From NCBI RefSeq assembly GCF_000243215.1, contig NZ_JH594596.1:1243305-1307304 (forward strand): a DNA stretch of 64,000 nt, read 5' to 3'. Shown here in pieces: positions 1 through 64,000 of the stretch (position 1 is its first letter; every line of letters starts with the position of its first letter). The position numbers and the translations under genes are program-made. The DNA comes from Odoribacter laneus YIT 12061. Lineage in GTDB: Bacteria > Bacteroidota > Bacteroidia > Bacteroidales > Marinifilaceae. The notes under the pieces are model-generated. The model worked only from the letters and a program-made list of their open reading frames with translations, was not told where the DNA came from and did not search any database.

Positions 1-514
1 TTATTTCAGGATAAAGCTTTGTATGATCTGGCACGCAACACTTCCCAGATCATGCAAAAACAATCCCAATACCTCAGTATTACACAGGAAGAAAATAAAC
101 GCCTTTACGAACAGTTGCAACAACTCCTGCAAGCCAGTCAAACAACCAATGAAAATCTCACGACCCTGCTCGAAAAAGGAGTCAGTAACGGAGAAAACCG
201 TTCTCTCAGCGAACCGCCTACACCGGTAATGAAAGAAATCCTGCAGCAATTAATTGCCATCAAAGAGAATATTCACAAAACCGGGACGATACTCCACCCC
301 GACGGAACCGTACAGGCAACGGAATTATTTCAGGATAAGGCTTTGTATGATCTGGCACGCAACACTTCCCAGATCATGCAAAAACAATCTCAATATTTAA
401 GTATTTCCCAGGAAGAAAACCGACGCTTATACGAACGGCTAGAGACCTTGTTAACGGTGACAGAAGCTACCAATAAAAACCTCGAAACACTTTTAGAAAA
501 AGGTATTAACCGTG
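1..514 (+). repeat. 324-bp-period tandem repeat inside the coiled-coil gene
   Basis: Bases 1 to about 190 recur at 325 to about 514. The first ~72 bases of the copies differ at only about four positions; identity then decays gradually at both DNA and protein level. The period of 324 nt is exactly 108 codons, so the duplication keeps the frame. More copies may lie upstream of the window. Confidence 0.85.
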
Positions 515-723
515 GAAATAAAAAAATTACAGCACAGGTGGACGAACTTTCCCAGCTCGTAAAATCTACCGGGGAACAGGTTACGGTTCAAATTAAACAG
601 ATAAACGAAAAACGGGCCAAAGAAGCCAAAGAATTAATGCAATTCACCCAAACCCTGCAAAATATCATAAAAAAACTCAACCAAAGCCACAATGCTCTAT
701 ACAAATCACCTGAAGAACAATAA
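1..723 (+). CDS. Coiled-coil tail of a ZorA/MotA-like or related protein (5' truncated)
   Basis: The frame is open from the first base, so the gene begins before the window and only the last 240 residues are visible. They are hydrophilic, rich in Gln, Glu, Lys and Asn, and look helical or coiled-coil throughout. There is no membrane segment or catalytic motif here. A block of about 62 residues starting LFQDKALYDLARNTSQIMQ occurs twice, 108 codons apart. The stop lies 22 nt before a MotB/OmpA-like gene on the same strand, so the two are probably co-transcribed. In stator pairs such as MotA-MotB, TolQ-TolR and ZorA-ZorB the channel subunit precedes the OmpA partner, and ZorA carries a long cytoplasmic helical tail. 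Calling this ZorA-like rests on that context alone, because the diagnostic membrane domain is outside the window. Confidence 0.5.
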   Translation, partial: LFQDKALYDLARNTSQIMQKQSQYLSITQEENKRLYEQLQQLLQASQTTNENLTTLLEKGVSNGENRSLSEPPTPVMKEILQQLIAIKENIHKTGTILHPDGTVQATELFQDKALYDLARNTSQIMQKQSQYLSISQEENRRLYERLETLLTVTEATNKNLETLLEKGINRGNKKITAQVDELSQLVKSTGEQVTVQIKQINEKRAKEAKELMQFTQTLQNIIKKLNQSHNALYKSPEEQ

Positions 724-745
724 AAATCATCAAAATTTGTAAGCC

Positions 746-1447
746 ATGAACTCCTTTCAGAACAATGAAGAATCTTCTTGGGCAGTCGTTGCCGGAGTCA
801 CATTCGTGCTTATGCTAATTTTTTTATTTATCTCCGTTGGATATATGTCCAACGCCATACAGGATAAAAATAAAATTACAGCAGTTGCCAATAGTTATGA
901 AAAAATTCAGGTCGAGCTGACAAACGACTTACGGGAAGAGTTTTCAGAAAATTTAAAAGAATGGAATGCCAGTTTTGATCCTTCCAATCTTTCCATCCGA
1001 TTCGAATATCCAGAAATTTTATTCAAAGTGGGAAGTGCCGAATTGAACGATAAATTCAAAAACATTCTAACCAGTTTTTTCCCTCGCTTTCTACAAATCA
1101 TAAACGATCCTAAATATAAAAACGATATCGAGGAAATCCGGATTGAAGGGCACACTTCCAGTGAGTGGGAAGGAGAATCCTCTCCCCGACAGGCTTATTT
1201 TAAGAATATGGAACTTTCACAGAACCGGACCCGGAATGTGTTGGAATATCTGCTTTCGAATATCCAGGATGAAGACCTGTTCAATTGGACTAAAAAATAT
1301 GTGACAGCCAATGGGCTCTCTTCCAGCAAACCGATTTTAAACCCTGATGGACAAGAGGATAAAATTCATTCCCGACGCGTAGAATTCCGTATCAAAACCA
1401 ATGCAGAAAAGCAAATTATTAAAATTATTGAACAAACACATCAGTAG
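746..1447 (+). CDS. MotB/ZorB-like OmpA-domain membrane protein
   Basis: This 233-residue protein has one N-terminal membrane helix (about residues 12-33) after a short cytoplasmic tail, a helical linker, and a C-terminal OmpA-like peptidoglycan-binding domain (about 85-220). The OmpA signature is the Gly-His-Thr at 135-137, the N-x-x-L-S-x-x-R motif at 154-161, and the terminal RRVEFRI strand. This layout matches MotB, TolR-like and ZorB stator subunits, which anchor a proton- or sodium-driven motor to peptidoglycan. MotB and ZorB carry an ion-binding Asp a few residues after the helix-start Trp; here the aligned position (about 17) is Gly and the helix has no acidic residue. It sits 22 nt after the coiled-coil gene and 2 nt before the acyltransferase. 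A generic OmpA-family anchor is the alternative. Confidence 0.65.
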   Translation: MNSFQNNEESSWAVVAGVTFVLMLIFLFISVGYMSNAIQDKNKITAVANSYEKIQVELTNDLREEFSENLKEWNASFDPSNLSIRFEYPEILFKVGSAELNDKFKNILTSFFPRFLQIINDPKYKNDIEEIRIEGHTSSEWEGESSPRQAYFKNMELSQNRTRNVLEYLLSNIQDEDLFNWTKKYVTANGLSSSKPILNPDGQEDKIHSRRVEFRIKTNAEKQIIKIIEQTHQ

Positions 1448-1449
1448 CC

Positions 1450-2073
1450 ATGCTTGTCCGTTTAAAAGAAAAAATTAAAAATAACCCTCCGTTAAAAACC
1501 TTTATCCACCGTCTGTTGGTTCATCCTATTAAAACACGCCCTCGTTTCTGGTTACGGTGCTGCCGTTTTTTGTATATCAAACGGGGCAAGGGCACTGTCA
1601 TCTACCGGAATACGCGCAAAGATATCGTTCCCTTCAACGATTTCTATTTAGGCGATCATTCTGTTATCGAAAGTTTTTCTACCCTAAACAATATGGTTGG
1701 TGAAATCCGGATTGGCTCACGTAGCCGGATTGGCTTGGGAAACACAATTATAGGTCCCGTTCACATTGGCAATGATGTCAATCTGGCCCAAGGAGTTGTC
1801 GTCTCCGGCCTCAATCACAATTATGAAGATCCATGCCAAACCATTATTTCTCAAGGAATTGTCACCTCCCTCATTACAATCGAGGATGACGTATGGGTCG
1901 GTGCTAATGCCGTCCTCCTGTCCGGCGTTACAATCGGTCACCATTCTGTCGTGGCTGGAGGAAGCATTGTCACGCATAATTTTCCTCCTTACAGTGTCGT
2001 GGCCGGCAATCCGGCCAAGGTCATCAAATATTACGACCCCCAGCAAAACAAATGGGTAAAACCAAAAGCTTAA
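1450..2073 (+). CDS. Hexapeptide-repeat (LbH) acyltransferase
   Basis: This 207-residue protein has a basic N-terminal third and then a left-handed parallel beta-helix region (about residues 75-195) with repeats such as IGSRSRIGLGNTIIGPVHIG. It ends in the family signature VVAGNPAKVIKYY. The motif GLNHNYEDP supplies the His expected as catalytic base in CAT/WbbJ/VatD-type O-acetyltransferases, which move an acetyl group from acetyl-CoA to sugars or other acceptors. Its start is 2 nt after the MotB-like stop, so it belongs to that operon, although the next genes on the opposite strand are for glycan synthesis. Its substrate cannot be read from sequence. It may acetylate a surface glycan or be an accessory of the upstream pair. 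Confidence 0.85.
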   Translation: MLVRLKEKIKNNPPLKTFIHRLLVHPIKTRPRFWLRCCRFLYIKRGKGTVIYRNTRKDIVPFNDFYLGDHSVIESFSTLNNMVGEIRIGSRSRIGLGNTIIGPVHIGNDVNLAQGVVVSGLNHNYEDPCQTIISQGIVTSLITIEDDVWVGANAVLLSGVTIGHHSVVAGGSIVTHNFPPYSVVAGNPAKVIKYYDPQQNKWVKPKA

Positions 2074-2084
2074 AGACTTTCTGT

Positions 2085-3014
2085 TCACCCTTTTTTCAAT
2101 TGCTTAAAAAGAAATAGAGCAAAATTCCGGAATCGTATCTGTTTTACATATCTTTTCCGAAAACAGAATAACAAAAAAATCATCTTTTCCTGAAAGGATA
2201 AAGGCCATGCTATACTTAAAAACGCATTTAAAGTGATAGCCCGATGCTTATCTATCAAAGCTTTGATATCATCTTTCTGAGTCAAGGCAAATAAAGACAA
2301 TTGCTCAAAAACAGTTTGATAACCGATACGATTTTTTCGGCTTATCTTTTTAGTCATTGTCGAAGCAGGACGAATACGACGTCTAAAAAATGAATTCTTG
2401 ATATATCCCATTTGGATAGCATGGAGATAGACCATTACTGTAAACAATTGATCCTCATGTATAATACCACTGTAAAAAACAGGGCTCCATCGTTTTAATA
2501 AAGAAGCACGCAGCAACAACATACAGGGAGAAACACAAAATTGATTTGTATCCAACAAAAAATTCATCAATTCTATTCCCCCGTATACCCGGTCTTCCAA
2601 ATCCTTATAATGATAATTAAAAGAAAAACGGGTTTCCTTGTCTTCGGTCAGCACCTCAGCTTCAAATATAACGGCATTCAAATCTTCCTCTTCGCACTTA
2701 CGGTAACAACATTCTAAAGCATCAGCAGCTAATACATCATCACTATCCATAAAATAAACATATTTGCCTGTGATATATCGAAGACCTATATTACGAGCAA
2801 CAGCTTGTCCCTCATTCGAGGCTTGCTTATAAAATTTTATACGGGAATCAGTTGAAGCCAATTGTGAGACGATTTCGCAACTATTGTCAGTCGACCCGTC
2901 ATCCACAACAATAATTTCGATATCACGCAAAGTCTGATTTAGAATGCTATTCAATGCTTCTGCCACATATAATCCGGTATTATATACCGGCATAACTACA
3001 CTCACCTTCGTCAT
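2085..3014 (-). CDS. Family 2 glycosyltransferase
   Basis: A GT-A fold glycosyltransferase of 309 residues. The N-terminus VSVVMPVYNTGLYVAEALNS is the classic GT2 nucleotide-binding start, VVDDGSTDNS follows at about 37-45, and the metal-binding D-S-D-D motif is at residues 90-93. The C-terminal third is basic and partly hydrophobic, typical of enzymes that work on lipid-linked acceptors at the inner face of the membrane. It is the last gene of a minus-strand trio, 10 nt after the pyruvyltransferase. It most likely adds one sugar to a capsule or O-antigen-like repeat unit; donor and acceptor are unknown. Confidence 0.9.
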   Translation of the reverse strand: MTKVSVVMPVYNTGLYVAEALNSILNQTLRDIEIIVVDDGSTDNSCEIVSQLASTDSRIKFYKQASNEGQAVARNIGLRYITGKYVYFMDSDDVLAADALECCYRKCEEEDLNAVIFEAEVLTEDKETRFSFNYHYKDLEDRVYGGIELMNFLLDTNQFCVSPCMLLLRASLLKRWSPVFYSGIIHEDQLFTVMVYLHAIQMGYIKNSFFRRRIRPASTMTKKISRKNRIGYQTVFEQLSLFALTQKDDIKALIDKHRAITLNAFLSIAWPLSFQEKMIFLLFCFRKRYVKQIRFRNFALFLFKQLKKG

Positions 3015-3024
3015 CTCAAAAATT

Positions 3025-3906
3025 TCAAAAAGGACAAACAGCCAACAATTTCTCGGAATCGAACAAAATGGGAGACCAGTTTTTACGGAATTCCAATAAT
3101 TCTTCCAAAGGATAAAAACGTTCTAACTTTATTGGCTTACTCCTCTCCTTTCCTACAGAAAGATAATAATCATTAAACTTAAAACTTTTATCGATATCGT
3201 CGCTAAACTCTACCCAACAATTGGGAATGCCGTAAGCATCAGAAAGAATAATTCCATGTAAAGAGCTGGATAATATAAATTCACATTCATTTACCCGATC
3301 GATAAAGGAAGACCAGCTCCCATAATTCTGGATATCGAACACATATACTTCCTTCATTTTTCTGTAATTATCCAGCCAAGTTTTCGCTTTATCGCAATAA
3401 TGAGGAATAATCCCCAATTTATATTTCTTTTCCACTAAAGGTTTATAAAATCTGGGAAACAATAAAGCCGGATCACCGTAAATTTCAGGACAGTCAACCC
3501 CTTGTTCCAATAAAAATTTTCTCGTCAATGGTCCCCGGACAGCACATACCTTCATGGGCTTTTCCTGCAACTTCATCTTCGGCGAAATAGCCCCGCTTCC
3601 CCAAATTATTCCTTGTTTATTACTCAATTGGGCCACAATACTTCCAATACATAAATAATTTATCCGCTTTCCCGAGAAAAGGGTAAAACGCCTCGGTACA
3701 ACTTTTTTACCGGAAATGAGTTCCGGAAGAATGAGATTTACATCGTCTCCCCAATTATAACGTCCCAACAACGACTGAGGAGGACACCAAAAATGGACCA
3801 ATACAATATTTTTACAAAATAAATCCCGACAGGTATATTTCCCTATATATAAAGGATTCGCAAACAAGCGTTTATAAACTTTAAATAGAATAGCTGCTAC
3901 CTTCAT
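3025..3906 (-). CDS. Polysaccharide pyruvyl transferase family protein
   Basis: This 293-residue protein matches the polysaccharide pyruvyl transferase family (CsaB/WcaK/EpsO type). Visible landmarks are NWGDDVN near residue 52, the WGSGAISP segment, AVRGPLTRKFLLEQGV followed by YGDPALLFP in the middle, and the SSSLHGIILSDAYGIP motif toward the C-terminus with the conserved S-x-H-G. Such enzymes move pyruvate from phosphoenolpyruvate to a sugar as a ketal, adding negative charge to exopolysaccharide or cell-wall glycan. Its start overlaps the flippase stop by 4 nt (ATGA), so the two are translationally coupled. Pyruvylation of the glycan exported by that flippase is a reasonable inference. 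Confidence 0.85.
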   Translation of the reverse strand: MKVAAILFKVYKRLFANPLYIGKYTCRDLFCKNIVLVHFWCPPQSLLGRYNWGDDVNLILPELISGKKVVPRRFTLFSGKRINYLCIGSIVAQLSNKQGIIWGSGAISPKMKLQEKPMKVCAVRGPLTRKFLLEQGVDCPEIYGDPALLFPRFYKPLVEKKYKLGIIPHYCDKAKTWLDNYRKMKEVYVFDIQNYGSWSSFIDRVNECEFILSSSLHGIILSDAYGIPNCWVEFSDDIDKSFKFNDYYLSVGKERSKPIKLERFYPLEELLEFRKNWSPILFDSEKLLAVCPF

Positions 3907-5426
3907 TTCATTATTTTTTGCTTGATTTTATGGAAAGGCTGAGCGATTAACATCCGTTCTTCAGTATTTAAACTAAATTTATACAATATCCCCAAATAGA
4001 AAAGACTAAATACCGCCACTCCTGCCATGAGCCCTCCCCAGGACTGGACATCTCTTATATTTAATAAATAAAGAGTTGGAAAAGGCAGCCAGCAAATTGG
4101 CAACATCATCCGTAAAATTTCCTTCCAAAAACGGATCACGTCCAGATGAATAACTTTACAATAATAAACATTCATAACGATCCCATGTCCTAACAGTAAA
4201 CACAAGGAAGTAACAATGGCGCATCCTATTCCCCCGTATTGTTTCGTGATCGGGATCGAAAAAACTAAGCTCAAAATAGCTATACCCAAATATAAGTAAG
4301 CCCGGAATTTCAATTGAGCCTTAGCTTGCAAAATAGTATATCCTAAACTCTGCAAAAGAGGAATACTTAAAGGTAGCATCAAAATCAAAGCTATACTATA
4401 AGAAGAAGAATAATCCTCCCCGGCCCAACAATAAATAAACAATTTTCCAAAGGCAATAAAGCCAAACATAATAAATCCCAATACAATAAATTGAATCCTT
4501 CCCACCCGAATAAATAAATCTGACAATCTGCTCTCCGGGATATCACAGGCAATCATGGAGGTCACCTTCGGTAAAAAAAGAGTCGAAAGAGTATTGGCAA
4601 AACTCATATAATATCCTTTTAGTTGTATGGCGACTGCATAAATCGCAACGGCTATAGTTCCCGTATAAATCCCCAATATAAATTGCCCCGTACTCCAGTA
4701 AAGTTTATCGATAATACTCCCTATAAAAATGAAAAAGGAATAACCACAAACTTCTTTGAATAACTTTTTGTCCCACTTATCAAAATGAATTTTAATTTTA
4801 AGCTTCGAAATACAAAACCAACAATTTATTCCCAATACACACAAATTCATTATCGTCATAATAACAATCATCGCCACAGCTTTGTACCCCAATAATAAAA
4901 TAATAATCATAATGCACGGCTGTAATACAATCCGTACAATATTAATTAATTGCTGCCATACAAAACATTGATAAGCCGTAATAATTGAACCTGAAATCCC
5001 AAAAACAAAAGAAACAGCCAGATTTACAACCATTAGTAAAACCATAATCTGCATCTGGTGTAATTGTCCAATATCCATGGTTTTACTAAATAATGTATCC
5101 ACATTAAAATATAAAACCGTACCTGCACTTAAAGTAATAAGCCCTATGATCCCATAAAACAGAACAAACATACCAAATAAAGCCCATTGCTTTTCTTCTT
5201 TATTTTCTGCACGGTATTGAGCGGTATAACGAACGATCGCATTTCCAAACCCCATATCCAGAATAGTCAAATAACCGACGACCGAAGCTGCCAAAGAAAA
5301 CATCCCATATTCCGATTGGCCCAACATCCGCAACATGAAAGGAGTATATAATATACCTACAATATTAGATAAGCCTATAGACAGATAAGATAAAACTGCA
5401 CCGGCCTTAATTTGATTAACAGCCAT
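3903..5426 (-). CDS. Oligosaccharide flippase (Wzx/MOP superfamily)
   Basis: A highly hydrophobic 507-residue protein with about 12-14 predicted membrane helices spread along its length and a starting segment typical of polysaccharide biosynthesis flippases (GAVLSYLSIGLSNIVGILYTP). These proteins of the MOP superfamily move undecaprenyl-linked repeat units to the periplasmic face. It is the first gene of the minus-strand trio with the pyruvyltransferase and GT2. A TAnnTTTG box lies 34-41 nt upstream of the start. No Wzy-type polymerase is visible next to it, so the cluster is incomplete as a Wzx/Wzy locus or uses a polymerase elsewhere. Confidence 0.88.
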   Translation of the reverse strand: MAVNQIKAGAVLSYLSIGLSNIVGILYTPFMLRMLGQSEYGMFSLAASVVGYLTILDMGFGNAIVRYTAQYRAENKEEKQWALFGMFVLFYGIIGLITLSAGTVLYFNVDTLFSKTMDIGQLHQMQIMVLLMVVNLAVSFVFGISGSIITAYQCFVWQQLINIVRIVLQPCIMIIILLLGYKAVAMIVIMTIMNLCVLGINCWFCISKLKIKIHFDKWDKKLFKEVCGYSFFIFIGSIIDKLYWSTGQFILGIYTGTIAVAIYAVAIQLKGYYMSFANTLSTLFLPKVTSMIACDIPESRLSDLFIRVGRIQFIVLGFIMFGFIAFGKLFIYCWAGEDYSSSYSIALILMLPLSIPLLQSLGYTILQAKAQLKFRAYLYLGIAILSLVFSIPITKQYGGIGCAIVTSLCLLLGHGIVMNVYYCKVIHLDVIRFWKEILRMMLPICWLPFPTLYLLNIRDVQSWGGLMAGVAVFSLFYLGILYKFSLNTEERMLIAQPFHKIKQKIMK

Positions 5427-5459
5427 TAATATACTCCTTTTAATAAAAATATTAAGTTA

Positions 5460-5467
5460 CAAAGGTA
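5460..5467 (-). promoter_or_regulatory. Bacteroidota -7 box for the flippase operon
   Basis: Read on the minus strand this is TACCTTTG, a match to the TAnnTTTG -7 consensus, 34 nt before the flippase ATG. I see no clear -33 TTTG at the usual spacing. Confidence 0.5.
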
Positions 5468-5507
5468 TCATTTTTAAATAAAAAGAAGAGAGATGGCGGA
5501 AAATATA

Positions 5508-5515
5508 TAACTTTG
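5508..5515 (+). promoter_or_regulatory. Bacteroidota -7 box for the glycosyltransferase gene
   Basis: TAACTTTG matches TAnnTTTG and ends 19 nt before the ATG at 5535, giving a very short leader. It is back to back with the minus-strand box at 5460-5467. No good -33 element is seen. Confidence 0.5.
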
Positions 5516-5534
5516 TTTCCTAATCCCTAAAGCA

Positions 5535-6650
5535 ATGAAAGCACTTTTTCTGATCTTTCACGATTTCGATCCGGCAAATGGTATCAGTAAAAAAATACAG
5601 TCACAAATCCGTGCCTTACAAGCGAACGGACTGGAAACTGATCTTTGCTATCTACAGGAGAATACTTTCGTCAAGCGCCGTATCGTAAACAATCAAGTAA
5701 TTGCCGACTACGGAACAACCCTTAAAGGAAAAATCAGGAAACGAGTGGAATACGATTCCATTACCGATTATGTCATCCGTCAGCATATAGACCTGGTCTA
5801 TATGCGTTCAAATCACAATGCTAATCCATTTACAATTCGAATGCTTCGCCGGATGAAAAAAGCAGGTACTCGTGTCGTCATGGAAATTCCCACTTATCCC
5901 TACGATCAGGAATACATCGAGCCTTTTATGAAAGCGGAATTATTTATTGACCGTTGTTTCAGGAAAAGAATGGCTCGCTTCTTAGAAGCTATTGTGACTT
6001 TTTCGGATTATAAAATTATATTCGGAGTACCTACCATACAGATTTCCAATGGCATCGATTTTGCAGAAATTCCCCTCAAAACACATCTCAACGATACAAC
6101 CCACGAACTGCACCTTATCGGGGTGGCCGAAATTCACTATTGGCACGGTTACGATCGACTCATCCGTGGACTAGCGGTATACTACGAGCATCCCCAAACT
6201 TATAAAATATATTTTCATATTGTGGGGGAAATGAGCGGCCAACGGGAACAAGACGAAATTCTGCCCCTGATCGCAACATACCATTTAGAACCCTATATCA
6301 TTTTTCACGGCAAACAATCCGGCCAAACGCTTGATCAAGTGTTCAACCAATGTGATTTCGGAATTGGCAGCCTGGGCCGACATCGTTCCGGCATCGACAA
6401 AATCAAAACCCTGAAAAACCGGGAATATGCCGCCCGTGGTATCCCTTTTATTTATTCCGAAACAGATGAAGATTTTGAGCAAATGCCTTATGTACTTAAA
6501 GCACCAGCAGACGAATCTCCTATAGACATAAAAAAAATGATAGACTTTCATTCTACTTTAGAAATGTCTCCCCAAGAAATCCGCGATTCGGTCAGTTCCC
6601 TCTCTTGGAAAGAACAGATGCGGAAAGTAATTCAACAAATCTTTACTTAA
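5535..6650 (+). CDS. Family 4-like glycosyltransferase
   Basis: This 371-residue protein has a GT-B layout. The N-terminal Rossmann half begins MKALFLIFHDFDPANGISKK, a glycine-containing first loop typical of GT4 enzymes. The C-terminal half contains LIGVAEIHYWHGYDRLIRG and the stretch IIFHGKQSGQTLDQVFNQCDFGIGSL, which aligns with the nucleotide-sugar-binding part of the fold. The usual E-x7-E motif is degenerate (KNREYAARGIPFIYSE). No membrane segment is seen, so it should act at the cytoplasmic face. Its last 8 nt overlap the 3' end of the converging lipoprotein gene. Donor and acceptor are unknown. Confidence 0.82.
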   Translation: MKALFLIFHDFDPANGISKKIQSQIRALQANGLETDLCYLQENTFVKRRIVNNQVIADYGTTLKGKIRKRVEYDSITDYVIRQHIDLVYMRSNHNANPFTIRMLRRMKKAGTRVVMEIPTYPYDQEYIEPFMKAELFIDRCFRKRMARFLEAIVTFSDYKIIFGVPTIQISNGIDFAEIPLKTHLNDTTHELHLIGVAEIHYWHGYDRLIRGLAVYYEHPQTYKIYFHIVGEMSGQREQDEILPLIATYHLEPYIIFHGKQSGQTLDQVFNQCDFGIGSLGRHRSGIDKIKTLKNREYAARGIPFIYSETDEDFEQMPYVLKAPADESPIDIKKMIDFHSTLEMSPQEIRDSVSSLSWKEQMRKVIQQIFT

Positions 6651-8058
6651 TTCGCTTTAATAAAGCTTCTTTTTGAGGAGAATTCTTTAATAATGCTGTA
6701 AAATATACCGCATCCCGGCGATTGATTTCCGTCGGAAATTTTTCATACTGCTCGACAAAATGCGTAGCATGTTCAACCAACTTTTTCCGGCAATCTATAT
6801 GAAACATCGTTCCTTGCCCATAACTCGCATAAGACAAACCTTTTACATTATCGTCGGCAGATACCGATAAAATAGCCGATTCTGGCATGCCTTCCAAGTT
6901 CAAGGTTACCGAAGGATAATAAAAATTCTCTTCTGCCGGTAGTGTAACAATTAGCTTTAAAGTATGTTCATCAACGACAACTTTTTTAATAATTCCATGT
7001 ATCCGATAATAATTGTATTCATAATACTCCTCCAAGCTGGTAAACCACAACGAATCATCTCCATCTTTTCCATATTGATCATTCAACCACAAAAAGAATT
7101 CAACCCACTCTGTACCTGTACCATGCACTCCAACACACACAGCTTCCCGCTCTTCTTTTGCTAATTTTAATTGTGATTCTATAAACTCCTTGGTAGCCGC
7201 AATCTCAGAAAAATTACGATTTAACACAACTCCCCTCAAATCCTTTTTAACTTGAAAAGGAAATAATTTCTCCGCTTGCGTTTGAGCCGTCATTATCTGT
7301 ATCGGAGCATACCTTTGAGCAGCCGTAATATAAGTCTTATTACCATTAGGTTCCGCCAGCACTTTAGATCTTCGTCCAGATAAATATTTTAAAATACTAT
7401 CCTGCGCAGAAGCATAATGTACAAGAACAGAATCTGCTACATTGACAGCTTCTGTATTAACATCATGAAAAGCGATGCCTGTTCCGTAATTTACCATTTC
7501 TCTCACATTGTCCCACACCAAACCAGATTTCATGAAAAAACGATAATAATTTTGAGAAAAACCAGATGATACAACCGTCTTGGCATTCATAAAATCCCAT
7601 TCCGGTGCTAAGGTAGTTGTAAAATTAAATCTCACTTCATTCCCAGCACCATCCGTTGAACCGAGAGTTTTTCCCAGCGTATAAACATCAGGAGGGAGAT
7701 CGTCATTCAAATATTGACGGACATCATAATAATATTTTTTAGACAATGGCCTTCCATTTAGGGCTGCCCAAGTACAACAATAAGCAGCCTGCTTACAATC
7801 GTCCTGAGATAAAATAAATAACCAGGATTTATTATATTTCAATGGAGGTATCTCAACTTTTACTTGTTCCATATTTATACCTGCCTTGGTTTGTATAACC
7901 ATTTCAACCGTTACACCCTGGTTCTCACTTGAAAAGGGATATGTATATAAAGGTTCTTCTATTACATCTTTCTTCTCCTGATATAAATTCCTATGTTTTA
8001 AACACGAACTAAACAAGAAAACAACAACAATAAGCACAAGTATCTGAAACTTTTTCAT
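6643..8058 (-). CDS. Lipoprotein with polysaccharide-deacetylase-like features
   Basis: This 471-residue protein begins with a lipoprotein signal ending LFSSC, Cys19 being the lipidation site, so it is exported and membrane-anchored. Several blocks look like degenerate NodB (carbohydrate esterase 4) motifs: ILSQDDC at about 82-88 in place of TFDDG, GIAFHDVNTE with His198 in place of the HTxxH motif, LAEPNGN at about 234-240 resembling the RxPYG block, and a late VHGTGTEW containing His312. The family match is my reading of spaced motifs, not a clear full-length assignment. Its position among glycosyltransferases supports a role in trimming or modifying a surface glycan. It may instead be an inactive or unrelated fold. 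Confidence 0.5.
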   Translation of the reverse strand: MKKFQILVLIVVVFLFSSCLKHRNLYQEKKDVIEEPLYTYPFSSENQGVTVEMVIQTKAGINMEQVKVEIPPLKYNKSWLFILSQDDCKQAAYCCTWAALNGRPLSKKYYYDVRQYLNDDLPPDVYTLGKTLGSTDGAGNEVRFNFTTTLAPEWDFMNAKTVVSSGFSQNYYRFFMKSGLVWDNVREMVNYGTGIAFHDVNTEAVNVADSVLVHYASAQDSILKYLSGRRSKVLAEPNGNKTYITAAQRYAPIQIMTAQTQAEKLFPFQVKKDLRGVVLNRNFSEIAATKEFIESQLKLAKEEREAVCVGVHGTGTEWVEFFLWLNDQYGKDGDDSLWFTSLEEYYEYNYYRIHGIIKKVVVDEHTLKLIVTLPAEENFYYPSVTLNLEGMPESAILSVSADDNVKGLSYASYGQGTMFHIDCRKKLVEHATHFVEQYEKFPTEINRRDAVYFTALLKNSPQKEALLKRIK

Positions 8059-8080
8059 ATAAAAACATTTTATCTTCCTA

Positions 8081-8244
8081 TTAAATGGAGGTTTATTTTT
8101 GAATCAAACCAACGTTACTAAATTTAAGCTAACGGATTCGGCTAAACAGGTAAATGCCTAAGCATAAAATGTTAAAAGAAATTTGAGAATTATTATTATT
8201 TTTCTTTCCTTTGTAAAAAATAACCAAAATAAACCTCCCTTTAA
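8081..8244. repeat. 164-bp segment bounded by 19-bp inverted repeats
   Basis: Bases 8081-8099 (TTAAATGGAGGTTTATTTT) and 8226-8244 are inverted copies with one mismatch, 126 bp apart. TTAA is present at both outer ends. The segment has no open frame and lies in the divergent intergenic region between the lipoprotein and a GT4 gene. It could be a miniature inverted-repeat element with TTAA target duplication, or a pair of protein-binding sites serving both genes. Confidence 0.5.
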
Positions 8245-8294
8245 AAAGTCAGATGTTTTCTTTTTAAGGTTGAAAATACTTATTCCCTCTGCAT

Positions 8295-8321
8295 ATAACT
8301 ATTCTTAAATAGTTATATTTG
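8295..8321 (+). promoter_or_regulatory. -7 box overlapped by a 9-bp inverted repeat
   Basis: TATATTTG (8314-8321) matches the -7 consensus and ends 23 nt before the ATG at 8345. Just upstream and overlapping it, ATAACTATT (8295-8303) and AATAGTTAT (8308-8316) form a perfect inverted repeat with a CTTA centre. A regulator bound there would block the promoter. No -33 TTTG is seen. Confidence 0.45.
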
Positions 8322-8344
8322 CACAATAGCCAGATTTAACTTTC

Positions 8345-9493
8345 ATGAAAATAAAAATAGCATATTGTATTCCCGGCTTATACTACCCGAGTGGAATGGA
8401 AAGAGTATTGAGCCTTAAAGCCAATTACTTAGCTTCTCAAAAAGACAAATATGAAATCTATATTATCCTTACAGAAGGAAAGGATAAAACACCCTATTAT
8501 CCTTTATTACCCGAAATTCAACTCATTCATCTGGATATTAATTTCGATGATTTATATACTGTCTCTCCAATAAAAAAAATTAGCGGCTATCTTCAAAAAC
8601 AAAAACTGTTCCGAAAACGGCTCACAGAATGTTTACATCAGATCCGGCCTGATATTACAATATCATTGCTTCGCCGGGATATCAATTTTATCAATAAAAT
8701 AAAAGATGGAAGTATTAAACTAGGTGAAATCCATTTCAGCCGGGCAAATTATCGGGATTTTAAAAATAATCGCCTTCCTAGCGTTTTACAAAAAATTGTT
8801 GCAAAATATTGGACAAAACAATTGATTCGGGAACTCAAAAAACTCAAACGTTTTATTGTGCTCAGCCAGGAAGACAAAGCGAAATGGAAAGAATTAAATA
8901 ATGTCTCTGTCCTCTATAATCCCCTTTCTTTTTTTCCGGAAACTACTTCTAGGTGTGAGAATAAAAAAGTAATTGCTGTAGGAAGATATATGCCGCAAAA
9001 AGGATTTGATTTGCTGATTGATTGTTGGAAAATCGTATCTGAAAAACATCCCGACTGGATACTCTCCATCTACGGGGATGGGATGCGCCAGGAATTACAG
9101 GAACAAATCAATCGGTTGGGTTTACAACATCAGTGTAGACTCGAACATTCCGTTTCCAATATTACTGAAAAATATCTGGAAAGTTCTATTTTCGTCTTAA
9201 GTTCACGTTACGAAGGATTCGGGATGGTGATTATCGAGGCAATGGCTTGTGGATTACCTACCGTATCTTTTGCCTGCCCCTGCGGACCAAAAGATATTAT
9301 CAAAGACGGTAAAGATGGATTTTTAGTTGAAAATAGCGATATTGAGCAAATGGCTGAAAAAATCTGCCACCTCATCGAACACGAAGACGAACGTAAATGT
9401 ATGGGCAAGAATGCCCGCTTAAATGTCGAACGTTTTAAAATCGAAAATATTGGCCCACAATGGGAAAAATTATTCGAAGAAGTTTTAAAATAA
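8345..9493 (+). CDS. Family 4 glycosyltransferase
   Basis: A GT-B enzyme of 382 residues. The N-terminus KIKIAYCIPGLYYPSGMERV gives the Gly-rich loop of GT4 proteins. The C-terminal domain contains AVGRYMPQKGFDLLIDCW and the diagnostic E-x7-E motif in YEGFGMVIIEAMACGLPTVS, which binds the nucleotide sugar, followed by a terminal helix typical of the family. It transfers a sugar from a nucleotide donor with retention of configuration, presumably to a lipid-linked glycan. It is the first gene of a plus-strand group with the GT2 at 9553 and the methyltransferase at 10411, with gaps of 59 and 9 nt. Sugar specificity is not readable. Confidence 0.92.
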   Translation: MKIKIAYCIPGLYYPSGMERVLSLKANYLASQKDKYEIYIILTEGKDKTPYYPLLPEIQLIHLDINFDDLYTVSPIKKISGYLQKQKLFRKRLTECLHQIRPDITISLLRRDINFINKIKDGSIKLGEIHFSRANYRDFKNNRLPSVLQKIVAKYWTKQLIRELKKLKRFIVLSQEDKAKWKELNNVSVLYNPLSFFPETTSRCENKKVIAVGRYMPQKGFDLLIDCWKIVSEKHPDWILSIYGDGMRQELQEQINRLGLQHQCRLEHSVSNITEKYLESSIFVLSSRYEGFGMVIIEAMACGLPTVSFACPCGPKDIIKDGKDGFLVENSDIEQMAEKICHLIEHEDERKCMGKNARLNVERFKIENIGPQWEKLFEEVLK

Positions 9494-9552
9494 AAAATGT
9501 CTGTAAAGACTAACTGTTAGGTGGATGATAAATTAAAAAAAATAACTCAACG

Positions 9553-10401
9553 ATGACTTGGTATAAAAAATATCTTGCTGTATATGAAAAACCTTTCAAT
9601 GAAGCTCCACAAGCTGTTATTGCAGTAATAAAAGAAAATATCCGACATTTACAAAGCGACCATCCCCTAGTATCCGTTGTTGTTATTGCTTACAATGAAG
9701 AGAAACATTTATTGGCGAACTTATGGTCTCTCAGTGACACTCAATGTAAATATCCACTGGAAATTATCGGCGTAGATAATGAATCTGCCGACCGGACGGC
9801 CGAAATCTTTCAGGCTTGTGGCGTTCCTTACTATACCGAACATCAGCATAGTTGCGGGTATGCCCGCCGTTGCGGACTGGCTCATGCGAAAGGGAAATAT
9901 TATATCTGCATAGACTCCGACACCATGTACCCTCCCAAATATATAGAAACACTCGTTCGAAAATTAGAACAACCCGATATTGTGGCTGTTTCTTCCCTTT
10001 GGAGTTATATCCCAGATAAACAACATCCTTGGCTGGGAGTGAAACTCTATGAATTTTTCCGAGATTCTTATTTATTTCTCCAATCTTTTAAACGCCCGGA
10101 ACTCAGCGTACGTGGTTTGGTATTTGCTTATAATATAGCCTACGGCAGGAAAGTCGGTTATCGGGTGGATATCGTTCGGGGAGAAGACGGGTCCATGGCC
10201 CTGGGATTAAAAAAATATGGAAAAATCGGATTTATACGGAAACGGAAAGCAAGAGCCGTTACAGGATACGGGACAGTCGGAGCAGATGGTTCTTTTTTTA
10301 ATAGTTTCAAAACAAGAGCTGTAAAAGCTTTAAGAAATGCAGGTAATCTTTTTATCAAAAAAGAAATATACGAAGATGAAGATTCCAATTTAATAAAATA
10401 A
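9553..10401 (+). CDS. Family 2 glycosyltransferase
   Basis: The GT2 domain of this 282-residue protein begins at about residue 40 with VSVVVIAYNEEKHLLANLWS, continues through IIGVDNESADRTAEIF, and has the metal-binding motif D-S-D-T near residue 123. The roughly 38 residues before the domain are a short extension. The C-terminal part has a GEDGSMALGLKKYG segment matching the acceptor-side ED motif of processive-like GT2 enzymes. It lies between a GT4 and a methyltransferase gene and is probably co-transcribed with both in glycan assembly. Confidence 0.88.
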   Translation: MTWYKKYLAVYEKPFNEAPQAVIAVIKENIRHLQSDHPLVSVVVIAYNEEKHLLANLWSLSDTQCKYPLEIIGVDNESADRTAEIFQACGVPYYTEHQHSCGYARRCGLAHAKGKYYICIDSDTMYPPKYIETLVRKLEQPDIVAVSSLWSYIPDKQHPWLGVKLYEFFRDSYLFLQSFKRPELSVRGLVFAYNIAYGRKVGYRVDIVRGEDGSMALGLKKYGKIGFIRKRKARAVTGYGTVGADGSFFNSFKTRAVKALRNAGNLFIKKEIYEDEDSNLIK

Positions 10402-10410
10402 TCCCTACCC

Positions 10411-11184
10411 ATGAAAACAAGAACGCCACTCGACCGAAATGACTTACAGATTCAAAAAAAAGATAAAGTCATTGAAATTGGTTCCGGTCACAATCCCTCC
10501 TTCCGGGCCAATGTCATTGTGGAAAAATATATATACGATAATACCCAGCGATGTGATAAGGCCAAAATTTATCCCCACCAAACCTTTATCAATGCAGACG
10601 GAGAAAATCTGCCCTTTAAAGATAAAGAGTTTGATTATGCCATTTGCTGCCAGGTACTGGAACATGTCGAACATCCGGATATCTTTATTGCAGAACAATG
10701 CCGTATAGCCAAACGAGGATATATTGAAACCCCCAGTATGATAGGAGAATTCCTGTTTCCTAAAAAATCCCACAAATGGGTAATCCTGGATATCGACCAA
10801 AAATTAGTACTATTTGAAAAATCCCAGATGCCAGGAAATTACCAGAAAGACTATGGAGAATTGTTTTTGAATTATCTGTCTTACCAATCACTTCCTTATA
10901 AATTACTGGGACTTACCGAAGGAGAAATGATGCTCAATCGATATGAATGGAAGGACAATGTGGATATTATGGTGAACCCCCAAGAAGAATACTACCGTTC
11001 TTTCTTTCTTTCAAAATGGACCCGGGAAATGACCGAAAAGATTTTCCCTCCACGTAATTTAAAAACCGAGTTATTGCGAACTTCTACAGCTTTAATGCAT
11101 ATATTAAAACAAAAAATAAATCAAAAATTCAAAAAATCAGCTTCCCCCATAGATTTAGAAGAATACTTAAAACGGAAAGGATAA
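10411..11184 (+). CDS. SAM-dependent methyltransferase (Methyltransf_11 type)
   Basis: A Rossmann-fold methyltransferase of 257 residues. Motif I is VIEIGSGHNPSFRANVIVEK (SAM binding), the acidic residue of motif II is in INADGENLPF, and FDYAICCQVLEHVEHPDIFI is the family's motif III region. The C-terminal half is basic. It begins 9 nt after the GT2 stop, so it is in the same operon. Methylating a sugar or a lipid-linked glycan, for example as a chain cap, is a plausible inference from context. No substrate-specific signature is visible. Confidence 0.85.
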   Translation: MKTRTPLDRNDLQIQKKDKVIEIGSGHNPSFRANVIVEKYIYDNTQRCDKAKIYPHQTFINADGENLPFKDKEFDYAICCQVLEHVEHPDIFIAEQCRIAKRGYIETPSMIGEFLFPKKSHKWVILDIDQKLVLFEKSQMPGNYQKDYGELFLNYLSYQSLPYKLLGLTEGEMMLNRYEWKDNVDIMVNPQEEYYRSFFLSKWTREMTEKIFPPRNLKTELLRTSTALMHILKQKINQKFKKSASPIDLEEYLKRKG

Positions 11185-11198
11185 TAAAGTTCTTATTT

Positions 11199-11233
11199 TT
11201 TGTTTTTATATCCCCTGATTATTCCTACTTTTG
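11199..11233 (+). promoter_or_regulatory. Promoter of the first EEP gene
   Basis: TACTTTTG at 11226-11233 is a strong -7 match. A TTTG at 11199-11202 sits 23 nt upstream, slightly farther than the usual spacing. The leader to the ATG at 11268 would be about 28 nt. Confidence 0.5.
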
Positions 11234-11267
11234 CAGGCAATTAACCCCTCAAAATGAACTGTAAAAA

Positions 11268-12350
11268 ATGGCTGCACTCAGGTTCTTCTTTTATCTCTTG
11301 ATGAAACCAGTAGCCTTAGGGATGGCATTCTTAGGCATTGCAGGCATCAATGCCCCCTATATCAGTCCGGTAAGTTGGTGGGTTCCGGCTTTCGCAGGAC
11401 TTTTTATGCCCCTCATTATCCTGATCAATATTTTTTTACTTCTATTTTGGGGATTCCAGAAAAAATGGTGGGTTATTTTCCCGTTGATAACTATTTTAGG
11501 AAATTATAATTACTTTGTTTCAACTTTCCAGTGGCCCTGGAAAGAGTCCCTAAGGTATGCCAAAAACCAGACGTTAACTATCGGCAGCTATAACGTAGAA
11601 GGTTTTTACTGGATTGCAAGGAATGAAGAACAAAAACCTATTATAACGCTGGTAAAGGAATATCATATCGATATTTTGTGTATTCAAGAACATTGTGAAG
11701 AAAGTAATATCGATTCCATAACTTTGAAAAAAAGAATCGGCCTTCCGTTTCGGAAGGTATTCTTCAACCGACATACCAATTGGGCTAATTTCGGTATCAG
11801 TATTTACAGCCGTTATCCCATTCTCCGGTCCGGAGAAATAGATTTTAACTCTCAGAAAAATTGTAGCATGTGGGCTGATATTTTAGTCGGTCAGGACACC
11901 ATTCGTATTATCAACAACCACCTCCAAACGACAGATGTCAACCCGAACAGAGCAAAATACGAGGCATACCGAAGCGTTAAAAACTGGAGCGGACAAGCGA
12001 GAACACTGGTCTCTATACTCGAACAATTAAAAAATAATTTTCAAATCCGGGCCCAACAAGCAGCACAAGTCCGGACTATCATAGATACCACCCGCTATCC
12101 GGTGATTGTATGCGGAGATTTTAACGATACGCCGATTTCTTTTGCCTATAATTATATTAAAGGGGATCGTTTACTGGATGGTTTTGAAAAATGCGGCAAA
12201 GGCTACGGACATACCTTCAACGGAATTAAAAGCCTTTTACGAATCGATTTTATTGCCTATGATTCCCTTATTACCGGTATAAATTACAGATCTCCTCATC
12301 TCCCCTGGAGCGATCATAATCCCATTATCATGAATTTATCTCTCCCTTAA
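11268..12350 (+). CDS. Membrane-anchored EEP-family phosphohydrolase (copy 1)
   Basis: This 360-residue protein has about three hydrophobic helices in its first 90 residues and then an endonuclease/exonuclease/phosphatase (EEP, DNase I-like) domain. The metal and catalytic landmarks are intact: SYNVEGF (Asn), IQEHCEE (Glu), CGDFNDTP (Asp and Asn) and the terminal WSDHNP (Asp-His). The family hydrolyses phosphodiesters or phosphomonoesters of nucleic acids, lipids or sugars. With the membrane anchor, and in a glycan cluster, a lipid or lipid-linked substrate fits better than DNA, but that is inference. A paralogue of equal length follows at 12635, and both start MAALR. Confidence 0.85.
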   Translation: MAALRFFFYLLMKPVALGMAFLGIAGINAPYISPVSWWVPAFAGLFMPLIILINIFLLLFWGFQKKWWVIFPLITILGNYNYFVSTFQWPWKESLRYAKNQTLTIGSYNVEGFYWIARNEEQKPIITLVKEYHIDILCIQEHCEESNIDSITLKKRIGLPFRKVFFNRHTNWANFGISIYSRYPILRSGEIDFNSQKNCSMWADILVGQDTIRIINNHLQTTDVNPNRAKYEAYRSVKNWSGQARTLVSILEQLKNNFQIRAQQAAQVRTIIDTTRYPVIVCGDFNDTPISFAYNYIKGDRLLDGFEKCGKGYGHTFNGIKSLLRIDFIAYDSLITGINYRSPHLPWSDHNPIIMNLSLP

Positions 12351-12420
12351 AATGCAGATCTCTACACCTGTCATAAGTCGGCGGACTTCTTATCTTACCC
12401 GCATATCTGCCAAATAAGAA

Positions 12421-12451
12421 TTGGCATTCCTCAAAAAATATTATACTTTTG
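12421..12451 (+). promoter_or_regulatory. Promoter of the second EEP gene
   Basis: TTG at 12421-12423, 20 nt, then TACTTTTG at 12444-12451 gives good Bacteroidota -33/-7 elements. The leader to the ATG at 12635 would be about 175 nt. Upstream, 12375-12388 holds a small hairpin (AAGTC-GGCG-GACTT) that may end transcription of the first EEP gene. Confidence 0.6.
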
Positions 12452-12634
12452 TTCCTCCTAAGAGAAAGATATCCTGAATCTAAAAATTTAAACAATTAAC
12501 GATGGTAGCCTATAACCAAAATAAAAATAAACGATTCCAGATGTACGGAACTTAAACAAAATCAGATAATCGTACAATCTTATAGCTCCATAAAAATCAT
12601 TCATTTTACCCAATATTCAGCAAAAAGCTTAGCA

Positions 12635-13717
12635 ATGGCAGCTCTCAGATATTTTTTCTCTTTACTTATGATTCCTGTCACCTTTGTGGCAGCAATAGCC
12701 AGTGGGCTGGCTTTTTTAGCCGCTTATATCCCGCCGGAAGAATCCGGAACTATAGCTTTCGCCGGCCTGGCCATGCCAGCCATCTTATTGGTTAATGTTC
12801 TCATTTTAGTGTATTGGGCCATACAAAAAAGAAAATGGGCTTTCCTTCCAGCAGCCGCTATTTTATGGAATATTTCCTTTCTGTTATCTATTTTTCAATT
12901 CCATTTTTCCACACCAGCTTCTCCGGAAAATACCTCTTTCCGTATAGCTACTTATAATGTAAGAGGATTCAGGGGCTGGGACAAACAGAATACACAATTT
13001 CCGATAACAGACTATCTTGCCGAACAATCAGCAGATATAGTGTGCTTCCAAGAATACTGGAATAGTCCCAAAATGCCCAGCGACTCCTTATGTCAATTAT
13101 TACATCTGCCCTACTATAAGGCAAAATATCTGCCCGGATATCCCCATTCAGGATCTGTTATATTCAGTAAATATCCGATCATTCATTCCGGACAGATTCC
13201 GTTGGGCGTTACACAAAACGACGCCATGTGGGCCGACATCCAAATTGAGAATCAAACCTTCCGGGTGATCAGTTGTCACCTGCAAACGACCAATTTCAGC
13301 CAGAAACGAAAGGAATTGGTTCCTTCTGAATTATACAACAACGACCTGAATCAAATCCATAGTACGTTTCGGGATGTCCTGTCTACGTTGGAAAAAAATT
13401 TTAAAATACGGGCACAACAAGCTGACCTGATCCGGCATGTGATCGATACCACAACTTATCCGGTAATCGTATGCGGGGATTTTAACGACACCCCCGCTTC
13501 TTACACCTATCATCGTATTAAAGGCGACCTCACGGATGGCTTCCGGAAATGTGGCAATGGCTACGGATATACTTTCCGCGGCCTGAGAAACTTGCTCCGA
13601 ATCGACTTTATCCTCTATTCTGCTCCCTTTTATGGCTTACAATATCAATCTCCGGATTTGCCCTGGAGCGATCATAAACCCGTTCTCATGGAACTGGAAA
13701 TAAAACCGACTCATTAA
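12635..13717 (+). CDS. Membrane-anchored EEP-family phosphohydrolase (copy 2)
   Basis: This is a paralogue of the gene at 11268: the same length (360 residues), the same start (MAALRYFFSLLM), about three membrane helices, and an EEP domain with YNVRGF, CFQEYW, CGDFNDTP and WSDHKPV in order. Identity is high around the catalytic strands (TYPVIVCGDFNDTP, LRIDFI) and low in the membrane part, which suggests an old duplication with separate evolution of the anchor. It has its own promoter and a leader of about 175 nt. The GT2 at 13728 starts 10 nt after its stop and is probably co-transcribed. Substrate unknown. Confidence 0.85.
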   Translation: MAALRYFFSLLMIPVTFVAAIASGLAFLAAYIPPEESGTIAFAGLAMPAILLVNVLILVYWAIQKRKWAFLPAAAILWNISFLLSIFQFHFSTPASPENTSFRIATYNVRGFRGWDKQNTQFPITDYLAEQSADIVCFQEYWNSPKMPSDSLCQLLHLPYYKAKYLPGYPHSGSVIFSKYPIIHSGQIPLGVTQNDAMWADIQIENQTFRVISCHLQTTNFSQKRKELVPSELYNNDLNQIHSTFRDVLSTLEKNFKIRAQQADLIRHVIDTTTYPVIVCGDFNDTPASYTYHRIKGDLTDGFRKCGNGYGYTFRGLRNLLRIDFILYSAPFYGLQYQSPDLPWSDHKPVLMELEIKPTH

Positions 13718-13727
13718 ACATTATGCT

Positions 13728-14924
13728 ATGCACTTTGTAAACGCATTTGAAATTTTATTCTGGATTTGTATTTTTTTAGTCTTTTATACCTTTATCGGTT
13801 ATGGTCTATTTCTTTACTTTTTGGTAAAAATAAAAGAAATCTTCCGTAAACCTCTCCCCCGGACCGAACCGAAAGACTGGCCTGAAGTGACGTTATTTAT
13901 TGCCGCCTACAACGAAGAAGCTATTGTAGAGGCAAAAATGGACAATTGCCTCCAGCTGAATTATCCACCACATCAATTAAAGATCCTTTGGATCACAGAC
14001 GGAAGTAACGACAAAACAAATGAAAAATTAGCTCAGTATCCGCAAGTAACGGTCTATCATATCCCTCAACGAAAGGGCAAAACAGCTGCCCTCAACCGGG
14101 GCATTCAATTTGTAAAAACGCCGTTCGTCATTTACACGGATGCCAATACAATGCTCAACAAAGAAGCCGTACGGGAAATGGTGAAAGAATTTTCGGACTC
14201 CCGCGTTGGTTGTGTGGCAGGAGAAAAGAGAATAGCCGTAGACGAAAAAGACCAGGCCGCTGCAGGGGGAGAAGGATTCTACTGGACGTACGAATCTAAG
14301 TTGAAAGAATGGGATTCCCGCCTTTACAGCGCTGTCGGAGCCGCAGGTGAACTTTTCGCTATACGGACTTCCTTGTTCGAAAAGATGCCAGAAGATACTT
14401 TACTGGACGACTTTATACTCTCGATGCGGATTGCTCAAAAAGGATATAAAATCGCCTATTGTAAATCGGCCTATGCCCTGGAAAAAGGATCTGCCGATAT
14501 TCAAAATGAAGAAAAAAGGAAAATACGTATTGCTGCCGGAGGACTCCAATCGATAAAAAGGCTGGGAAATCTATTAATTCCCAATCCTTTCCATCTGGGG
14601 ACATTGCGCTTTCAATATATATCTCACCGGGTATTGCGCTGGTCCGTTACTCCTGTAGCCCTTTTCCTCCTGCCTTTTCTGAACATCGCATTGGTAGTAG
14701 TATACCCCAAACCGATCTATATTATTCTTTTGATATTACAAATGCTATTTTATCTAGCAGCTTTCAGCGGCGCTCTGCTACAACAAAAAAAGATTAAAAT
14801 CAAAGTGTTATTTATACCTTATTATTTTCTTTTTATGAATATAAATGTCTTGAAAGCTTTCTTTTCACAACACAAATACAAAGGAAAAGGAACTTGGGAA
14901 AAAGCCCAAAGAATACAAGGCTGA
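13728..14924 (+). CDS. Membrane-embedded family 2 glycosyltransferase
   Basis: This 398-residue protein has one N-terminal membrane helix (about 8-30), a cytoplasmic GT2 domain, and three or four C-terminal helices, the layout of processive or lipid-II-type GT2 enzymes (BcsA/IcaA-like). Motifs are VTLFIAAYNEEAIVEAKMDN, WITDGSNDKT, the D-A-N near residue 140 (VIYTDANTML) and DTLLDDFILSMRIAQKGYKI, the acceptor-binding acidic pair. The usual Q-x-x-R-W motif is replaced by LQSIKRL, so a processive polymerase is less likely. It lies 10 nt after the second EEP gene and probably adds a sugar to a membrane-bound acceptor. Confidence 0.85.
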   Translation: MHFVNAFEILFWICIFLVFYTFIGYGLFLYFLVKIKEIFRKPLPRTEPKDWPEVTLFIAAYNEEAIVEAKMDNCLQLNYPPHQLKILWITDGSNDKTNEKLAQYPQVTVYHIPQRKGKTAALNRGIQFVKTPFVIYTDANTMLNKEAVREMVKEFSDSRVGCVAGEKRIAVDEKDQAAAGGEGFYWTYESKLKEWDSRLYSAVGAAGELFAIRTSLFEKMPEDTLLDDFILSMRIAQKGYKIAYCKSAYALEKGSADIQNEEKRKIRIAAGGLQSIKRLGNLLIPNPFHLGTLRFQYISHRVLRWSVTPVALFLLPFLNIALVVVYPKPIYIILLILQMLFYLAAFSGALLQQKKIKIKVLFIPYYFLFMNINVLKAFFSQHKYKGKGTWEKAQRIQG

Positions 14925-14948
14925 TTTTTTCACAACTATACGCATCCG

Positions 14949-14971
14949 GGACCTGCACATTTCAGGTCTTT
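14949..14971 (+). terminator. Weak hairpin after the GT2 gene
   Basis: GACCTG (14950-14955) pairs with CAGGTC (14963-14968) around a 7-nt loop and is followed by a short TTT. It is placed 25 nt after the GT2 stop. The T-run is short, so this is tentative. Confidence 0.3.
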
Positions 14972-15112
14972 ACCCTATTCTCCCGATTATTCCTTCGGGT
15001 AGCGGTCTGTCCTGCCTCATGCCAGCAAAGTACATTAGTTGTTACACCATTCTCTAAAGTGTTTATTTACAACCTTTTTACCTTCTTCATATTATCTTTC
15101 ATTTTTTATCCT

Positions 15113-15120
15113 TATCTTTG
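15113..15120 (+). promoter_or_regulatory. -7 box of the hybrid kinase gene
   Basis: TATCTTTG matches TAnnTTTG and ends 20 nt before the ATG at 15141. This supports the 15141 start over the in-frame upstream start at 15039, which would lie before the promoter. Confidence 0.55.
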
Positions 15121-15140
15121 TTCGAAAACAGCTAAATGAT

Positions 15141-17507
15141 ATGCACTCATACGAGCATTATTCCCGCCAGGAATTATTGGAAAAGATTGAAGAATTAGAA
15201 ACGACTATAAAGCAACTTTCATCCGGTTCTCCTTTACAAAAAGAAGAGGATTTTTCCCTAACCCTGCATGTTGCTCAAGAAAAAAATATACATCTTTATA
15301 AAAAAGAAAACAGCTACAAGCTTTTGGATGCTCTTCCTGATATGTTATCCGTACTGGATCGGGAGGGAAATTATATAGACTTGGTTTCCGCCGAAAAAAC
15401 AGTACATGTAGGAGAATCGTCCGCCCACATGATTGGCAAAAATATACGGGAAATCCTCCCTCCGGATGCTTACTCAATTATTAAAGCGAATTTAGAACAG
15501 GCAATAGCTACCCAAGCCCCTTCTGTTTCCCACCACACATTGAATATAAATAACGAAAACCATTTTTTTGAAAATCGGATGCTTCCTCTGGAAGACCGTA
15601 ACGTACTTTGTATCTGCCGGGACATTACCGAAGCTATTAAAACGCAGGATGAGCTACAGATGCTAAAGTCAGTTATCAACAATTCTGTCGAAGAGATTTA
15701 CGCTTCTACGACCGAAGGGGAACTTATTTTCGCCAACAGCCAGTTTCGTAAACACTATTCTTTAAAGGAAGAATTCTATTCTTACAAAATATATGAAATA
15801 TACCCTGGAAGCAATAAGGCCCAATGGGAAAGATTTGTCTCCCAGCTCAAACGTCTTCAGCGTCCCTTTACTTATCATTCGACCCACCTAAACAAAGAGA
15901 ATAAAATTGTTTCTTTAGAAATTACGAGTTATATCATTAAAAATCTGGCAGGTAAAGAAATCGTATGGACTTTTGCTCACGATACCTCGGAAACCAAACA
16001 ACAACAAAAGAGGATAAGAGAATTGAATTATATCATGGACACGATTCTCAATAATATCCCCGTTTATCTGTTTGTAAAAGACACCGGAAATGAATTCCGT
16101 TATCTATACTGGAACAAAGCTTTTGAAGAACATTCTCATATTCCGGCAAGTAAAGTACTCGGGAAAACGGACGAAGAAATTTTTCCCTGTAAAGAAGATG
16201 CCCTTAAATTTAAAAAAGACGATTTACGCTTATTAAAAGAAGGCCAAAAAATTGAATTTCAGGAAGAATATTTATCAGCTTCCGGGGAAAAGAGAATTGT
16301 AAATACGATCAAAACTTTAGTACCTTCCGAGGACAAACCTCCTTTAATTATCGGTATCTCCTGGGATATCACAGATCTGAAAAATACGGAAAAGGAACTC
16401 ATTGAAGCCCGTATCAAAGCAGAAGAATCGGATAAGTTAAAATCCGCATTCTTAGCCAATATGAGTCACGAAATCCGCACCCCTTTAAATGCAATTGTTG
16501 GTTTTTCCAAATTAATTGCGGAATCAGACGACCCGGCTGATAAACAACAGTATTATGATATTATTGATAAAAATACAGATTTATTGTTGCAACTGATTAA
16601 TGATATTCTCGATTTATCCAAAATTGAAGCCGGGACACTGGAATTCGTACAAAAACCCGTCAATTTAAGGGAATTATGCCTCAATCTTTACGACATACAT
16701 CATCCCCGCACCTCCCCCGATGTACAACTCATATACGAAGACAATTTCTCCGATATCCTGACGATTAGTGATAACAACCGTTTATCACAGGTATTATCCA
16801 ATTTACTGACAAATGCCCAGAAATTCACCCGTAAAGGGGAAATACGGTTCGGTTTCGAGGTAAAAGAAAAAAATATCGAATTTTATGTAAAAGATACCGG
16901 GATAGGGATTTCCCAGGAAAATATAAAAAACATTTTCAACCGGTTTATAAAACTCAATACTTTTGTACAGGGAAGCGGTCTGGGATTAGCTATATGTAAT
17001 ACGATTATAGAAAATCTGGGGGGACGGATCTGGGTGGAATCAACGGAAGGAAAAGGATCCGTGTTCCGTTTTCTTATTCCTTACCATAGTATTCCGGGAA
17101 AAGAAGAAAAAACAAAGGAAAATACAGATTTCCGGCAAAAAGAGACCGCAGGGAATCAGAAAACCATACTGATAGCTGAGGATGTCGACAGTAATTACCT
17201 GTTACTGCAGGCATTATTACAGAAGAAATTCCGGTTGATCCGGGCCATAAACGGCTTAGAAGTTATCGATATGTTCCAACGTCAATCTCCTGATCTGATT
17301 CTCATGGATATTAAAATGCCCGAAATGGATGGGTTGGAAGCGACCCGCAGAATCCGGCAACAATCGACAATCGTTCCCATCATTGCGTTGACAGCCTTTG
17401 CTTTTGAATCCGATAAAAACGAGGCGATAAAAGCCGGCTGTGACGACTTTTTAACAAAGCCCTTGTCTTCTGAAAATTTGAAACAAGTACTGGAAAAATA
17501 TATCTGA
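15141..17507 (+). CDS. Three-PAS hybrid sensor histidine kinase
   Basis: 788 residues from the chosen ATG. The order is a short coiled coil (about 1-35), three PAS domains (about 60-160, 170-290 and 300-420), HisKA with FLANMSHEIRTPLNAIVGFS (His443 is the phospho-acceptor), HATPase_c with the N box NLLTNAQKF, the G1 box VKDTGIGIS and the G2 box GSGLGLAI, and a C-terminal receiver domain with Asp723 in LILMDIKMP. No membrane helix is present after the chosen start, so it should sense an intracellular signal. No DNA-binding domain is fused and no separate response regulator is adjacent. Its TGA overlaps the next ATG by one base (TGATG), coupling it to the exported protein that follows. Confidence 0.93.
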   Translation: MHSYEHYSRQELLEKIEELETTIKQLSSGSPLQKEEDFSLTLHVAQEKNIHLYKKENSYKLLDALPDMLSVLDREGNYIDLVSAEKTVHVGESSAHMIGKNIREILPPDAYSIIKANLEQAIATQAPSVSHHTLNINNENHFFENRMLPLEDRNVLCICRDITEAIKTQDELQMLKSVINNSVEEIYASTTEGELIFANSQFRKHYSLKEEFYSYKIYEIYPGSNKAQWERFVSQLKRLQRPFTYHSTHLNKENKIVSLEITSYIIKNLAGKEIVWTFAHDTSETKQQQKRIRELNYIMDTILNNIPVYLFVKDTGNEFRYLYWNKAFEEHSHIPASKVLGKTDEEIFPCKEDALKFKKDDLRLLKEGQKIEFQEEYLSASGEKRIVNTIKTLVPSEDKPPLIIGISWDITDLKNTEKELIEARIKAEESDKLKSAFLANMSHEIRTPLNAIVGFSKLIAESDDPADKQQYYDIIDKNTDLLLQLINDILDLSKIEAGTLEFVQKPVNLRELCLNLYDIHHPRTSPDVQLIYEDNFSDILTISDNNRLSQVLSNLLTNAQKFTRKGEIRFGFEVKEKNIEFYVKDTGIGISQENIKNIFNRFIKLNTFVQGSGLGLAICNTIIENLGGRIWVESTEGKGSVFRFLIPYHSIPGKEEKTKENTDFRQKETAGNQKTILIAEDVDSNYLLLQALLQKKFRLIRAINGLEVIDMFQRQSPDLILMDIKMPEMDGLEATRRIRQQSTIVPIIALTAFAFESDKNEAIKAGCDDFLTKPLSSENLKQVLEKYI

Positions 17508-19042
17508 TGTCTTTTATGAAGAAGTTTTGTTTAAATATAGGTGTTCCCGCTTTCTATCCGGCTTTGCGCCCCTTTTCTATTTTGATTGTATGCTTGGGGG
17601 CTATTTTATTTTCGGCACAGGCACAACAGTCAAAGATAGCAACGCCGGAAATAGTACAATTAAAAGTAGTCGATACTCATTCCAATCCCTTGTTTGGGGT
17701 ATATGTGGTTAATAAAAATAAAAGTTATCTGCTGACAACGACTGATATTGACGGAGAATGTACCCTTCATACTCACTTAATAAATTCCTCTGACTCTATA
17801 CAGTTTCAAGGGATGGGATATAAAACTGAAAGTTATACCCTGAAAGAGCTAAAAAACATCCGCCAGGTAGTTTTAGAATCTCTCCACTATGAATTGGAAG
17901 AAACAGTTATACAAGGCATATCGACAGAAGAACTTTTAGACAAAGTAAGTTCAAAACTCAAAAAACTTCCCCAGAATACACCTTCTTACTGCAATTTTTA
18001 CGGAAAAGCCCAATACGAAAAAATAACAGAATACAGGGATTCCGTTGTCGAATACAGAAGAGAATACGGTTACTATTTCACTTCCGGGGATATACAGCCT
18101 AAAAACCATTGGGACAACAAATTCAAATCTTATTTTGTACCTGCATACAGTGCCAGAAGTTATAATCTCACCAATGACGGTACGGATACATTGGCTCTGA
18201 TGTACATTACTACAGAAGGAATTCGCTTTGATGCCGGTAGCCGTAAAATTTTTACTTTACTCCGGACGGTCCAATTGTATGGTCCTCTCTTTTCCGGAAC
18301 CGAATGCTACGATTTTACCCCTATCGATTCCGATAGCCTGGATTATGTATATACCTTCAAAACAAAGGCAACAGCCTATCCGGAACAAACCAAAATTTCC
18401 TGCAAAGGTACATTGGTCATTGATTTTCACCGCCACGTTCTCAAACGGATTACTTTCGAATATATCGATTACCAATTGTACAGACAAGTATTACTTACCA
18501 ATCAGCGAAAGGCAAGCTCCCCTTTTTCAACCCAAGCGGAAATCGTATTGGACTACGATGAGGAAGGACATACATATATCAAATCCTGTAAACAAGAAAG
18601 CCGTTGGAAATACGATTTAGGAGATAATTTTGTAGTTATTGAACAACCTTCCCGTATGCATCCTGAAAAAGGAAATCTTCTCGAAAAAGAAGCCTTTTAT
18701 TGCTACAATTACCAAGATATCAAAAAATCATTCCGTACTCCAGGAATCAGTACTAAGATCCACGTAGCCCAACGGAATCCAACCGGGCGTTACGATTCAC
18801 TTCTTTTTGAAAAATTACCTCTTTTATTAGACCCTACCAAAGCCTTAAAAGACCTGAGCCGTTATGAGGATATTTATAAACAATACCGGGAGAATAGTAA
18901 TAAAACGTATTACCCGGATAATTTTTTAAACGGATTTAACGGTTTTGTAGGTGCCGGAAGAGACGACAGAGCCTTCAGAAGCAATACACAGGCTGTACGT
19001 TTACAGGTTTTTGAACTCTTTTCCATACCGGTATTTCCTTAA
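17507..19042 (+). CDS. Exported CarboxypepD_reg-like protein of unknown function
   Basis: A 511-residue protein with a hydrophobic signal segment (about residues 22-40, ending SAQAQ). It then has a carboxypeptidase regulatory-like (CarboxypepD_reg) beta-sandwich at about 48-115 (VVDTHSNPLFGVYVVNKNKS, with TTDIDGECTLH). The remaining ~390 residues are beta-rich and share the overall style of DUF5686-like envelope proteins, but I cannot name the family. The start overlaps the kinase stop by one base; an in-frame ATG at 17516 is an alternative. Fixed coupling to a sensor kinase suggests that the exported protein and the kinase act on one envelope function, which is inference. Confidence 0.75.
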   Translation: MSFMKKFCLNIGVPAFYPALRPFSILIVCLGAILFSAQAQQSKIATPEIVQLKVVDTHSNPLFGVYVVNKNKSYLLTTTDIDGECTLHTHLINSSDSIQFQGMGYKTESYTLKELKNIRQVVLESLHYELEETVIQGISTEELLDKVSSKLKKLPQNTPSYCNFYGKAQYEKITEYRDSVVEYRREYGYYFTSGDIQPKNHWDNKFKSYFVPAYSARSYNLTNDGTDTLALMYITTEGIRFDAGSRKIFTLLRTVQLYGPLFSGTECYDFTPIDSDSLDYVYTFKTKATAYPEQTKISCKGTLVIDFHRHVLKRITFEYIDYQLYRQVLLTNQRKASSPFSTQAEIVLDYDEEGHTYIKSCKQESRWKYDLGDNFVVIEQPSRMHPEKGNLLEKEAFYCYNYQDIKKSFRTPGISTKIHVAQRNPTGRYDSLLFEKLPLLLDPTKALKDLSRYEDIYKQYRENSNKTYYPDNFLNGFNGFVGAGRDDRAFRSNTQAVRLQVFELFSIPVFP

Positions 19043-19156
19043 AGGTAGCCTGGAAAAAGAAAGGATCAACGGTCTTTTAAACCTGTATGTCATTTTTTAC
19101 GCTTTATAATATTTTAATCTTTATCCCTTAAGCGTAGTATCTCATTTAATTTTTTA

Positions 19157-19164
19157 TAAATTTG
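19157..19164 (+). promoter_or_regulatory. Possible -7 box for the DUF3667 gene
   Basis: TAAATTTG fits TAnnTTTG in an AT-rich 278-nt gap between the CarboxypepD_reg and DUF3667 genes. The leader would be about 150 nt. No -33 element stands out, and AT-richness makes chance matches likely. Confidence 0.25.
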
Positions 19165-19320
19165 TAAACATATAAAAATACAAATGTAAAAATGTAAAAA
19201 TATCCTAACACTTCACGTGGTAACTATATTATTATCAAATTGTTGTAAGTGAGAAATTTATAAATTTTCTTCATCTTATTACGTTTAAACATTTTTATAT
19301 TGGAAGGAATTCATCCCTTT

Positions 19321-20331
19321 ATGGCAAAAATATGTAAAAATTGCGGAACAGAATTCTCAGGTAATTACTGCAATAACTGTGGACAAAAAGCAAAAGTAGG
19401 AAGGTTAACTTTCCGGTCCGTAATAGACAACTGGGCCTACGGCCTAACGAATTGCGATACAGGTATTCTTTATACCTGTAAAGAATTATTCACCCGTCCG
19501 GGACATATGGTGGCTGATTACATTCGGGGAAAGAGGGTTATTTATTTTCAACCTTTCCCCATGCTGTTTATTACAGCCGGACTTTACGGTTTAATTTCAC
19601 AAATCTTTCTACCGGAAAAAGAGATCGAAGTGGCACCGATTGCAACCGAACTTACATTCTGGGGAAGATTTTTCCAATTACTAGCCCATTGGGCAAGCAC
19701 CAGTATGTCTTTTGTGGCTATTGCAACCCTCCCTATTTTTGCCTGGGCAGCCCGCTATACCTTTTACACGCCTTATTTTCATCCTTTCAGACCGAGCTAT
19801 AAGAAAAGTATCTCGGATTGGTTTTATTGTCATCTGGTCTCTCTGAAAATAAAGAAAAACTATACGCCTGTGCTATCGGATTATTGGTTCGTCTCCACCT
19901 ATATCGACCGAATGAAATGTTTGGCTAAACTACAAAAGTATCCCTTTAATTTTACAGAATATATCTTCATTTTTGCCTATATAGCCTGTCAACGATTGAT
20001 TATCGCCTTATTTATCGGCATTCCTCTAACTTTATATATGAGTGCAGATCAACCTCAAGTGAAAACAAATTTGCTTCAGATCGACAAAGAGGGCGGAGCA
20101 GGAATAAGTCTGTATTTACTCTATTTTGCTGTTATGGTGTGGGATATAAAACAACTTTTCAGACTGCGCTTCTTAAAAGCCTTCTGGAAAACTTTCCTTT
20201 TGTTACTTTATGGGGCCTTAATCATGCTTTTATTAACCCTGCTGCTTTCAGGAATTATAATAGGAATTATTTATATTTTAGGTACATTCGGTTTCATCCC
20301 CATGGAGCTTGTAAAAGATATTCTAAATTAG
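19321..20331 (+). CDS. DUF3667 zinc-ribbon membrane protein
   Basis: 336 residues from the ATG at 19321; an in-frame TTG at 19300 exists but ATG is preferred. The N-terminus is a zinc ribbon with two C-x2-C pairs (CKNC and CNNC, residues about 5-21). The DUF3667 block TCKELFTRPGHMVADYIRGKR follows, then five or so membrane helices, the last near the C-terminus. The family is common in Bacteroidota and its function is unknown. The stop overlaps the 3' end of the converging rnz gene by 4 nt. Confidence 0.85.
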   Translation: MAKICKNCGTEFSGNYCNNCGQKAKVGRLTFRSVIDNWAYGLTNCDTGILYTCKELFTRPGHMVADYIRGKRVIYFQPFPMLFITAGLYGLISQIFLPEKEIEVAPIATELTFWGRFFQLLAHWASTSMSFVAIATLPIFAWAARYTFYTPYFHPFRPSYKKSISDWFYCHLVSLKIKKNYTPVLSDYWFVSTYIDRMKCLAKLQKYPFNFTEYIFIFAYIACQRLIIALFIGIPLTLYMSADQPQVKTNLLQIDKEGGAGISLYLLYFAVMVWDIKQLFRLRFLKAFWKTFLLLLYGALIMLLLTLLLSGIIIGIIYILGTFGFIPMELVKDILN

Positions 20332-21263
20332 GTATTCCGTTTTAAAGCCGGAATTTCAAATGTATCTCCGTCGGTACAAATAAACGTATTGGGGAAAATA
20401 GCCCGAGCTTCCGCCAACAGACAAGTAGGATCCGGATAACGAGCAGAGAAATGCCCCAGCAACAGTTTTTTTACCCCCGCCAGGCAAGCTATACAAGCGG
20501 CCTGTTCGGCAGTACTATGAAAATTCTCTTTGGCCACCGCCTCTAATTCTTTTCCATAGGTAGCTTCATGATACAACAGATCTACTCCCCTCACCACATC
20601 AGCAAAACGTTCCCGGAAAAGAGTATCCGTCATATAAGCATATGACCGGGCCGGTGGAGGAGATACCGTAAGCCGGGAATTGGATACTATTTCTCCCTCC
20701 GGTGAAATAAAATCCGCTCCTTTTTTCAGGTATTGCATAAAAGCAATCGGTACTTTCCAAGCTTCCGCTTCTTTTTTTAAAACGGTCCTTTCCCGCTCTT
20801 TTTCCTGAAATAAAAAACCACATACCGGAGCATCTTTACGGTGCAACAAAGGAAAAGCCGTAACTGTCACTGACCGGTCTTCATAAATCCGCTCTTCCTT
20901 ACGACTCAAATAATGAAAGAACAGAGGATAAGTGAACCGAGTTTTCATGATTTGGAGCTGGCCTTCTATAATCTTCTGCAAACGTTCGTCTGCATAGATA
21001 TGCATCTCTCCTCTACGGTTTTGCATCGAAAGACTGGATAGCAAACCCATCAATCCAAAATAATGGTCCCCATGTAAATGAGAAATAAAAATATGGTTGA
21101 TTTTATTATAAGGAATGTGAAAACGCCTTAATTGGTGCTGAGTTGCTTCAGCACAATCTATAAGAAAGTACCGCTCAAGTATATTCAATACTTGAGCGGC
21201 AGAATTTCTTTTGGAAGTGGGAACGGCAGAGCCGCTCCCCAATATAGTCAATTCAAATTTCAC
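20328..21263 (-). CDS. rnz: Ribonuclease Z
   Basis: A metallo-beta-lactamase-fold tRNase Z of 311 residues, the usual bacterial length. The zinc motif is H62-x-H64-x-D66-H67 in ISHLHGDHYFG. The family signature TSKRNSAAQVLN follows the first strand LTILGSGSAVP, and LYHEATYG plus LLGHFSARY supply the later metal ligands. It cleaves 3' trailers from tRNA precursors, which matters especially for tRNAs without an encoded CCA. It starts 25 nt after rpsA and is probably co-transcribed with it. Confidence 0.96.
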   Translation of the reverse strand: MKFELTILGSGSAVPTSKRNSAAQVLNILERYFLIDCAEATQHQLRRFHIPYNKINHIFISHLHGDHYFGLMGLLSSLSMQNRRGEMHIYADERLQKIIEGQLQIMKTRFTYPLFFHYLSRKEERIYEDRSVTVTAFPLLHRKDAPVCGFLFQEKERERTVLKKEAEAWKVPIAFMQYLKKGADFISPEGEIVSNSRLTVSPPPARSYAYMTDTLFRERFADVVRGVDLLYHEATYGKELEAVAKENFHSTAEQAACIACLAGVKKLLLGHFSARYPDPTCLLAEARAIFPNTFICTDGDTFEIPALKRNT

Positions 21264-21288
21264 TGAATTTCCCGATAATATTTTCCAA

Positions 21289-23199
21289 TTATTCTTCGGT
21301 TTTTACTTCTGGAGTTTCTTCCGGAGCCTCAGCAACTTCTTTTGCTTTCGGAGTCGCTTTTTCAGCTTTAGCCGTCATCTGATCCCTCAACGCTGCCAAT
21401 TCAGAAATATCCCCTAAAGTTGTCTTTTCCAGTTTTTCTTTCACCTGTTTAACAGCTTTTTTGGTTGACTTTTCCTCGGCTGTCTTTTTGGCTTTTTCTT
21501 CCGATTTCTGAGCATCTTCGAAAATACGGGAATGAGACAATATAATCCGCTTAGCAGCTTTATTAAACTCAATTACCTTGAAATCCAGTTTTTCATCTAC
21601 TTTTGCCTGAGTTCCGTCTTCCTTCACCAAATGACGAGGAGTTGCAAACCCTTCAACGCCATAAGGTAATGCAATGACAGCTCCCTTATCAAAGATTTCA
21701 GTGATCGTACCTTCGTGTACAGAATCTACGGTAAAGATCGTTTCGAAAACATCCCATGGATTCTCTTCCAATTGTTTGTGTCCCAAGCTCAAACGACGGT
21801 TCTCCTTATCGATTTCCAAAACCACTACGTCGATTTCAGCACCGATTTGAGTAAATTCTGCCGGATGTTTTACTTTCTTTGTCCAAGACAAATCAGAGAT
21901 ATGAATTAATCCGTCAACCCCTTCTTCTATCTCAACAAATACTCCAAAGTTGGTAAAATTACGTACAATAGCTTTGTGTTTGCTGCCTACACCATATTTT
22001 TCTTCAATATTCTGCCAAGGATCAGCTTTCAACTGTTTAATACCCAATGACATCTTTCTTTCTTCCCGGTCCAAAGTGAGAATGACAGCTTCTACTTCAT
22101 CTCCTACTTTCATGAAATCCTGAGCAGAACGTAAATGCTGCGACCAAGACATTTCAGATACATGGATCAAACCTTCTACCCCCGGAGCGATTTCTACGAA
22201 AGCACCGTAATCAGCCATCACCACAACTTTACCTTTTACTTTATCCCCTACCTTCAACTCGGCATCCAAAGCATCCCACGGATGAGGCGTCAATTGTTTC
22301 AAACCTAAAGCGATCCGCTTTTTCTCATCGTCGAAATCCAAAATAACAACATTCAGTTTCTGATCCAACTGTACAATTTCATTCGGATGATTTACACGGC
22401 CCCAAGAAAGGTCAGTAATATGAATCAATCCATCTACACCGCCCAAATCAATGAATACACCGTAAGAGGTAATATTTTTGACTGTACCTTCCAGTACCTG
22501 TCCTTTTTCCAATTTAGATATAATGTCTTTCTTCTGTTGTTCCAATTCAGCTTCAATAAGAGCTTTGTGGGATACAACCACGTTTTTGAATTCCTGATTG
22601 ATCTTTACGACCTTGAATTCCATAGTCTTCCCGACATAAATATCATAATCCCGGATCGGTTTTACGTCAATTTGAGAACCCGGTAAGAAAGCTTCTATAC
22701 CGAATACGTCGACGATCATACCACCTTTCGTGCGGCATTTTACAAATCCTTTGATAATTTCATCTTTTTCCAATGCTTCGTTTACACGATCCCAACTCCG
22801 CATAGCACGAGCTTTTTTGTGTGAAAGGGTTAACTGTCCCTTTTTGTCTTCCTGTGTTTCCACATATACTTCAACCGTATCCCCTACTTTCAAATCCGGA
22901 TTGTAACGGAATTCGTTCAAGGAAATGATACCGTCTGACTTGTAGCCAATGTTTACGACTACCTCTCTCTTGTTCATAGAGATAACTTTGCCGTCAACTA
23001 CTTCACGCTCAGCGATCTGCGATAAGGTTCCAGCATACTTTTCTTCCAGTTCTTTTTTCTGGGATACAGGAGTTACATCATCATTCTCGTAAGCTTCCCA
23101 ATCAAAATTATCATCTGCTTCTGCACTGGTTACAGGAGCAACTTTCTGAGTTTCTTTTTCAGCAGATTCAACCTGCATTTCTTTTTGTTCTTCTGACAT
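21289..23199 (-). CDS. rpsA: 30S ribosomal protein S1
   Basis: 636 residues with six S1 (OB-fold) domains, for example GTVKNITSYGVFIDLGGVDG and GKVVVMADYGAFVEIAPGVE, flanked by an acidic N-terminal tail and a Lys/Ala/Glu-rich C-terminal tail. S1 binds mRNA on the small subunit and helps initiation, which matters in Bacteroidota where Shine-Dalgarno sequences are weak. The start MSEEQKEMQ at 23199 was chosen because the longest in-frame start is a TTG that lies inside the -7 promoter box at 23254-23261. The gene is transcribed ahead of rnz. Confidence 0.95.
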   Translation of the reverse strand: MSEEQKEMQVESAEKETQKVAPVTSAEADDNFDWEAYENDDVTPVSQKKELEEKYAGTLSQIAEREVVDGKVISMNKREVVVNIGYKSDGIISLNEFRYNPDLKVGDTVEVYVETQEDKKGQLTLSHKKARAMRSWDRVNEALEKDEIIKGFVKCRTKGGMIVDVFGIEAFLPGSQIDVKPIRDYDIYVGKTMEFKVVKINQEFKNVVVSHKALIEAELEQQKKDIISKLEKGQVLEGTVKNITSYGVFIDLGGVDGLIHITDLSWGRVNHPNEIVQLDQKLNVVILDFDDEKKRIALGLKQLTPHPWDALDAELKVGDKVKGKVVVMADYGAFVEIAPGVEGLIHVSEMSWSQHLRSAQDFMKVGDEVEAVILTLDREERKMSLGIKQLKADPWQNIEEKYGVGSKHKAIVRNFTNFGVFVEIEEGVDGLIHISDLSWTKKVKHPAEFTQIGAEIDVVVLEIDKENRRLSLGHKQLEENPWDVFETIFTVDSVHEGTITEIFDKGAVIALPYGVEGFATPRHLVKEDGTQAKVDEKLDFKVIEFNKAAKRIILSHSRIFEDAQKSEEKAKKTAEEKSTKKAVKQVKEKLEKTTLGDISELAALRDQMTAKAEKATPKAKEVAEAPEETPEVKTEE

Positions 23200-23253
23200 A
23201 AAAATGAATTGTTTCTTACTTAATAAGTTAGACATTATATTAAAATACGGCTG

Positions 23254-23261
23254 CAAAAGTA
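23254..23261 (-). promoter_or_regulatory. -7 box of rpsA
   Basis: On the minus strand this reads TACTTTTG, a strong -7 match 54 nt before the chosen rpsA ATG. No TTTG is evident at the -33 position. Confidence 0.6.
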
Positions 23262-23571
23262 GAAATAATTATCCGGACTACCATGTTTTTTCTAATAAAA
23301 TTTAACAAAATGAATCCCCCAAACGAAGAGACATCTGTAAGCGATATAAAAGGAAGTTTTTAACCAGCTTTTTTATTTGTCCATTCAATTGTCCATCTCT
23401 CTGTTACAAAAAAGAGGTGGTTTTAAAATACCTTTATCTAATCAATTAGGGGAGCAAAAGATTTTGTGATGATTGCATGAGAGTACTCGGGGAAAAAAGG
23501 TTCTGTAAGAATGTCAAACCTCCTCTCTAACAAAAATACAAATTGACTTTTAATGTTTATACTATTTTATT
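23262..23571. other. Divergent intergenic region rpsA / SDR
   Basis: About 310 nt with no open frame that I support. It must hold the SDR promoter and any upstream rpsA control. TTGAC at 23543-23547 lies near the SDR start, but no TAnnTTTG box is clear. I see no hairpin with a T-tract and no RNA gene. Confidence 0.4.
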
Positions 23572-24327
23572 ATGAAGACCGTATTTATAACTGGTGGAGC
23601 TACCGGAATAGGAGCTGCGTCTGTAGAAAAATTTGCTACGGAAGGATGGCAGGTTTTATTTTTGGACACCGAGGAAGAGGCTGCTTTAAATTTATGCCGT
23701 AAGTTTAACGAAAATAGAGTAATTTTCCGGAAAGGGGATACACGGAATCGGGTAGAAATCCGGGAAGCTGTGAGTACAGCAATACTGATGTTCGGAGGAG
23801 TGGATGCTGTAATAGCCAATGCCGGAATATACCAGAAAAGTTCTCTATTTGATATACGGGATGAAGTGTTGGATGAAATGATAGACGTTAATATAAAAGG
23901 AACGATTCACACTTTACAGGTAACGATACCTTTTTTGAAAGAACGTTCCGGTAGTATTGTAATCAATGCGTCAAGTCAGAATTTTATAGGAAAACCCAAT
24001 AGTTTTGTTTACGGCCTTACAAAAGGAGCTTTGGAAGAAATAACCAAAAGTTTGGCGGTAGAATTGGGCCCCTGCGGTGTAAGGGTAAACTCTGTCTGTC
24101 CGGGGACTATTCGTACACAATTGGCAAACAAGGCAATTTCCAACTGGGCAGAAATGACTGGTAAAACAGAGACTGAATGTTGGCAGGAAGAAGCTGCCTT
24201 GTTTCCTCTGGGAAGGATTGGTAAACCGAAAGAAGTGGCGGAATTGATTTATTTTTTAGCCAGTGATGCCGCTTCTTTTTGCACAGGAGGATTATTTCCG
24301 GTAGATGGCGGAATAAAGGCAAAATGA
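23572..24327 (+). CDS. SDR family NAD(P)-dependent oxidoreductase
   Basis: A classical short-chain dehydrogenase/reductase of 251 residues. The cofactor loop is TGGATGIGAAS (residues 7-17), NAG is at 83-85, the catalytic Ser is in NASSQ (134 or 135), and the Tyr147-x3-Lys151 pair is in VYGLTKG. The C-terminal PVDGG motif is also present. Asp32 at the end of strand 2 (LFLDTE) favours NAD over NADP. The substrate is unknown. It stands alone between divergent rpsA and a convergent TPR regulator, with a large palindromic region at its 3' side. Confidence 0.92.
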   Translation: MKTVFITGGATGIGAASVEKFATEGWQVLFLDTEEEAALNLCRKFNENRVIFRKGDTRNRVEIREAVSTAILMFGGVDAVIANAGIYQKSSLFDIRDEVLDEMIDVNIKGTIHTLQVTIPFLKERSGSIVINASSQNFIGKPNSFVYGLTKGALEEITKSLAVELGPCGVRVNSVCPGTIRTQLANKAISNWAEMTGKTETECWQEEAALFPLGRIGKPKEVAELIYFLASDAASFCTGGLFPVDGGIKAK

Positions 24328-24464
24328 GAAATAAAAACGTTAAATGTATACCTTCAGCGTTCCAAGTGCTCCTCAATGAACCAAGAAGCTCCTTATCGTT
24401 TTCAGAGAAAATCGGAAAAACCTAGATTTCATTTGTTTCTTTACTTTTTCTTAAGTATTCCTCC

Positions 24465-24658
24465 GCCTTGTTTCGGGAAAGAGCTGGAGACTCCGTTCGC
24501 TATTTTGTATCGTCAGTCTCCCCTAAAACGCAGATGCTTCCTCCTTTTAGTCACACTTCGTGTGCCTAACGTCGGCGGACAACCCTGCGTTTTTTAACGG
24601 TACGTCTTCCTGACAAAATTACGCTCTCTCCCGTCATATCTCTTTCCCGAAACAAGGC
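24465..24658. repeat. Large imperfect palindrome P1
   Basis: Perfect 19-bp arms at 24465-24483 and 24640-24658 (GCCTTGTTTCGGGAAAGAG and its complement) close a 194-nt unit. Inside, AAAACGCAG (24525-24533) pairs with CTGCGTTTT (24585-24593). The 46-nt apex (24537-24582) holds CTTCCTCCTTTTAG, a hairpin CACAC-TTC-GTGTG, and CCTAACGTCGGCGGACAA. The unit could fold into one long hairpin. It lies between the 3' ends of two convergent genes, so a terminator-like or REP-like role is possible. Confidence 0.75.
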
Positions 24659-24731
24659 TCCGGCTTCAAACACAGGAACTTTGAGAAAACATTTAAAGAA
24701 GCGACGAGGAGAGGGTTTAGCGGGCATCGGA

Positions 24732-24920
24732 GGTCATTTGTGTTTTTCAGTCATTGCGGGAAGGAGCGTCTTTCTGTGCGAAAGCGGAGTGTAAAAAACA
24801 CCATTTGTCCGCCGACGTTAGGCAGGCAAAGCCTGTCTAAAAGGAGGAAGTTTTGGTGTTTTAACGGAGCTTGAGCTTACAGAAAAGCGAGTGAAGCACG
24901 ACTGAAAAACACAAATGACC
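24732..24920. repeat. Large imperfect palindrome P2, inverted relative to P1
   Basis: Perfect 21-bp arms at 24732-24752 and 24900-24920 close a 189-nt unit. Its apex (24805-24850), read on the minus strand, has the same flanks as P1 (CTTCCTCCTTTTAG and CCTAACGTCGGCGGACAA), but the apical stem is CAGGC-TTT-GCCTG and the next stem is AAAACACCA with TGGTGTTTT. The paired bases differ from P1 on both sides, so pairing is kept while sequence changes. Confidence 0.75.
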
Positions 24921-24949
24921 GGAGAAGGGGTACATATTAAATCTACCCT

Positions 24950-26896
24950 TTAACTTGTAATTTCCTTTACCCAATCATCCAAAGTGGTTTCTTTGGATAA
25001 GTTCAGTTTTTTCCGAATCCGATAGCGGGCTTTATTCACGCTCTCCCTGGAGATTCCCAAAGCAAAAGCAATCTCTTCGGAAGAAGAACCCCTATAAATC
25101 AACATACAAATTAATTCTTCATTTTTCGAAACAGCAGGAAAACGCTTTCTGAGCATTCTCATAAAATCAGGATATATTCCATTGAACGACTGACGGAATT
25201 TTATTTCCTCCTGCTCTGTCAATAAACGCGGATTTAAACTCCCTAACACCGACAGAATACCCGGTTTGACCCCTTCCTCTGTCGTAATCCTGTTTAAAGC
25301 CGACTCAATTTCTGCTCTCAATTCCTCATTTTTACGATTTAACTCCCATTGTGACTTCAAGAGATTATGCAATTCTTCCTCCTGAGCCTTAATCCGCATT
25401 CTATCTATCGTTCGTTTTAATTGCAAAGCCCGCTGCCGCATCCATAGCCAGATCAACAGGGCAACAGCCAAACAGATAAAGAACAATCCAAAAGCAATAT
25501 AATATTGTATAGTCCGTTTATGTAAAGCCAACTCAGCAACCAAGATCCGATTCTGTTTTTCTTTTTTTTCTGTTTCAAATTTCACATTCGCTGCCACCAT
25601 AAACCGGACTTTTTCCCGTTTGAAAAGAGTGTCCCGCACATTACGGTATAAAGGAAAACAATTTGCCAATTCCCGGTCAAATCCATTCCGGGCATAGTAA
25701 TCTGTCAGAAAAGCATACACATAATCCTGCATTTCTACATCTTCCTGCTGTTCATACCAGGCCGCTGCTTCCCGTACCAAAGATAAGCCTTCTTTCCTAT
25801 GCCCAGCCATCAATAATCCCCGCCCTAATTCAAATTGAGTGCTATATTGGTGTCTGAGAGGCAAAGCTTTAAACTGGTTGTCACCCATTACAGTTTGCAA
25901 TATTTCTATTCCCCTCGCCAGGGAATCTGGAACATTCAAACGATATAATGCCCCATTCATTCGGGCAAATAAGCGGGCCCTCTCATTTCCCACTATTTTA
26001 TAACAACTATCCGCTAATCTCAAACATTCCATCGCTTCCGAAAGTCGTTCCGATTCATTCAACCAGTTGGAACGCGCCCGGTATAAATCGGCCAAAACAC
26101 TCGCCATCTCCCGTTTCTCTTTACAAACTTGAATAGCCTGACCGCTCCATTCCAAAGCTTTTTCAACCTCTCCCAACACTCCATAAAAATAAGCCAACTC
26201 GCTAGAAGCACGCGCTATGCTTTCTGTATTACCGGAATATTTTCCTGCCTCTAAAATTTTATAACACATTTCTATCCCTTCATCATATCTTCCCTCGGCA
26301 CGATATATAGAGGCCAAACGTCCCATACACTGCATTCCCATACCCTCGGTATCCCCGTATTTTTCCATTGTTTCGATGGCTTTCTGAAAAGTTGCAATAC
26401 TCCGTTCTTTCTCTTTATCACAAAACATATAAATTCCACCGGCAATGCGATAAAAAAAGAGAAGCCGCTCCGGGACCTCCTTGGCCGGATAAAGCTGGGC
26501 TTCCCTCAACAACTTCAAAGCCACACTGTCCCGATCCGCCTCAAAAGCCAACTGTGCCGCCGCAATCAACAACTCCCGCCGGTATTCGTTTCCTTGTTTT
26601 TCACTTCTACTCCTTTCTAAAAAATATTCCTCTCCCTTCTCCCTTTGCCCGGATAAAGTATATAAGGCCATCATCTGTCGTATTGCCGGAAAAACAAAGC
26701 TACCCTCCCCCGCTCTTACCAATGTATCCAAAACCCTTAATGCCTCTGTATACTTCTGTTCTTTACGCCATTGTAATCCCTGTTCCCAACGAAGACTATC
26801 CGTTCCCGATTCCGCAAATCCAACCTGTCTCTCCTGCTTATCACAGGCTATTAACAGTAAGGATACTGCTACCATAAGACCATAAAATTTTCTCAT
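24950..26896 (-). CDS. Lipoprotein-type TPR sensor with HTH domain
   Basis: This 648-residue protein begins with a signal ending LLLIAC, Cys18 being a lipobox cysteine. Tetratricopeptide-like helical repeats fill about 30-400, for example EALRVLDTLVR and GEVEKALEWSGQAIQVCKE. A single membrane helix follows at about 470-492 (YIAFGLFFICLAVALLIWLW), then a coiled coil (about 495-540), and a C-terminal LuxR/sigma-4-like helix-turn-helix with SSEEIAFALGISRESVNKARY near 605. The layout is a one-component transmembrane regulator: periplasmic TPRs sense and the cytoplasmic HTH acts. Similar proteins are frequent in Bacteroidales. Its 3' end faces the P1/P2 palindromes. Target genes are unknown. Confidence 0.82.
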   Translation of the reverse strand: MRKFYGLMVAVSLLLIACDKQERQVGFAESGTDSLRWEQGLQWRKEQKYTEALRVLDTLVRAGEGSFVFPAIRQMMALYTLSGQREKGEEYFLERSRSEKQGNEYRRELLIAAAQLAFEADRDSVALKLLREAQLYPAKEVPERLLFFYRIAGGIYMFCDKEKERSIATFQKAIETMEKYGDTEGMGMQCMGRLASIYRAEGRYDEGIEMCYKILEAGKYSGNTESIARASSELAYFYGVLGEVEKALEWSGQAIQVCKEKREMASVLADLYRARSNWLNESERLSEAMECLRLADSCYKIVGNERARLFARMNGALYRLNVPDSLARGIEILQTVMGDNQFKALPLRHQYSTQFELGRGLLMAGHRKEGLSLVREAAAWYEQQEDVEMQDYVYAFLTDYYARNGFDRELANCFPLYRNVRDTLFKREKVRFMVAANVKFETEKKEKQNRILVAELALHKRTIQYYIAFGLFFICLAVALLIWLWMRQRALQLKRTIDRMRIKAQEEELHNLLKSQWELNRKNEELRAEIESALNRITTEEGVKPGILSVLGSLNPRLLTEQEEIKFRQSFNGIYPDFMRMLRKRFPAVSKNEELICMLIYRGSSSEEIAFALGISRESVNKARYRIRKKLNLSKETTLDDWVKEITS

Positions 26897-26969
26897 ACTC
26901 TTCGTTTAAAACAAAACCCTCCTCGCGCGCTCGTAGAATACACTCTTTTGAGTATCCTGAAAGACAAAC

Positions 26970-27647
26970 CTATTCTTCCAATAAATCCGGACGCAACAAA
27001 CGCGTCCGTTCATAGGCTTGCTGCTCCTGCCATTCCCGTATCTTCGCATGATTTCCGGACAATAACACCTCCGGAACCCCCCAACCGTTGAATTCTGCCG
27101 GACGCGTATAGACAGGAGGCGCCAGTAAATTATCCTGAAAAGAATCACTTAAAGCCGAACTCTCATCACTCATAGCTCCCGGTATCAAACGCACAATAGC
27201 ATCCGTCATAATACAAGCCGGAAGTTCTCCTCCGGTCAATACATAATCGCCTATCGAGATTTCGCGAGTAATCAGATTATCCCGTATACGCTGATCGATT
27301 CCTTTGTAATGCCCGCACAGTATCATGATGTTCTCTTTTAAAGACAATTCATTAGCCATCTGTTGATTGAATACAGGGGCATCCGGAGAAGTATAGATGA
27401 TTTCATCGTAATTCCGCTGGGCCATCAATTCCCGGATACAATCGAAAACCGGCTGAATCATCAGTACCATCCCCGCTTCTCCTCCAAAAGGATAATCATC
27501 GACTTTTCTATATTTATCTTTCGACCAGTTCCGGATATTATGGATGTAAATCTCCACAATCTTTTTCTCTCGCGCCCGCTTAATAATCGAATGGTTTAAC
27601 GGACTCTCCAATAACTCCGGAACCACACTTAAAATATCTATACGCAT
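26970..27647 (-). CDS. trmD: tRNA (guanine37-N1)-methyltransferase
   Basis: 225 residues, typical for TrmD. The trefoil-knot SPOUT signatures are present: [20 protein letters not shown] at the start, [25 protein letters not shown], and [15 protein letters not shown], which forms the SAM-binding knot. The C-terminal domain has the [16 protein letters not shown] segment. It methylates G37 next to the anticodon and prevents +1 frameshifting. It is not beside rpsP/rimM/rplS as in many bacteria, at least within this window. A near-palindrome (GATACTC/GTGTATTC) lies 17-30 nt after the stop. Confidence 0.97.
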
Positions 27648-27809
27648 ACTTTAATCAATCTTTACGGTATCTTTTACTGTCTACAGCTCCTCCACAAACA
27701 TTTTCTTCTATGCCGTTCCATTAACCGACACAATCTTCTCTTCTTCAAGGGAAGAAAAATTATTCAAACGCCTGTTTTTCAGCTTTCCTGCAAAAAGAAC
27801 AGGAATTTT

Positions 27810-29969
27810 CTATTTTAAATAATCTTCAAAATAATCCGTAACTTTCTGCATCAAATGAATCCGGTCTCTCCCAAATACATTATGCTTTGCACAAGGATAA
27901 GGGAAATAATCTACCTGTACCTGATTTTTTATACATTCCCGGATAAAACTCAGGCTATGCTGCCATAAAACCGTATCGTCGATAGCTCCCTGACAGATCA
28001 ACAATTTTCCTTTTAAATCTTTCGCTTTGGAAAGTAAACTGACTTTAGCATATCCTTCCGGATTTTGTTGGGGGGTACTCATATAACGCTCTCCATACAT
28101 CACCTCATACCATTTCCAGTCTATTACCGGTCCACCAGCCACCGCCACTTTAAATACCTCCGGATAATTGGTGATCAAGGAGATCGTCATGAACCCGCCA
28201 TAACTCCATCCATGTACACCTATCCGGTCAGCATCTACCCAAGGCTGAGATTTCAGAAATTCAATGCCTTTCATCTGATCTGCCATTTCTGCCTGCCCAC
28301 ATTGTTTATAGATCGCTTTTTCATAGGCCGCTCCGCGATTTGATGTACCCCGGTTATCCATAACAAATACGACATATCCCTGCTGAGCCATGTACATCTC
28401 CCAACGTCTCAACTCCCCTTGCCAGGTATTTTTCACCATCTGCGAATGAGGCCCTCCATACACATAAAGGATCACAGGGTATTTTTTCGCAGGATCGAAA
28501 TTCATCGGTTTGATCAACCGGTAATAATTATCAAACTGACCGTCGGCACTCTTGACTGTTCCTAAACTGATTTCTCCGAAATTATAAGTACGGGTCGGGT
28601 TTTCTGCTTTCAGGATTTCCTTTACCGGTTTCCCGTTTGTCTGCCGCAATTCGATCCTACGGGGAACATTCAGACTGCTATAATTATCTACAAAATAACG
28701 TCCGTCTTCACTCACCATTATAGTATGCCAACCTTCTGCTTCCGTCAACCGGCTCTTTTTTCCGGTTTTCAAATCCACCCGGAATAAATGATTCTCAATA
28801 GGGCTTACTTCTGCTGAAGTGTAATAGATATATTTTCCATCCTGTGCAATATAAGCCACATCAGCATCAGTGTCCGTCAAACGCCTCAGTTGTTTACCTT
28901 CCGTATCGCACAAATAAAGATTCCGGTAATTATCCCGGTTGTCCGTACGATAGATAAAACGGGAAGGATCACTTTTCAAAAATACCAATGGATCACTAGG
29001 CTCTACATAACGTTCATTTTTTTCCTCTACTAACGTCTTTATAAAGACCCCTGTCTTAGCACAATATTTATTCAGATGAACCTGATTTTGATCCCGGTTT
29101 ACAACTTGGATATAGAGTACCTCAGATGCAGGTCCCCAGGTAATATTCGTCAGATATTGTTCCCGTCCGAAATCTGTCACCTCCATAAAAACGGTCTGTT
29201 GGGAAGCCAAATCGTATACCCCCAGACTGACTTGTTCCGAAGGCATACCTGCCATAGGATATTTTATTTCCTGTAAACTGCCGGTACGGGTAGTTATATC
29301 AAGTAAAGGGAAAGAACTCACAGCACTTTCGTCTTTCCGGTAAAAAGCCAGTTTTTTTCCATCCGGCGACCAGAAGATTCCCGTAGAAATACCCATTTCC
29401 CTTCGGCTGACCGTCTGACCATTGACAATATTCGGATCTTCGTCAGCTGTGACAGCAAATTCATTTCCCCTCTCGTCACAATAATACAAATTATTTCCCC
29501 GGGTAAAAGCAAAAGCATCTTTCCCATTAAAAGTGAGATCCATCGCTTTTTCAGGTAAAGAAATAGTCCGTTTCAACTGTTTACTTCCTACCTCTATCTC
29601 ATAATATTTTCCTTTCCGGATCAAAGACAATGTTTGTCCGTCTTTCCAGGAATACTTCGGCCAACCTTTTAAATCGGCCTGAATCAAAGGATTTAATTCC
29701 TCTATCGTCATTATTACTTTTTTCTCACCTGTTTCTACCGCTTCCGCCCATAATTCTGTTCCCTCCGTCCAGGTCAAAATATTCCGGTCTCCCTGCCATT
29801 GCATATTCCGGGACTCAGGCCTGAGCTCATACCCCAATACAGCCTCTTCCATCGTTAAAATTTTGTCCCCTTTTTGAATCTCTTCTCCCTTTTTCATAGC
29901 CATTGCATGCTGAGTCTCAGACGTTAATACAGCCCCTAAACTCAAACAAGTAAATAATAAGTAATTCAT
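27810..29969 (-). CDS. Dipeptidyl-peptidase IV-like S9 serine peptidase
   Basis: This 719-residue protein begins with a secretory signal (about residues 1-24). Residues up to about 450 form the DPP-IV N-terminal beta-propeller, with DPP-IV-like phrases such as ISTGIFWSPDGKKLAFYRKDES. The C-terminal alpha/beta hydrolase has the triad Ser589 (HGWSYGGFM), Asp665 (GAIDDTV) and His696 (KHNVFG), with the family's YVYGGPHSQMV upstream. Periplasmic S9B enzymes release X-Pro or X-Ala dipeptides from peptides and support amino-acid fermentation. Neighbours give no pathway context. An acylaminoacyl- or prolyl-tripeptidyl peptidase specificity cannot be excluded. Confidence 0.93.
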   Translation of the reverse strand: MNYLLFTCLSLGAVLTSETQHAMAMKKGEEIQKGDKILTMEEAVLGYELRPESRNMQWQGDRNILTWTEGTELWAEAVETGEKKVIMTIEELNPLIQADLKGWPKYSWKDGQTLSLIRKGKYYEIEVGSKQLKRTISLPEKAMDLTFNGKDAFAFTRGNNLYYCDERGNEFAVTADEDPNIVNGQTVSRREMGISTGIFWSPDGKKLAFYRKDESAVSSFPLLDITTRTGSLQEIKYPMAGMPSEQVSLGVYDLASQQTVFMEVTDFGREQYLTNITWGPASEVLYIQVVNRDQNQVHLNKYCAKTGVFIKTLVEEKNERYVEPSDPLVFLKSDPSRFIYRTDNRDNYRNLYLCDTEGKQLRRLTDTDADVAYIAQDGKYIYYTSAEVSPIENHLFRVDLKTGKKSRLTEAEGWHTIMVSEDGRYFVDNYSSLNVPRRIELRQTNGKPVKEILKAENPTRTYNFGEISLGTVKSADGQFDNYYRLIKPMNFDPAKKYPVILYVYGGPHSQMVKNTWQGELRRWEMYMAQQGYVVFVMDNRGTSNRGAAYEKAIYKQCGQAEMADQMKGIEFLKSQPWVDADRIGVHGWSYGGFMTISLITNYPEVFKVAVAGGPVIDWKWYEVMYGERYMSTPQQNPEGYAKVSLLSKAKDLKGKLLICQGAIDDTVLWQHSLSFIRECIKNQVQVDYFPYPCAKHNVFGRDRIHLMQKVTDYFEDYLK

Positions 29970-30124
29970 AGATAATAAAATAGTTATTTATAAATATATC
30001 ACTTTAATCCAGGTTCTCAGAAATAAGATTTATCTCGCACAATGAGCGGAATACGGGCTCACAATCTCCCAGACCCGACCGATAAACCCGCGGTTCTGCA
30101 ATCTACTTTTTCCCCTCCGAAATG

Positions 30125-30919
30125 TTATCCTTCAAATTGAAACAGATCCCGATCGTCCAACACAGCGAACTTCTGCCGGAAAAGATTCAATTCTGCTTTA
30201 TCCAGCTCTGTGAGAATCGTTTGCTCTTCAAAAGCCTTTGCTGTTCCGATCGTTTCTCCCCGGGCATTTATTACAACAGAATCTCCGGCATAATGCAAAC
30301 CACCCTCGTCCGTTCCCACACAATTTACGCCAGCTACATAAGCTTGATTTTCAATGGCCCTGGCAACCAGTAAATTTTGCCATACTTTTCTCCGCGATTC
30401 AGGCCAATTAGCTATATATACAGCTAAATCGTAATGATCGGTGTTCCGGCTCCACACCGGAAAACGTAAATCATAACAAATAAATGTAGCTATTTTCCAT
30501 TTCCGAAAGACAATACTCAAGTGTCTGTTTCCCGGAGTAAAATGTTCATTTTCGCCTCCCATCCGGAAACAATGCCTTTTGTCATAATACTGATATTTTC
30601 CATCGGGAAAAGCAGCTATCAGACGATTATAGAAACGTCCGTTTTCCTCATAAATAGTACTTCCCATCACAAGTGCGTCCTGAAAGACTGCCCATGCCGA
30701 CATCCGTCGACATACTTCCGTATAATAAGAAGCTACCCTTATCTTTTCTGCATCCGCCTGTTCCTTCTCCTTTTTTACCATCATACAACCACAAGTAAAC
30801 ATCTCCGGCAAAAGCATAACATCGCAGCCGACACGTTCCGTCAGTTTCAAATCAAAACGCCTTAAATTCTCCTCTACATCCCCCCATACCAAAGCTGATT
30901 GTAATAACGCGACTTTCAT
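30125..30919 (-). CDS. Carbon-nitrogen hydrolase, omega-amidase-like
   Basis: A nitrilase-superfamily enzyme of 264 residues with the Glu-Lys-Cys triad: Glu39 (LLPEMFTCG), Lys114 (YDKRHCF) and Cys148 (FICYDLRFP). The spacing and the DKRHCFRMGGENEHFTPG segment match the YafV/Nit2 omega-amidase branch, which hydrolyses alpha-ketoglutaramate or ketosuccinamate made by glutamine- and asparagine-dependent transaminations. No signal peptide is seen, so it is cytoplasmic. It is 36 nt downstream of the acyltransferase gene on the same strand. The exact substrate is an inference from the motif pattern. Confidence 0.87.
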   Translation of the reverse strand: MKVALLQSALVWGDVEENLRRFDLKLTERVGCDVMLLPEMFTCGCMMVKKEKEQADAEKIRVASYYTEVCRRMSAWAVFQDALVMGSTIYEENGRFYNRLIAAFPDGKYQYYDKRHCFRMGGENEHFTPGNRHLSIVFRKWKIATFICYDLRFPVWSRNTDHYDLAVYIANWPESRRKVWQNLLVARAIENQAYVAGVNCVGTDEGGLHYAGDSVVINARGETIGTAKAFEEQTILTELDKAELNLFRQKFAVLDDRDLFQFEG

Positions 30920-30955
30920 TGGATATTGGTTTTTGAAAAAGATTTTTCCGTTCTG

Positions 30956-31507
30956 TCAGTCTTCTCCCCAAGAAAATTGTTCCGGATGTTTCGGGTGAGC
31001 ATCCTTATAAGTTTGCATGATATAATTCAAGTCTGCCTCCACATCCTCTGTCGGATAAAAAAGAGGACCTATTTCGCAAAATTTCTCTTTATAATCAATA
31101 CGCCCTAAATATACCGGTACGCCGGCCGCTTTAGCAATCACCAAAAAACCTTTTTTCCATTTTTTCCTTTTTTTCCGGCTTCCTTCCGGAGTGATACAAA
31201 GATACATGGAATCCCGCTTATTAAATTCCGCTATCATCTGCTGAACCAAATGACTGTCTTTTTTCCCCCGATCTACCGGAATGACACGCAGAGCCCTTAA
31301 CAACAATCCCAAGGGAAAAAAGAAAAATTCTTTTTTCATCAAGATATAGGCTGGAATTCCCTGACTTAAAAAAGCCAGCTCCCCCCACACAAAATCCCAA
31401 TTAGAAGTATGGGGTACGGAAATAATTACCGCCTTCTTCACCTGAGGTAGTTCTCCCTTATACCGCCATCCAGCTAACCACATAATAAAACGTGCCAAAT
31501 ATTTCAT
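30956..31507 (-). CDS. PlsC-like lysophospholipid acyltransferase
   Basis: 183 residues with the acyltransferase block I H33-x4-D38 (VPHTSNWDFV) and block III ITPEGSRKK near residues 105-113. The intervening segment FFFFPLGLLLRALRVIPVDRG corresponds to block II. The protein is shorter than typical PlsC (about 240) and resembles the small 1-acylglycerol-3-phosphate acyltransferase homologues of Bacteroidota. The role is acylation of a lysophospholipid or another membrane-borne hydroxyl at the inner membrane. It precedes the amidase gene and may share a transcript with it. Confidence 0.85.
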   Translation of the reverse strand: MKYLARFIMWLAGWRYKGELPQVKKAVIISVPHTSNWDFVWGELAFLSQGIPAYILMKKEFFFFPLGLLLRALRVIPVDRGKKDSHLVQQMIAEFNKRDSMYLCITPEGSRKKRKKWKKGFLVIAKAAGVPVYLGRIDYKEKFCEIGPLFYPTEDVEADLNYIMQTYKDAHPKHPEQFSWGED

Positions 31508-31671
31508 CTGTTTCCTATTTTCTTTTTAGTGGTTTTACGAAATCCTCCCCTTTTTCCAGACAGTAGCGGAGGACTTCCTCTTGTATCTGTTTTTCGGTTC
31601 AAATTTACGAAAAAGTATGGGAATTCTTGCATTCTCCTCTTTTAATGTCATTTGCCCTTCCTCTACTCTGT

Positions 31672-34305
31672 TCATTTAGTATATTCCTGAAATATTTTTT
31701 TGAACTCTTTTACCTGAAGCGGCAAAGCCATTCTCACTTTAATTTCCTGATAACCGTGACGGTTAAAACCTACAAATACGCCCAAACGACTGTACTCCTG
31801 TAATCCGATCGAATAACCACACTCCATGTAATTTCCGATTTCTGGCGTCCACAAATAACGCCCATGAATTCCCTCGTCAAACGTCATATTTTGCATAAAA
31901 GGCAACCGCTTTAAAAGCAAAAATGCCGAATTATAATTTATAGCTCCCCTCAACCATTTATCCTTGGTATGCCAGGCATAGTATTCTCCCAAGAAAAAAT
32001 CCTCCGAAAAACGATCTGTACTATACACCCAACCGATGGTCGTAAAATGCATATAATCGGGGAAATAAATCTCTTTACGGGATAAAAATTGCCCTGCATT
32101 CACACTATAAGAGAAAGAATCGAATAACCCTAATTTTATGTTTTGCTTTATCCCTATATCCAATCGTTCAAAACGACTTGTATAGGTAGCATCTGTCGGT
32201 AAACCTCTGACATAACCGATAGAGAAAGTCGGCCAGGCTGACCGCTCGTATTGTTTCTGATGATTTTTTACAGTAAAGAAATAACAGGGAGTATACGTCA
32301 AACGAATGCCTGCAATTAAAGAAGTATTTTCAGGCATATCGACTCCTCCTTCCAATACAGGATCGTTGGGCTCAATATTTTTCCTGGAAATATGATTTCT
32401 CAGTAGATCCCGTCTCTCATACTGCCCCTCTACGGCAAAAGTAAGACCATTCGCAATATCAATCGAATGCTTCAAGTGAATAAAACGCCTTTCATAAAAA
32501 CGAATAAAATTCTTCCTCAATTTTTGAAAGAAAAAAGAAGAAATGGAATTTTCAAACAAAGCCCCTTCTCCGGCATGTCCGTAATCTTCCGACATCTCAC
32601 CAAAATCTAACTCCCATTGTCCCCTACTCATAGGAGCATAAAGCCAATTTGCATTCATTTTCCACAATAGCGTCTTACGAGCCGTTCCATAATAAAGGGA
32701 AGGACCAAAACTGATTTTCTTACCTTTATTCATATAGATATGCAATTGCACATTTTGTCCTATCCAAAGCCCGTCGACAACATTATATTGAGGAAAAATT
32801 TCCCATAATCCCCCCACTTCCAATCCCACTCTTTTTCTATTGTCTAAAGCAAAAGTATCTCCAAGCATTATTTTAGAAAAAATCATATCTGCCTTATTCG
32901 GAACGGTATCCGGCGGCCCGAATACTTTTTCCATAAATTTTCGCAAACTGTCCCTGCCCTCGTAACTTTTTATTTCTTCCTCCAATAAAGGTACAGTTCT
33001 TATCTTCTGCCAATACAGCGAATCTCTCTTTGTGACCATAGTATCCACTGTTACAGAATCTTTCAAACGCCGCAAAGGTATCTGGTAAGGCGAAACAGAA
33101 TCAGACGAAGACCATTCCTGTAATCGTTGGGATAAACGGGCTAATTCATAAGCCTGCCGATTGGTTAAATCTTCTTTTTCGGATAATTCCTGTATTTTAT
33201 GACGTATTTTTTGCTCCTTTTTACTTACGGCTCTCTTTCTTATACTCGTATCTTCTGTTGCCAAAGTTAATTGAATGGTGTCTATTTGTAATTCTTTATA
33301 TTTTACGGAAGAAAAATATTTCGCTTCTCCCTCCAAACCCATCATATCCATACCGATTGCAATATTATAAGATGTCGGAAGAAAAATAGCAGCCGCTATC
33401 TCATTAAATCCCACTTGCATTTGAGCAGAAAAACCTTTCACATTATAACTAAAATCAAACCCAACCACACACCACTCCTCGTCTGCAATATAAATCCAGC
33501 CATTCCATAACCGATTATTATTAATCTTCGATTGTACTTCGATCTTATTGATCATTCGTTCTCCTTCCCGATAAGAATCTTCCAGACGAAATTTGTAAGA
33601 AGAAAATGCTCCCGGTGACAAAGGCGATAAGATACCCAAAATATCAGGGTCATAGATAGAAGAAGTGACAACATTCAATGCCTTTTCAGGCCCTATCTCT
33701 TCCGGAATAGTCGTATTAAAAGCCAAAATATTACGCTTATATCTATTGGGCGACTGGAATTTAATATCCATAACAGACTCCATTAACAAGGTCTTTCCCT
33801 TGATTGTATCGAACACCTCCCGCCCGGTTTTGCCCCATTTCAATATCCGGGGAAGATTGTCTATCCGGAAATTCCCCCTGCTATAAACTTCAGAAAAATA
33901 TTCCTTCACTTTCCGTCGGTGATAAGGAGCTCTGGCTATGGCATTCCGCATAATGTAGTAGGCCGGATCTTCCCCTTTCCCGATTACCCTTACTTCTTTC
34001 AACATATACCTTATCGGCTTCAAACGAACGGATAAAGAAGCTTCCTTTTCGGTAATCTCCCATTCAATCAATTGTTTCTCATAGCCCAGGGCACTTATTT
34101 CTAAACTGTAATCTCCCGCCGCCAGATGAATCCGGAAATTTCCATTCTCATCCGCTACAGTTCCTTGCATAGTCTCTCTGATATATATCGTCGCTCCCTC
34201 TATTGCTCTTCCTTCTTCATCCGTTATTTGCCCGATCAATACTTGAGCTTTCCCCTGCATAATCAATGCTATAAAAAGCCCTATACTCAACCAAAATGAT
34301 TTCAT
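31672..34305 (-). CDS. DUF5686 outer-membrane protein with CarboxypepD_reg domain
   Basis: This 877-residue protein has a signal peptide (about 1-20, ending GKAQV), a CarboxypepD_reg domain (about 22-105; GQITDEEGRAIEGATIYIRE, TVADENGNFRI), and then the long DUF5686 region that begins near AYYIMRNAIARAPYHRRKVK. The last third is rich in alternating aromatic strands and ends in a Tyr-rich beta segment, as in outer-membrane barrels. The family is widespread in Bacteroidota; its function is not settled, with an outer-membrane or TonB-adjacent role usually inferred. It is divergent from the small lipoprotein gene at 34569, which has a similar N-terminal domain. Confidence 0.87.
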   Translation of the reverse strand: MKSFWLSIGLFIALIMQGKAQVLIGQITDEEGRAIEGATIYIRETMQGTVADENGNFRIHLAAGDYSLEISALGYEKQLIEWEITEKEASLSVRLKPIRYMLKEVRVIGKGEDPAYYIMRNAIARAPYHRRKVKEYFSEVYSRGNFRIDNLPRILKWGKTGREVFDTIKGKTLLMESVMDIKFQSPNRYKRNILAFNTTIPEEIGPEKALNVVTSSIYDPDILGILSPLSPGAFSSYKFRLEDSYREGERMINKIEVQSKINNNRLWNGWIYIADEEWCVVGFDFSYNVKGFSAQMQVGFNEIAAAIFLPTSYNIAIGMDMMGLEGEAKYFSSVKYKELQIDTIQLTLATEDTSIRKRAVSKKEQKIRHKIQELSEKEDLTNRQAYELARLSQRLQEWSSSDSVSPYQIPLRRLKDSVTVDTMVTKRDSLYWQKIRTVPLLEEEIKSYEGRDSLRKFMEKVFGPPDTVPNKADMIFSKIMLGDTFALDNRKRVGLEVGGLWEIFPQYNVVDGLWIGQNVQLHIYMNKGKKISFGPSLYYGTARKTLLWKMNANWLYAPMSRGQWELDFGEMSEDYGHAGEGALFENSISSFFFQKLRKNFIRFYERRFIHLKHSIDIANGLTFAVEGQYERRDLLRNHISRKNIEPNDPVLEGGVDMPENTSLIAGIRLTYTPCYFFTVKNHQKQYERSAWPTFSIGYVRGLPTDATYTSRFERLDIGIKQNIKLGLFDSFSYSVNAGQFLSRKEIYFPDYMHFTTIGWVYSTDRFSEDFFLGEYYAWHTKDKWLRGAINYNSAFLLLKRLPFMQNMTFDEGIHGRYLWTPEIGNYMECGYSIGLQEYSRLGVFVGFNRHGYQEIKVRMALPLQVKEFKKIFQEYTK

Positions 34306-34514
34306 TCTATAAGATATTTAACGCTACTAAATAGGACACCATTCTTCTTTTCCTCTGCCTCCCTCTCCTTTATCTAAAATTGAAAACAAAATTAATTTTT
34401 TTAAACTGCCTTTTTCTTAATTTTTTTATAAATTAACGAACTTATCTTTATATTTCTAAAAAGAATTCGGACTAACTTTCCGGCTCCCGGGCATTCGTTT
34501 TCAGTTTTTATAAA

Positions 34515-34522
34515 TATATTTG
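34515..34522 (+). promoter_or_regulatory. -7 box for the CarboxypepD_reg lipoprotein gene
   Basis: TATATTTG matches the -7 consensus and ends 46 nt before the ATG at 34569. The -33 position has no TTTG. Confidence 0.45.
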
Positions 34523-34568
34523 TTTCTCTGTAATTTTCCCCTGTAAGAGAATAAAGCCCTGAAACACG

Positions 34569-35255
34569 ATGAAAACAATAAGGATAATGCTCGCGATTCT
34601 GTTATCGGTCAGCTGCAGCATACAACATCCCGTAAACAACAAGATAGTGGGAAGAGTCTACGGTGAAGATTTTGAGCGGACATTTCCTTATAAATCAATT
34701 CCAGTCCTTTTGGCCGGGGCCTATATTCAAATCATTCCCTCAAACAAAACGGGCTATCTCACAGATTCTCTAGGGTATTTTAAAATAGAAAATCTAACAA
34801 AAAAGAAATATCACCTGAGAGTCTCTTTTGTCGGTTGGGAAAGCCGTGATACTACGATAGTGCTACGAGTCCATTCAACCGATTCGTTAAATATTTTACT
34901 TCCTTTTTCCTATAATAAGGAAGCCTATTCTCTCCAACAGGCTCAAAAAGAGATCCGATCCGGACATCCCCTCTTGTTTGGCATAACGGAAACAATTCAA
35001 TTAGATCAATTTACAACAGCTGTTTTTTGGAAAAAATACAAGGTCAATTTTGTTGTTTATGAAAAAGAGCTGATTCAAAAAGGTGTTCAAAACTTAGAGG
35101 CTCCCCTCGATATACTGCTTCGGTTTAATGAGGAAATTTTTAACTATTTAGACCAAACGTTTGGGGAAGAATGGCAGAAAGAAGCCCCTGCAGGTATCCT
35201 CGGTTTAGAAGATTGGGAAAAAGGACCGACAGCCGTGAAAATCAAAGAAAAATAA
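34569..35255 (+). CDS. Lipoprotein with CarboxypepD_reg-like domain
   Basis: The N-terminus is a lipoprotein signal with LLSVSC, so this 228-residue protein should be lipidated and face the periplasm or cell surface. Residues about 25-120 form a carboxypeptidase regulatory-like beta-sandwich, with GAYIQIIPSNKTGYLTDSLG and SFVGWESRDTTIVL showing the family's strand pattern. The remaining ~100 residues are not recognisable. It is the only plus-strand gene between divergent DUF5686 and the rplU-rpmA operon. No function can be assigned. Confidence 0.7.
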   Translation: MKTIRIMLAILLSVSCSIQHPVNNKIVGRVYGEDFERTFPYKSIPVLLAGAYIQIIPSNKTGYLTDSLGYFKIENLTKKKYHLRVSFVGWESRDTTIVLRVHSTDSLNILLPFSYNKEAYSLQQAQKEIRSGHPLLFGITETIQLDQFTTAVFWKKYKVNFVVYEKELIQKGVQNLEAPLDILLRFNEEIFNYLDQTFGEEWQKEAPAGILGLEDWEKGPTAVKIKEK

Positions 35256-35289
35256 AGGAGAAAATCCTCCAAAATTAAGAATCAAACTC

Positions 35290-35320
35290 TTTGGTAATTA
35301 AAAAATATATACTACTTTTG
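35290..35320 (+). promoter_or_regulatory. Promoter of rplU-rpmA
   Basis: TTTG at 35290-35293, a 19-nt spacer, then TACTTTTG at 35313-35320 is a textbook Bacteroidota -33/-7 pair. The leader to the rplU ATG is about 70 nt and contains a GGGGT (35339-35343) that can pair with ACCCC (35365-35369), a possible small leader hairpin. Confidence 0.8.
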
Positions 35321-35396
35321 CACCACGAATTTTCCTTAGGGGTACAATAAGCGGACAAGAGCCCACCCCATGGTACTAACATTAAAACAATTTAGA

Positions 35397-35708
35397 ATGT
35401 ACGCAATTGTTGAAATCGCAGGACAGCAGTTTAAAGTAGAGAAAGACCGTAAAGTGTATGTCCACAGACTTGATGCAGAAGAAGGTGCTCAGGTTGAATT
35501 TGAAAATGTACTTCTTGTAGAAGACGGAAGTGACATCAAGATCGGTACGCCGAAAGTAGAAGGCGCAAAAGTTACCGCAAAAGTACTGGCTCATGTAAAA
35601 GCCGATAAAGTGATTATCTTCAAAAAGAAAAGAAGAAAAACGTTCAAAAGAAAGAACGGACATCGTCAATGCATGACGCAAATCCAGATCGAAGCGATCA
35701 ACGCTTAA
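35397..35708 (+). CDS. rplU: 50S ribosomal protein L21
   Basis: 103 residues from MYAIVEIAGQQFKVEKDRKV, the conserved L21 start. An in-frame ATG 27 nt upstream would add MVLTLKQFR, which is not part of L21. The C-terminal KKKRRKTFKRKNGHRQ basic segment contacts 23S rRNA. The gene is followed after 62 nt by rpmA, the usual L21-L27 pairing, and read from the promoter at 35290-35320. Confidence 0.97.
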   Translation: MYAIVEIAGQQFKVEKDRKVYVHRLDAEEGAQVEFENVLLVEDGSDIKIGTPKVEGAKVTAKVLAHVKADKVIIFKKKRRKTFKRKNGHRQCMTQIQIEAINA

Positions 35709-35770
35709 TTTTATTGATTCCGTTAAGGAATGGTTATCAAACAATTTGTAAACTTTAAAATTTTCAAAAT

Positions 35771-36046
35771 ATGGCACACAAGAAAGGTGTCGGTAGTTCC
35801 AAGAACGGCCGTGAATCCGAAAGTAAACGATTAGGAATCAAAATCTGGGGCGGACAAATAGCCAAAGCAGGCAATATTCTGGTTCGCCAGAGAGGTACTG
35901 TACACAATCCCGGACAAAATGTAGGTATGGGTAAAGATCACACCTTATATGCATTGGTTGACGGAGAAGTAGTCTTTACTAAAAAACAAAAAGATAGATC
36001 CTATGTTTCTGTTAAGCCTATTGCTTCTGCAGAAGTAGCTGAATAA
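35771..36046 (+). CDS. rpmA: 50S ribosomal protein L27
   Basis: 91 residues beginning [20 protein letters not shown], the conserved L27 N-terminus that reaches the peptidyl-transferase centre, then the [10 protein letters not shown] and [11 protein letters not shown] motifs. No N-terminal leader needing cleavage, as found in Firmicutes, is present. It ends the rplU operon and is followed 15 nt later by a strong terminator. Confidence 0.97.
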
Positions 36047-36061
36047 GCAGGGATAAAGATT

Positions 36062-36100
36062 AAAAACTCCTGTATTCTGCATGAATACAGGAGTTTTTTT
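36062..36100 (+). terminator. Intrinsic terminator of rplU-rpmA
   Basis: AACTCCTGTATTC (36065-36077) pairs perfectly with GAATACAGGAGTT (36083-36095) around a TGCAT loop, and is followed by T-rich sequence. With the flanking A and T runs the stem reaches 16 bp, and the upstream A-run could make it work in both directions. Confidence 0.92.
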
Positions 36101-36312
36101 ATATATTTACATTCTCAAAATAAGGGGCAATTTTTCGACCTTTTAAAGTTTGAATGTTTTATTCGGACAGAACCAGGAGAAAGAAAAGTTAAATTGTCCA
36201 GGACTTGAATGTTTCGGAATCGGAAGTACCCGAACGACAGTATTTACAGGACCGGGAAGTACCCCAGCCGGAAAGTCGTTTTTCGAGGACTCCTAACAAA
36301 ATCTAAATAGTT

Positions 36313-37587
36313 ATGTTGAATCTCAAATTTATCCAGGAAAACAAAGAAACTGTCATCGAACGCCTGGCCGTAAAAAATTTCGATGCCCGCCATCTCGTAG
36401 AAAAAATCATTACCCTCGACGGGGAACGGAAAAAAATACAACAATTATCGGAATCGAAACAAGCCCAAATGAACAGTATCGCCCGGGAAATCGGAGCGCT
36501 AATGAAAAACGGAAAAAAAGAAGAAGCGGAAAAAGCCCGTTTGGAAACAACAGAATTAAAAGAAGAAATCGCAGCTTTGGTTCCGCAACTCAATGCCATC
36601 ACCGACGAGCTGACGGAAGTATTACTGCGACTTCCAAATATGCCACACAGCTCCGTACCCCGAGGAAAATCAGAAGCTGATAATCAAATCGCAAAAATTG
36701 TCGAAAGCATTCCCCAACGGCATGAAAACGATTTACCCCATTGGGAACTGGCAAAAAAATACAATTTAATCGATTTTGAAGCCGGAGTAAAAATTACAGG
36801 AGCTGGCTTCCCCGTATACAAAGGTCTGGGAGCCCGGCTGCAACGGGCTTTGATTCATTTCTTCCTAGAAGAAAATATAAAAGCCGGTTATGAAGAAATA
36901 ATGCCTCCCCTTATGGTCAATGCAGATTCCGGTTATGGCACCGGACAGCTTCCGGATAAAGACGGACAAATGTACTATGTGAACGAAGATAAACTCTATC
37001 TGATCCCGACCGCAGAAGTTCCTGTAACCAATTTGTACCGGGATATGATCCTAGAGGGAGAACAATTACCGATTAAAAACACGGCCTATACCGCTTGTTT
37101 CAGAAGAGAAGCCGGTTCCTACGGAAAAGACGTACGCGGCCTGAACCGCCTGCACCAATTTGATAAAGTAGAAATCGTACAAATCACCAAGCCCGAAATT
37201 TCTTATGAAGCTTTGGACGGTATGGTAAAGCATGTGGAAAGTCTGCTGGTTAAACTCGGTTTACCTTATCGCATTGTGCGTTTGTGCGGAGGAGATATCA
37301 GTTTTACTTCAGCCTTGACTTATGATTTTGAAGTATTCTCCAAAGCCCAGGAAAAATGGTTGGAAGTAAGTTCTGTATCCAATTTTGAAGATTTTCAAGC
37401 CAACCGTCTGAAATTACGCTACCGGACCAAAGGAGAGAAAAAAACCAATATGGTACATACCTTAAACGGTAGCTCTCTGGCCCTTCCCCGGATCGTGGCG
37501 GCCTTACTTGAAAATTACCAATGCGCTGAAGGCATTCGTGTACCCGAAGTTTTACAACCTTTCATGGGCACCGAATTGATCAAATAG
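36313..37587 (+). CDS. serS: Seryl-tRNA synthetase
   Basis: A class II aminoacyl-tRNA synthetase of 424 residues. The N-terminal coiled-coil arm (about 28-105) is the tRNA-binding domain. The catalytic core shows GTGQLPDKDGQMYYV, LIPTAEVPVTNLYRD, motif 2 in CFRREAGSYGKDVRGLNRLHQF, and motif 3 in LNGSSLALPRIVAALLENYQ. It charges tRNA-Ser and tRNA-Sec with serine. It stands 213 nt after the L27 terminator, a gap where I see no clear promoter box, and is followed by a hairpin and a DUF4286 gene. Confidence 0.98.
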   Translation: MLNLKFIQENKETVIERLAVKNFDARHLVEKIITLDGERKKIQQLSESKQAQMNSIAREIGALMKNGKKEEAEKARLETTELKEEIAALVPQLNAITDELTEVLLRLPNMPHSSVPRGKSEADNQIAKIVESIPQRHENDLPHWELAKKYNLIDFEAGVKITGAGFPVYKGLGARLQRALIHFFLEENIKAGYEEIMPPLMVNADSGYGTGQLPDKDGQMYYVNEDKLYLIPTAEVPVTNLYRDMILEGEQLPIKNTAYTACFRREAGSYGKDVRGLNRLHQFDKVEIVQITKPEISYEALDGMVKHVESLLVKLGLPYRIVRLCGGDISFTSALTYDFEVFSKAQEKWLEVSSVSNFEDFQANRLKLRYRTKGEKKTNMVHTLNGSSLALPRIVAALLENYQCAEGIRVPEVLQPFMGTELIK

Positions 37588-37595
37588 AATAAATT

Positions 37596-37642
37596 CTTTC
37601 CGGAGTTAGCCGACTCCGATCTATCTCCGGAAAGCAATTTTC
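37596..37642 (+). terminator. Hairpin after serS with an alternative fold
   Basis: CTTTCCGGAG (37596-37605) pairs perfectly with CTCCGGAAAG (37625-37634), followed by CAATTTTC. Within the loop, CGGAGT (37601-37606) can instead pair with ACTCCG (37613-37618), giving a competing smaller hairpin. It may be a leaky terminator before the DUF4286 gene. Confidence 0.55.
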
Positions 37643-37681
37643 TCCTTCCGTAAATCTATGCGACAATAATCATTGAAGAAT

Positions 37682-37999
37682 ATGCGTATTATTTTCAATA
37701 CAACCTTTATCGTAAACGAATCGATAGAAACGGAATGGATTTCTTTCATCCGGAAATATTATCTTGCTTATCTGCGCCAAAACAGACTCACTCAAGACAT
37801 TTTATTTACAAAAGTCTCTATCGATCAGCCCGAGGGAAAAACCTATTCTTTACAACTGGTTTTCGACAGTTCGGAAGCTTTGGATTGTTTCCTGAAAATT
37901 CATCTTCCTTTGATGGAAGAGAAAATCAGCGAAAAATACAAAAATTATTACCTTTGCTTCAGTAGTATATTGACAGAAATAGGAGAATCCCAATACTAA
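37682..37999 (+). CDS. DUF4286 family protein
   Basis: A small single-domain protein of 105 residues beginning MRIIFNTTFIVNESIETEWI, typical of DUF4286, a ferredoxin-like-fold family of Bacteroidota with no known function. An in-frame TTG three codons upstream is possible, but the ATG is preferred. No signal or membrane segment is present. It sits between serS and ruvC, which fits a housekeeping context, but nothing in the sequence shows its job. Confidence 0.8.
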   Translation: MRIIFNTTFIVNESIETEWISFIRKYYLAYLRQNRLTQDILFTKVSIDQPEGKTYSLQLVFDSSEALDCFLKIHLPLMEEKISEKYKNYYLCFSSILTEIGESQY

Positions 38000-38074
38000 A
38001 AAATTATCCTCCAAACGCTCTGTTATCGTAAATCGAATACGAATCAGTAGTGTGCTCTCTTTAAGTCGGATAAA

Positions 38075-38629
38075 ATGGAAAAATTAATCATGGGCATCGA
38101 CCCAGGTACAAACTTTATGGGGTATGCCGTTATCAGTACCCAAGGTAAAATCCTGAAACCCCGGCTGATCGTATCGGGAGTACTTGACATGGACAAAATC
38201 CACGATCCTTACCTCAAACTCCAGCATATTTTTCAGCGTAGTTTACAGGTAATTGATAGTTATCATCCCGACGAACTGGCTATAGAATCGCAATTTTATG
38301 GCAAAAACGTACAATCCATGCTTAAATTGGGGAGAGCCCAAGGAGTAGCTATTGCCGCTGCCCTTCAGCGCAATATTCCCATTTTTGAATATGCTCCCAA
38401 AAAAATCAAAATGAGCATTACCGGCAACGGTATGGCCTCTAAAGAACAAATCGCTATTTTTCTGAGCAAATTTATGGACATCCGCACTACTTCCGAAAAC
38501 CTGGATGAAACGGATGCCATCGCTATTGCTTTCTGCCACCATTTACAAGGAAATCTTCCCACTACTGGGGGTTCCAAATGTAAAAACTGGAGTGATTACA
38601 TCAAAAAAAATCCGGATAAACTACTTTGA
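38075..38629 (+). CDS. ruvC: Holliday junction resolvase RuvC
   Basis: 184 residues with the RNase H-like resolvase fold. The four acidic catalytic positions are present: Asp9 (GIDPGT), Glu71 (AIESQF), and Asp144 and Asp147 (DETDAIAIAFCHH). The GKNVQSMLKLGRAQG and APKKIKMSITGNGMASKEQ segments match the DNA-binding parts. It cuts Holliday junctions symmetrically with RuvAB during recombination repair. It is 3 nt before the ABC ATPase gene, so the three genes to 41040 may share a transcript. Confidence 0.96.
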   Translation: MEKLIMGIDPGTNFMGYAVISTQGKILKPRLIVSGVLDMDKIHDPYLKLQHIFQRSLQVIDSYHPDELAIESQFYGKNVQSMLKLGRAQGVAIAAALQRNIPIFEYAPKKIKMSITGNGMASKEQIAIFLSKFMDIRTTSENLDETDAIAIAFCHHLQGNLPTTGGSKCKNWSDYIKKNPDKLL

Positions 38630-38632
38630 AAA

Positions 38633-39418
38633 ATGGAAAATCCCGTCATTCAAATTCAAAATCTAAAGAAAAGCTTCAACCATCAGGAAGTTTTAAAAGG
38701 AATTGACTTAGAAGTAAATGCCGGAGAAGTAATCGGTTATTTGGGAAGTAACGGAGCCGGTAAATCCACAACAGTAAAAATATTATGCGGAGTTATACGC
38801 GATTTCGAAGGAGATATCCGGATTCTAGGTCATGATCTTAGGCAGGAAGACATTACGATCAAGAAACGCATCGGTTACATCCCGGAAAATGCAATTATGT
38901 ATGAACAACTTACTCCCTTGGAATATCTCGAATTTACAGCCAGTCTCTACGGGATCACTCCGGATATTGCCCGCCAGAAAAGCACTGACTTATTAGAATT
39001 ATTCGAAATGAAAAATTTTCGCAACGATCGTATGCTCCATTTTTCAAAAGGAATGAAACAAAAAATCCATATTCTTTCCGGGCTTTTACACAATCCTGAT
39101 ATTCTCTTTATGGACGAACCCCTGAATGGATTGGATGCCAATGCTGTCATTATGGTAAAGGAAATGATCTCCCAACTTTCCAAAGAGGGGAAAACGATTT
39201 TCTACTGTTCTCATCTGATGGATATTGTCGAACGAATTTCCACCCGGATTATCTTGCTTAATGAAGGTCAGATTATTGCAAACGGAGCTGTTGAAATCCT
39301 GAAACAACAATCCGGGTCTTCCTCCCTGGAAAATTTATTTTCTAAATTAACCGGACAGACAGATTCTACGGAAAAAGCTGAAAAAATTATTCATGTATTT
39401 GAGAAAAAGAACCAATGA
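38633..39418 (+). CDS. ABC transporter ATP-binding protein
   Basis: A 261-residue ABC ATPase with Walker A GSNGAGKST (about 39-47), an ABC signature FSKGMKQK in place of LSGGQ, as is usual for ABC-2-type exporters, Walker B ILFMDEPLNGLDA and the switch His in CSHLMDIV. The next gene, overlapping by 4 nt (ATGA), is the permease. Together they form an exporter whose substrate is unknown. The position right after ruvC looks like fortuitous operon linkage. Confidence 0.93.
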   Translation: MENPVIQIQNLKKSFNHQEVLKGIDLEVNAGEVIGYLGSNGAGKSTTVKILCGVIRDFEGDIRILGHDLRQEDITIKKRIGYIPENAIMYEQLTPLEYLEFTASLYGITPDIARQKSTDLLELFEMKNFRNDRMLHFSKGMKQKIHILSGLLHNPDILFMDEPLNGLDANAVIMVKEMISQLSKEGKTIFYCSHLMDIVERISTRIILLNEGQIIANGAVEILKQQSGSSSLENLFSKLTGQTDSTEKAEKIIHVFEKKNQ

Positions 39419-41040
39419 TCCGCTTTTTACTGTTTCTAATAATTCCTTTCCGCTCTTTTTTCAACAGCAGGGGTGTCAACTTTGAACAGCTCACCACTGT
39501 CATCCGTCTGAAATTGATGGTAGATAACAGAACTTCGAGAAGAATAAGTGGAAAAAATTCGGAAAAAATAAATTCTGCCCTTCTCCAACAAGGTTTCAGC
39601 CTACTATTTTTCGGTACGGCATCTTTCCTTATTTCCTATTCTAAAAGCGATATACAGACCGCAATCCTTTTATTCCATTCTATGATTCTAGTGATGCTGG
39701 TCCTTTCTCTCTTATCGGAATATACTCAAATGTTATTCGACCCGAGGGATATACACATTTTATCCCGCATGCCGGTAAATGCACTCACGCTCTCTGTGGC
39801 CAAACTGATTACCCTGGGTTATTATATATTCTTTTTAACCTTATGCGCAGCTATCATTCCCCTGTTTATTGTGGGGATCCGGCAAGGAAGCATTTCCGGT
39901 CTTCTTTTTCTTCTCTCTGCCTTGAGTAATAGCCTATTTGCTTTATTAATCACCAACTTAGTTTATAGGGGATGCCTTCATTTCCTATCAAAAGAAAAAT
40001 TCCAGAATATTCTGAGCTATATACAAATCGGAATGGTGGTCTTGGTTGTCTGCAGCTATCAGATTCTCCTGCATACAGCGGATTTCTCCATCGGACTTTT
40101 CTCTTCTTTTTCTCTGGGGGCAATCCTATTACCTCCCGCCTGGTTTACTTCTATAAGCCTACTCGCTATTTCCGACCATCCTTGTATTTGGTATTACACC
40201 GGAATCGGAATTATTATTCCCCTACTTTCGGCCTATGTTTCTTTTAAATGGTTTACTCCTTATTTCTCCACTCCTCTGAATCCTTTGGAAAGCCAGCCCT
40301 CGACAAAACAGGAAAAGGCAAAAAAAGAAAAAATAGCTCAGTTTCTGACTTCTCTTTTCGCCCGCCACCCGCTGCAAAAATCGGGATTTATGCTTAGCTG
40401 GCGACTGACTTCCGGTAACCGGAAATTCAAAGAAGCCATTGTGCCTGCCATCACTTATATGCTGGCAATTATCATCATTCAGCTTATCTCTTTCTTCCAG
40501 GAAGGGAAGGATACCCCCTTTCTCTATATGCCTCTCTATTTTTCGCTGATGGTAGCCTACATGATTACCGACAATATGAAGTATAATGAACAAGGCAATC
40601 AGCTTTGGATTTATCAGGCACGTCCCCTTATTTACCCGGGACAATTCATCCTAGGAGCCTTTAAAGCCGTTTATATAAAGTATTTTATTCCTTTGTACTG
40701 CGGGATCGGCCTACTCCTTCTCTGCCTGGGAGGAATAAGACTTTTGGATGATATTGTATTTATATTCACCCTAATTACGTTGATAACCTTAGGAACGACA
40801 CTGGGTATTTTCCCTTTTTTCCCTTTTGCTCAGGAAAGAAACAGTTTTGGGAAAGGGAAAATACTTCTTTACTCTTTTTTAGCTACCCTCCTCAGTTTCG
40901 CATTTATTTTCCTTCACTGGGGACTTCAAAATCTTCCCTACGGAATTCCTGTAGCGATTCTTCTTTTGTGGGGTTGCCTGTTGCAATTGTCTCGTCGTAT
41001 GAAACGAATAAGCTGGGAGAAATTAGAAAAAAACTTCTGA
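39415..41040 (+). CDS. ABC transporter permease-like membrane protein
   Basis: 541 residues with roughly 12 hydrophobic helices and a charged cytoplasmic segment near 290-315 (KQEKAKKEKIAQF). It overlaps the ATPase gene by 4 nt, so it is its partner. It does not look like a standard ABC2_membrane domain and is about twice the usual length, similar to large ABC-2 permeases of poorly studied Bacteroidota exporters. The protein ends 4 nt before the converging PBP gene. Substrate unknown. Confidence 0.75.
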   Translation: MIRFLLFLIIPFRSFFNSRGVNFEQLTTVIRLKLMVDNRTSRRISGKNSEKINSALLQQGFSLLFFGTASFLISYSKSDIQTAILLFHSMILVMLVLSLLSEYTQMLFDPRDIHILSRMPVNALTLSVAKLITLGYYIFFLTLCAAIIPLFIVGIRQGSISGLLFLLSALSNSLFALLITNLVYRGCLHFLSKEKFQNILSYIQIGMVVLVVCSYQILLHTADFSIGLFSSFSLGAILLPPAWFTSISLLAISDHPCIWYYTGIGIIIPLLSAYVSFKWFTPYFSTPLNPLESQPSTKQEKAKKEKIAQFLTSLFARHPLQKSGFMLSWRLTSGNRKFKEAIVPAITYMLAIIIIQLISFFQEGKDTPFLYMPLYFSLMVAYMITDNMKYNEQGNQLWIYQARPLIYPGQFILGAFKAVYIKYFIPLYCGIGLLLLCLGGIRLLDDIVFIFTLITLITLGTTLGIFPFFPFAQERNSFGKGKILLYSFLATLLSFAFIFLHWGLQNLPYGIPVAILLLWGCLLQLSRRMKRISWEKLEKNF

Positions 41041-41044
41041 AAAG

Positions 41045-43393
41045 TTATTCCTCTTCTTTTTTCTTCCGGAAAAGATTTCCAATCTTTCGGAAAAAACCTT
41101 TCTTTTCCTTCTTCACGACAGTATCAGTAGGATGAACCAAAGCTCTTTTTTTCAATTTTTTATTTCCGATCCGTTCAAATAAATTCATCTTTTCCTGAAA
41201 AATAGGGATATCCAGTTCCTTTTGTTCCGCCACAGGTACAAGTGGAAAAGAGAGGCTCTCCCAACGGGCATAGGCAGGATCTTTCAGACATTCCCGCATA
41301 AACAGGCCGAATATAGGCAAGGCCATATGAGCTCCTTGTCCCAAACGTATAGAATTAAAATGTATATTCCGATCGTTTGCTCCTACCCGTATGCCGACTA
41401 CGATGCGGGAATTATACCCGATAAACCAGCCATCGGCCTGATTCTGGGTTGTTCCCGTCTTTCCGGCCAGTTCATTTTTTAAACCGTAAGTCGTCCGTAA
41501 CCTCCTCCCGGTTCCTTCGTTGATCACCGCCGATAAAATGTTGCTCATCACGTATGCTTCCTGGGAGGGCAACACTTCTTTTGACTCCGGAACAGGAGCC
41601 TGATACAAAACCGTTCCCGACTGATCTCTGATTTCCAATAAATAATAAGGAGTCATTAATTTTCCGGCATTGGCAAAACACATATACGGCAGAATCATTT
41701 CTGATAGAGGGATATCCGCACTCCCAAGAGCAAGGGAAGGATACTGAGGCAACTCAGACTTAATCCCCAAATTCCGGGCATGCACAATGGTCTTCTCTAT
41801 TCCCGTTTGCAACAAAACTTCCACTGCAATGGTATTGATGGATTTGCTCAAAGCTCCTTTCAGCGTATAATAACCGGTATAATCATTATCCGAATTCCGG
41901 GGCGTCCAATCCTCATATTCTTTATAGGTTTTCTGTTCGTTTTTATAATAAGCATCTAACTGTGCCCCGTTATGAATAGCCGCACTATATACCACCGGCT
42001 TAAAAACAGAACCAACTTGCCGGGGAGCTTCAACCTGATCGTATTGAAAATATTTATAATCCAAATCGCCTATCCATACTCGTATTTTACCGGAATTCGG
42101 CTCTACAGCTATCATTCCGGGATGTAAAATTTTCAAATAATGTTTGATAGAATCGATAGAAGACATTTCGGCCGAAGCTTCTCCCTGATAAGCACTATAA
42201 ACCATCATCGCTTTTTTACGATTCATGATTTCAGCAATCTGTTTTTCATTGTATCCTTGTCCTTTTAAGCTAAGGTAAACAGGACTGTTTTGGATAGCCT
42301 GTTCCAACACCTGAGGTTTATTATACCAAGGTTCTCTATTTTCCCAATGACTATAAAACTCATGCTGGAGTTTTTTCATATGTTCCTTTACGGCCGCCTC
42401 TGCGTATCGTTGCATATCGGCATTTAAAGTCGTCGTCAGTATCAGACGGTCTTTGTATAAATTGTATGCCGTACCGTGAGTCGTATTATAGGCTGCAATA
42501 ATCTCCGAAGCATCCCGTCGTATCTTTTCCCTTAAATAAGGAGCTAAACCCGTATAGTGATTGACAGCCTTATAATTCAATTCCAACGCAGTTTCCTTCG
42601 CCCTCTCTCCTTCTTCCTCATGGAGGAAATCATATTTTACCATCTGATGAATCACCGTATTACGGCGCTGTATAGCTCTCTCCGGATGCAAACGCGGATT
42701 ATACCAGGATGGCCCTTTTAACATCCCGATTAAAGTAGCGGCCTGAGGAATGGTTAAATCGGAAGCAGAAACTGAAAAATATTTTTGAGCCGCACTTTCA
42801 ATGCCATAAGTACGTTCTCCGAAAGAAACCGTATTCAAATAAAGTGTCAGAATCTCTGGCTTCGAATAAATCTGCTCTAAACGGTGAGCGGTAAATATCT
42901 CTTTCAGTTTGATTACAGGCATAAAAGAAACCTGTTGTTCTTCCCGGGGATATAAATTCTTAGCTAATTGCTGACTGAGCGTACTCCCTCCGCCGGAACT
43001 CCTGTCCCCCAATAGGAGCGTCTTGAAAAAAACCCGTAAAAGACTGATTTTATCCACTCCCTGATGCTCGTAAAAACGAACGTCTTCCGTTGCAATCAAC
43101 GCATTTATAGCATTCGTAGAAATATTATTAAACTTGACATTCGTACGGTTTTCAATAAAATATTTACCTAATAACTCCCCGTCCTCACTGTAAAGTTCAG
43201 AAGCTTCATAATTCCGTATTTCTTTCAGCTCCTGATAATCCGGAAGAGGCCCCCACAGGCCGACATAAACAGAATAAACAAATAATCCGCACAAAAAACC
43301 TCCCAGCAAAATACTCCCCAATATATATTTTAATACACGTCTTTTACGTCCTTTTTTTGCCTTCTTTCTACGTGTGACCGATTTTCCTGACAT
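41045..43393 (-). CDS. mrcA: Class A penicillin-binding protein (PBP1A type)
   Basis: 782 residues from the ATG at 43393: a basic cytoplasmic tail, one membrane helix (about 23-45), a GT51 glycosyltransferase domain with ATEDVRFYEHQGVD and GGSTLSQQLAKN, and a transpeptidase domain with the acylation motif S-x-x-K in VGSVFKPVVY, SxN in LSKSINTIA, and AGKTGTT. The C-terminus is basic. It polymerises and cross-links peptidoglycan. The longer start is a TTG inside the -7 box at 43412-43419, so it cannot be the translation start of that transcript. Confidence 0.95.
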   Translation of the reverse strand: MSGKSVTRRKKAKKGRKRRVLKYILGSILLGGFLCGLFVYSVYVGLWGPLPDYQELKEIRNYEASELYSEDGELLGKYFIENRTNVKFNNISTNAINALIATEDVRFYEHQGVDKISLLRVFFKTLLLGDRSSGGGSTLSQQLAKNLYPREEQQVSFMPVIKLKEIFTAHRLEQIYSKPEILTLYLNTVSFGERTYGIESAAQKYFSVSASDLTIPQAATLIGMLKGPSWYNPRLHPERAIQRRNTVIHQMVKYDFLHEEEGERAKETALELNYKAVNHYTGLAPYLREKIRRDASEIIAAYNTTHGTAYNLYKDRLILTTTLNADMQRYAEAAVKEHMKKLQHEFYSHWENREPWYNKPQVLEQAIQNSPVYLSLKGQGYNEKQIAEIMNRKKAMMVYSAYQGEASAEMSSIDSIKHYLKILHPGMIAVEPNSGKIRVWIGDLDYKYFQYDQVEAPRQVGSVFKPVVYSAAIHNGAQLDAYYKNEQKTYKEYEDWTPRNSDNDYTGYYTLKGALSKSINTIAVEVLLQTGIEKTIVHARNLGIKSELPQYPSLALGSADIPLSEMILPYMCFANAGKLMTPYYLLEIRDQSGTVLYQAPVPESKEVLPSQEAYVMSNILSAVINEGTGRRLRTTYGLKNELAGKTGTTQNQADGWFIGYNSRIVVGIRVGANDRNIHFNSIRLGQGAHMALPIFGLFMRECLKDPAYARWESLSFPLVPVAEQKELDIPIFQEKMNLFERIGNKKLKKRALVHPTDTVVKKEKKGFFRKIGNLFRKKKEEE

Positions 43394-43411
43394 AACTTTT
43401 GAATTGAATTT

Positions 43412-43438
43412 CAAAGATATAGAATTGTCTTAACAATT
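43412..43438 (-). promoter_or_regulatory. -7 box of mrcA with adjacent inverted repeat
   Basis: On the minus strand TATCTTTG (43412-43419) matches TAnnTTTG and lies 18 nt before the ATG at 43393. Just upstream, AATTGT (43423-43428) and ACAATT (43433-43438) form a 6-bp inverted repeat. Confidence 0.5.
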
Positions 43439-43536
43439 AAAATGTTTGAACGCTTTCCCCTTTAAACAGTTTCACATTCAAACATTTATACTTTTCAAAC
43501 AGTTTCCTATCCGAATAGTTGAATAGTTAACTTCTT

Positions 43537-44679
43537 CTATTCCTTTACGCCATATACGTGTTGAGATATCTTCTTAACAGCGACTACGAAAAATCCGGTT
43601 AATATAAGATTCAGTACCAAACTGAGAATGGACACAATTACTGCAATTCCTCCCAATTGATAACTCAGCGCAATGACAATAATTCCGGCTCCTACCTCTC
43701 CACGGGTAAACATACCGATTGAAAGTGCCAAACGTTCCAATATATTCCGGTCCCGATAAAAAAACAAAGGAAACATTTTTCCGAGATTAGAAAGCAAGGT
43801 TACCATAAACACGTGAAAAGCTATAGTACCCCAACCGGGCATCTGGAAGCCGGAAGTAGCCGTATCGATCCCGATAAAGAGAGGAGTACTCAAACCGACC
43901 AAGAACATAAATAAATAAGAGATGAAACTGGCTACATTTTCTTCTGTCTTACCTGTTTTGTGGACAGTTTTCATTACCATTCCCAAGACAAAAGCCGGCA
44001 ATAACACTTCAATATGTATAGCTCCTTCTCTTCCCATCAACGACTTGGTCAGTATATAAATACTTTCACACATAGCCACCAGACAAACGGCATAGAGGAG
44101 AATCGCTTTCCAGGATTGAGGTAATTCCAAACGACTCAGTTTCTTCCACCCAAATATCAATAACAGGCAAACGACCAATACGATAATAAACAACTGCCAT
44201 TTAAAACCTATCATCAGTATCTGTAACGGAATCATCAATAAAATGGTATCCAAATCGTCAAAAATAGCCAATACCTGAGTTTTCTGGTATATCCATTCTT
44301 TTTTCAATCCGGCAGCAGCCAACATGGTAAAGAGAATCCCGGCAGAAGTAGGAGCAGCAAACCGGCTGACCAGCAGATTTTTATCCCAGGACAAGTCATT
44401 CGCCGGCAGGATATAGATATAATAAAAAGCAATTAACAACCAAGGAACGGCCGCTGTAGCCATTGCTATAAAATAATCCTGTGCATAAGATTTCCATCGG
44501 CTTTTGTCCAATTCAAACTCCCGCCCCACATTAATCATAATAAAGGCCAAGCAAACAAACATCAAATTTTTAAAAACCAATTCAAAATTAGAATAGGAAC
44601 TTTCGAAAACTGAAGGTAATAATTGGGAAAGGAATAAACCGCATAATAAAAACAGGGAAAATAATAGAACTTTTTTCAT
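43537..44679 (-). CDS. Cation:proton antiporter-like membrane protein
   Basis: 380 residues with about 11-12 membrane helices. The segments SRFAAPTSAGILFTMLAAAGLKK, VLAIFDDLDTILLMIP (an Asp-Asp pair like the ion-binding site of CPA-type antiporters) and GMFTRGEVGAGIIVIALSYQ match monovalent cation:proton antiporters of the CPA2-like group. Those exchange Na+ or K+ for H+ at the inner membrane. It has its own promoter and a structured leader of about 200 nt, suggesting control at the RNA level. Ion specificity is not readable. Confidence 0.8.
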   Translation of the reverse strand: MKKVLLFSLFLLCGLFLSQLLPSVFESSYSNFELVFKNLMFVCLAFIMINVGREFELDKSRWKSYAQDYFIAMATAAVPWLLIAFYYIYILPANDLSWDKNLLVSRFAAPTSAGILFTMLAAAGLKKEWIYQKTQVLAIFDDLDTILLMIPLQILMIGFKWQLFIIVLVVCLLLIFGWKKLSRLELPQSWKAILLYAVCLVAMCESIYILTKSLMGREGAIHIEVLLPAFVLGMVMKTVHKTGKTEENVASFISYLFMFLVGLSTPLFIGIDTATSGFQMPGWGTIAFHVFMVTLLSNLGKMFPLFFYRDRNILERLALSIGMFTRGEVGAGIIVIALSYQLGGIAVIVSILSLVLNLILTGFFVVAVKKISQHVYGVKE

Positions 44680-44883
44680 TCGCTCATTGCTTTTAAGGTA
44701 CTTATTCAGGACTCATCCGTTATTAAATAGCCTCATACAGTAAACGTACAGCTAACTATGATCTTGATTATTACCCGACTAAAAAGTAAAACTACGGTTA
44801 ACTTAAATTCAAAATCATTACTGATTAGCCGACTTTCAGGAAGTAAAGGGCTAGCTTTTATTCGTCAGTCCTGTTTTATACGA
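44680..44883 (-). promoter_or_regulatory. Long 5' leader of the antiporter gene
   Basis: About 200 nt of transcript precede the antiporter ATG. Near its ends AGTCCTG (44867-44873) and CAGGACT (44707-44713) are exact complements, so a 7-bp stem could close nearly the whole leader. I see no open frame. It may be a riboswitch-like or other cis-acting RNA, but no known class is recognised. The remaining bases up to 45006 hold the promoter and about 90 nt with nothing I can name. Confidence 0.4.
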
Positions 44884-44916
44884 CAAAAATAGAATAATTA
44901 CCGTCATTTTTGCAAA
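44884..44916 (-). promoter_or_regulatory. Promoter of the antiporter gene
   Basis: On the minus strand TTTG (44913-44916), a 21-nt spacer, then TATTTTTG (44884-44891) fits the Bacteroidota -33/-7 pattern and sets the leader at about 200 nt. Confidence 0.65.
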
Positions 44917-45006
44917 AAATCTCTCCTCTTTCCTTCTATTTTTTATTTTTCTTTAGAGAGATTCGTTTAAATGCGGAAAAAGTAAAAATAGATAAAGATC
45001 CGAACA

Positions 45007-46911
45007 TCACTCATAAGGTATCACTCTGGGCTTATCTACCTGATAATCGTAAAAACCATTCTGCAGATTTCCGGACATGGAAGCCTGAAAACTTCTTACA
45101 TCTCCGGGAACCCGGGGATAAAAAGATAAGCGGAGGGTAATATTTTTGAATACAATATTATCGTTCCTCAACGTTACAGCAGCTCCAAATCCCCAGTAAG
45201 TCTCACTTTTGAATATAGACTTTTTTTCCGGGGCTAAGACACCCACATCTATAAAACCTGTTAAGGACATACGAAATCCTTTTTTAATATAAGGCAGAAA
45301 AAAAGTAGCCGACAGGGAAGTAGAAAGCTTCTGATTCCCACCCAAAGTGTCGGAATCAAACCCTAAAATATCATAATCCTGAAAATGCAAGTAATCGGAA
45401 GGATATCGGCGAATTCCCGTAATATAATTCACATCGTTATAGAAACGGAAACGCCAGTTTCCGATAGTTTGCAAATTACTGATATGATGCAGTCCCACTT
45501 TAAAGAGTCCCCTTTCGAAACCTCCTTCATTGAGATAAGCCCCAAGTGCAGCATCCGCAGCGTAAAAACGTTCCGTATGGGAATTAAAATGAGAATAGCG
45601 GGCTTCATAACCGATATAACCCGAGTTTTGAAACTCATTCTTCTCAAATCCGAAAGTCAAAGCGGAATAAAATCCGGTAGGCACATCCTCGGTACGTCCG
45701 AAATCGTAAATAAGATTAGCTTTATAATATTTCAATTTCCGGTAAGTGAAAGCCCAAAAGATATTTTTCCGATTGTAATAAAACTGGTTTGTATCGGAAG
45801 ATACGACAGGACGCTTATTGAATATAGTATTTAAAAAACGGGTCGTAAAATAGATATTCCGTGTGTACCGATGTCGTGTTTTCAACAAAAGAGATCTCCC
45901 TAACCAAATATCCTGAGAGTGATAATTAAAAGGTACTTTCTGGTGTTCTATGTTAATATCCGGTAACTCATCGGAACGAAAAATCCGGCTGAGGGTTATT
46001 CCCCCTGCCCATTTCACCCGGGAAGTCAGAAATTGTCGGTTTATTTCCCCCCAAATCTGTTTGGAAATATAATCGTTCTGATAATAACCCGTCACATCAA
46101 AGTGAGTCCCGAATATACTGTTTACTCTATATTCCAACATATTTCCCCACTTCTGTTCCTTTGTACCCCGGTAGCTAATCTGATATTCTACAATATGCCC
46201 TAACTTCATAAAATTCTTATTGATTAATTTCACCCGGGCATTATTCAAGAAATTAGAAGAAACTTCCGCTCCCCAAGAAAAATCGTCTTTGCAGATAATA
46301 GTCAAAATAACTTCCTGTGGATTTTGCGGATCTTCGTCCACCATGATCGTAACGTCATCGATATAATCCAGTTGCCGAAGCAGGATTTCATTTTGCACTA
46401 ATTCGAAAGGGATCAAAACCATTCCGGGTTTTATCGTCAACTGCCTTTGCAGGGTTCGCTCCGAAGATTTCATATGAATTTTATTGGCAGCGTTTTTTAA
46501 CCAGCCCAAATCCATCTCAGCATAAGTAGTATCATATACACTGGTTCCATAGGGAGGCAATACTTTTATATTGATTTTTTGGATGATCTTCCCCGCATAA
46601 GCTTCAAAACGGGCCTCACTGTTTTGAGTACGCATTACATTTACCCGGTTGCGTTTAGGATTGACAAAAATTAATTTGTAAAGTTCTTTTGTAAAAGAAG
46701 ATTTATAGGCCGCATTTTTAATCCGGGTATACTCATAAGCCAAAGTATCCCGGATCAGGCTATCCGGACGATACACCACAGGCACAGAGAGGATGTTTTC
46801 TTTTTTTACAGAAATAGTATCCTGGGCGGGAACCGCAAAAAGGCCGGTAGAAAAAAACAATTCTACCAATAAAAATATTATCGTTCCGAATCTGCTTGCT
46901 CCCTTAGCCAT
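45007..46911 (-). CDS. BamA/TamA-like outer-membrane barrel protein
   Basis: 634 residues from the ATG at 46911. A signal peptide (about 8-31) is followed by a periplasmic part with POTRA-like features (ERTLQRQLTIKPGMVLIPFELVQN, IDDVTIMVDEDP) and a C-terminal region of alternating aromatic strands ending LSFYPRVPG and NGFYDYQVDKPRVIPYE. This is the Omp85 style of outer-membrane proteins, but I see only one clear POTRA and cannot identify a subfamily. It starts 35 nt after apbE and belongs to the patatin-apbE operon. A longer in-frame start at 46962 would overlap apbE. Confidence 0.65.
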   Translation of the reverse strand: MAKGASRFGTIIFLLVELFFSTGLFAVPAQDTISVKKENILSVPVVYRPDSLIRDTLAYEYTRIKNAAYKSSFTKELYKLIFVNPKRNRVNVMRTQNSEARFEAYAGKIIQKINIKVLPPYGTSVYDTTYAEMDLGWLKNAANKIHMKSSERTLQRQLTIKPGMVLIPFELVQNEILLRQLDYIDDVTIMVDEDPQNPQEVILTIICKDDFSWGAEVSSNFLNNARVKLINKNFMKLGHIVEYQISYRGTKEQKWGNMLEYRVNSIFGTHFDVTGYYQNDYISKQIWGEINRQFLTSRVKWAGGITLSRIFRSDELPDINIEHQKVPFNYHSQDIWLGRSLLLKTRHRYTRNIYFTTRFLNTIFNKRPVVSSDTNQFYYNRKNIFWAFTYRKLKYYKANLIYDFGRTEDVPTGFYSALTFGFEKNEFQNSGYIGYEARYSHFNSHTERFYAADAALGAYLNEGGFERGLFKVGLHHISNLQTIGNWRFRFYNDVNYITGIRRYPSDYLHFQDYDILGFDSDTLGGNQKLSTSLSATFFLPYIKKGFRMSLTGFIDVGVLAPEKKSIFKSETYWGFGAAVTLRNDNIVFKNITLRLSFYPRVPGDVRSFQASMSGNLQNGFYDYQVDKPRVIPYE

Positions 46912-46945
46912 CTCTATTTCTTCTCTCTTAACGCCTTCATTTTTT

Positions 46946-47935
46946 CTACTCTTCTTTAACAACCAAGTCTTTAAATTTTTCTGTCATCCAGACCTTGTTT
47001 TCCCCCTCCTGCTCGTATACGAAACAAACTTCTATTTCTGCATTGTTTTCCACAATTTTTTTACTTTCTTCCAATCCTAAGACCATAAAAGCTGTCGCAT
47101 AGGCATCCGCTTCCATACAAGTCGGAGCGTAAACACTCGAACTGAGAATATCCCGCTGCACCGGATAACCGGTACGCGGATTAATGGTATGAGCATACTT
47201 TTTCCCTTCGTGTATATAATAATTACGATAGTTTCCGGAAGTGGCAATAGCACCTCCGGTAAACTGAATAATCATTTGTAATTCTCTCCCCGAGGCGGCT
47301 ACATCGCCAATGGGTTTATCAATCCCGATTCTCCAGGGTCTTTCTTTATCGCTTTCTCCTTTGGCCCGTATCTCTCCGCCAATATCGACCATATAATTCC
47401 GTACTTTATGGCCCTCCAGAAATTCGGCCACCAGATCCACGCCCAAACCTTTGGCTATGGAACTGGCATCGATCTCCATCTCCTTCTTTTCTTTCAGCAA
47501 ATGACATCCTGCTATTTTCAATTTCTCCATACCGATATATTGTAATAGAGAATCGATTTCTTCGGGCAAGGGGAAACGGTTTTGCTTATATCCAAATCCC
47601 CAGGCGTTCGCCAATGGAGCCACCGTAATATCAAAAGCACCCTTCGTCTCCCGGTTTATTTTTTCTGCTGCTTGAAACATCCGCATAAACAGGGAATCCA
47701 CCTCCTCACTCTCTCCCCGATTCCATCTGGCAACGACAGAACGGGGATTAAACATCGATAGGGAAGCATTCACTTTCTCCATCTCAGCCTTCAGCTTTTC
47801 CGAAAAATCCTCTTTAGCTTCGTAAGTAATCCGATAATAGGTTCCGTATATCTTTCCTTCTATACGCCTGTATTGCTCGCGCACGCAGGCACTGAATAAA
47901 CAGATCATCCCTATAAAAACAAAAAATCTCATCAT
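46946..47935 (-). CDS. apbE: FAD:protein FMN transferase
   Basis: A 329-residue ApbE-family lipoprotein with lipobox LFSAC (Cys near 17). GTYYRITYEA is the conserved start of the domain, IDASSIAKGLGVDLVAEFLE binds FAD, INPRTGYPV precedes the metal-binding region, and EADAYATAFMVLG supplies the Mg2+ ligands. It covalently attaches FMN to Thr residues of periplasm-facing subunits such as those of Nqr or Rnf. No Nqr or Rnf genes lie in the window. It is between the patatin and barrel genes, with gaps of 51 and 34 nt. Confidence 0.95.
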   Translation of the reverse strand: MMRFFVFIGMICLFSACVREQYRRIEGKIYGTYYRITYEAKEDFSEKLKAEMEKVNASLSMFNPRSVVARWNRGESEEVDSLFMRMFQAAEKINRETKGAFDITVAPLANAWGFGYKQNRFPLPEEIDSLLQYIGMEKLKIAGCHLLKEKKEMEIDASSIAKGLGVDLVAEFLEGHKVRNYMVDIGGEIRAKGESDKERPWRIGIDKPIGDVAASGRELQMIIQFTGGAIATSGNYRNYYIHEGKKYAHTINPRTGYPVQRDILSSSVYAPTCMEADAYATAFMVLGLEESKKIVENNAEIEVCFVYEQEGENKVWMTEKFKDLVVKEE

Positions 47936-47986
47936 TTTTTCATTAAATTATAGAATAGCACTTAAAAAACACCCATAAATTTATTT

Positions 47987-50179
47987 CTAGAAATAATATC
48001 CCAGATTAAAATAAAAGCCTAATTTTTTATCCCAGTTCGACAAACTAAACACCACATCTATCGGTCCGATCAAACTATCGTACGAATAAGACAATCCTCC
48101 TCCCCATAAATCCGTTCCTCCCAAAATATCGAAAAAACGGTCATCATCCTTGGCATAATTCACCATAGCTATGGCATAATGATTTGAACCTATGCGATAT
48201 CTGAATTTCGCCTTCCACACCAATACGGTATTATCGAAAGTCTCCAAATGCTGAATACCCACAAAAGGCAGTTGCTGACTCCTATACCTTCCTCCGACAA
48301 CCCCTCCCATGTAATTTAAATAAGCAAAAGGAATATCCCGGCCGATCAGTACCCTCCCATAAAAAGAAGGAAGTATAGAAAAACGGTTTGTAACCGGTAC
48401 CACAGCAGCAAAACTACCGTCAAGAGCAGAGAAAGGAGCTCCGTGATCGTAATGTAATCCATTCGTTGTATAAAGAGAGTATTCTCCTTTCACAGAAATA
48501 CCTCTTGTAGGATAATACCTCTTGTCAAAAGTTTCATAATGCGCCAAAGCATGATAACTGAAAAAGCCTTCCGGACGAGCTTTCACTGCATCATTGGCGG
48601 AAGCATATAAAAAAGAATTATAGTCAAAATACTCATAACGTAGCCCCAATACAAACTTGCAATTTTGAATATAAATATCCGAGAAATTCAATTCCGCCGT
48701 ATGCTGGGAAAAAGTAATATTATCCAATTTATGCCCCTTCCGGTAAATGTCAATATCATTGTATTTATACATATAAACCAGACTGGCTCTCCTCAAAAAA
48801 GTATTTCCAAAGGAATATTCTACCCGGGCATACGGATTCTGACTTAAACGTCCAGTCAGAGACAATTGGAATCCCCGCAAATGCTTGTGAGAAAAAGTAG
48901 TATTCAATAAAATCGCAGCCATCTCCTCCGAATCGAAACGGAAACCGAAATTCAAAGAACTCATTGACCTTTCCTTCAGTATCAATGTCAGATCGTAAAC
49001 GTCTGTCCCGCTTAGCGCATAATTTACGTAAGAAAAAGCCCCTGTACCGTATAGAACAGCAATTGCCCGATGCAAATCCTGGATTGAAATATAAGAATAA
49101 TCCGATAAACCGGCTTTTTTCCTCACCCATTTTTCCTCCCGACTTCCCACTCCATGAATATAAATACGTCCAATCACCAACGAATCTGTCCGGATAAATT
49201 TATTATCTATTACTTTCTCCCCATCTTCTGTAGGAGTCAGCCCTATTTTTTCCTTTAACTGCATGAATTCATCCCATTGTGCCCGAGCCGCTCTTTCTCC
49301 TCTTAAAATCAACGTATCAATATCCACAGCGCTAAAACTAGCTGCTGAATAAGGCACGATATCCGGCTTAATATATATATCACATAATTTGATATTGTCC
49401 TCATATTTCGCCATTCCCATAAAAGAAGTCAACTGATCGACGATCTCAATAGCAGTATTCAGTTCATTCATTTTGCGAAGCTCTGAAGAGACATCTACCC
49501 CTATAATGATATCTGCCCCCATCGCCTTTCCCACATCTGTCGGAAAATTATTGGCTATTCCCCCGTCTACCAGCAGCATAGTATCCATGACAACAGGTGA
49601 AAATACACCCGGGATAGCCATACTGGAACGCATAGCCATAGCTAAATTTCCCTGATCTAAAATGACTTCCTTCCCATTTACCAAATTAGCCGCTACACAG
49701 GAAAAAGGAATCGGTAAATTTAAAAAGGAAACAGAATCGTGATAGCCTATAGTCAATTCGGAAAAAAGACTATATATATTTTGTCCACTGATAAAACCAG
49801 AAGGTACCTGAATCCCTTTTCCGCCGATCATGGGAATAGAAACCAGATATTTTTCGTCTTTTTCCTTTTCAGAAAACGGCAAATCATACCGATATACCCG
49901 GTTACTCAACAGAAAAGGCCATTGCTGTTTCCGGACCAAGGTGTCCAACATACCCGCATCGTATCCGATGGCATATAAACCTCCGACAATAGATCCCATA
50001 CTCGTCCCTGCAATATAATCGATAGGAATACCAGCCTCTTCCAATACTTTCAGGACACCGATATGAGCAGCCCCTTTCGCCCCCCCGCCACTCAATACTA
50101 ACCCGACTTTTTTCCGTTCTGCCTGAAGTCCCCCTCCTACTAAAAACAAAGCAACTAAAACCAACAAAACTTTCTTCAT
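47987..50179 (-). CDS. Patatin-like phospholipase fused to an outer-membrane barrel
   Basis: 730 residues from the ATG at 50179. A signal peptide (about 1-20) precedes a patatin domain with the oxyanion loop GGGAKGAAHIG, nucleophile Ser60 (GTSMG) and Asp205 (VDGGIANNFP), the catalytic dyad. A POTRA-like segment follows near 330-400 and a BamA-like barrel fills the C-terminus, ending in a Phe. This is the PlpD (type Vd) autotransporter layout, in which the lipase is carried to the cell surface; in many Bacteroidota the lipase may stay attached. It heads the operon with apbE and the Omp85-like gene. Confidence 0.9.
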   Translation of the reverse strand: MKKVLLVLVALFLVGGGLQAERKKVGLVLSGGGAKGAAHIGVLKVLEEAGIPIDYIAGTSMGSIVGGLYAIGYDAGMLDTLVRKQQWPFLLSNRVYRYDLPFSEKEKDEKYLVSIPMIGGKGIQVPSGFISGQNIYSLFSELTIGYHDSVSFLNLPIPFSCVAANLVNGKEVILDQGNLAMAMRSSMAIPGVFSPVVMDTMLLVDGGIANNFPTDVGKAMGADIIIGVDVSSELRKMNELNTAIEIVDQLTSFMGMAKYEDNIKLCDIYIKPDIVPYSAASFSAVDIDTLILRGERAARAQWDEFMQLKEKIGLTPTEDGEKVIDNKFIRTDSLVIGRIYIHGVGSREEKWVRKKAGLSDYSYISIQDLHRAIAVLYGTGAFSYVNYALSGTDVYDLTLILKERSMSSLNFGFRFDSEEMAAILLNTTFSHKHLRGFQLSLTGRLSQNPYARVEYSFGNTFLRRASLVYMYKYNDIDIYRKGHKLDNITFSQHTAELNFSDIYIQNCKFVLGLRYEYFDYNSFLYASANDAVKARPEGFFSYHALAHYETFDKRYYPTRGISVKGEYSLYTTNGLHYDHGAPFSALDGSFAAVVPVTNRFSILPSFYGRVLIGRDIPFAYLNYMGGVVGGRYRSQQLPFVGIQHLETFDNTVLVWKAKFRYRIGSNHYAIAMVNYAKDDDRFFDILGGTDLWGGGLSYSYDSLIGPIDVVFSLSNWDKKLGFYFNLGYYF

Positions 50180-50376
50180 CGGGTTTTTATTAAAAATGAA
50201 ACAATAGAACAAATTTAATTCTATTTTAAGAAATAATTTCAGCCTATAACGTTAAAAAAGGTAAGAAACTCTCTAAAATGTACATTCCTCGTACAATTTT
50301 TTGTATGATTCCTTTCTTTTTACTTCGTTCCGGAAATTTTAGCAATTTGAACCGGTAAATTAGCAGAATATTTCAT

Positions 50377-50384
50377 TATTTTTG
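50377..50384 (+). promoter_or_regulatory. -7 box of the NtrC-hydF operon
   Basis: TATTTTTG matches TAnnTTTG, 81 nt before the ATG at 50466. A TTTG at 50346-50349 is 27 nt upstream, too far for a standard -33. Confidence 0.45.
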
Positions 50385-50465
50385 CCAATAAATGAAATAA
50401 AATTTCAATTTTTCACGATCTAAGAAAACTATTTTCTTTCAAAATGAAAATCACAAAAAACGACT

Positions 50466-51617
50466 ATGGCAAAAATTTTAGTCATCGATGATGAAAGGAG
50501 TATCCGGAATTCGATGAAAGATATACTTACTTTTGAAAAACACGAGGTTCTCGTAGCTGAAAACGGTATGGAAGGTTTAATCGCCGTAAAAACAGAAAAA
50601 CCGGATTTGGTTTTTTGTGATATCAAAATGCCGAATATGGAAGGAATCGAAGTACTGGAACGGATAAAAGAATTTTCCCGGGACACGCCTGTTGTCATGA
50701 TTTCCGGCCACGGTACTATAGATACAGCCATTGAAGCCATCAAAAAAGGAGCTTACGATTTTATCGAAAAACCTTTAGACTTGAACCGAATTCTGATTAC
50801 GATCAAGAATGCGACGGACAAAACACAACTTATCCAGGAAACTCAGACCTTAAAAAATAAAGTCAGCAAAAAATACGAGATGATCGGACACTCTGAAGCT
50901 TTGGAAAAAGTAAAAGAGATGATTGACAAAGTAGCGATTTCCGATGCCCGTGTCCTGATTACGGGACCGAATGGTTGTGGCAAAGAATTAGTATCCAGAC
51001 AATTACATGAAAAAAGTAATCGCCGGGAAAATGCATTTATAGAAGTCAACTGCGCCGCTATTCCTTCTGAATTGATTGAAAGCGAATTGTTCGGACATGA
51101 AAAAGGTTCTTTTACTTCGGCTATCAAACAAAAAAAAGGAAAATTTGAACTGGCCAACGGAGGAACTATTTTTCTGGACGAAATCGGAGACATGAGCCTA
51201 AACGCTCAGGCCAAAGTACTGAGGGTACTGCAAGAAAACAAAATCAGCAGAATCGGAGGAGACGGAGATATACAAGTTGATGTACGAATCATTGCCGCTA
51301 CCAATAAAAACCTGAAAGAAGAAATTACAAAAGGGAACTTCCGGGAAGATCTTTACCACCGTTTGAGTGTAATCATCATAAACGTTCCCTCTTTGCGGGA
51401 ACGAAAAGAAGACATTGAAGACCTGATTGCGTATTTTATAAGCGAAATTTGTACGGAAATGCGCATTTCTCCCAAAACCATGACTCCGGAAGCCATAGAA
51501 TTGATGAAAAGTTATGAATGGTCAGGTAATATACGGGAATTACGCAACGTAGTTGAGCGTCTGATTATCCTTTGCGGACCTGTCATTACTGCAGAAGATT
51601 TAAAACAATATAAATAA
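50466..51617 (+). CDS. NtrC-family response regulator lacking an HTH domain
   Basis: 383 residues: a receiver domain (1-120) with Asp52 (VFCDIKMP), then a sigma-54-type AAA+ domain with Walker A GPNGCGKE, a GAFTGA loop reading GSFTSA, Walker B GGTIFLDEIGDM, the sensor region IIAATNKNL, and the R finger SLRERKEDI. The protein stops at NVVERLIILCGPVITAEDLKQYK, where the Fis-type HTH would begin. It could act on sigma-54 from solution or in a complex rather than by enhancer binding. The variant GSFTSA loop and Walker A are, to my knowledge, common in Bacteroidota. It is 7 nt before hydF. Confidence 0.9.
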   Translation: MAKILVIDDERSIRNSMKDILTFEKHEVLVAENGMEGLIAVKTEKPDLVFCDIKMPNMEGIEVLERIKEFSRDTPVVMISGHGTIDTAIEAIKKGAYDFIEKPLDLNRILITIKNATDKTQLIQETQTLKNKVSKKYEMIGHSEALEKVKEMIDKVAISDARVLITGPNGCGKELVSRQLHEKSNRRENAFIEVNCAAIPSELIESELFGHEKGSFTSAIKQKKGKFELANGGTIFLDEIGDMSLNAQAKVLRVLQENKISRIGGDGDIQVDVRIIAATNKNLKEEITKGNFREDLYHRLSVIIINVPSLRERKEDIEDLIAYFISEICTEMRISPKTMTPEAIELMKSYEWSGNIRELRNVVERLIILCGPVITAEDLKQYK

Positions 51618-51624
51618 CCAGAGT

Positions 51625-52809
51625 ATGGAAAAACTACACATTGCTATTGTAGGCCGTCGTAATAGCGGAAAAAGTTCCCTCATCAATGTCCTTACCGGTC
51701 AAAAAGTGGCAATTGTATCCGATGTTCCCGGTACTACTACCGATCCGGTAAAACGGAGTTACGAAATTCCGGGGTTCGCTTCCGTTGTATTTATAGATAC
51801 GGCCGGAATAGACGATACGGGAGAACTAGGCCGCCAAAGAATTGCTAAAACAACGGAAATCCTCCCCCAGTCGGATTTTATACTCCTCCTCATTACGGAA
51901 AATCGTTTTGAAGCCATGGAGGAAAATCTGGTTCGTCAAATTCAAAACCTGCATATTCCTTTTCTTATTCTACACAATAAATCCGATATTCTTTCTTTAC
52001 ATCCGGATGTAAAAAATACATTAGAAAGCCGGTATAAAACCCAAGTTATCGACTTTTGTTGTCGTCGTCCCGAAAATATTTCCGAATTATTCGAAGCCAT
52101 TCGGAAATTAAAACAAATATCGACTTCCCCTTCTTTATTGGGGAAAATCATTCGTCCCCGGGACATTTTGCTACTGGTGACGCCGATAGATTCGGAAGTT
52201 CCGGTCGGACGTCTTATCTTACCCCAGGTACAAATGATACGGGATATTCTGGATAACCATAGTGTGAGTATTGTTTTACAACCGGAAGAGATTTCGTCTT
52301 TCCTGCTGACAACCGGCATCCGGCCTCGATTGGTAATCACAGACAGCCAAGTGTTCAAAAAAGTAGCAGAACAAATTCCTGCAAATATACCCCTCACCAG
52401 TTTCAGCATTGTTCTGGCCCACCGGAAAGGCTATTTTCAAGAATACATAAAAGGTACCCGGACGATAGACCGTTTACAGGACGGGGATACGATACTCCTG
52501 TTAGAATCCTGTTCCCACCATACGACCTGTGAAGATATCGGAAGAGTAAAAATTCCAGCTCTACTGAAAAAATATACCGGGAAACAATTGAATTTTGAAT
52601 TTATTCCAGCCTTAGACCCTCTGGAAAAGTCACCCTCAGCCTATGCCCTGGTGATTCAATGCGGGGGATGTATGGTCACCTCCCAGCAACTACAAACCCG
52701 TCTCCGTCCCTTTATCGAATCAGGGATTCCCGTAAGTAACTACGGGATGACACTGGCTTTCCTAAACGGTATATTCGAACGTTCCATTCAGGAATGGGAA
52801 AAGGAATAA
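51625..52809 (+). CDS. hydF: [FeFe]-hydrogenase maturation GTPase HydF
   Basis: 394 residues. The GTPase domain has the P-loop GRRNSGKSS, the G3 DTAG and the G4 NKSD motifs. The C-terminal domain holds the Fe-S site: ESCSHHTTCEDIG (C-x-H) and, later, IQCGGCMVT. HydF is the scaffold that receives the 2Fe subcluster from HydE and HydG and loads it into the hydrogenase. The second cluster motif is usually H-C-x-x-C; here the His is Gln. hydE, hydG and the hydrogenase are not in the window. Being 7 nt behind an NtrC-type regulator gives a likely control partner. Confidence 0.94.
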   Translation: MEKLHIAIVGRRNSGKSSLINVLTGQKVAIVSDVPGTTTDPVKRSYEIPGFASVVFIDTAGIDDTGELGRQRIAKTTEILPQSDFILLLITENRFEAMEENLVRQIQNLHIPFLILHNKSDILSLHPDVKNTLESRYKTQVIDFCCRRPENISELFEAIRKLKQISTSPSLLGKIIRPRDILLLVTPIDSEVPVGRLILPQVQMIRDILDNHSVSIVLQPEEISSFLLTTGIRPRLVITDSQVFKKVAEQIPANIPLTSFSIVLAHRKGYFQEYIKGTRTIDRLQDGDTILLLESCSHHTTCEDIGRVKIPALLKKYTGKQLNFEFIPALDPLEKSPSAYALVIQCGGCMVTSQQLQTRLRPFIESGIPVSNYGMTLAFLNGIFERSIQEWEKE

Positions 52810-52890
52810 ACAAATACTTATCCGGCTCCTACCTACAAAACAGTTGCCAAAAGTTCAAAGCAGATTTTTCCCGACCAATCTGCTTTTCCT

Positions 52891-53805
52891 TTATTCCATC
52901 GTTTTAAATCCTTCTCCCAGAATCTCTTTTGCTTCCATAATCGTCGTGAAAGCTTTGGGATCAATTTTAAAAATAGCCCGTTGCAAAGTAACGACTTCCT
53001 TCCGGTTGACAACCGTCATAATCATTTCCTTCTCGGAGCGATTAAACATTCCGTTCACAGGTACAATAGAACCTCCCCGATGCAACTCTGTCAAAATATA
53101 ATGCCGGATTTCTTCTGTTTTTTCAGAAACGATAAAAAACGTCTTATCACTGGAATACCCCTGGATTACAATATCAATGACCTTACCCATTAAGAAAATG
53201 GTCAACCAGGAATAAAAAGGCACCTTCCAATCCTGAAATACGATCAGACCACACATCACAATAACAGAGTCAATCGTCATCTGCAACATGCCGATCGGTT
53301 TCCGTGTCAACTTATTCAAGATAGAGGATAACACATCCGTACCTCCGCTGGAAGAACGGGTTTTCAATATCAATCCAGCCCCGATTCCGATCACTACTCC
53401 TCCGAATATACTGGCTAACAAAACCTCATCCTGCAATTGAAAAGGGTCGTAAGGATGAGGATGTCCCAAAGCTTTTAATACAAGAGGCATACCATCCGCA
53501 AACATAGCCACCAATAAAAAACAAATAAAAGTTTTCACCCCGAATTGCTTTCCCAATACTTTTACCCCCCACAAACTCAGTGGCAAATTAAAACACAAAG
53601 CGGCCAAACCAATGGGAAAGCCCAACTGATAATGTAAAATAGTAGAAATACCATAAATACCACCCGGTACAATCTTATAAGGGGTCATAAAAAAAGTATA
53701 TCCAATAGAAATGACAAAAGCACCTAACAGAAGGGTAGCATAGGTTTGAAACCAATGGGCAGAAAAAATTTTTTCCTTATAAAAGGAAATATTCATTACA
53801 TTCAT
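52891..53805 (-). CDS. YitT family membrane protein
   Basis: 304 residues with five or six membrane helices in the first 200 (ISIGYTFFMTPYKIVPGGIYGI, GFPIGLAALCFNLPLSLWGV) and a C-terminal soluble DUF2179 domain (about 220-295) including FFIVSEKTEEIRHYILTELHRG. The glycine-rich GTDVLSSILNKL is a family hallmark. The function of YitT/DUF161 proteins is poorly known; transport or a role in stress has been suggested. The 302-nt region upstream contains a 24-bp palindrome that may be a binding site for the divergent TetR-type regulator. Confidence 0.88.
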   Translation of the reverse strand: MNVMNISFYKEKIFSAHWFQTYATLLLGAFVISIGYTFFMTPYKIVPGGIYGISTILHYQLGFPIGLAALCFNLPLSLWGVKVLGKQFGVKTFICFLLVAMFADGMPLVLKALGHPHPYDPFQLQDEVLLASIFGGVVIGIGAGLILKTRSSSGGTDVLSSILNKLTRKPIGMLQMTIDSVIVMCGLIVFQDWKVPFYSWLTIFLMGKVIDIVIQGYSSDKTFFIVSEKTEEIRHYILTELHRGGSIVPVNGMFNRSEKEMIMTVVNRKEVVTLQRAIFKIDPKAFTTIMEAKEILGEGFKTME

Positions 53806-53888
53806 TTTGTAGATTATTTAATTCATTTGAATTATCGGGCACGCCCCTTTTTATTTCCGCGCGCAAAGATACTCCCCCCCCTTACAAA

Positions 53889-53912
53889 AAAATATGACAT
53901 TTGTCATATTTT
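53889..53912. promoter_or_regulatory. Perfect 11-bp-arm palindrome upstream of yitT
   Basis: AAAATATGACA, a TT centre and TGTCATATTTT form a 24-bp palindrome in the divergent yitT/tetR interval (53806-54107), 84 nt from the yitT start. The symmetry and position suggest a dimeric repressor operator, possibly for the neighbouring TetR. Confidence 0.55.
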
Positions 53913-54058
53913 CAATTCTTCCCGAAATAGAATAAATTTAAGAGAAATACCACTTTTTACAGAAAAAAATGCGTATCATTGTGTAAAATTACCGGAAAAA
54001 TCCGGTGATTTTTTTGAAAAATCCTGAACCCAATTGTTTACATTCTTTGTAAGTCATT

Positions 54059-54098
54059 ACAGAATGAACAATTCTGTATAATACTTATAAATTTATAA
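54059..54098. promoter_or_regulatory. Inverted repeats just upstream of tetR
   Basis: ACAGAAT (54059-54065) and ATTCTGT (54071-54077) form an inverted repeat, followed by the perfect palindrome TTATAAATTTATAA (54085-54098), 10 nt before the tetR ATG. They could be self-regulatory operators. They are not the same sequence as the 53889-53912 palindrome. Confidence 0.4.
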
Positions 54099-54107
54099 AC
54101 AATCCGA

Positions 54108-54680
54108 ATGAGTAAAACAAAAAACAAAATTATCTCTGTAGCGAAAAACTTATTTCGTGAAATCAGTGTCTACAAAGCAACTATGAGTGACATCGCCTCT
54201 GCAGCTAAAATGAGCCGGCGTACCTTGTATACTCATTTCAAAAGTAAAGATGAACTTTATAAATATGTCATAGAAGACGAAGTAAATACAATCAATCAAA
54301 TCCTTCAAAAAGCGGCCGATTCAAAACTCCCGCCAGAAAGAAAACTCAAGCTCTATATTTTACAACATTTCGGAGTTATCGACAGTCTCGTACGGAACAA
54401 TCGTTACATACGTTACGATTTTCTTTTCAATAATATGCGTATCGAACATTTACGCAAAGACATCGATCGGAAAGAAATAGACCTGCTGACCGGAATCGTG
54501 CGGGAAGGAAAAGAAAAAGGAATATTCCGCGTAAGCGACCCGGTTATCTTTTCTCAAAACCTCCTACTGATGTTTAAAAGTCTCGAACAGGCCTTTATTC
54601 TGGCCAACCGAAAAGATAAAAATTCCCGTACTATTTTAGAATACATAGACCTCATGTTCTACGGTATCATTACACATTAG
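54108..54680 (+). CDS. TetR/AcrR family transcriptional regulator
   Basis: 190 residues. The N-terminal TetR HTH is clear: ATMSDIASAAKMSRRTLYTHFKSKDELYKYVI at about residues 24-55. The C-terminal ligand-binding part is helical and has no recognisable family match. TetR proteins usually repress a neighbouring gene and release on ligand binding. Likely targets here are yitT (divergent, palindrome in between) and itself. Its TAG lies inside a hairpin shared with the converging NfeD gene, and its last residues are Ile-Thr-His. Confidence 0.9.
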   Translation: MSKTKNKIISVAKNLFREISVYKATMSDIASAAKMSRRTLYTHFKSKDELYKYVIEDEVNTINQILQKAADSKLPPERKLKLYILQHFGVIDSLVRNNRYIRYDFLFNNMRIEHLRKDIDRKEIDLLTGIVREGKEKGIFRVSDPVIFSQNLLLMFKSLEQAFILANRKDKNSRTILEYIDLMFYGIITH

Positions 54681-54706
54681 GGACGTGCCCTAATGTGTAA
54701 TTTTTC
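54669..54706 (+). terminator. Shared hairpin overlapping the tetR and NfeD stop codons
   Basis: ATTACACATTAGGG (54669-54682) pairs perfectly with CCCTAATGTGTAAT (54688-54701) around ACGTG, followed by T-rich sequence on the plus strand only. The tetR stop (54678-54680) and the NfeD-gene stop (54690-54692, minus strand) both lie inside the stem. Confidence 0.88.
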
Positions 54707-56093
54707 CTTTTTCTTCCAACACATACAACTGTCCGGCCTGATATTTCACCACCTTTATTGTACTGCCTTTTTGAATATATTCCCCTTGCTCTGTCATGGC
54801 ATCGTACACTTCCTCGTTGATTATAACCTTACCGGACGGTCTTAAATCCGTTAAAGCCACGCCTATTTTTTCAATCTCTCTGGCTGCCGTCATATCTACA
54901 CCCACATATCCTTCTTCGGGCCGTTGTTCAGCCTGTAGTGCAAAAGCCCATCGACGGGAAGCAAACAATTTCCCTCCCAGCCATAAACTCAATCCCAAAC
55001 CCAATAATGAACTGACCACTACCACCAATAAGGATTTCAGCAAAGCTCCTACAAAATCTCCCATAAACTCAAAAGAAAACTCGTCAATTCCGGCCATTAC
55101 CAGTGCCATTATGATACAAATAATTCCGGCTATACCTGTCACACCAAAACCCGGTATCACAAATATCTCCAAGAGTAACAGCAAAACTCCTATAACAAAA
55201 AGAATAATTTCCCAATAACCGGCAAATCCTTCCAAATACAATGGGGCAAAATACAGCAGACATGCAACAGCCGCAGCCGCCAGAGGAAAACCAATTCCCG
55301 GAGTCTGCAATTCAAAATAAATACCTCCTATAATCACCATAATGAACAATCCCCTTACAAAAGGATTAATCAAAAAACCGATGATCTTATCCATAGCTGT
55401 AGGCGTGTACGTTGAAATCGTATAATGCTCTACCCCTTCCTCCTGCAGCACCTCTTCCACCTTATCCGCTATACCATCGCAAAATCCGTATTTCACGGCT
55501 TCATGCGGTGTAAAAGTTACCACCTTTCCGCTATCCGATACTCCGGCTATTGTAATAGTCTGATCTACCATAGCTTCAGCAATATGCGGATCCCGTTTCC
55601 AGCGGTAAATCGTATCTCTCCCCTCCACTATCGTATCTTTTCCATGGGCCTGAGCAGTCGATCGGATCATAGAACGCATATAAGACTGATATTTATCCGG
55701 CATAGCTTCGCCTGTTTGATTTACAACTGTAGCTGCTCCGATATTCGCCCCTTCTCTCATATAAATCTTATCACAGGCAATCGCAATCAATGCTCCTGCC
55801 GAAGCTGCATTATTATTGATAAATACCCAAACCGGTCGGGAGGAATTTAAAATCAGACTCCGTAAAGAATCGGCATACACCACCATTCCTCCATACGTAT
55901 TCATATCGATCAATATATAATCTGCTTTTTCCTGCTCCGCTTTTTCAAAAGACTTCTTCACTAGTCTCCATATTTCAGGTCCGATTTCATCTTTCACATC
56001 GACCTTAAACACCAAAGACCGCTTTTCTTCGGCCATTCCTTTCAAAACAGTAAAGCCCAAAAGCATTATTAAAAAACACCATTTCCACCTCAT
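54690..56093 (-). CDS. NfeD-family membrane-bound ClpP-class protease
   Basis: 467 residues with a signal peptide (about 1-21), a ClpP-like serine protease domain with Ser98 (NNAASAGALI) and Lys134 (MPDKYQS) as the likely catalytic dyad, four or more membrane helices (about 235-370), and a C-terminal OB-fold NfeD domain (about 390-460). This is the full-length 1510-type NfeD protease, which cleaves membrane proteins such as stomatin. No stomatin gene is adjacent here. It ends in Ile-Thr-His, encoded by the shared hairpin. Confidence 0.92.
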   Translation of the reverse strand: MRWKWCFLIMLLGFTVLKGMAEEKRSLVFKVDVKDEIGPEIWRLVKKSFEKAEQEKADYILIDMNTYGGMVVYADSLRSLILNSSRPVWVFINNNAASAGALIAIACDKIYMREGANIGAATVVNQTGEAMPDKYQSYMRSMIRSTAQAHGKDTIVEGRDTIYRWKRDPHIAEAMVDQTITIAGVSDSGKVVTFTPHEAVKYGFCDGIADKVEEVLQEEGVEHYTISTYTPTAMDKIIGFLINPFVRGLFIMVIIGGIYFELQTPGIGFPLAAAAVACLLYFAPLYLEGFAGYWEIILFVIGVLLLLLEIFVIPGFGVTGIAGIICIIMALVMAGIDEFSFEFMGDFVGALLKSLLVVVVSSLLGLGLSLWLGGKLFASRRWAFALQAEQRPEEGYVGVDMTAAREIEKIGVALTDLRPSGKVIINEEVYDAMTEQGEYIQKGSTIKVVKYQAGQLYVLEEKGKITH

Positions 56094-56242
56094 TGCAATA
56101 TACTTTAATATCTACAAATCTATAAAATTATCTTTATAAAAACAGAAAAAGAAAGACTTATCTGCCCGGAATAAAAAGAGACAAAATTTAAAAACAAAAG
56201 TCTAAACGATAAGATAATTACGGCCAGCCCGATACATTCTTC

Positions 56243-57043
56243 TTATTTTTTAAGTTCTATCTTTTCCGTTTCCTTTTGTGTAACTTGATGTACGGCCACC
56301 GTTCCCGCTATAACAGAAAGAATGGAAACAAAACTGCAAGCGATAATACTAAACCAGGGAACCATTAAAGAAAAAGCAAAAATCACTCCTACCCCTGTTA
56401 CTATCCCCACATTTTTATTCACATAGCGAACACTTTGTTTTACATTAAAACGCTTCCGTTCGATGGCATAATCCACAAAAGAAAAACCATAAAAATAAGC
56501 AGACACCAAAAACAAAGCCACAGGCGACAGCAAACCAATTAGGGGAATAAAAGAACAAAAAAATAAAAATACGGTAAACAACAATTGAAAAATCATATTC
56601 CGAAACGCAATCAATATACCCCTAAAAATTTCCCAAATTAATTGGCGTAAACTAAAGGGATATTCTTTCCCGGAAAGATAGACTTCCGTACGTTCGGAAA
56701 GCCAGGAATACACCGGAGACATAATAATCAACACAATATATCCCCCAAAAGTAATAAACAGAAAAAAATAAGTTATTTTCAGAACGATCCTCACCAAAAA
56801 ACCCAGCGTACTATTCAACCATTGTAACCAAGATATCCCTTCCACCCACTCAGCGATCTTTGCCTGAACGATTTCTGCCAGCCCGTCTCCAGCAAAAGAC
56901 ACCAGCCAACTGCCTCCCCAAAATAATAATACCAATGCCAAAGCCGGAAAGAAAAGAAATCCAAAAAATTTCCGGGTAAAGAGAATTTGGAAAGCTTTGC
57001 CATAAACTCCGATTCCTGCAAAAAATCCCTCGAAGATACTCAT
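56243..57043 (-). CDS. EI24/CysZ-like membrane protein
   Basis: 266 residues with about five membrane helices. Segments such as FFGFLFFPALALVLLFWGGSW, FVRIVLKITYFFLFITFGGYIVLIIMSP and RFNVKQSVRYVNKNVGIVTGVG match the EI24 domain family, which includes CysZ sulfate permeases and etoposide-induced 2.4 proteins. A transport role is plausible but the substrate is unknown. It is divergent from purB, with a 14-nt tandem repeat in the gap. Confidence 0.8.
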   Translation of the reverse strand: MSIFEGFFAGIGVYGKAFQILFTRKFFGFLFFPALALVLLFWGGSWLVSFAGDGLAEIVQAKIAEWVEGISWLQWLNSTLGFLVRIVLKITYFFLFITFGGYIVLIIMSPVYSWLSERTEVYLSGKEYPFSLRQLIWEIFRGILIAFRNMIFQLLFTVFLFFCSFIPLIGLLSPVALFLVSAYFYGFSFVDYAIERKRFNVKQSVRYVNKNVGIVTGVGVIFAFSLMVPWFSIIACSFVSILSVIAGTVAVHQVTQKETEKIELKK

Positions 57044-57210
57044 TTTACAAATTTCAAATGTTTAAAAATACAAATATTCCTAGGATCAACAGTCCTTCAA
57101 ACCGAAACTATTCTTTGCCGGACCTAAATTTTATTCTTTCTGTCTTTGTCGGCAAACATTCGTTAACCCCTCATAAGAGTGTCAAAGATAAAATATTTTC
57201 CTTTTAACAC

Positions 57211-57244
57211 AATTTTCAAATTTCAATTTTCAAATTTCAATTTC
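57211..57244. repeat. 14-nt tandem repeat upstream of purB
   Basis: AATTTTCAAATTTC occurs twice in direct succession (57211-57224 and 57225-57238), followed by a partial AATTTC. It covers the -33 region of the purB promoter, so a change in copy number could shift promoter spacing. Confidence 0.7.
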
Positions 57245-57260
57245 TTAATCCTATTTTTTG

Positions 57261-57268
57261 TACTTTTG
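57261..57268 (+). promoter_or_regulatory. -7 box of purB
   Basis: TACTTTTG, a strong TAnnTTTG match 61 nt before the purB ATG at 57330. It rules out the in-frame TTG at 57258 as the start. Confidence 0.65.
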
Positions 57269-57329
57269 TAAACCAGTAAAAAAGGGTGTATTTTTATTCT
57301 CTCGGTTATATAAATTAAAACAAGATAGT

Positions 57330-58667
57330 ATGCAAGCATTAACTGCAATCTCACCTATAGACGGTCGTTATCGGGACAAAGTCGAAAGTCTTGCCCATTA
57401 TTTTTCTGAAAGTGCGTTAATCCGTTACCGGGTAATGGTAGAAATTGAGTATTTTATTGCTCTTTGCGAACTTCCTTTACCGCAATTAAAAGATTTTACG
57501 CCTTCTCTTTATGCTTCATTGCGGGAAATATATTTAGATTTTACCTTGGAAGATGCTCAAAAAATAAAAGATATTGAGAAAATAACCAATCACGATGTCA
57601 AAGCTGTAGAGTATTTTATCAAAGAAAAATTCGATACCTTAAACTTACACCCCTATAAAGAATTCATTCATTTCGGATTAACTTCCCAAGATATCAACAA
57701 CACGGCTGTTCCCTGCTCTTTCCGGGATGCCGTGCATCATGTATATTACCCGGTTATCGATGAATTAATTGCCAAGCTGGAAGAATTGGCAGAAGAATGG
57801 AAAGATGTTCCGATGTTAGCGAAAACTCACGGACAGCCGGCTTCTCCTACCCGTTTGGGAAAAGAATTAAAAGTCTTCACCTATCGTTTAAGCCGGCAGC
57901 TGGAATTATTGAAAAAAGTAGCAATTTCTGGAAAATTCGGAGGAGCCACAGGTAATTTCAATGCTCACCACATTGCCTTTCCCGAATACAATTGGGCTGA
58001 ATTCGGCAACAGCTTTCTCACTCAAAAGCTGAAAATAGAACGGGAAACATATACAACCCAAATCTCCAATTACGATAACTTTGCCGCCTTATTCGACAAT
58101 TTACGCCGCATAAATACAATTGTCATCGATTTAGACCGGGATTTCTGGACCTATATTTCTATGACTTATTTCAAACAAAAAATTAAAGCAGGCGAAGTAG
58201 GCTCTTCTGCCATGCCACATAAAGTAAATCCCATCGATTTTGAAAATTCAGAAGGAAATCTGGGCCTAGCGAATGCTCTTTTCGAACATCTGAGCAATAA
58301 GCTTCCCATTTCCCGTCTGCAAAGAGATCTGACAGACTCTACCGTATTGCGTAATATCGGAGTCCCGCTAGCTCACACCATCATCGCTTTTAAATCTACA
58401 TTAAAAGGATTAAATAAACTGATTATCAACAAAGAAGCAATCGAAAACGACTTAGAGAAAAATTGGGCTGTCGTAGCGGAAGCCATACAAACTATTCTAC
58501 GTAGAGAAGGTTATCCCAATCCTTATGAAGCGTTAAAAGCACTGACCAGAACAAACAATAAAATTACGCAGGAATCCATAGCAGAATTCATTGACACTTT
58601 AGAAGTTTCTGAGGAGTTAAAACATACATTAAAACAAATTACCCCGTCGAATTATACGGGTATTTAA
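57330..58667 (+). CDS. purB: Adenylosuccinate lyase
   Basis: 445 residues from MQALTAISPIDGRYRDKVES. Fumarase/aspartase superfamily motifs include THGQPASPTRLGKEL and the signature loop GSSAMPHKVNPIDFENSEGNL, which carries the catalytic Ser. It works twice in purine synthesis: splitting SAICAR to AICAR and adenylosuccinate to AMP, each releasing fumarate. It is the long HGQPASPT subtype seen in E. coli. A hairpin follows the stop. Confidence 0.97.
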   Translation: MQALTAISPIDGRYRDKVESLAHYFSESALIRYRVMVEIEYFIALCELPLPQLKDFTPSLYASLREIYLDFTLEDAQKIKDIEKITNHDVKAVEYFIKEKFDTLNLHPYKEFIHFGLTSQDINNTAVPCSFRDAVHHVYYPVIDELIAKLEELAEEWKDVPMLAKTHGQPASPTRLGKELKVFTYRLSRQLELLKKVAISGKFGGATGNFNAHHIAFPEYNWAEFGNSFLTQKLKIERETYTTQISNYDNFAALFDNLRRINTIVIDLDRDFWTYISMTYFKQKIKAGEVGSSAMPHKVNPIDFENSEGNLGLANALFEHLSNKLPISRLQRDLTDSTVLRNIGVPLAHTIIAFKSTLKGLNKLIINKEAIENDLEKNWAVVAEAIQTILRREGYPNPYEALKALTRTNNKITQESIAEFIDTLEVSEELKHTLKQITPSNYTGI

Positions 58668-58671
58668 TAAT

Positions 58672-58728
58672 AATTGTCCTTTCCGGCAGGATGTTTCACA
58701 AACATTCACCCGAAAGGGCAATTTTGAC
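58672..58728 (+). terminator. Terminator-like hairpin after purB
   Basis: AATTGTCCTTTC (58672-58683) pairs with GAAAGGGCAATT (58712-58723), including one G-U, around an inner hairpin ATGTTT-CAC-AAACAT (58691-58705), followed by TTTTGAC. It separates purB from the ABC exporter gene. Confidence 0.6.
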
Positions 58729-58737
58729 AGACTATTT

Positions 58738-60561
58738 ATGCACGATTTACTGATCATTTTAAAACGATTTATCCCTCCTTATAAGTTTCGGGTAACTAAA
58801 AGTATCCTTTATAATTTTCTACATGCTATTTTTGGAAGTATCTCCATAGCTATGTTAATTCCCGTATTGGGTATTATTTTCGATAATCAAAGGGAAGTGA
58901 CGACTTCCGTTCCTTTTGCTTTTGATACCAAAACACTCAGTCATCTGTTTAATTACTATATCACAGAGATCAAAGTAAATTACGGACAATCCGCGACCCT
59001 GGTTTTCGTAGGCTTAATTGCCGTCATAGCCACGGCTTTTAAAACGGGATTTGCTTATTTGGCTGCTTATGAACTGATATACATCCGAAACGGAGTAGTA
59101 AGGGATATCCGCCGCAAAATTTATGCGAAAATTCTCTCTCTTCCATTACCTTTTTTCTCAGAAGAACGAAAAGGAGATATCATTTCCCGTATGACAGGAG
59201 ATGTACAGGAAGTAGAAGCCTCCGTCATGAGTTCTTTGGATATGTTTTTCCAAAGTCCGATACTCATTATCGTATACCTGGCTACGATGTTGATCATGAG
59301 TTGGCAGCTTACCCTATTTGTGTTTATCCTGCTTCCGCTCATGGGAGCTTTAATCGGCAAAGTCGGCAAAAACTTGAAGCGGCATTCCTGGGAAGGACAA
59401 ACCAAAATGGGAGAAATATTGTCCCTGATGGAAGAGACATTATCGGGATTGAGAATTATCAAAGCTTTCAACGCAGAGAAAAAAATGACGCAAAAATTCT
59501 CGGAAGAAAATGAAGAATACCGGCGTATTCAGAATCGGCTGATGCGTCGTCGTTCCCTGGCTCACCCGATGAGTGAATTTTTAGGAACCATCGTCATTGT
59601 CATTATCCTCTGGTTTGGAGGTACGCTGGTACTCAAACACCAAGGCTCCCTATCTGCGGAACAATTCATTGCCTATATCGCTCTCTTTTATTGTATCATC
59701 AATCCGGCTAAAAATTTAACCAATGCGTATTACAGTATCCAAAAGGGATTGGCAGCCATGGACCGGATCGATGTAATCTTATCGGCAGAATCTTCTATTC
59801 AGGAAATTGTCCAACCGGTAAAAATCAAAGAATTCAAGCATCAGGTAGAATATAAACACGTTCATTTCTCTTATAATGAAAGCAAGCAAGTGCTGAAAGA
59901 TATTAACCTGACGATTCCCAAAGGCAAGACCATTGCTTTAGTCGGCCAATCCGGCTCCGGGAAAAGTACATTTGTCGACTTACTCCCTCGTTTTTACGAT
60001 GTCAACGAAGGGAGTATCTGCATAGATGGGACCAATATACGGGATATTTCCCTATACGATCTCCGGGGATTAATGGGAAATGTCAACCAAGATCCGATTT
60101 TATTTAACGATACGATATACAACAATATTGCCTTCGGAGTGGAAACTGCAACCCCGGAGGAAATTGAGAACGCAGCGAAGATCGCCAATGCCCACGATTT
60201 TATCATGCAAACAGAACACGGTTATCAAACGGTGATCGGAGACCGGGGAGGCAAACTCAGCGGAGGTCAGCGTCAACGGCTTAGTATTGCACGAGCTGTT
60301 TTGAAGAATCCTCCTATCCTGATTCTGGACGAAGCCACTTCTGCTTTGGATACAGAATCAGAAAAACTGGTACAACAAGCTTTAGACAATTTGATGAGAA
60401 ACCGAACTTCTATTGTCATTGCTCACCGGCTTTCCACCATCCGGAATGCCGATCTGATTTGTGTGTTTCATGAAGGCGAGATTGTCGAAAGAGGAACCCA
60501 TGAAGAATTACTCAAACAGAATGGAATTTACACCAAACTGTACAATATGCAAAACTTTTAA
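58738..60561 (+). CDS. MsbA-like ABC exporter (ATPase and permease)
   Basis: A half-transporter of 607 residues. Six membrane helices lie in residues about 15-330, then an ATPase with Walker A GQSGSGKST, Q-loop NVNQDPILF, signature LSGGQRQR, Walker B ILILDEATSALDTESE and switch His AHRLST. The layout and size match MsbA, which flips lipid A-core, but the type I exporter family includes many multidrug proteins. Since Bacteroidota make lipid A, MsbA is the leading reading. queF follows after 40 nt. Confidence 0.88.
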   Translation: MHDLLIILKRFIPPYKFRVTKSILYNFLHAIFGSISIAMLIPVLGIIFDNQREVTTSVPFAFDTKTLSHLFNYYITEIKVNYGQSATLVFVGLIAVIATAFKTGFAYLAAYELIYIRNGVVRDIRRKIYAKILSLPLPFFSEERKGDIISRMTGDVQEVEASVMSSLDMFFQSPILIIVYLATMLIMSWQLTLFVFILLPLMGALIGKVGKNLKRHSWEGQTKMGEILSLMEETLSGLRIIKAFNAEKKMTQKFSEENEEYRRIQNRLMRRRSLAHPMSEFLGTIVIVIILWFGGTLVLKHQGSLSAEQFIAYIALFYCIINPAKNLTNAYYSIQKGLAAMDRIDVILSAESSIQEIVQPVKIKEFKHQVEYKHVHFSYNESKQVLKDINLTIPKGKTIALVGQSGSGKSTFVDLLPRFYDVNEGSICIDGTNIRDISLYDLRGLMGNVNQDPILFNDTIYNNIAFGVETATPEEIENAAKIANAHDFIMQTEHGYQTVIGDRGGKLSGGQRQRLSIARAVLKNPPILILDEATSALDTESEKLVQQALDNLMRNRTSIVIAHRLSTIRNADLICVFHEGEIVERGTHEELLKQNGIYTKLYNMQNF

Positions 60562-60601
60562 CCCGCACCCAGAAAATCTCCCAAGGAATATACACAAACT
60601 T

Positions 60602-61477
60602 ATGGAAGAAGAAAAACTTCTCGGTAAATCTATAGCATATCCTAAGACCTATTGTCCGGATATATTGGTTGCTGTCCCCCGGCACTTAAACCGGGAAATC
60701 TATCAAATAGACCCGGCGACTTCCTTTTTTTATGGTTATGACAGCTGGCATTGTTACGAAGCCAGCTTCCTCACTTCCAACGGATTACCAGTAAGCGGTA
60801 TATTAAAACTGGTATACCCTGCCGAGAGTGAATATCTTGTCGAAAGTAAGTCTTTAAAACTATACTTAGGTTCTTTTCAGATGTATCGTTTAGAGGATAC
60901 AGTAGAAGAAAGCATTTCCCTCTTTTGCCGTAAGGTTGCAGAGGATCTGGGAAAATGCTTACATACGTCAGTCGGTATACATTTTTATTCCAATAGCCCG
61001 GCAAATCTTCCCTTTGATTTTTCAGACTATGAAATCCTGGAAAATTTACCCGGTATATCCCAATGTATTTTCGCAGATTACCAAGAAAATCCAGTCCTTT
61101 TAAAAGAAAACTGCAGTCTTTCTCCGGGAGAAATAAAAGTTGGAAGTCATTTGCTGAAAAGCAATTGCAAGATCACTCGCCAACCGGATTGGGGAAGCAT
61201 TTATATCCGTATGAAAGCCTCTTCTTTACCGGACCGGTTTTCTCTTTTAAAATACATTGTTTCTCTACGGGACGAAAATCATTTTCATGAAGAAGTCTGT
61301 GAAATGGTTTTCAAGCGTCTCACAGATTTCTTTTACCCTGAGATTTTATCTGTCGGTTGTTTGTATACCCGCCGCGGAGGCATAGACATCTGTCCGGTCC
61401 GGGCAAACCGGCCGGAATATCTTCCTCTTTATTTACCCTGTCCGGACATTCTTACCCAAAAAGAATTCAGACAATAA
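60602..61477 (+). CDS. queF: 7-cyano-7-deazaguanine reductase QueF (long form)
   Basis: 291 residues from the ATG at 60602, close to the 282 of E. coli QueF. The substrate-binding Cys189 and Asp196 are in NCKITRQPDWGS, matching Cys190 and Asp197 of E. coli. ESKSLKLYLGSF is the family's NADPH/substrate motif, RDENHFHEE and the RRGGIDICPVRA terminal motif are present. It reduces preQ0 to preQ1 in queuosine synthesis. It is the two-domain T-fold type, not the short Bacillus type. Its stop faces the GH127 gene 16 nt away. Confidence 0.95.
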   Translation: MEEEKLLGKSIAYPKTYCPDILVAVPRHLNREIYQIDPATSFFYGYDSWHCYEASFLTSNGLPVSGILKLVYPAESEYLVESKSLKLYLGSFQMYRLEDTVEESISLFCRKVAEDLGKCLHTSVGIHFYSNSPANLPFDFSDYEILENLPGISQCIFADYQENPVLLKENCSLSPGEIKVGSHLLKSNCKITRQPDWGSIYIRMKASSLPDRFSLLKYIVSLRDENHFHEEVCEMVFKRLTDFFYPEILSVGCLYTRRGGIDICPVRANRPEYLPLYLPCPDILTQKEFRQ

Positions 61478-61493
61478 ATTCTCCTCTTTCTCT

Positions 61494-63533
61494 TTATTTC
61501 CGAATTATCGGGAATTCTGTAATCCGTAAAGTAGTACATCCGTAAGGAATTAAGGTAATTTCCGTATCCGGTAATGCATCCGGATATACCGAATACATAC
61601 GACTATAAGGCTGAGGTCCTGCCGTCTCATTATACAACTGCCACTGAGGAATTTTCCGCGCTTTTACCTTTATTTCTATAGCTGCATTTTCCAATTTCCA
61701 GGGAAATACCAGTTTTTGCTTTTCCGGGTCGATCTCCACTCGAAATACCTTTTCCGTTTCTGCAGGATTAAAATCGATCAAACCGTAATTCCAATCAGTT
61801 GTAGGATACACTTCATAATAAAATTTCCCGAATTTTTCCTGATGTTCCTCCACCTTCTTCTTCTCCCATTTCTCTCCTATCTTCAAGGCATACACCAGAG
61901 GTCCTCTTTCTACGGCAATTGAATTCTCATACCAAGTATCGGTTGTCACCTGCATAGGTAAAACCAGGGTGAGCTGGTCTTCTTCTTTCCAATGCCGGGT
62001 GATTACTTCAATCCGGTTTCCGCCGGCCGTTTTCAGCAACTTTCCGTTTATCTCAATGCGGGCTTCCCGGCACCAAGCCGGAATACGTAAATGCAAAGGA
62101 AAAGTCACTCCTTTTTTCTTATTTTCCAACAGATGGAAGCTAAAATTGATCCGGTCGTCCATCGGGTAAAAAGTTTCTTCCCGAATCTCCACCGTTTGTC
62201 CGTCGGCAACCTTGGCCCTCACGACTGAGGGGGAATAGACCAGAGCCGCCATCCCTTTGTCGGCGGTTGCATACCATAAATTCTGTGTAAACTTAGGCCA
62301 TCCCTGATGCATATTGGAAGAACAACAAGGATAACCGCTCAACAACCCGTAAACCAGATCCGTCTCCCCGTGATCGATGTCAAAATTACGTTTATGGCGG
62401 GTAATCATGACCTGATTAGGCTGTTGAAAATACTGACGGGCCATAAAATCGTCCGTAATCTGGGTAGGTAAAGCATTAAAAGCGATCTTTTCCAGATGAT
62501 CGGCAAACTGTACATCAGCAGTAATTTCCAGCATTTTCTCTAAAGAATACATGAGCTCGACAGCGGAACACAGTTCAGATCCCTGAGTAGGGTTATTCCC
62601 GTGTAAAGCTTCATCTCCTCCATACATTCCCTGAGGTTGTCCGTGAAATTGCCGGATATCTTTAAAAGCCTTTTTTACAGCCTGAAGATACCGCTCATCT
62701 GTTTCCTGCTGATAATAAATAACCGGTTCTTTTATCCCTTGCGCCAAATTTACGCAATGTATTGTATTGATGCGTGTCAGATCGTCCCGGTACAGGAACA
62801 TATCGAGATAATCGTATCCCTGTCGATGAAGCAACTTACCCAAATCCAGCAAAAACGCATCCCCGGTAATGTTGTATAACCAATATACGGCCTGTAAATT
62901 ATCGCAAGCCCGGTACTCTGCCCAAAAAGTCCAGTTGCCCAAAGGAACAGTCGGTAAAGTATTCCATTGATAACGGAAATACTGTGTCATAAACGCGATA
63001 ACCCGTTCATCTCCCGTTGCAGAATAATACTGTTGCAGAATTTTCAGCACCACCATACGGGGCCACCAATCTTTCGAATTTGTCCGTTGTAGTCCGGGTT
63101 CCGGGCCGTAATCCCGGTCGGGACCGAAAAAACCGTTTTTCTGCTGGCTCGCCAACGTCCACTCAATCCAAGGCTGTACTTTTGCCTTCAATTCATCATC
63201 CTCCAGTAAATAAGCTAAAGGAAGTAATCCGTCGATCCAATATGGTCCCCTTTCCCACTGATCGCCGTCTCCCCCCAGCCAACCATTTCGTTTTCCCATC
63301 ACTTCGGGATAGAGTACGTCCATCTGGGAAGTGGCTCCTTTTCGCTGTCGTTCGAGCATTTCCTGCAACCATCCCCGGGCTTTTATACTTCCCAGAGGCA
63401 ACTCCATATATTCCTTTTGAAACAAAGGCGGGCGATTATTCCGGTAATTTTCTGTATTTTCGTTTTCTTTCCCTAGCATTGATATCGACAACACGCACAT
63501 ACACAACAAACTTAAAAATTTTAGACACATCAT
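61494..63533 (-). CDS. GH127/DUF1680-like beta-L-arabinofuranosidase
   Basis: 679 residues with a signal peptide (about 1-21). The (alpha/alpha)6-barrel has EYRACDNLQAVYWLYNITGD, QGSELCSAVELMYSLEK (Glu and Cys of the zinc site), and GYPCCSSNMHQGWPKF, the Cys-Cys pair used for zinc binding and as the catalytic nucleophile in GH127 HypBA1. The C-terminus is a beta-sandwich. Members remove beta-L-arabinofuranose from plant glycans, though related families act on other sugars. A second DUF1680 gene lies upstream on the same strand, implying a utilisation locus. Confidence 0.9.
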   Translation of the reverse strand: MMCLKFLSLLCMCVLSISMLGKENENTENYRNNRPPLFQKEYMELPLGSIKARGWLQEMLERQRKGATSQMDVLYPEVMGKRNGWLGGDGDQWERGPYWIDGLLPLAYLLEDDELKAKVQPWIEWTLASQQKNGFFGPDRDYGPEPGLQRTNSKDWWPRMVVLKILQQYYSATGDERVIAFMTQYFRYQWNTLPTVPLGNWTFWAEYRACDNLQAVYWLYNITGDAFLLDLGKLLHRQGYDYLDMFLYRDDLTRINTIHCVNLAQGIKEPVIYYQQETDERYLQAVKKAFKDIRQFHGQPQGMYGGDEALHGNNPTQGSELCSAVELMYSLEKMLEITADVQFADHLEKIAFNALPTQITDDFMARQYFQQPNQVMITRHKRNFDIDHGETDLVYGLLSGYPCCSSNMHQGWPKFTQNLWYATADKGMAALVYSPSVVRAKVADGQTVEIREETFYPMDDRINFSFHLLENKKKGVTFPLHLRIPAWCREARIEINGKLLKTAGGNRIEVITRHWKEEDQLTLVLPMQVTTDTWYENSIAVERGPLVYALKIGEKWEKKKVEEHQEKFGKFYYEVYPTTDWNYGLIDFNPAETEKVFRVEIDPEKQKLVFPWKLENAAIEIKVKARKIPQWQLYNETAGPQPYSRMYSVYPDALPDTEITLIPYGCTTLRITEFPIIRK

Positions 63534-63587
63534 TCCGATTGTTTTTCTGTTTTATTATAAAAGAAATTTTATTCTCACTTTTCTACT

Positions 63588-64000
63588 TTAGTCCCGGTAA
63601 TCTACCCATACTTTCATTTTTCCGGCATCCCGGTTATCCCAGGCGTAATAAGGAATAAATTTTATTCGCTCCTTTCCTTCTAAAGCCGTAATAGTAACCA
63701 CACCGCCTAACAGTTCTTTTTCAAAAGCAGTTGTATAAGTAGTTGCTGAACTCAATCCCAGTTGATCAAAACCGGGATTATCCGTTTCTTCCATACAATA
63801 CACCAAAGGCCCCCTTTGCAAAGCCCGCTTCCCGGCATTTGCTTTCACCCGAGGATCTGCAGCCACAACCTTTACAGTCATATTCATGTTCAATTCCATC
63901 ACATCCCCCGCTGCCCAGAGCCGATCTATCACCACATATCCTTTTTCCTTTTTTCCTTCCTCTATTTGTCCGTTTACTTTTACCACATACTTTTCACACC
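63588..64000 (-). CDS. C-terminal part of a second GH127/DUF1680-like protein (5' cut by window)
   Basis: The frame is open to the window edge, so the gene's start lies beyond it; about 136 residues are visible. KYVVKVNGQIEEG, RGPLVYCMEETDNPGFD and FIPYYAWDNRDAGKMKVWV are typical of the C-terminal beta-sandwich of DUF1680/GH127 enzymes. It reads toward the complete paralogue at 61494, 54 nt away, and is probably in its operon. Its catalytic domain is not in the window. Confidence 0.85.
   Translation of the reverse strand, partial: CEKYVVKVNGQIEEGKKEKGYVVIDRLWAAGDVMELNMNMTVKVVAADPRVKANAGKRALQRGPLVYCMEETDNPGFDQLGLSSATTYTTAFEKELLGGVVTITALEGKERIKFIPYYAWDNRDAGKMKVWVDYRD

What the first reader, a model, noticed from the sequence alone, without database searches (positions are those of the whole stretch)
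1..2073. Possible ZorAB/MotAB-type stator pair with an acyltransferase in one operon
Seen: a long coiled-coil tail, a MotB/OmpA-like single-pass protein and a hexapeptide acyltransferase lie within 24 nt of each other on one strand. Known: MotA-MotB, TolQ-TolR and ZorA-ZorB pairs share this order, and ZorA has a long helical tail. Inference: the truncated gene is the channel subunit of such a motor. The acyltransferase partner is not one I know from described Zorya types, and no ZorC, D or E follows, so this may be a variant system or a glycan-linked motor.
Basis: partly seen in the sequence, partly recalled or inferred. Interest (0 to 1): 0.6.

Follow-up and report, generated by a model that had tools for sequence, protein, structure and literature searches.

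The report
Zorya-like motor in sugar-coat operon
Two genes for an anti-phage-type membrane motor (ZorA and ZorB) sit inside an operon that builds a surface sugar polymer, without their usual DNA-cutting partner, and the copy in this genome has lost residues that such motors use to pass ions.

Summary
Gene 1, extended upstream, starts with a ZorA2-type membrane domain. Gene 2 is ZorB2-type (284 bits to PADLOC ZorB2; best solved match 8VVI, a type II ZorAB). A run of N in gene 1's repetitive tail ends just before base 1.

The pair lies in a Wzx/Wzy-type exopolysaccharide (EPS) operon. The acyltransferase belongs to that operon, not to the motor. In 5 of 56 family genomes zorA-zorB stands between a GT4 gene and the acyltransferase; ZorE nuclease was not found in those five. 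EPS-linked ZorBs form one clade (85/70) among Zorya II ZorBs. Congener G015 has the operon with only a decayed zorA start.

In the window's copy the ion-carrying Asp of ZorB (23 of 23 other rows) is Gly17, and ZorA residues Phe72, Ser75 and Gly78 (22 of 22 other rows) are changed. Peptidoglycan-binding residues are kept.

Best reading: a Zorya-type core captured once by an EPS operon as an envelope accessory, with the ion path intact in four relatives and lost here. Whether this copy is a passive scaffold or a relic is undecided. Function is inferred, not shown.

The parts
1..723 (+). 3' part of the zorA-like gene (cytoplasmic tail); the 5' part with the membrane domain lies outside the window, upstream of a 198-N run (gene start L003:12602; window position = L003 position minus 13305)
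   Evidence: PADLOC ZorA2 E 5.2e-18 for the N-terminal 166 residues
1..436 (+). repeat copies of the ZorA tail (period 324 nt = 108 aa): window 1-112 matches 325-436 at 89%; window 229-405 matches the stretch before the N run at 91%; window 1-86 is identical to the last 86 nt before the N run
   Evidence: (blastn)
746..1447 (+). zorB-like gene: one N-terminal membrane helix and a peptidoglycan-binding OmpA/MotB domain
   Evidence: PADLOC ZorB2 283.9 bits; phmmer 8vvi E 4.4e-48; Foldseek 8vvi_B E 2.5e-20 on a predicted model of mean pLDDT 81.5
794..796 (+). codon GGA = Gly17 of ZorB, at the place of the ion-carrying Asp (Asp21 of 8VVI; Asp in 23 of 23 other rows)
   Evidence: role of the Asp from PMC11890865 section 6
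1151..1159 (+). His136-Thr137-Ser138, start of the kept peptidoglycan-binding motif HTSSEW
   Evidence: peptidoglycan-binding His and Ser of ZorB II in PMC11890865
1450..2073 (+). hexapeptide acyltransferase of the EPS operon (not a motor part)
   Evidence: Hexapep 52.5 bits; present in loci without zorAB
2085..3014 (-). GT2 glycosyltransferase of the EPS region
   Evidence: PF00535 128.9 bits
3025..3906 (-). polysaccharide pyruvyl transferase of the EPS region
   Evidence: PF04230 57.2 bits
3903..5426 (-). Wzx-type flippase (Polysacc_synt)
   Evidence: PF01943 66.2 bits

Best explanation
Genes 1 and 2 encode a ZorAB-type inner-membrane complex (by homology five ZorA around two ZorB, ZorB's periplasmic domain on peptidoglycan, ZorA's helical tail as a rod in the cytoplasm). 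Its ancestor was the core of a Zorya type II-like system that lost its ZorE nuclease and was inserted once between the GT4 and acyltransferase genes of a Wzx/Wzy-type EPS operon in one bacterial family. In relatives with the ion path intact it probably turns ion flow into force or a signal at the site of EPS assembly, as an accessory and not an essential part, since the same operon exists without it. In the window's genome both subunits have lost invariant ion-path residues while peptidoglycan-binding residues and the end of the tail are kept. This copy therefore most likely can no longer run as an ion-driven motor and acts, if at all, as a passive peptidoglycan-anchored scaffold. Shown: homology, place in the operon, no ZorE found, one clade (moderate support), residue losses. 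Inferred: 5:2 assembly, loss of ion flow, any role in EPS.
For: ZorA2 and ZorB2 profile matches and solved type II ZorAB as best PDB match. The order OMP-PCP-Wzy-GT2-GT2-GT4-ZorA-ZorB-acyltransferase stands in the window's genome and G016, and with an ATP-grasp gene after zorB in G008, G009 and G010. GT4 and zorA are 11-12 nt apart in three and overlap in two of the five. ZorE: 1 of 56 family genomes, G037, whose Zorya II locus lies elsewhere; the same query finds 8 of 8 other ZorEs at E below 1e-12 in a set of nine sequences. EPS-linked ZorBs are one group in the tree, 85/70, 88% of 200 bootstrap trees. G015, same genus, keeps a decayed zorA start right after GT4: score 66 to G010 ZorA against at most 44 in 300 mononucleotide shuffles. 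ZorB Asp17: 23 of 23 others; ZorA Phe72, Ser75, Gly78: 22 of 22 others; all changed in the window's pair, while His136, Thr137, Ser158, Arg161, Arg210 and Arg211 are kept.
Against: No experiment known to me links any ZorAB to EPS. Three of the eight nearest EPS loci (G015, G006, G007) lack zorAB, so EPS synthesis does not seem to need it. No case was found outside the family: none of 29 GT4 loci looked at in the order. Clade support is moderate. The G015 remnant is clear only against G010; against the other three ZorAs 1, 2 and 4 of 300 shuffles reach its score. G016 also departs at 2 of 25 (ZorB) and 3 of 10 (ZorA) otherwise invariant columns, so the number of departures in the window's pair is not unusual; only their place is. 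ZorA Thr41, another invariant residue, is kept in the window's genome. The tail's length is unknown because of the N run.
Confidence: 0.5

Rival explanations
1. The window's copy is a relic: a Zorya-type pair in the EPS operon that is decaying in this genus and does nothing, its frames still open by chance.
For: Of the three genomes held for the genus, G015 has only a zorA remnant, G014 has no match for ZorB or the PCP at the thresholds used, and the window's copy has lost the Asp, Ser75 and the N-terminal half of the ZorB helix consensus (WMSISDLMSVLM to WAVVAGVTFVLM); the tail holds near-identical repeats.
Against: ZorB is an open frame of 233 codons with all 22 invariant columns beyond the helix kept. 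Identity beyond the helix is 70% to G010, in the range of PCP, Wzy, GT2a, GT2b and GT4 (62-76%; the acyltransferase, 43%, is left out because G010 has another version of it). The predicted fold is good. dS is saturated in most comparisons, so selection could not be measured.
Confidence: 0.33
2. A Zorya-type anti-phage defence core that lives in a surface-polysaccharide operon and works with an unlinked or unknown effector.
For: Homology to Zorya type II; ZorAB is proposed to sense envelope damage in Zorya (PMC11890865, discussion); surface polysaccharide loci are under phage selection (general knowledge, no call).
Against: ZorE found in 1 of 56 family genomes and in none of the five with the EPS-linked pair. 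No extra gene is common to the five loci beside the pair: ATP-grasp only in G008-G010. In E. coli, deletion of each Zorya II component lost protection against T7 (PMC11890865). The Asp required for defence there is lost in the window.
Confidence: 0.13
3. A flagellar, Tol-Pal or gliding stator unrelated to Zorya.
For: OmpA/MotB domain, and a MotA_ExbB signal below its cut-off.
Against: ZorB2 profile 283.9 bits against 41.2 bits for the best MotB-family model; best structure match is type II ZorAB; no flagellar or Tol genes among the neighbours scanned.
Confidence: 0.02

Closest known systems
Zorya type II core, ZorAB of Sulfuricurvum kujiense (PDB 8VVI; PMC11890865)
   Same: ZorA with membrane domain and long tail, ZorB with one membrane helix and peptidoglycan-binding domain, gene order zorA-zorB; ZorB alignable over residues 6-230 (E 4.4e-48).
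   Different: No ZorE beside it or found in the genome; placed in an EPS operon; ZorA of the four EPS-linked relatives is 275-313 aa against 388-478 aa in the complete Zorya rows and 378 aa in 8VVI; in the window Gly17 stands for Asp21 and ZorA Ile75 for the aligned Ser.
Agl-Nfs machinery of Myxococcus xanthus (PMC3858216, passages)
   Same: A MotAB-like pmf-driven motor that acts on a capsular-type surface polymer; precedent for a stator serving a polysaccharide.
   Different: AglRQS has three subunits and works with Nfs or Glt proteins; that it is encoded apart from the exo operon is recalled; descent was not tested here.
Wzx/Wzy-type exopolysaccharide operons
   Same: Polyprenyl glycosylphosphotransferase, TolC-like OMP, PCP, Wzy, GT2/GT4 transferases, acyltransferase, Wzx.
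   Different: ZorAB is not a usual member: none of the 29 homologous GT4 loci of the order that were looked at had it within 1.5 kb.

Membership tests
Zorya type II system | ZorA: MotA/TolQ-type membrane domain with long helical tail | tested here: met
   PADLOC ZorA2 E 5.2e-18 and alignment to the ZorA chain of 8VVI (E 2.6e-9); tail present but its length unknown because of the N run; NCBIfam ZorA2 53.1 bits against a cut-off of 700 on this fragment
Zorya type II system | ZorB: membrane helix plus peptidoglycan-binding domain | tested here: met
   PADLOC ZorB2 283.9 bits; fold as 8vvi; NCBIfam ZorB2 225.4 bits, below its equivalog cut-off of 400
Zorya type II system | ion-carrying Asp in the ZorB helix | tested here: not met
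   Gly17 in the window; Asp in 23 of 23 other rows, including the four other EPS-linked ones
Zorya type II system | peptidoglycan-binding residues of ZorB | tested here: met
   His136, Thr137, Ser158, Arg161, Arg210, Arg211 as in 23 of 23 others; Ser138 as in 9 of 23, the rest Asp or Asn. That Arg210 is Arg215 of the E. coli protein was not aligned here; the counterpart of its Arg230 was not determined
Zorya type II system | ZorE HNH nuclease | tested here: not met
   none of the 5 genomes with the EPS-linked pair, 1 of 56 family genomes (G037) at E 1e-5; positive control 8 of 8
Zorya type II system | protection against phages | not testable with these tools
   needs plating assays
Zorya type I system | ZorC and ZorD beside ZorAB | tested here: not met
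   neighbours are EPS genes; no genome-wide search for ZorC or ZorD was made
Wzx/Wzy exopolysaccharide operon | polyprenyl glycosylphosphotransferase, OMP, PCP, Wzy, GTs, Wzx | tested here: met
   OEP 71.1 bits and Wzy_C 46.8 bits, both above cut-off; Polysacc_synt 66.2 bits above cut-off; EPS_sugtrans 243.5 bits, below its cut-off of 295.55, and PCP only by chain-length models (E 1.8e-12, 46.2 bits, below cut-off 278.85; no Pfam Wzz match)
Agl-Nfs type polymer-moving machinery | three-subunit AglRQS motor with Nfs/Glt complex | not tested
   resemblance of role only, from passages of PMC3858216

The most novel reading that the evidence does not exclude
A phage-defence rotary core has been taken over by an EPS operon and, in this lineage, has given up ion flow altogether: ZorAB here is a static, peptidoglycan-anchored rod whose length is tuned by repeats of the ZorA tail and which organises EPS enzymes. 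To my knowledge (not searched for as such) it would be the first stator-type complex kept for its structure and not for its motor.
Probability: 0.25. Interest if true: 0.8.

Novelty: new variant of a known kind. Interest (0 to 1): 0.58.

Why it matters
Zorya cores are described as phage-defence motors that call in a nuclease. Here the same core has a second home, an EPS operon, with no nuclease found, in three genera of one family, and one lineage offers a natural version without the ion-path residues. That makes two questions testable: what ZorAB does without an effector, and which parts of it still matter when it cannot move ions. It also warns that annotation by ZorA/ZorB profiles alone would call these loci phage defence.

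Tried and rejected
Acyltransferase as motor partner: rejected, it belongs to the EPS operon, and its identity to the window's copy (G016 67%, G010 43%) runs opposite to that of ZorB (G016 54%, G010 67%).

MotAB or Tol stator: rejected on profile and fold scores.

dN/dS: dS saturated in most comparisons, no use.

Remnant of zorAB in G006 (95-nt gap between GT4 and acyltransferase): only a 26-nt match at E 0.13, not claimed.

EPS-linked ZorAB elsewhere: ZorB searches of the order (6 of 393 at E 1e-12), phylum (12 of 395 at 1e-15) and class (8 of 345 at 1e-25), own genome counted in each; in these searches only about the best 7 or 8 candidates of a genome were scored. The 20 distinct outside genomes with a match show, beside ZorB, a ZorE-like gene or part of one (16), a ZorC-like gene (2: G121, G566), or the order zorB-zorA with no ZorE in view (2: G569, G960) (HNH by a simple pattern and by eye). 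Flanks seen were 1.5 kb, so EPS genes further away would be missed.

Literature: Zorya + ZorA + ZorB + stator (1 paper, sections 6 and 10 read), ZorAB + exopolysaccharide (3, unrelated by listing), Agl motor and spore coat (5, one read in passages), Zorya + Bacteroides + capsular polysaccharide (1 review, listing only), Zorya + ZorB + peptidoglycan (4, one of them the paper, the rest listing only), MotA TolQ ExbB + exopolysaccharide + operon (1, unrelated by listing), Zorya + ExbB + TolQ + MotA + evolution (4, one read in passages). Nothing seen describes ZorAB in an EPS locus. Most subscription papers are not in the library, and Hu et al. 2025 (PMC11946911) is not held.

Full report
Observation. 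The window is G000:C1:1243305-1307304. Upstream sequence (L003; window position = L003 position minus 13305) shows gene 1 starting at L003:12602. A run of 198 N ends at the base before window base 1. The last 86 nt before it are identical to the first 86 nt of the window, and 177 nt before it match window 229-405 at 91%. I read the run as an assembly gap in a repeat with a period of 324 nt (108 aa); that it is a withheld stretch cannot be excluded. The N count does not keep the frame, so the length of gene 1 is open: an 86-nt overlap of the two sides would give 380 aa in frame, one further repeat 488 aa (arithmetic).

What the genes are. The N-terminal 166 residues of gene 1 match PADLOC ZorA2 (E 5.2e-18) and the ZorA chain of 8VVI (E 2.6e-9), while Pfam MotA_ExbB, 14.8 bits, is below its cut-off of 22.9. 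Gene 2 matches PADLOC ZorB2 with 283.9 bits and 8VVI ZorB with E 4.4e-48; NCBIfam's ZorB2 equivalog model gives 225.4 bits against a cut-off of 400. An AlphaFold2 model from three rows (mean pLDDT 81.5) has 8vvi_B as best Foldseek match, E 2.5e-20.

Surroundings. Upstream of gene 1 on the same strand lie a polyprenyl glycosylphosphotransferase, a TolC-like OMP, a 728-aa PCP, a Wzy, two GT2 and a GT4 gene (the first and the PCP only by models below their cut-offs). Downstream of the acyltransferase, on the other strand, lie a GT2, a pyruvyl transferase and a Wzx. GT4 to zorA is 12 nt, zorA to zorB 22 nt, zorB to acyltransferase 2 nt, so the pair is laid out as part of an EPS operon; transcription was not tested.

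Relatives. ZorB was sought in the 56 held genomes of the family: 8 matched at E 0.001, six of them strongly (E 2.1e-60 or better); the other two matches (G013, G025) are OmpA-type proteins of other build. Of the six, five (window, G008, G009, G010, G016) stand in the same EPS operon after GT4 and before the acyltransferase, with an ATP-grasp gene between zorB and the acyltransferase in G008-G010. The sixth, G037, is a Zorya II locus with ZorE. The PCP was found in 17 of 56 genomes at E 1e-20. Eight carry a near version (E 1.1e-144 or better); five of these have zorAB and three (G015, G006, G007) do not. Of the nine more distant PCP loci, five were fetched and showed no zorAB in the stretch taken, though the G037 contig ends before GT4; four (G049, G030, G035, G038) were not looked at. 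In the order, GT4 was found in 65 of 384 genomes at E 1e-80; of the 29 loci handed out besides the own one, none had ZorA or ZorB within 1.5 kb (tblastn E 1e-3), and in 6 the acyltransferase directly follows GT4. The other 35 genomes were not looked at. GT4 followed by the acyltransferase is thus probably the arrangement into which zorAB came.

Gain and loss. In G015, of the same genus, the 242 nt between GT4 and the acyltransferase begin with a decayed zorA start: in-frame alignment score 66 to G010 ZorA against at most 44 in 300 mononucleotide shuffles; scores to the other three ZorAs were 40-49, reached by 1, 2 and 4 of 300 shuffles. So this genus probably once had the pair and G015 lost it. 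In a tree of 23 ZorBs (one duplicate of 24 left out, two rows cut short at the N-terminus by my start choice) the five EPS-linked rows form one group, support 85/70, 88% of 200 bootstrap trees, beside the ZorBs of G037, L012, L013 and G828. The support is moderate.

No nuclease found. ZorE of G037 as query found 1 of 56 family genomes, G037 itself, at E 1e-5. In a set of nine sequences it recognises 8 of 8 other ZorEs at E below 1e-12, so a ZorE in the five genomes would probably have been seen. ZorC, ZorD, ZorF and ZorG were not sought across the genomes.

Ion path. In the alignment with 8VVI, window Gly17 stands at chain residue 21. PMC11890865 (section 6 and discussion read) names D21 of the type II structure as the critical ion-transduction residue, and reports the D24 position as crucial for defence in types I and II. 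In 23 of 23 other ZorB rows (G008/G010 and L013/G452 are near or full duplicates) the residue is Asp, also in the four other EPS-linked rows; the invariant Met two residues on is Thr19 in the window. In ZorA, Phe72, Ser75 and Gly78 are invariant in 22 of 22 others and are Ile, Ile and Ser in the window's genome; Thr41 is kept. That Ser75 lies in the ion path is inferred from its conservation in a membrane helix, not shown. Of 25 otherwise invariant ZorB columns the window departs at two, both in the helix, and at none of the 22 beyond it (Fisher p 0.01, chosen after seeing the data). Against: G016 departs as often (2 of 25 and 3 of 10), at other places and with Asp and Ser kept, and G532 departs at 4 of 27 ZorB columns. 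Peptidoglycan-binding residues are kept.

Reading. The anatomy is firm: a Zorya II-type core in an EPS operon, no effector found, one origin probable. What it does is inferred. That the operon occurs without it argues for an accessory role. Precedent for a pmf-driven stator serving a surface polymer is Agl-Nfs of Myxococcus (PMC3858216, passages), where Nfs foci are paralysed in an aglQ D28N mutant. For the window's own copy, loss of conserved residues in both partners points to a pair that no longer moves ions; passive scaffold and relic cannot be told apart here, as dS is saturated in most comparisons. Against a defence role stand the lack of a nuclease partner and the report that deletion of each Zorya II component loses protection against T7.

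Taxonomy. The two named relatives found (a Chitinivibrionia MAG and a Melioribacter MAG) are Zorya II-type loci by neighbours (ZorE-like gene whole in L012, short and without HNH in L013).

Check.

Noticed in passing
L039 (G121) and L051 (G566): ZorAB-like pairs followed by a single ZorC-like EH_Signature protein of 470-477 aa; ZorD was not seen within the 1.5 kb flank.
   Followed up: partly
L046 (G569) and L056 (G960): A ZorB-like gene stands before the ZorA-like gene, the reverse of the usual order; in G569 a weak TIR-domain gene (22.8 bits, below its cut-off of 28) lies upstream; no ZorE in view.
   Followed up: partly
window 1-436 and L003:12926-13107: 108-aa repeats in the ZorA tail, near-identical at DNA level; they may make the rod's length variable.
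   Followed up: partly
L032 (G006) 1329-3544: The PCP gene of the zorAB-free EPS operon is broken into two frames.
   Followed up: no
L041 (G109) 1134-1484, L053 (G480) 630-1486, L044/L013: ZorE-like genes that look short or split beside open ZorB frames.
   Followed up: no
window 6643-8058: Putative polysaccharide deacetylase (PF15421, 867.7 bits) near the EPS region.
   Followed up: no
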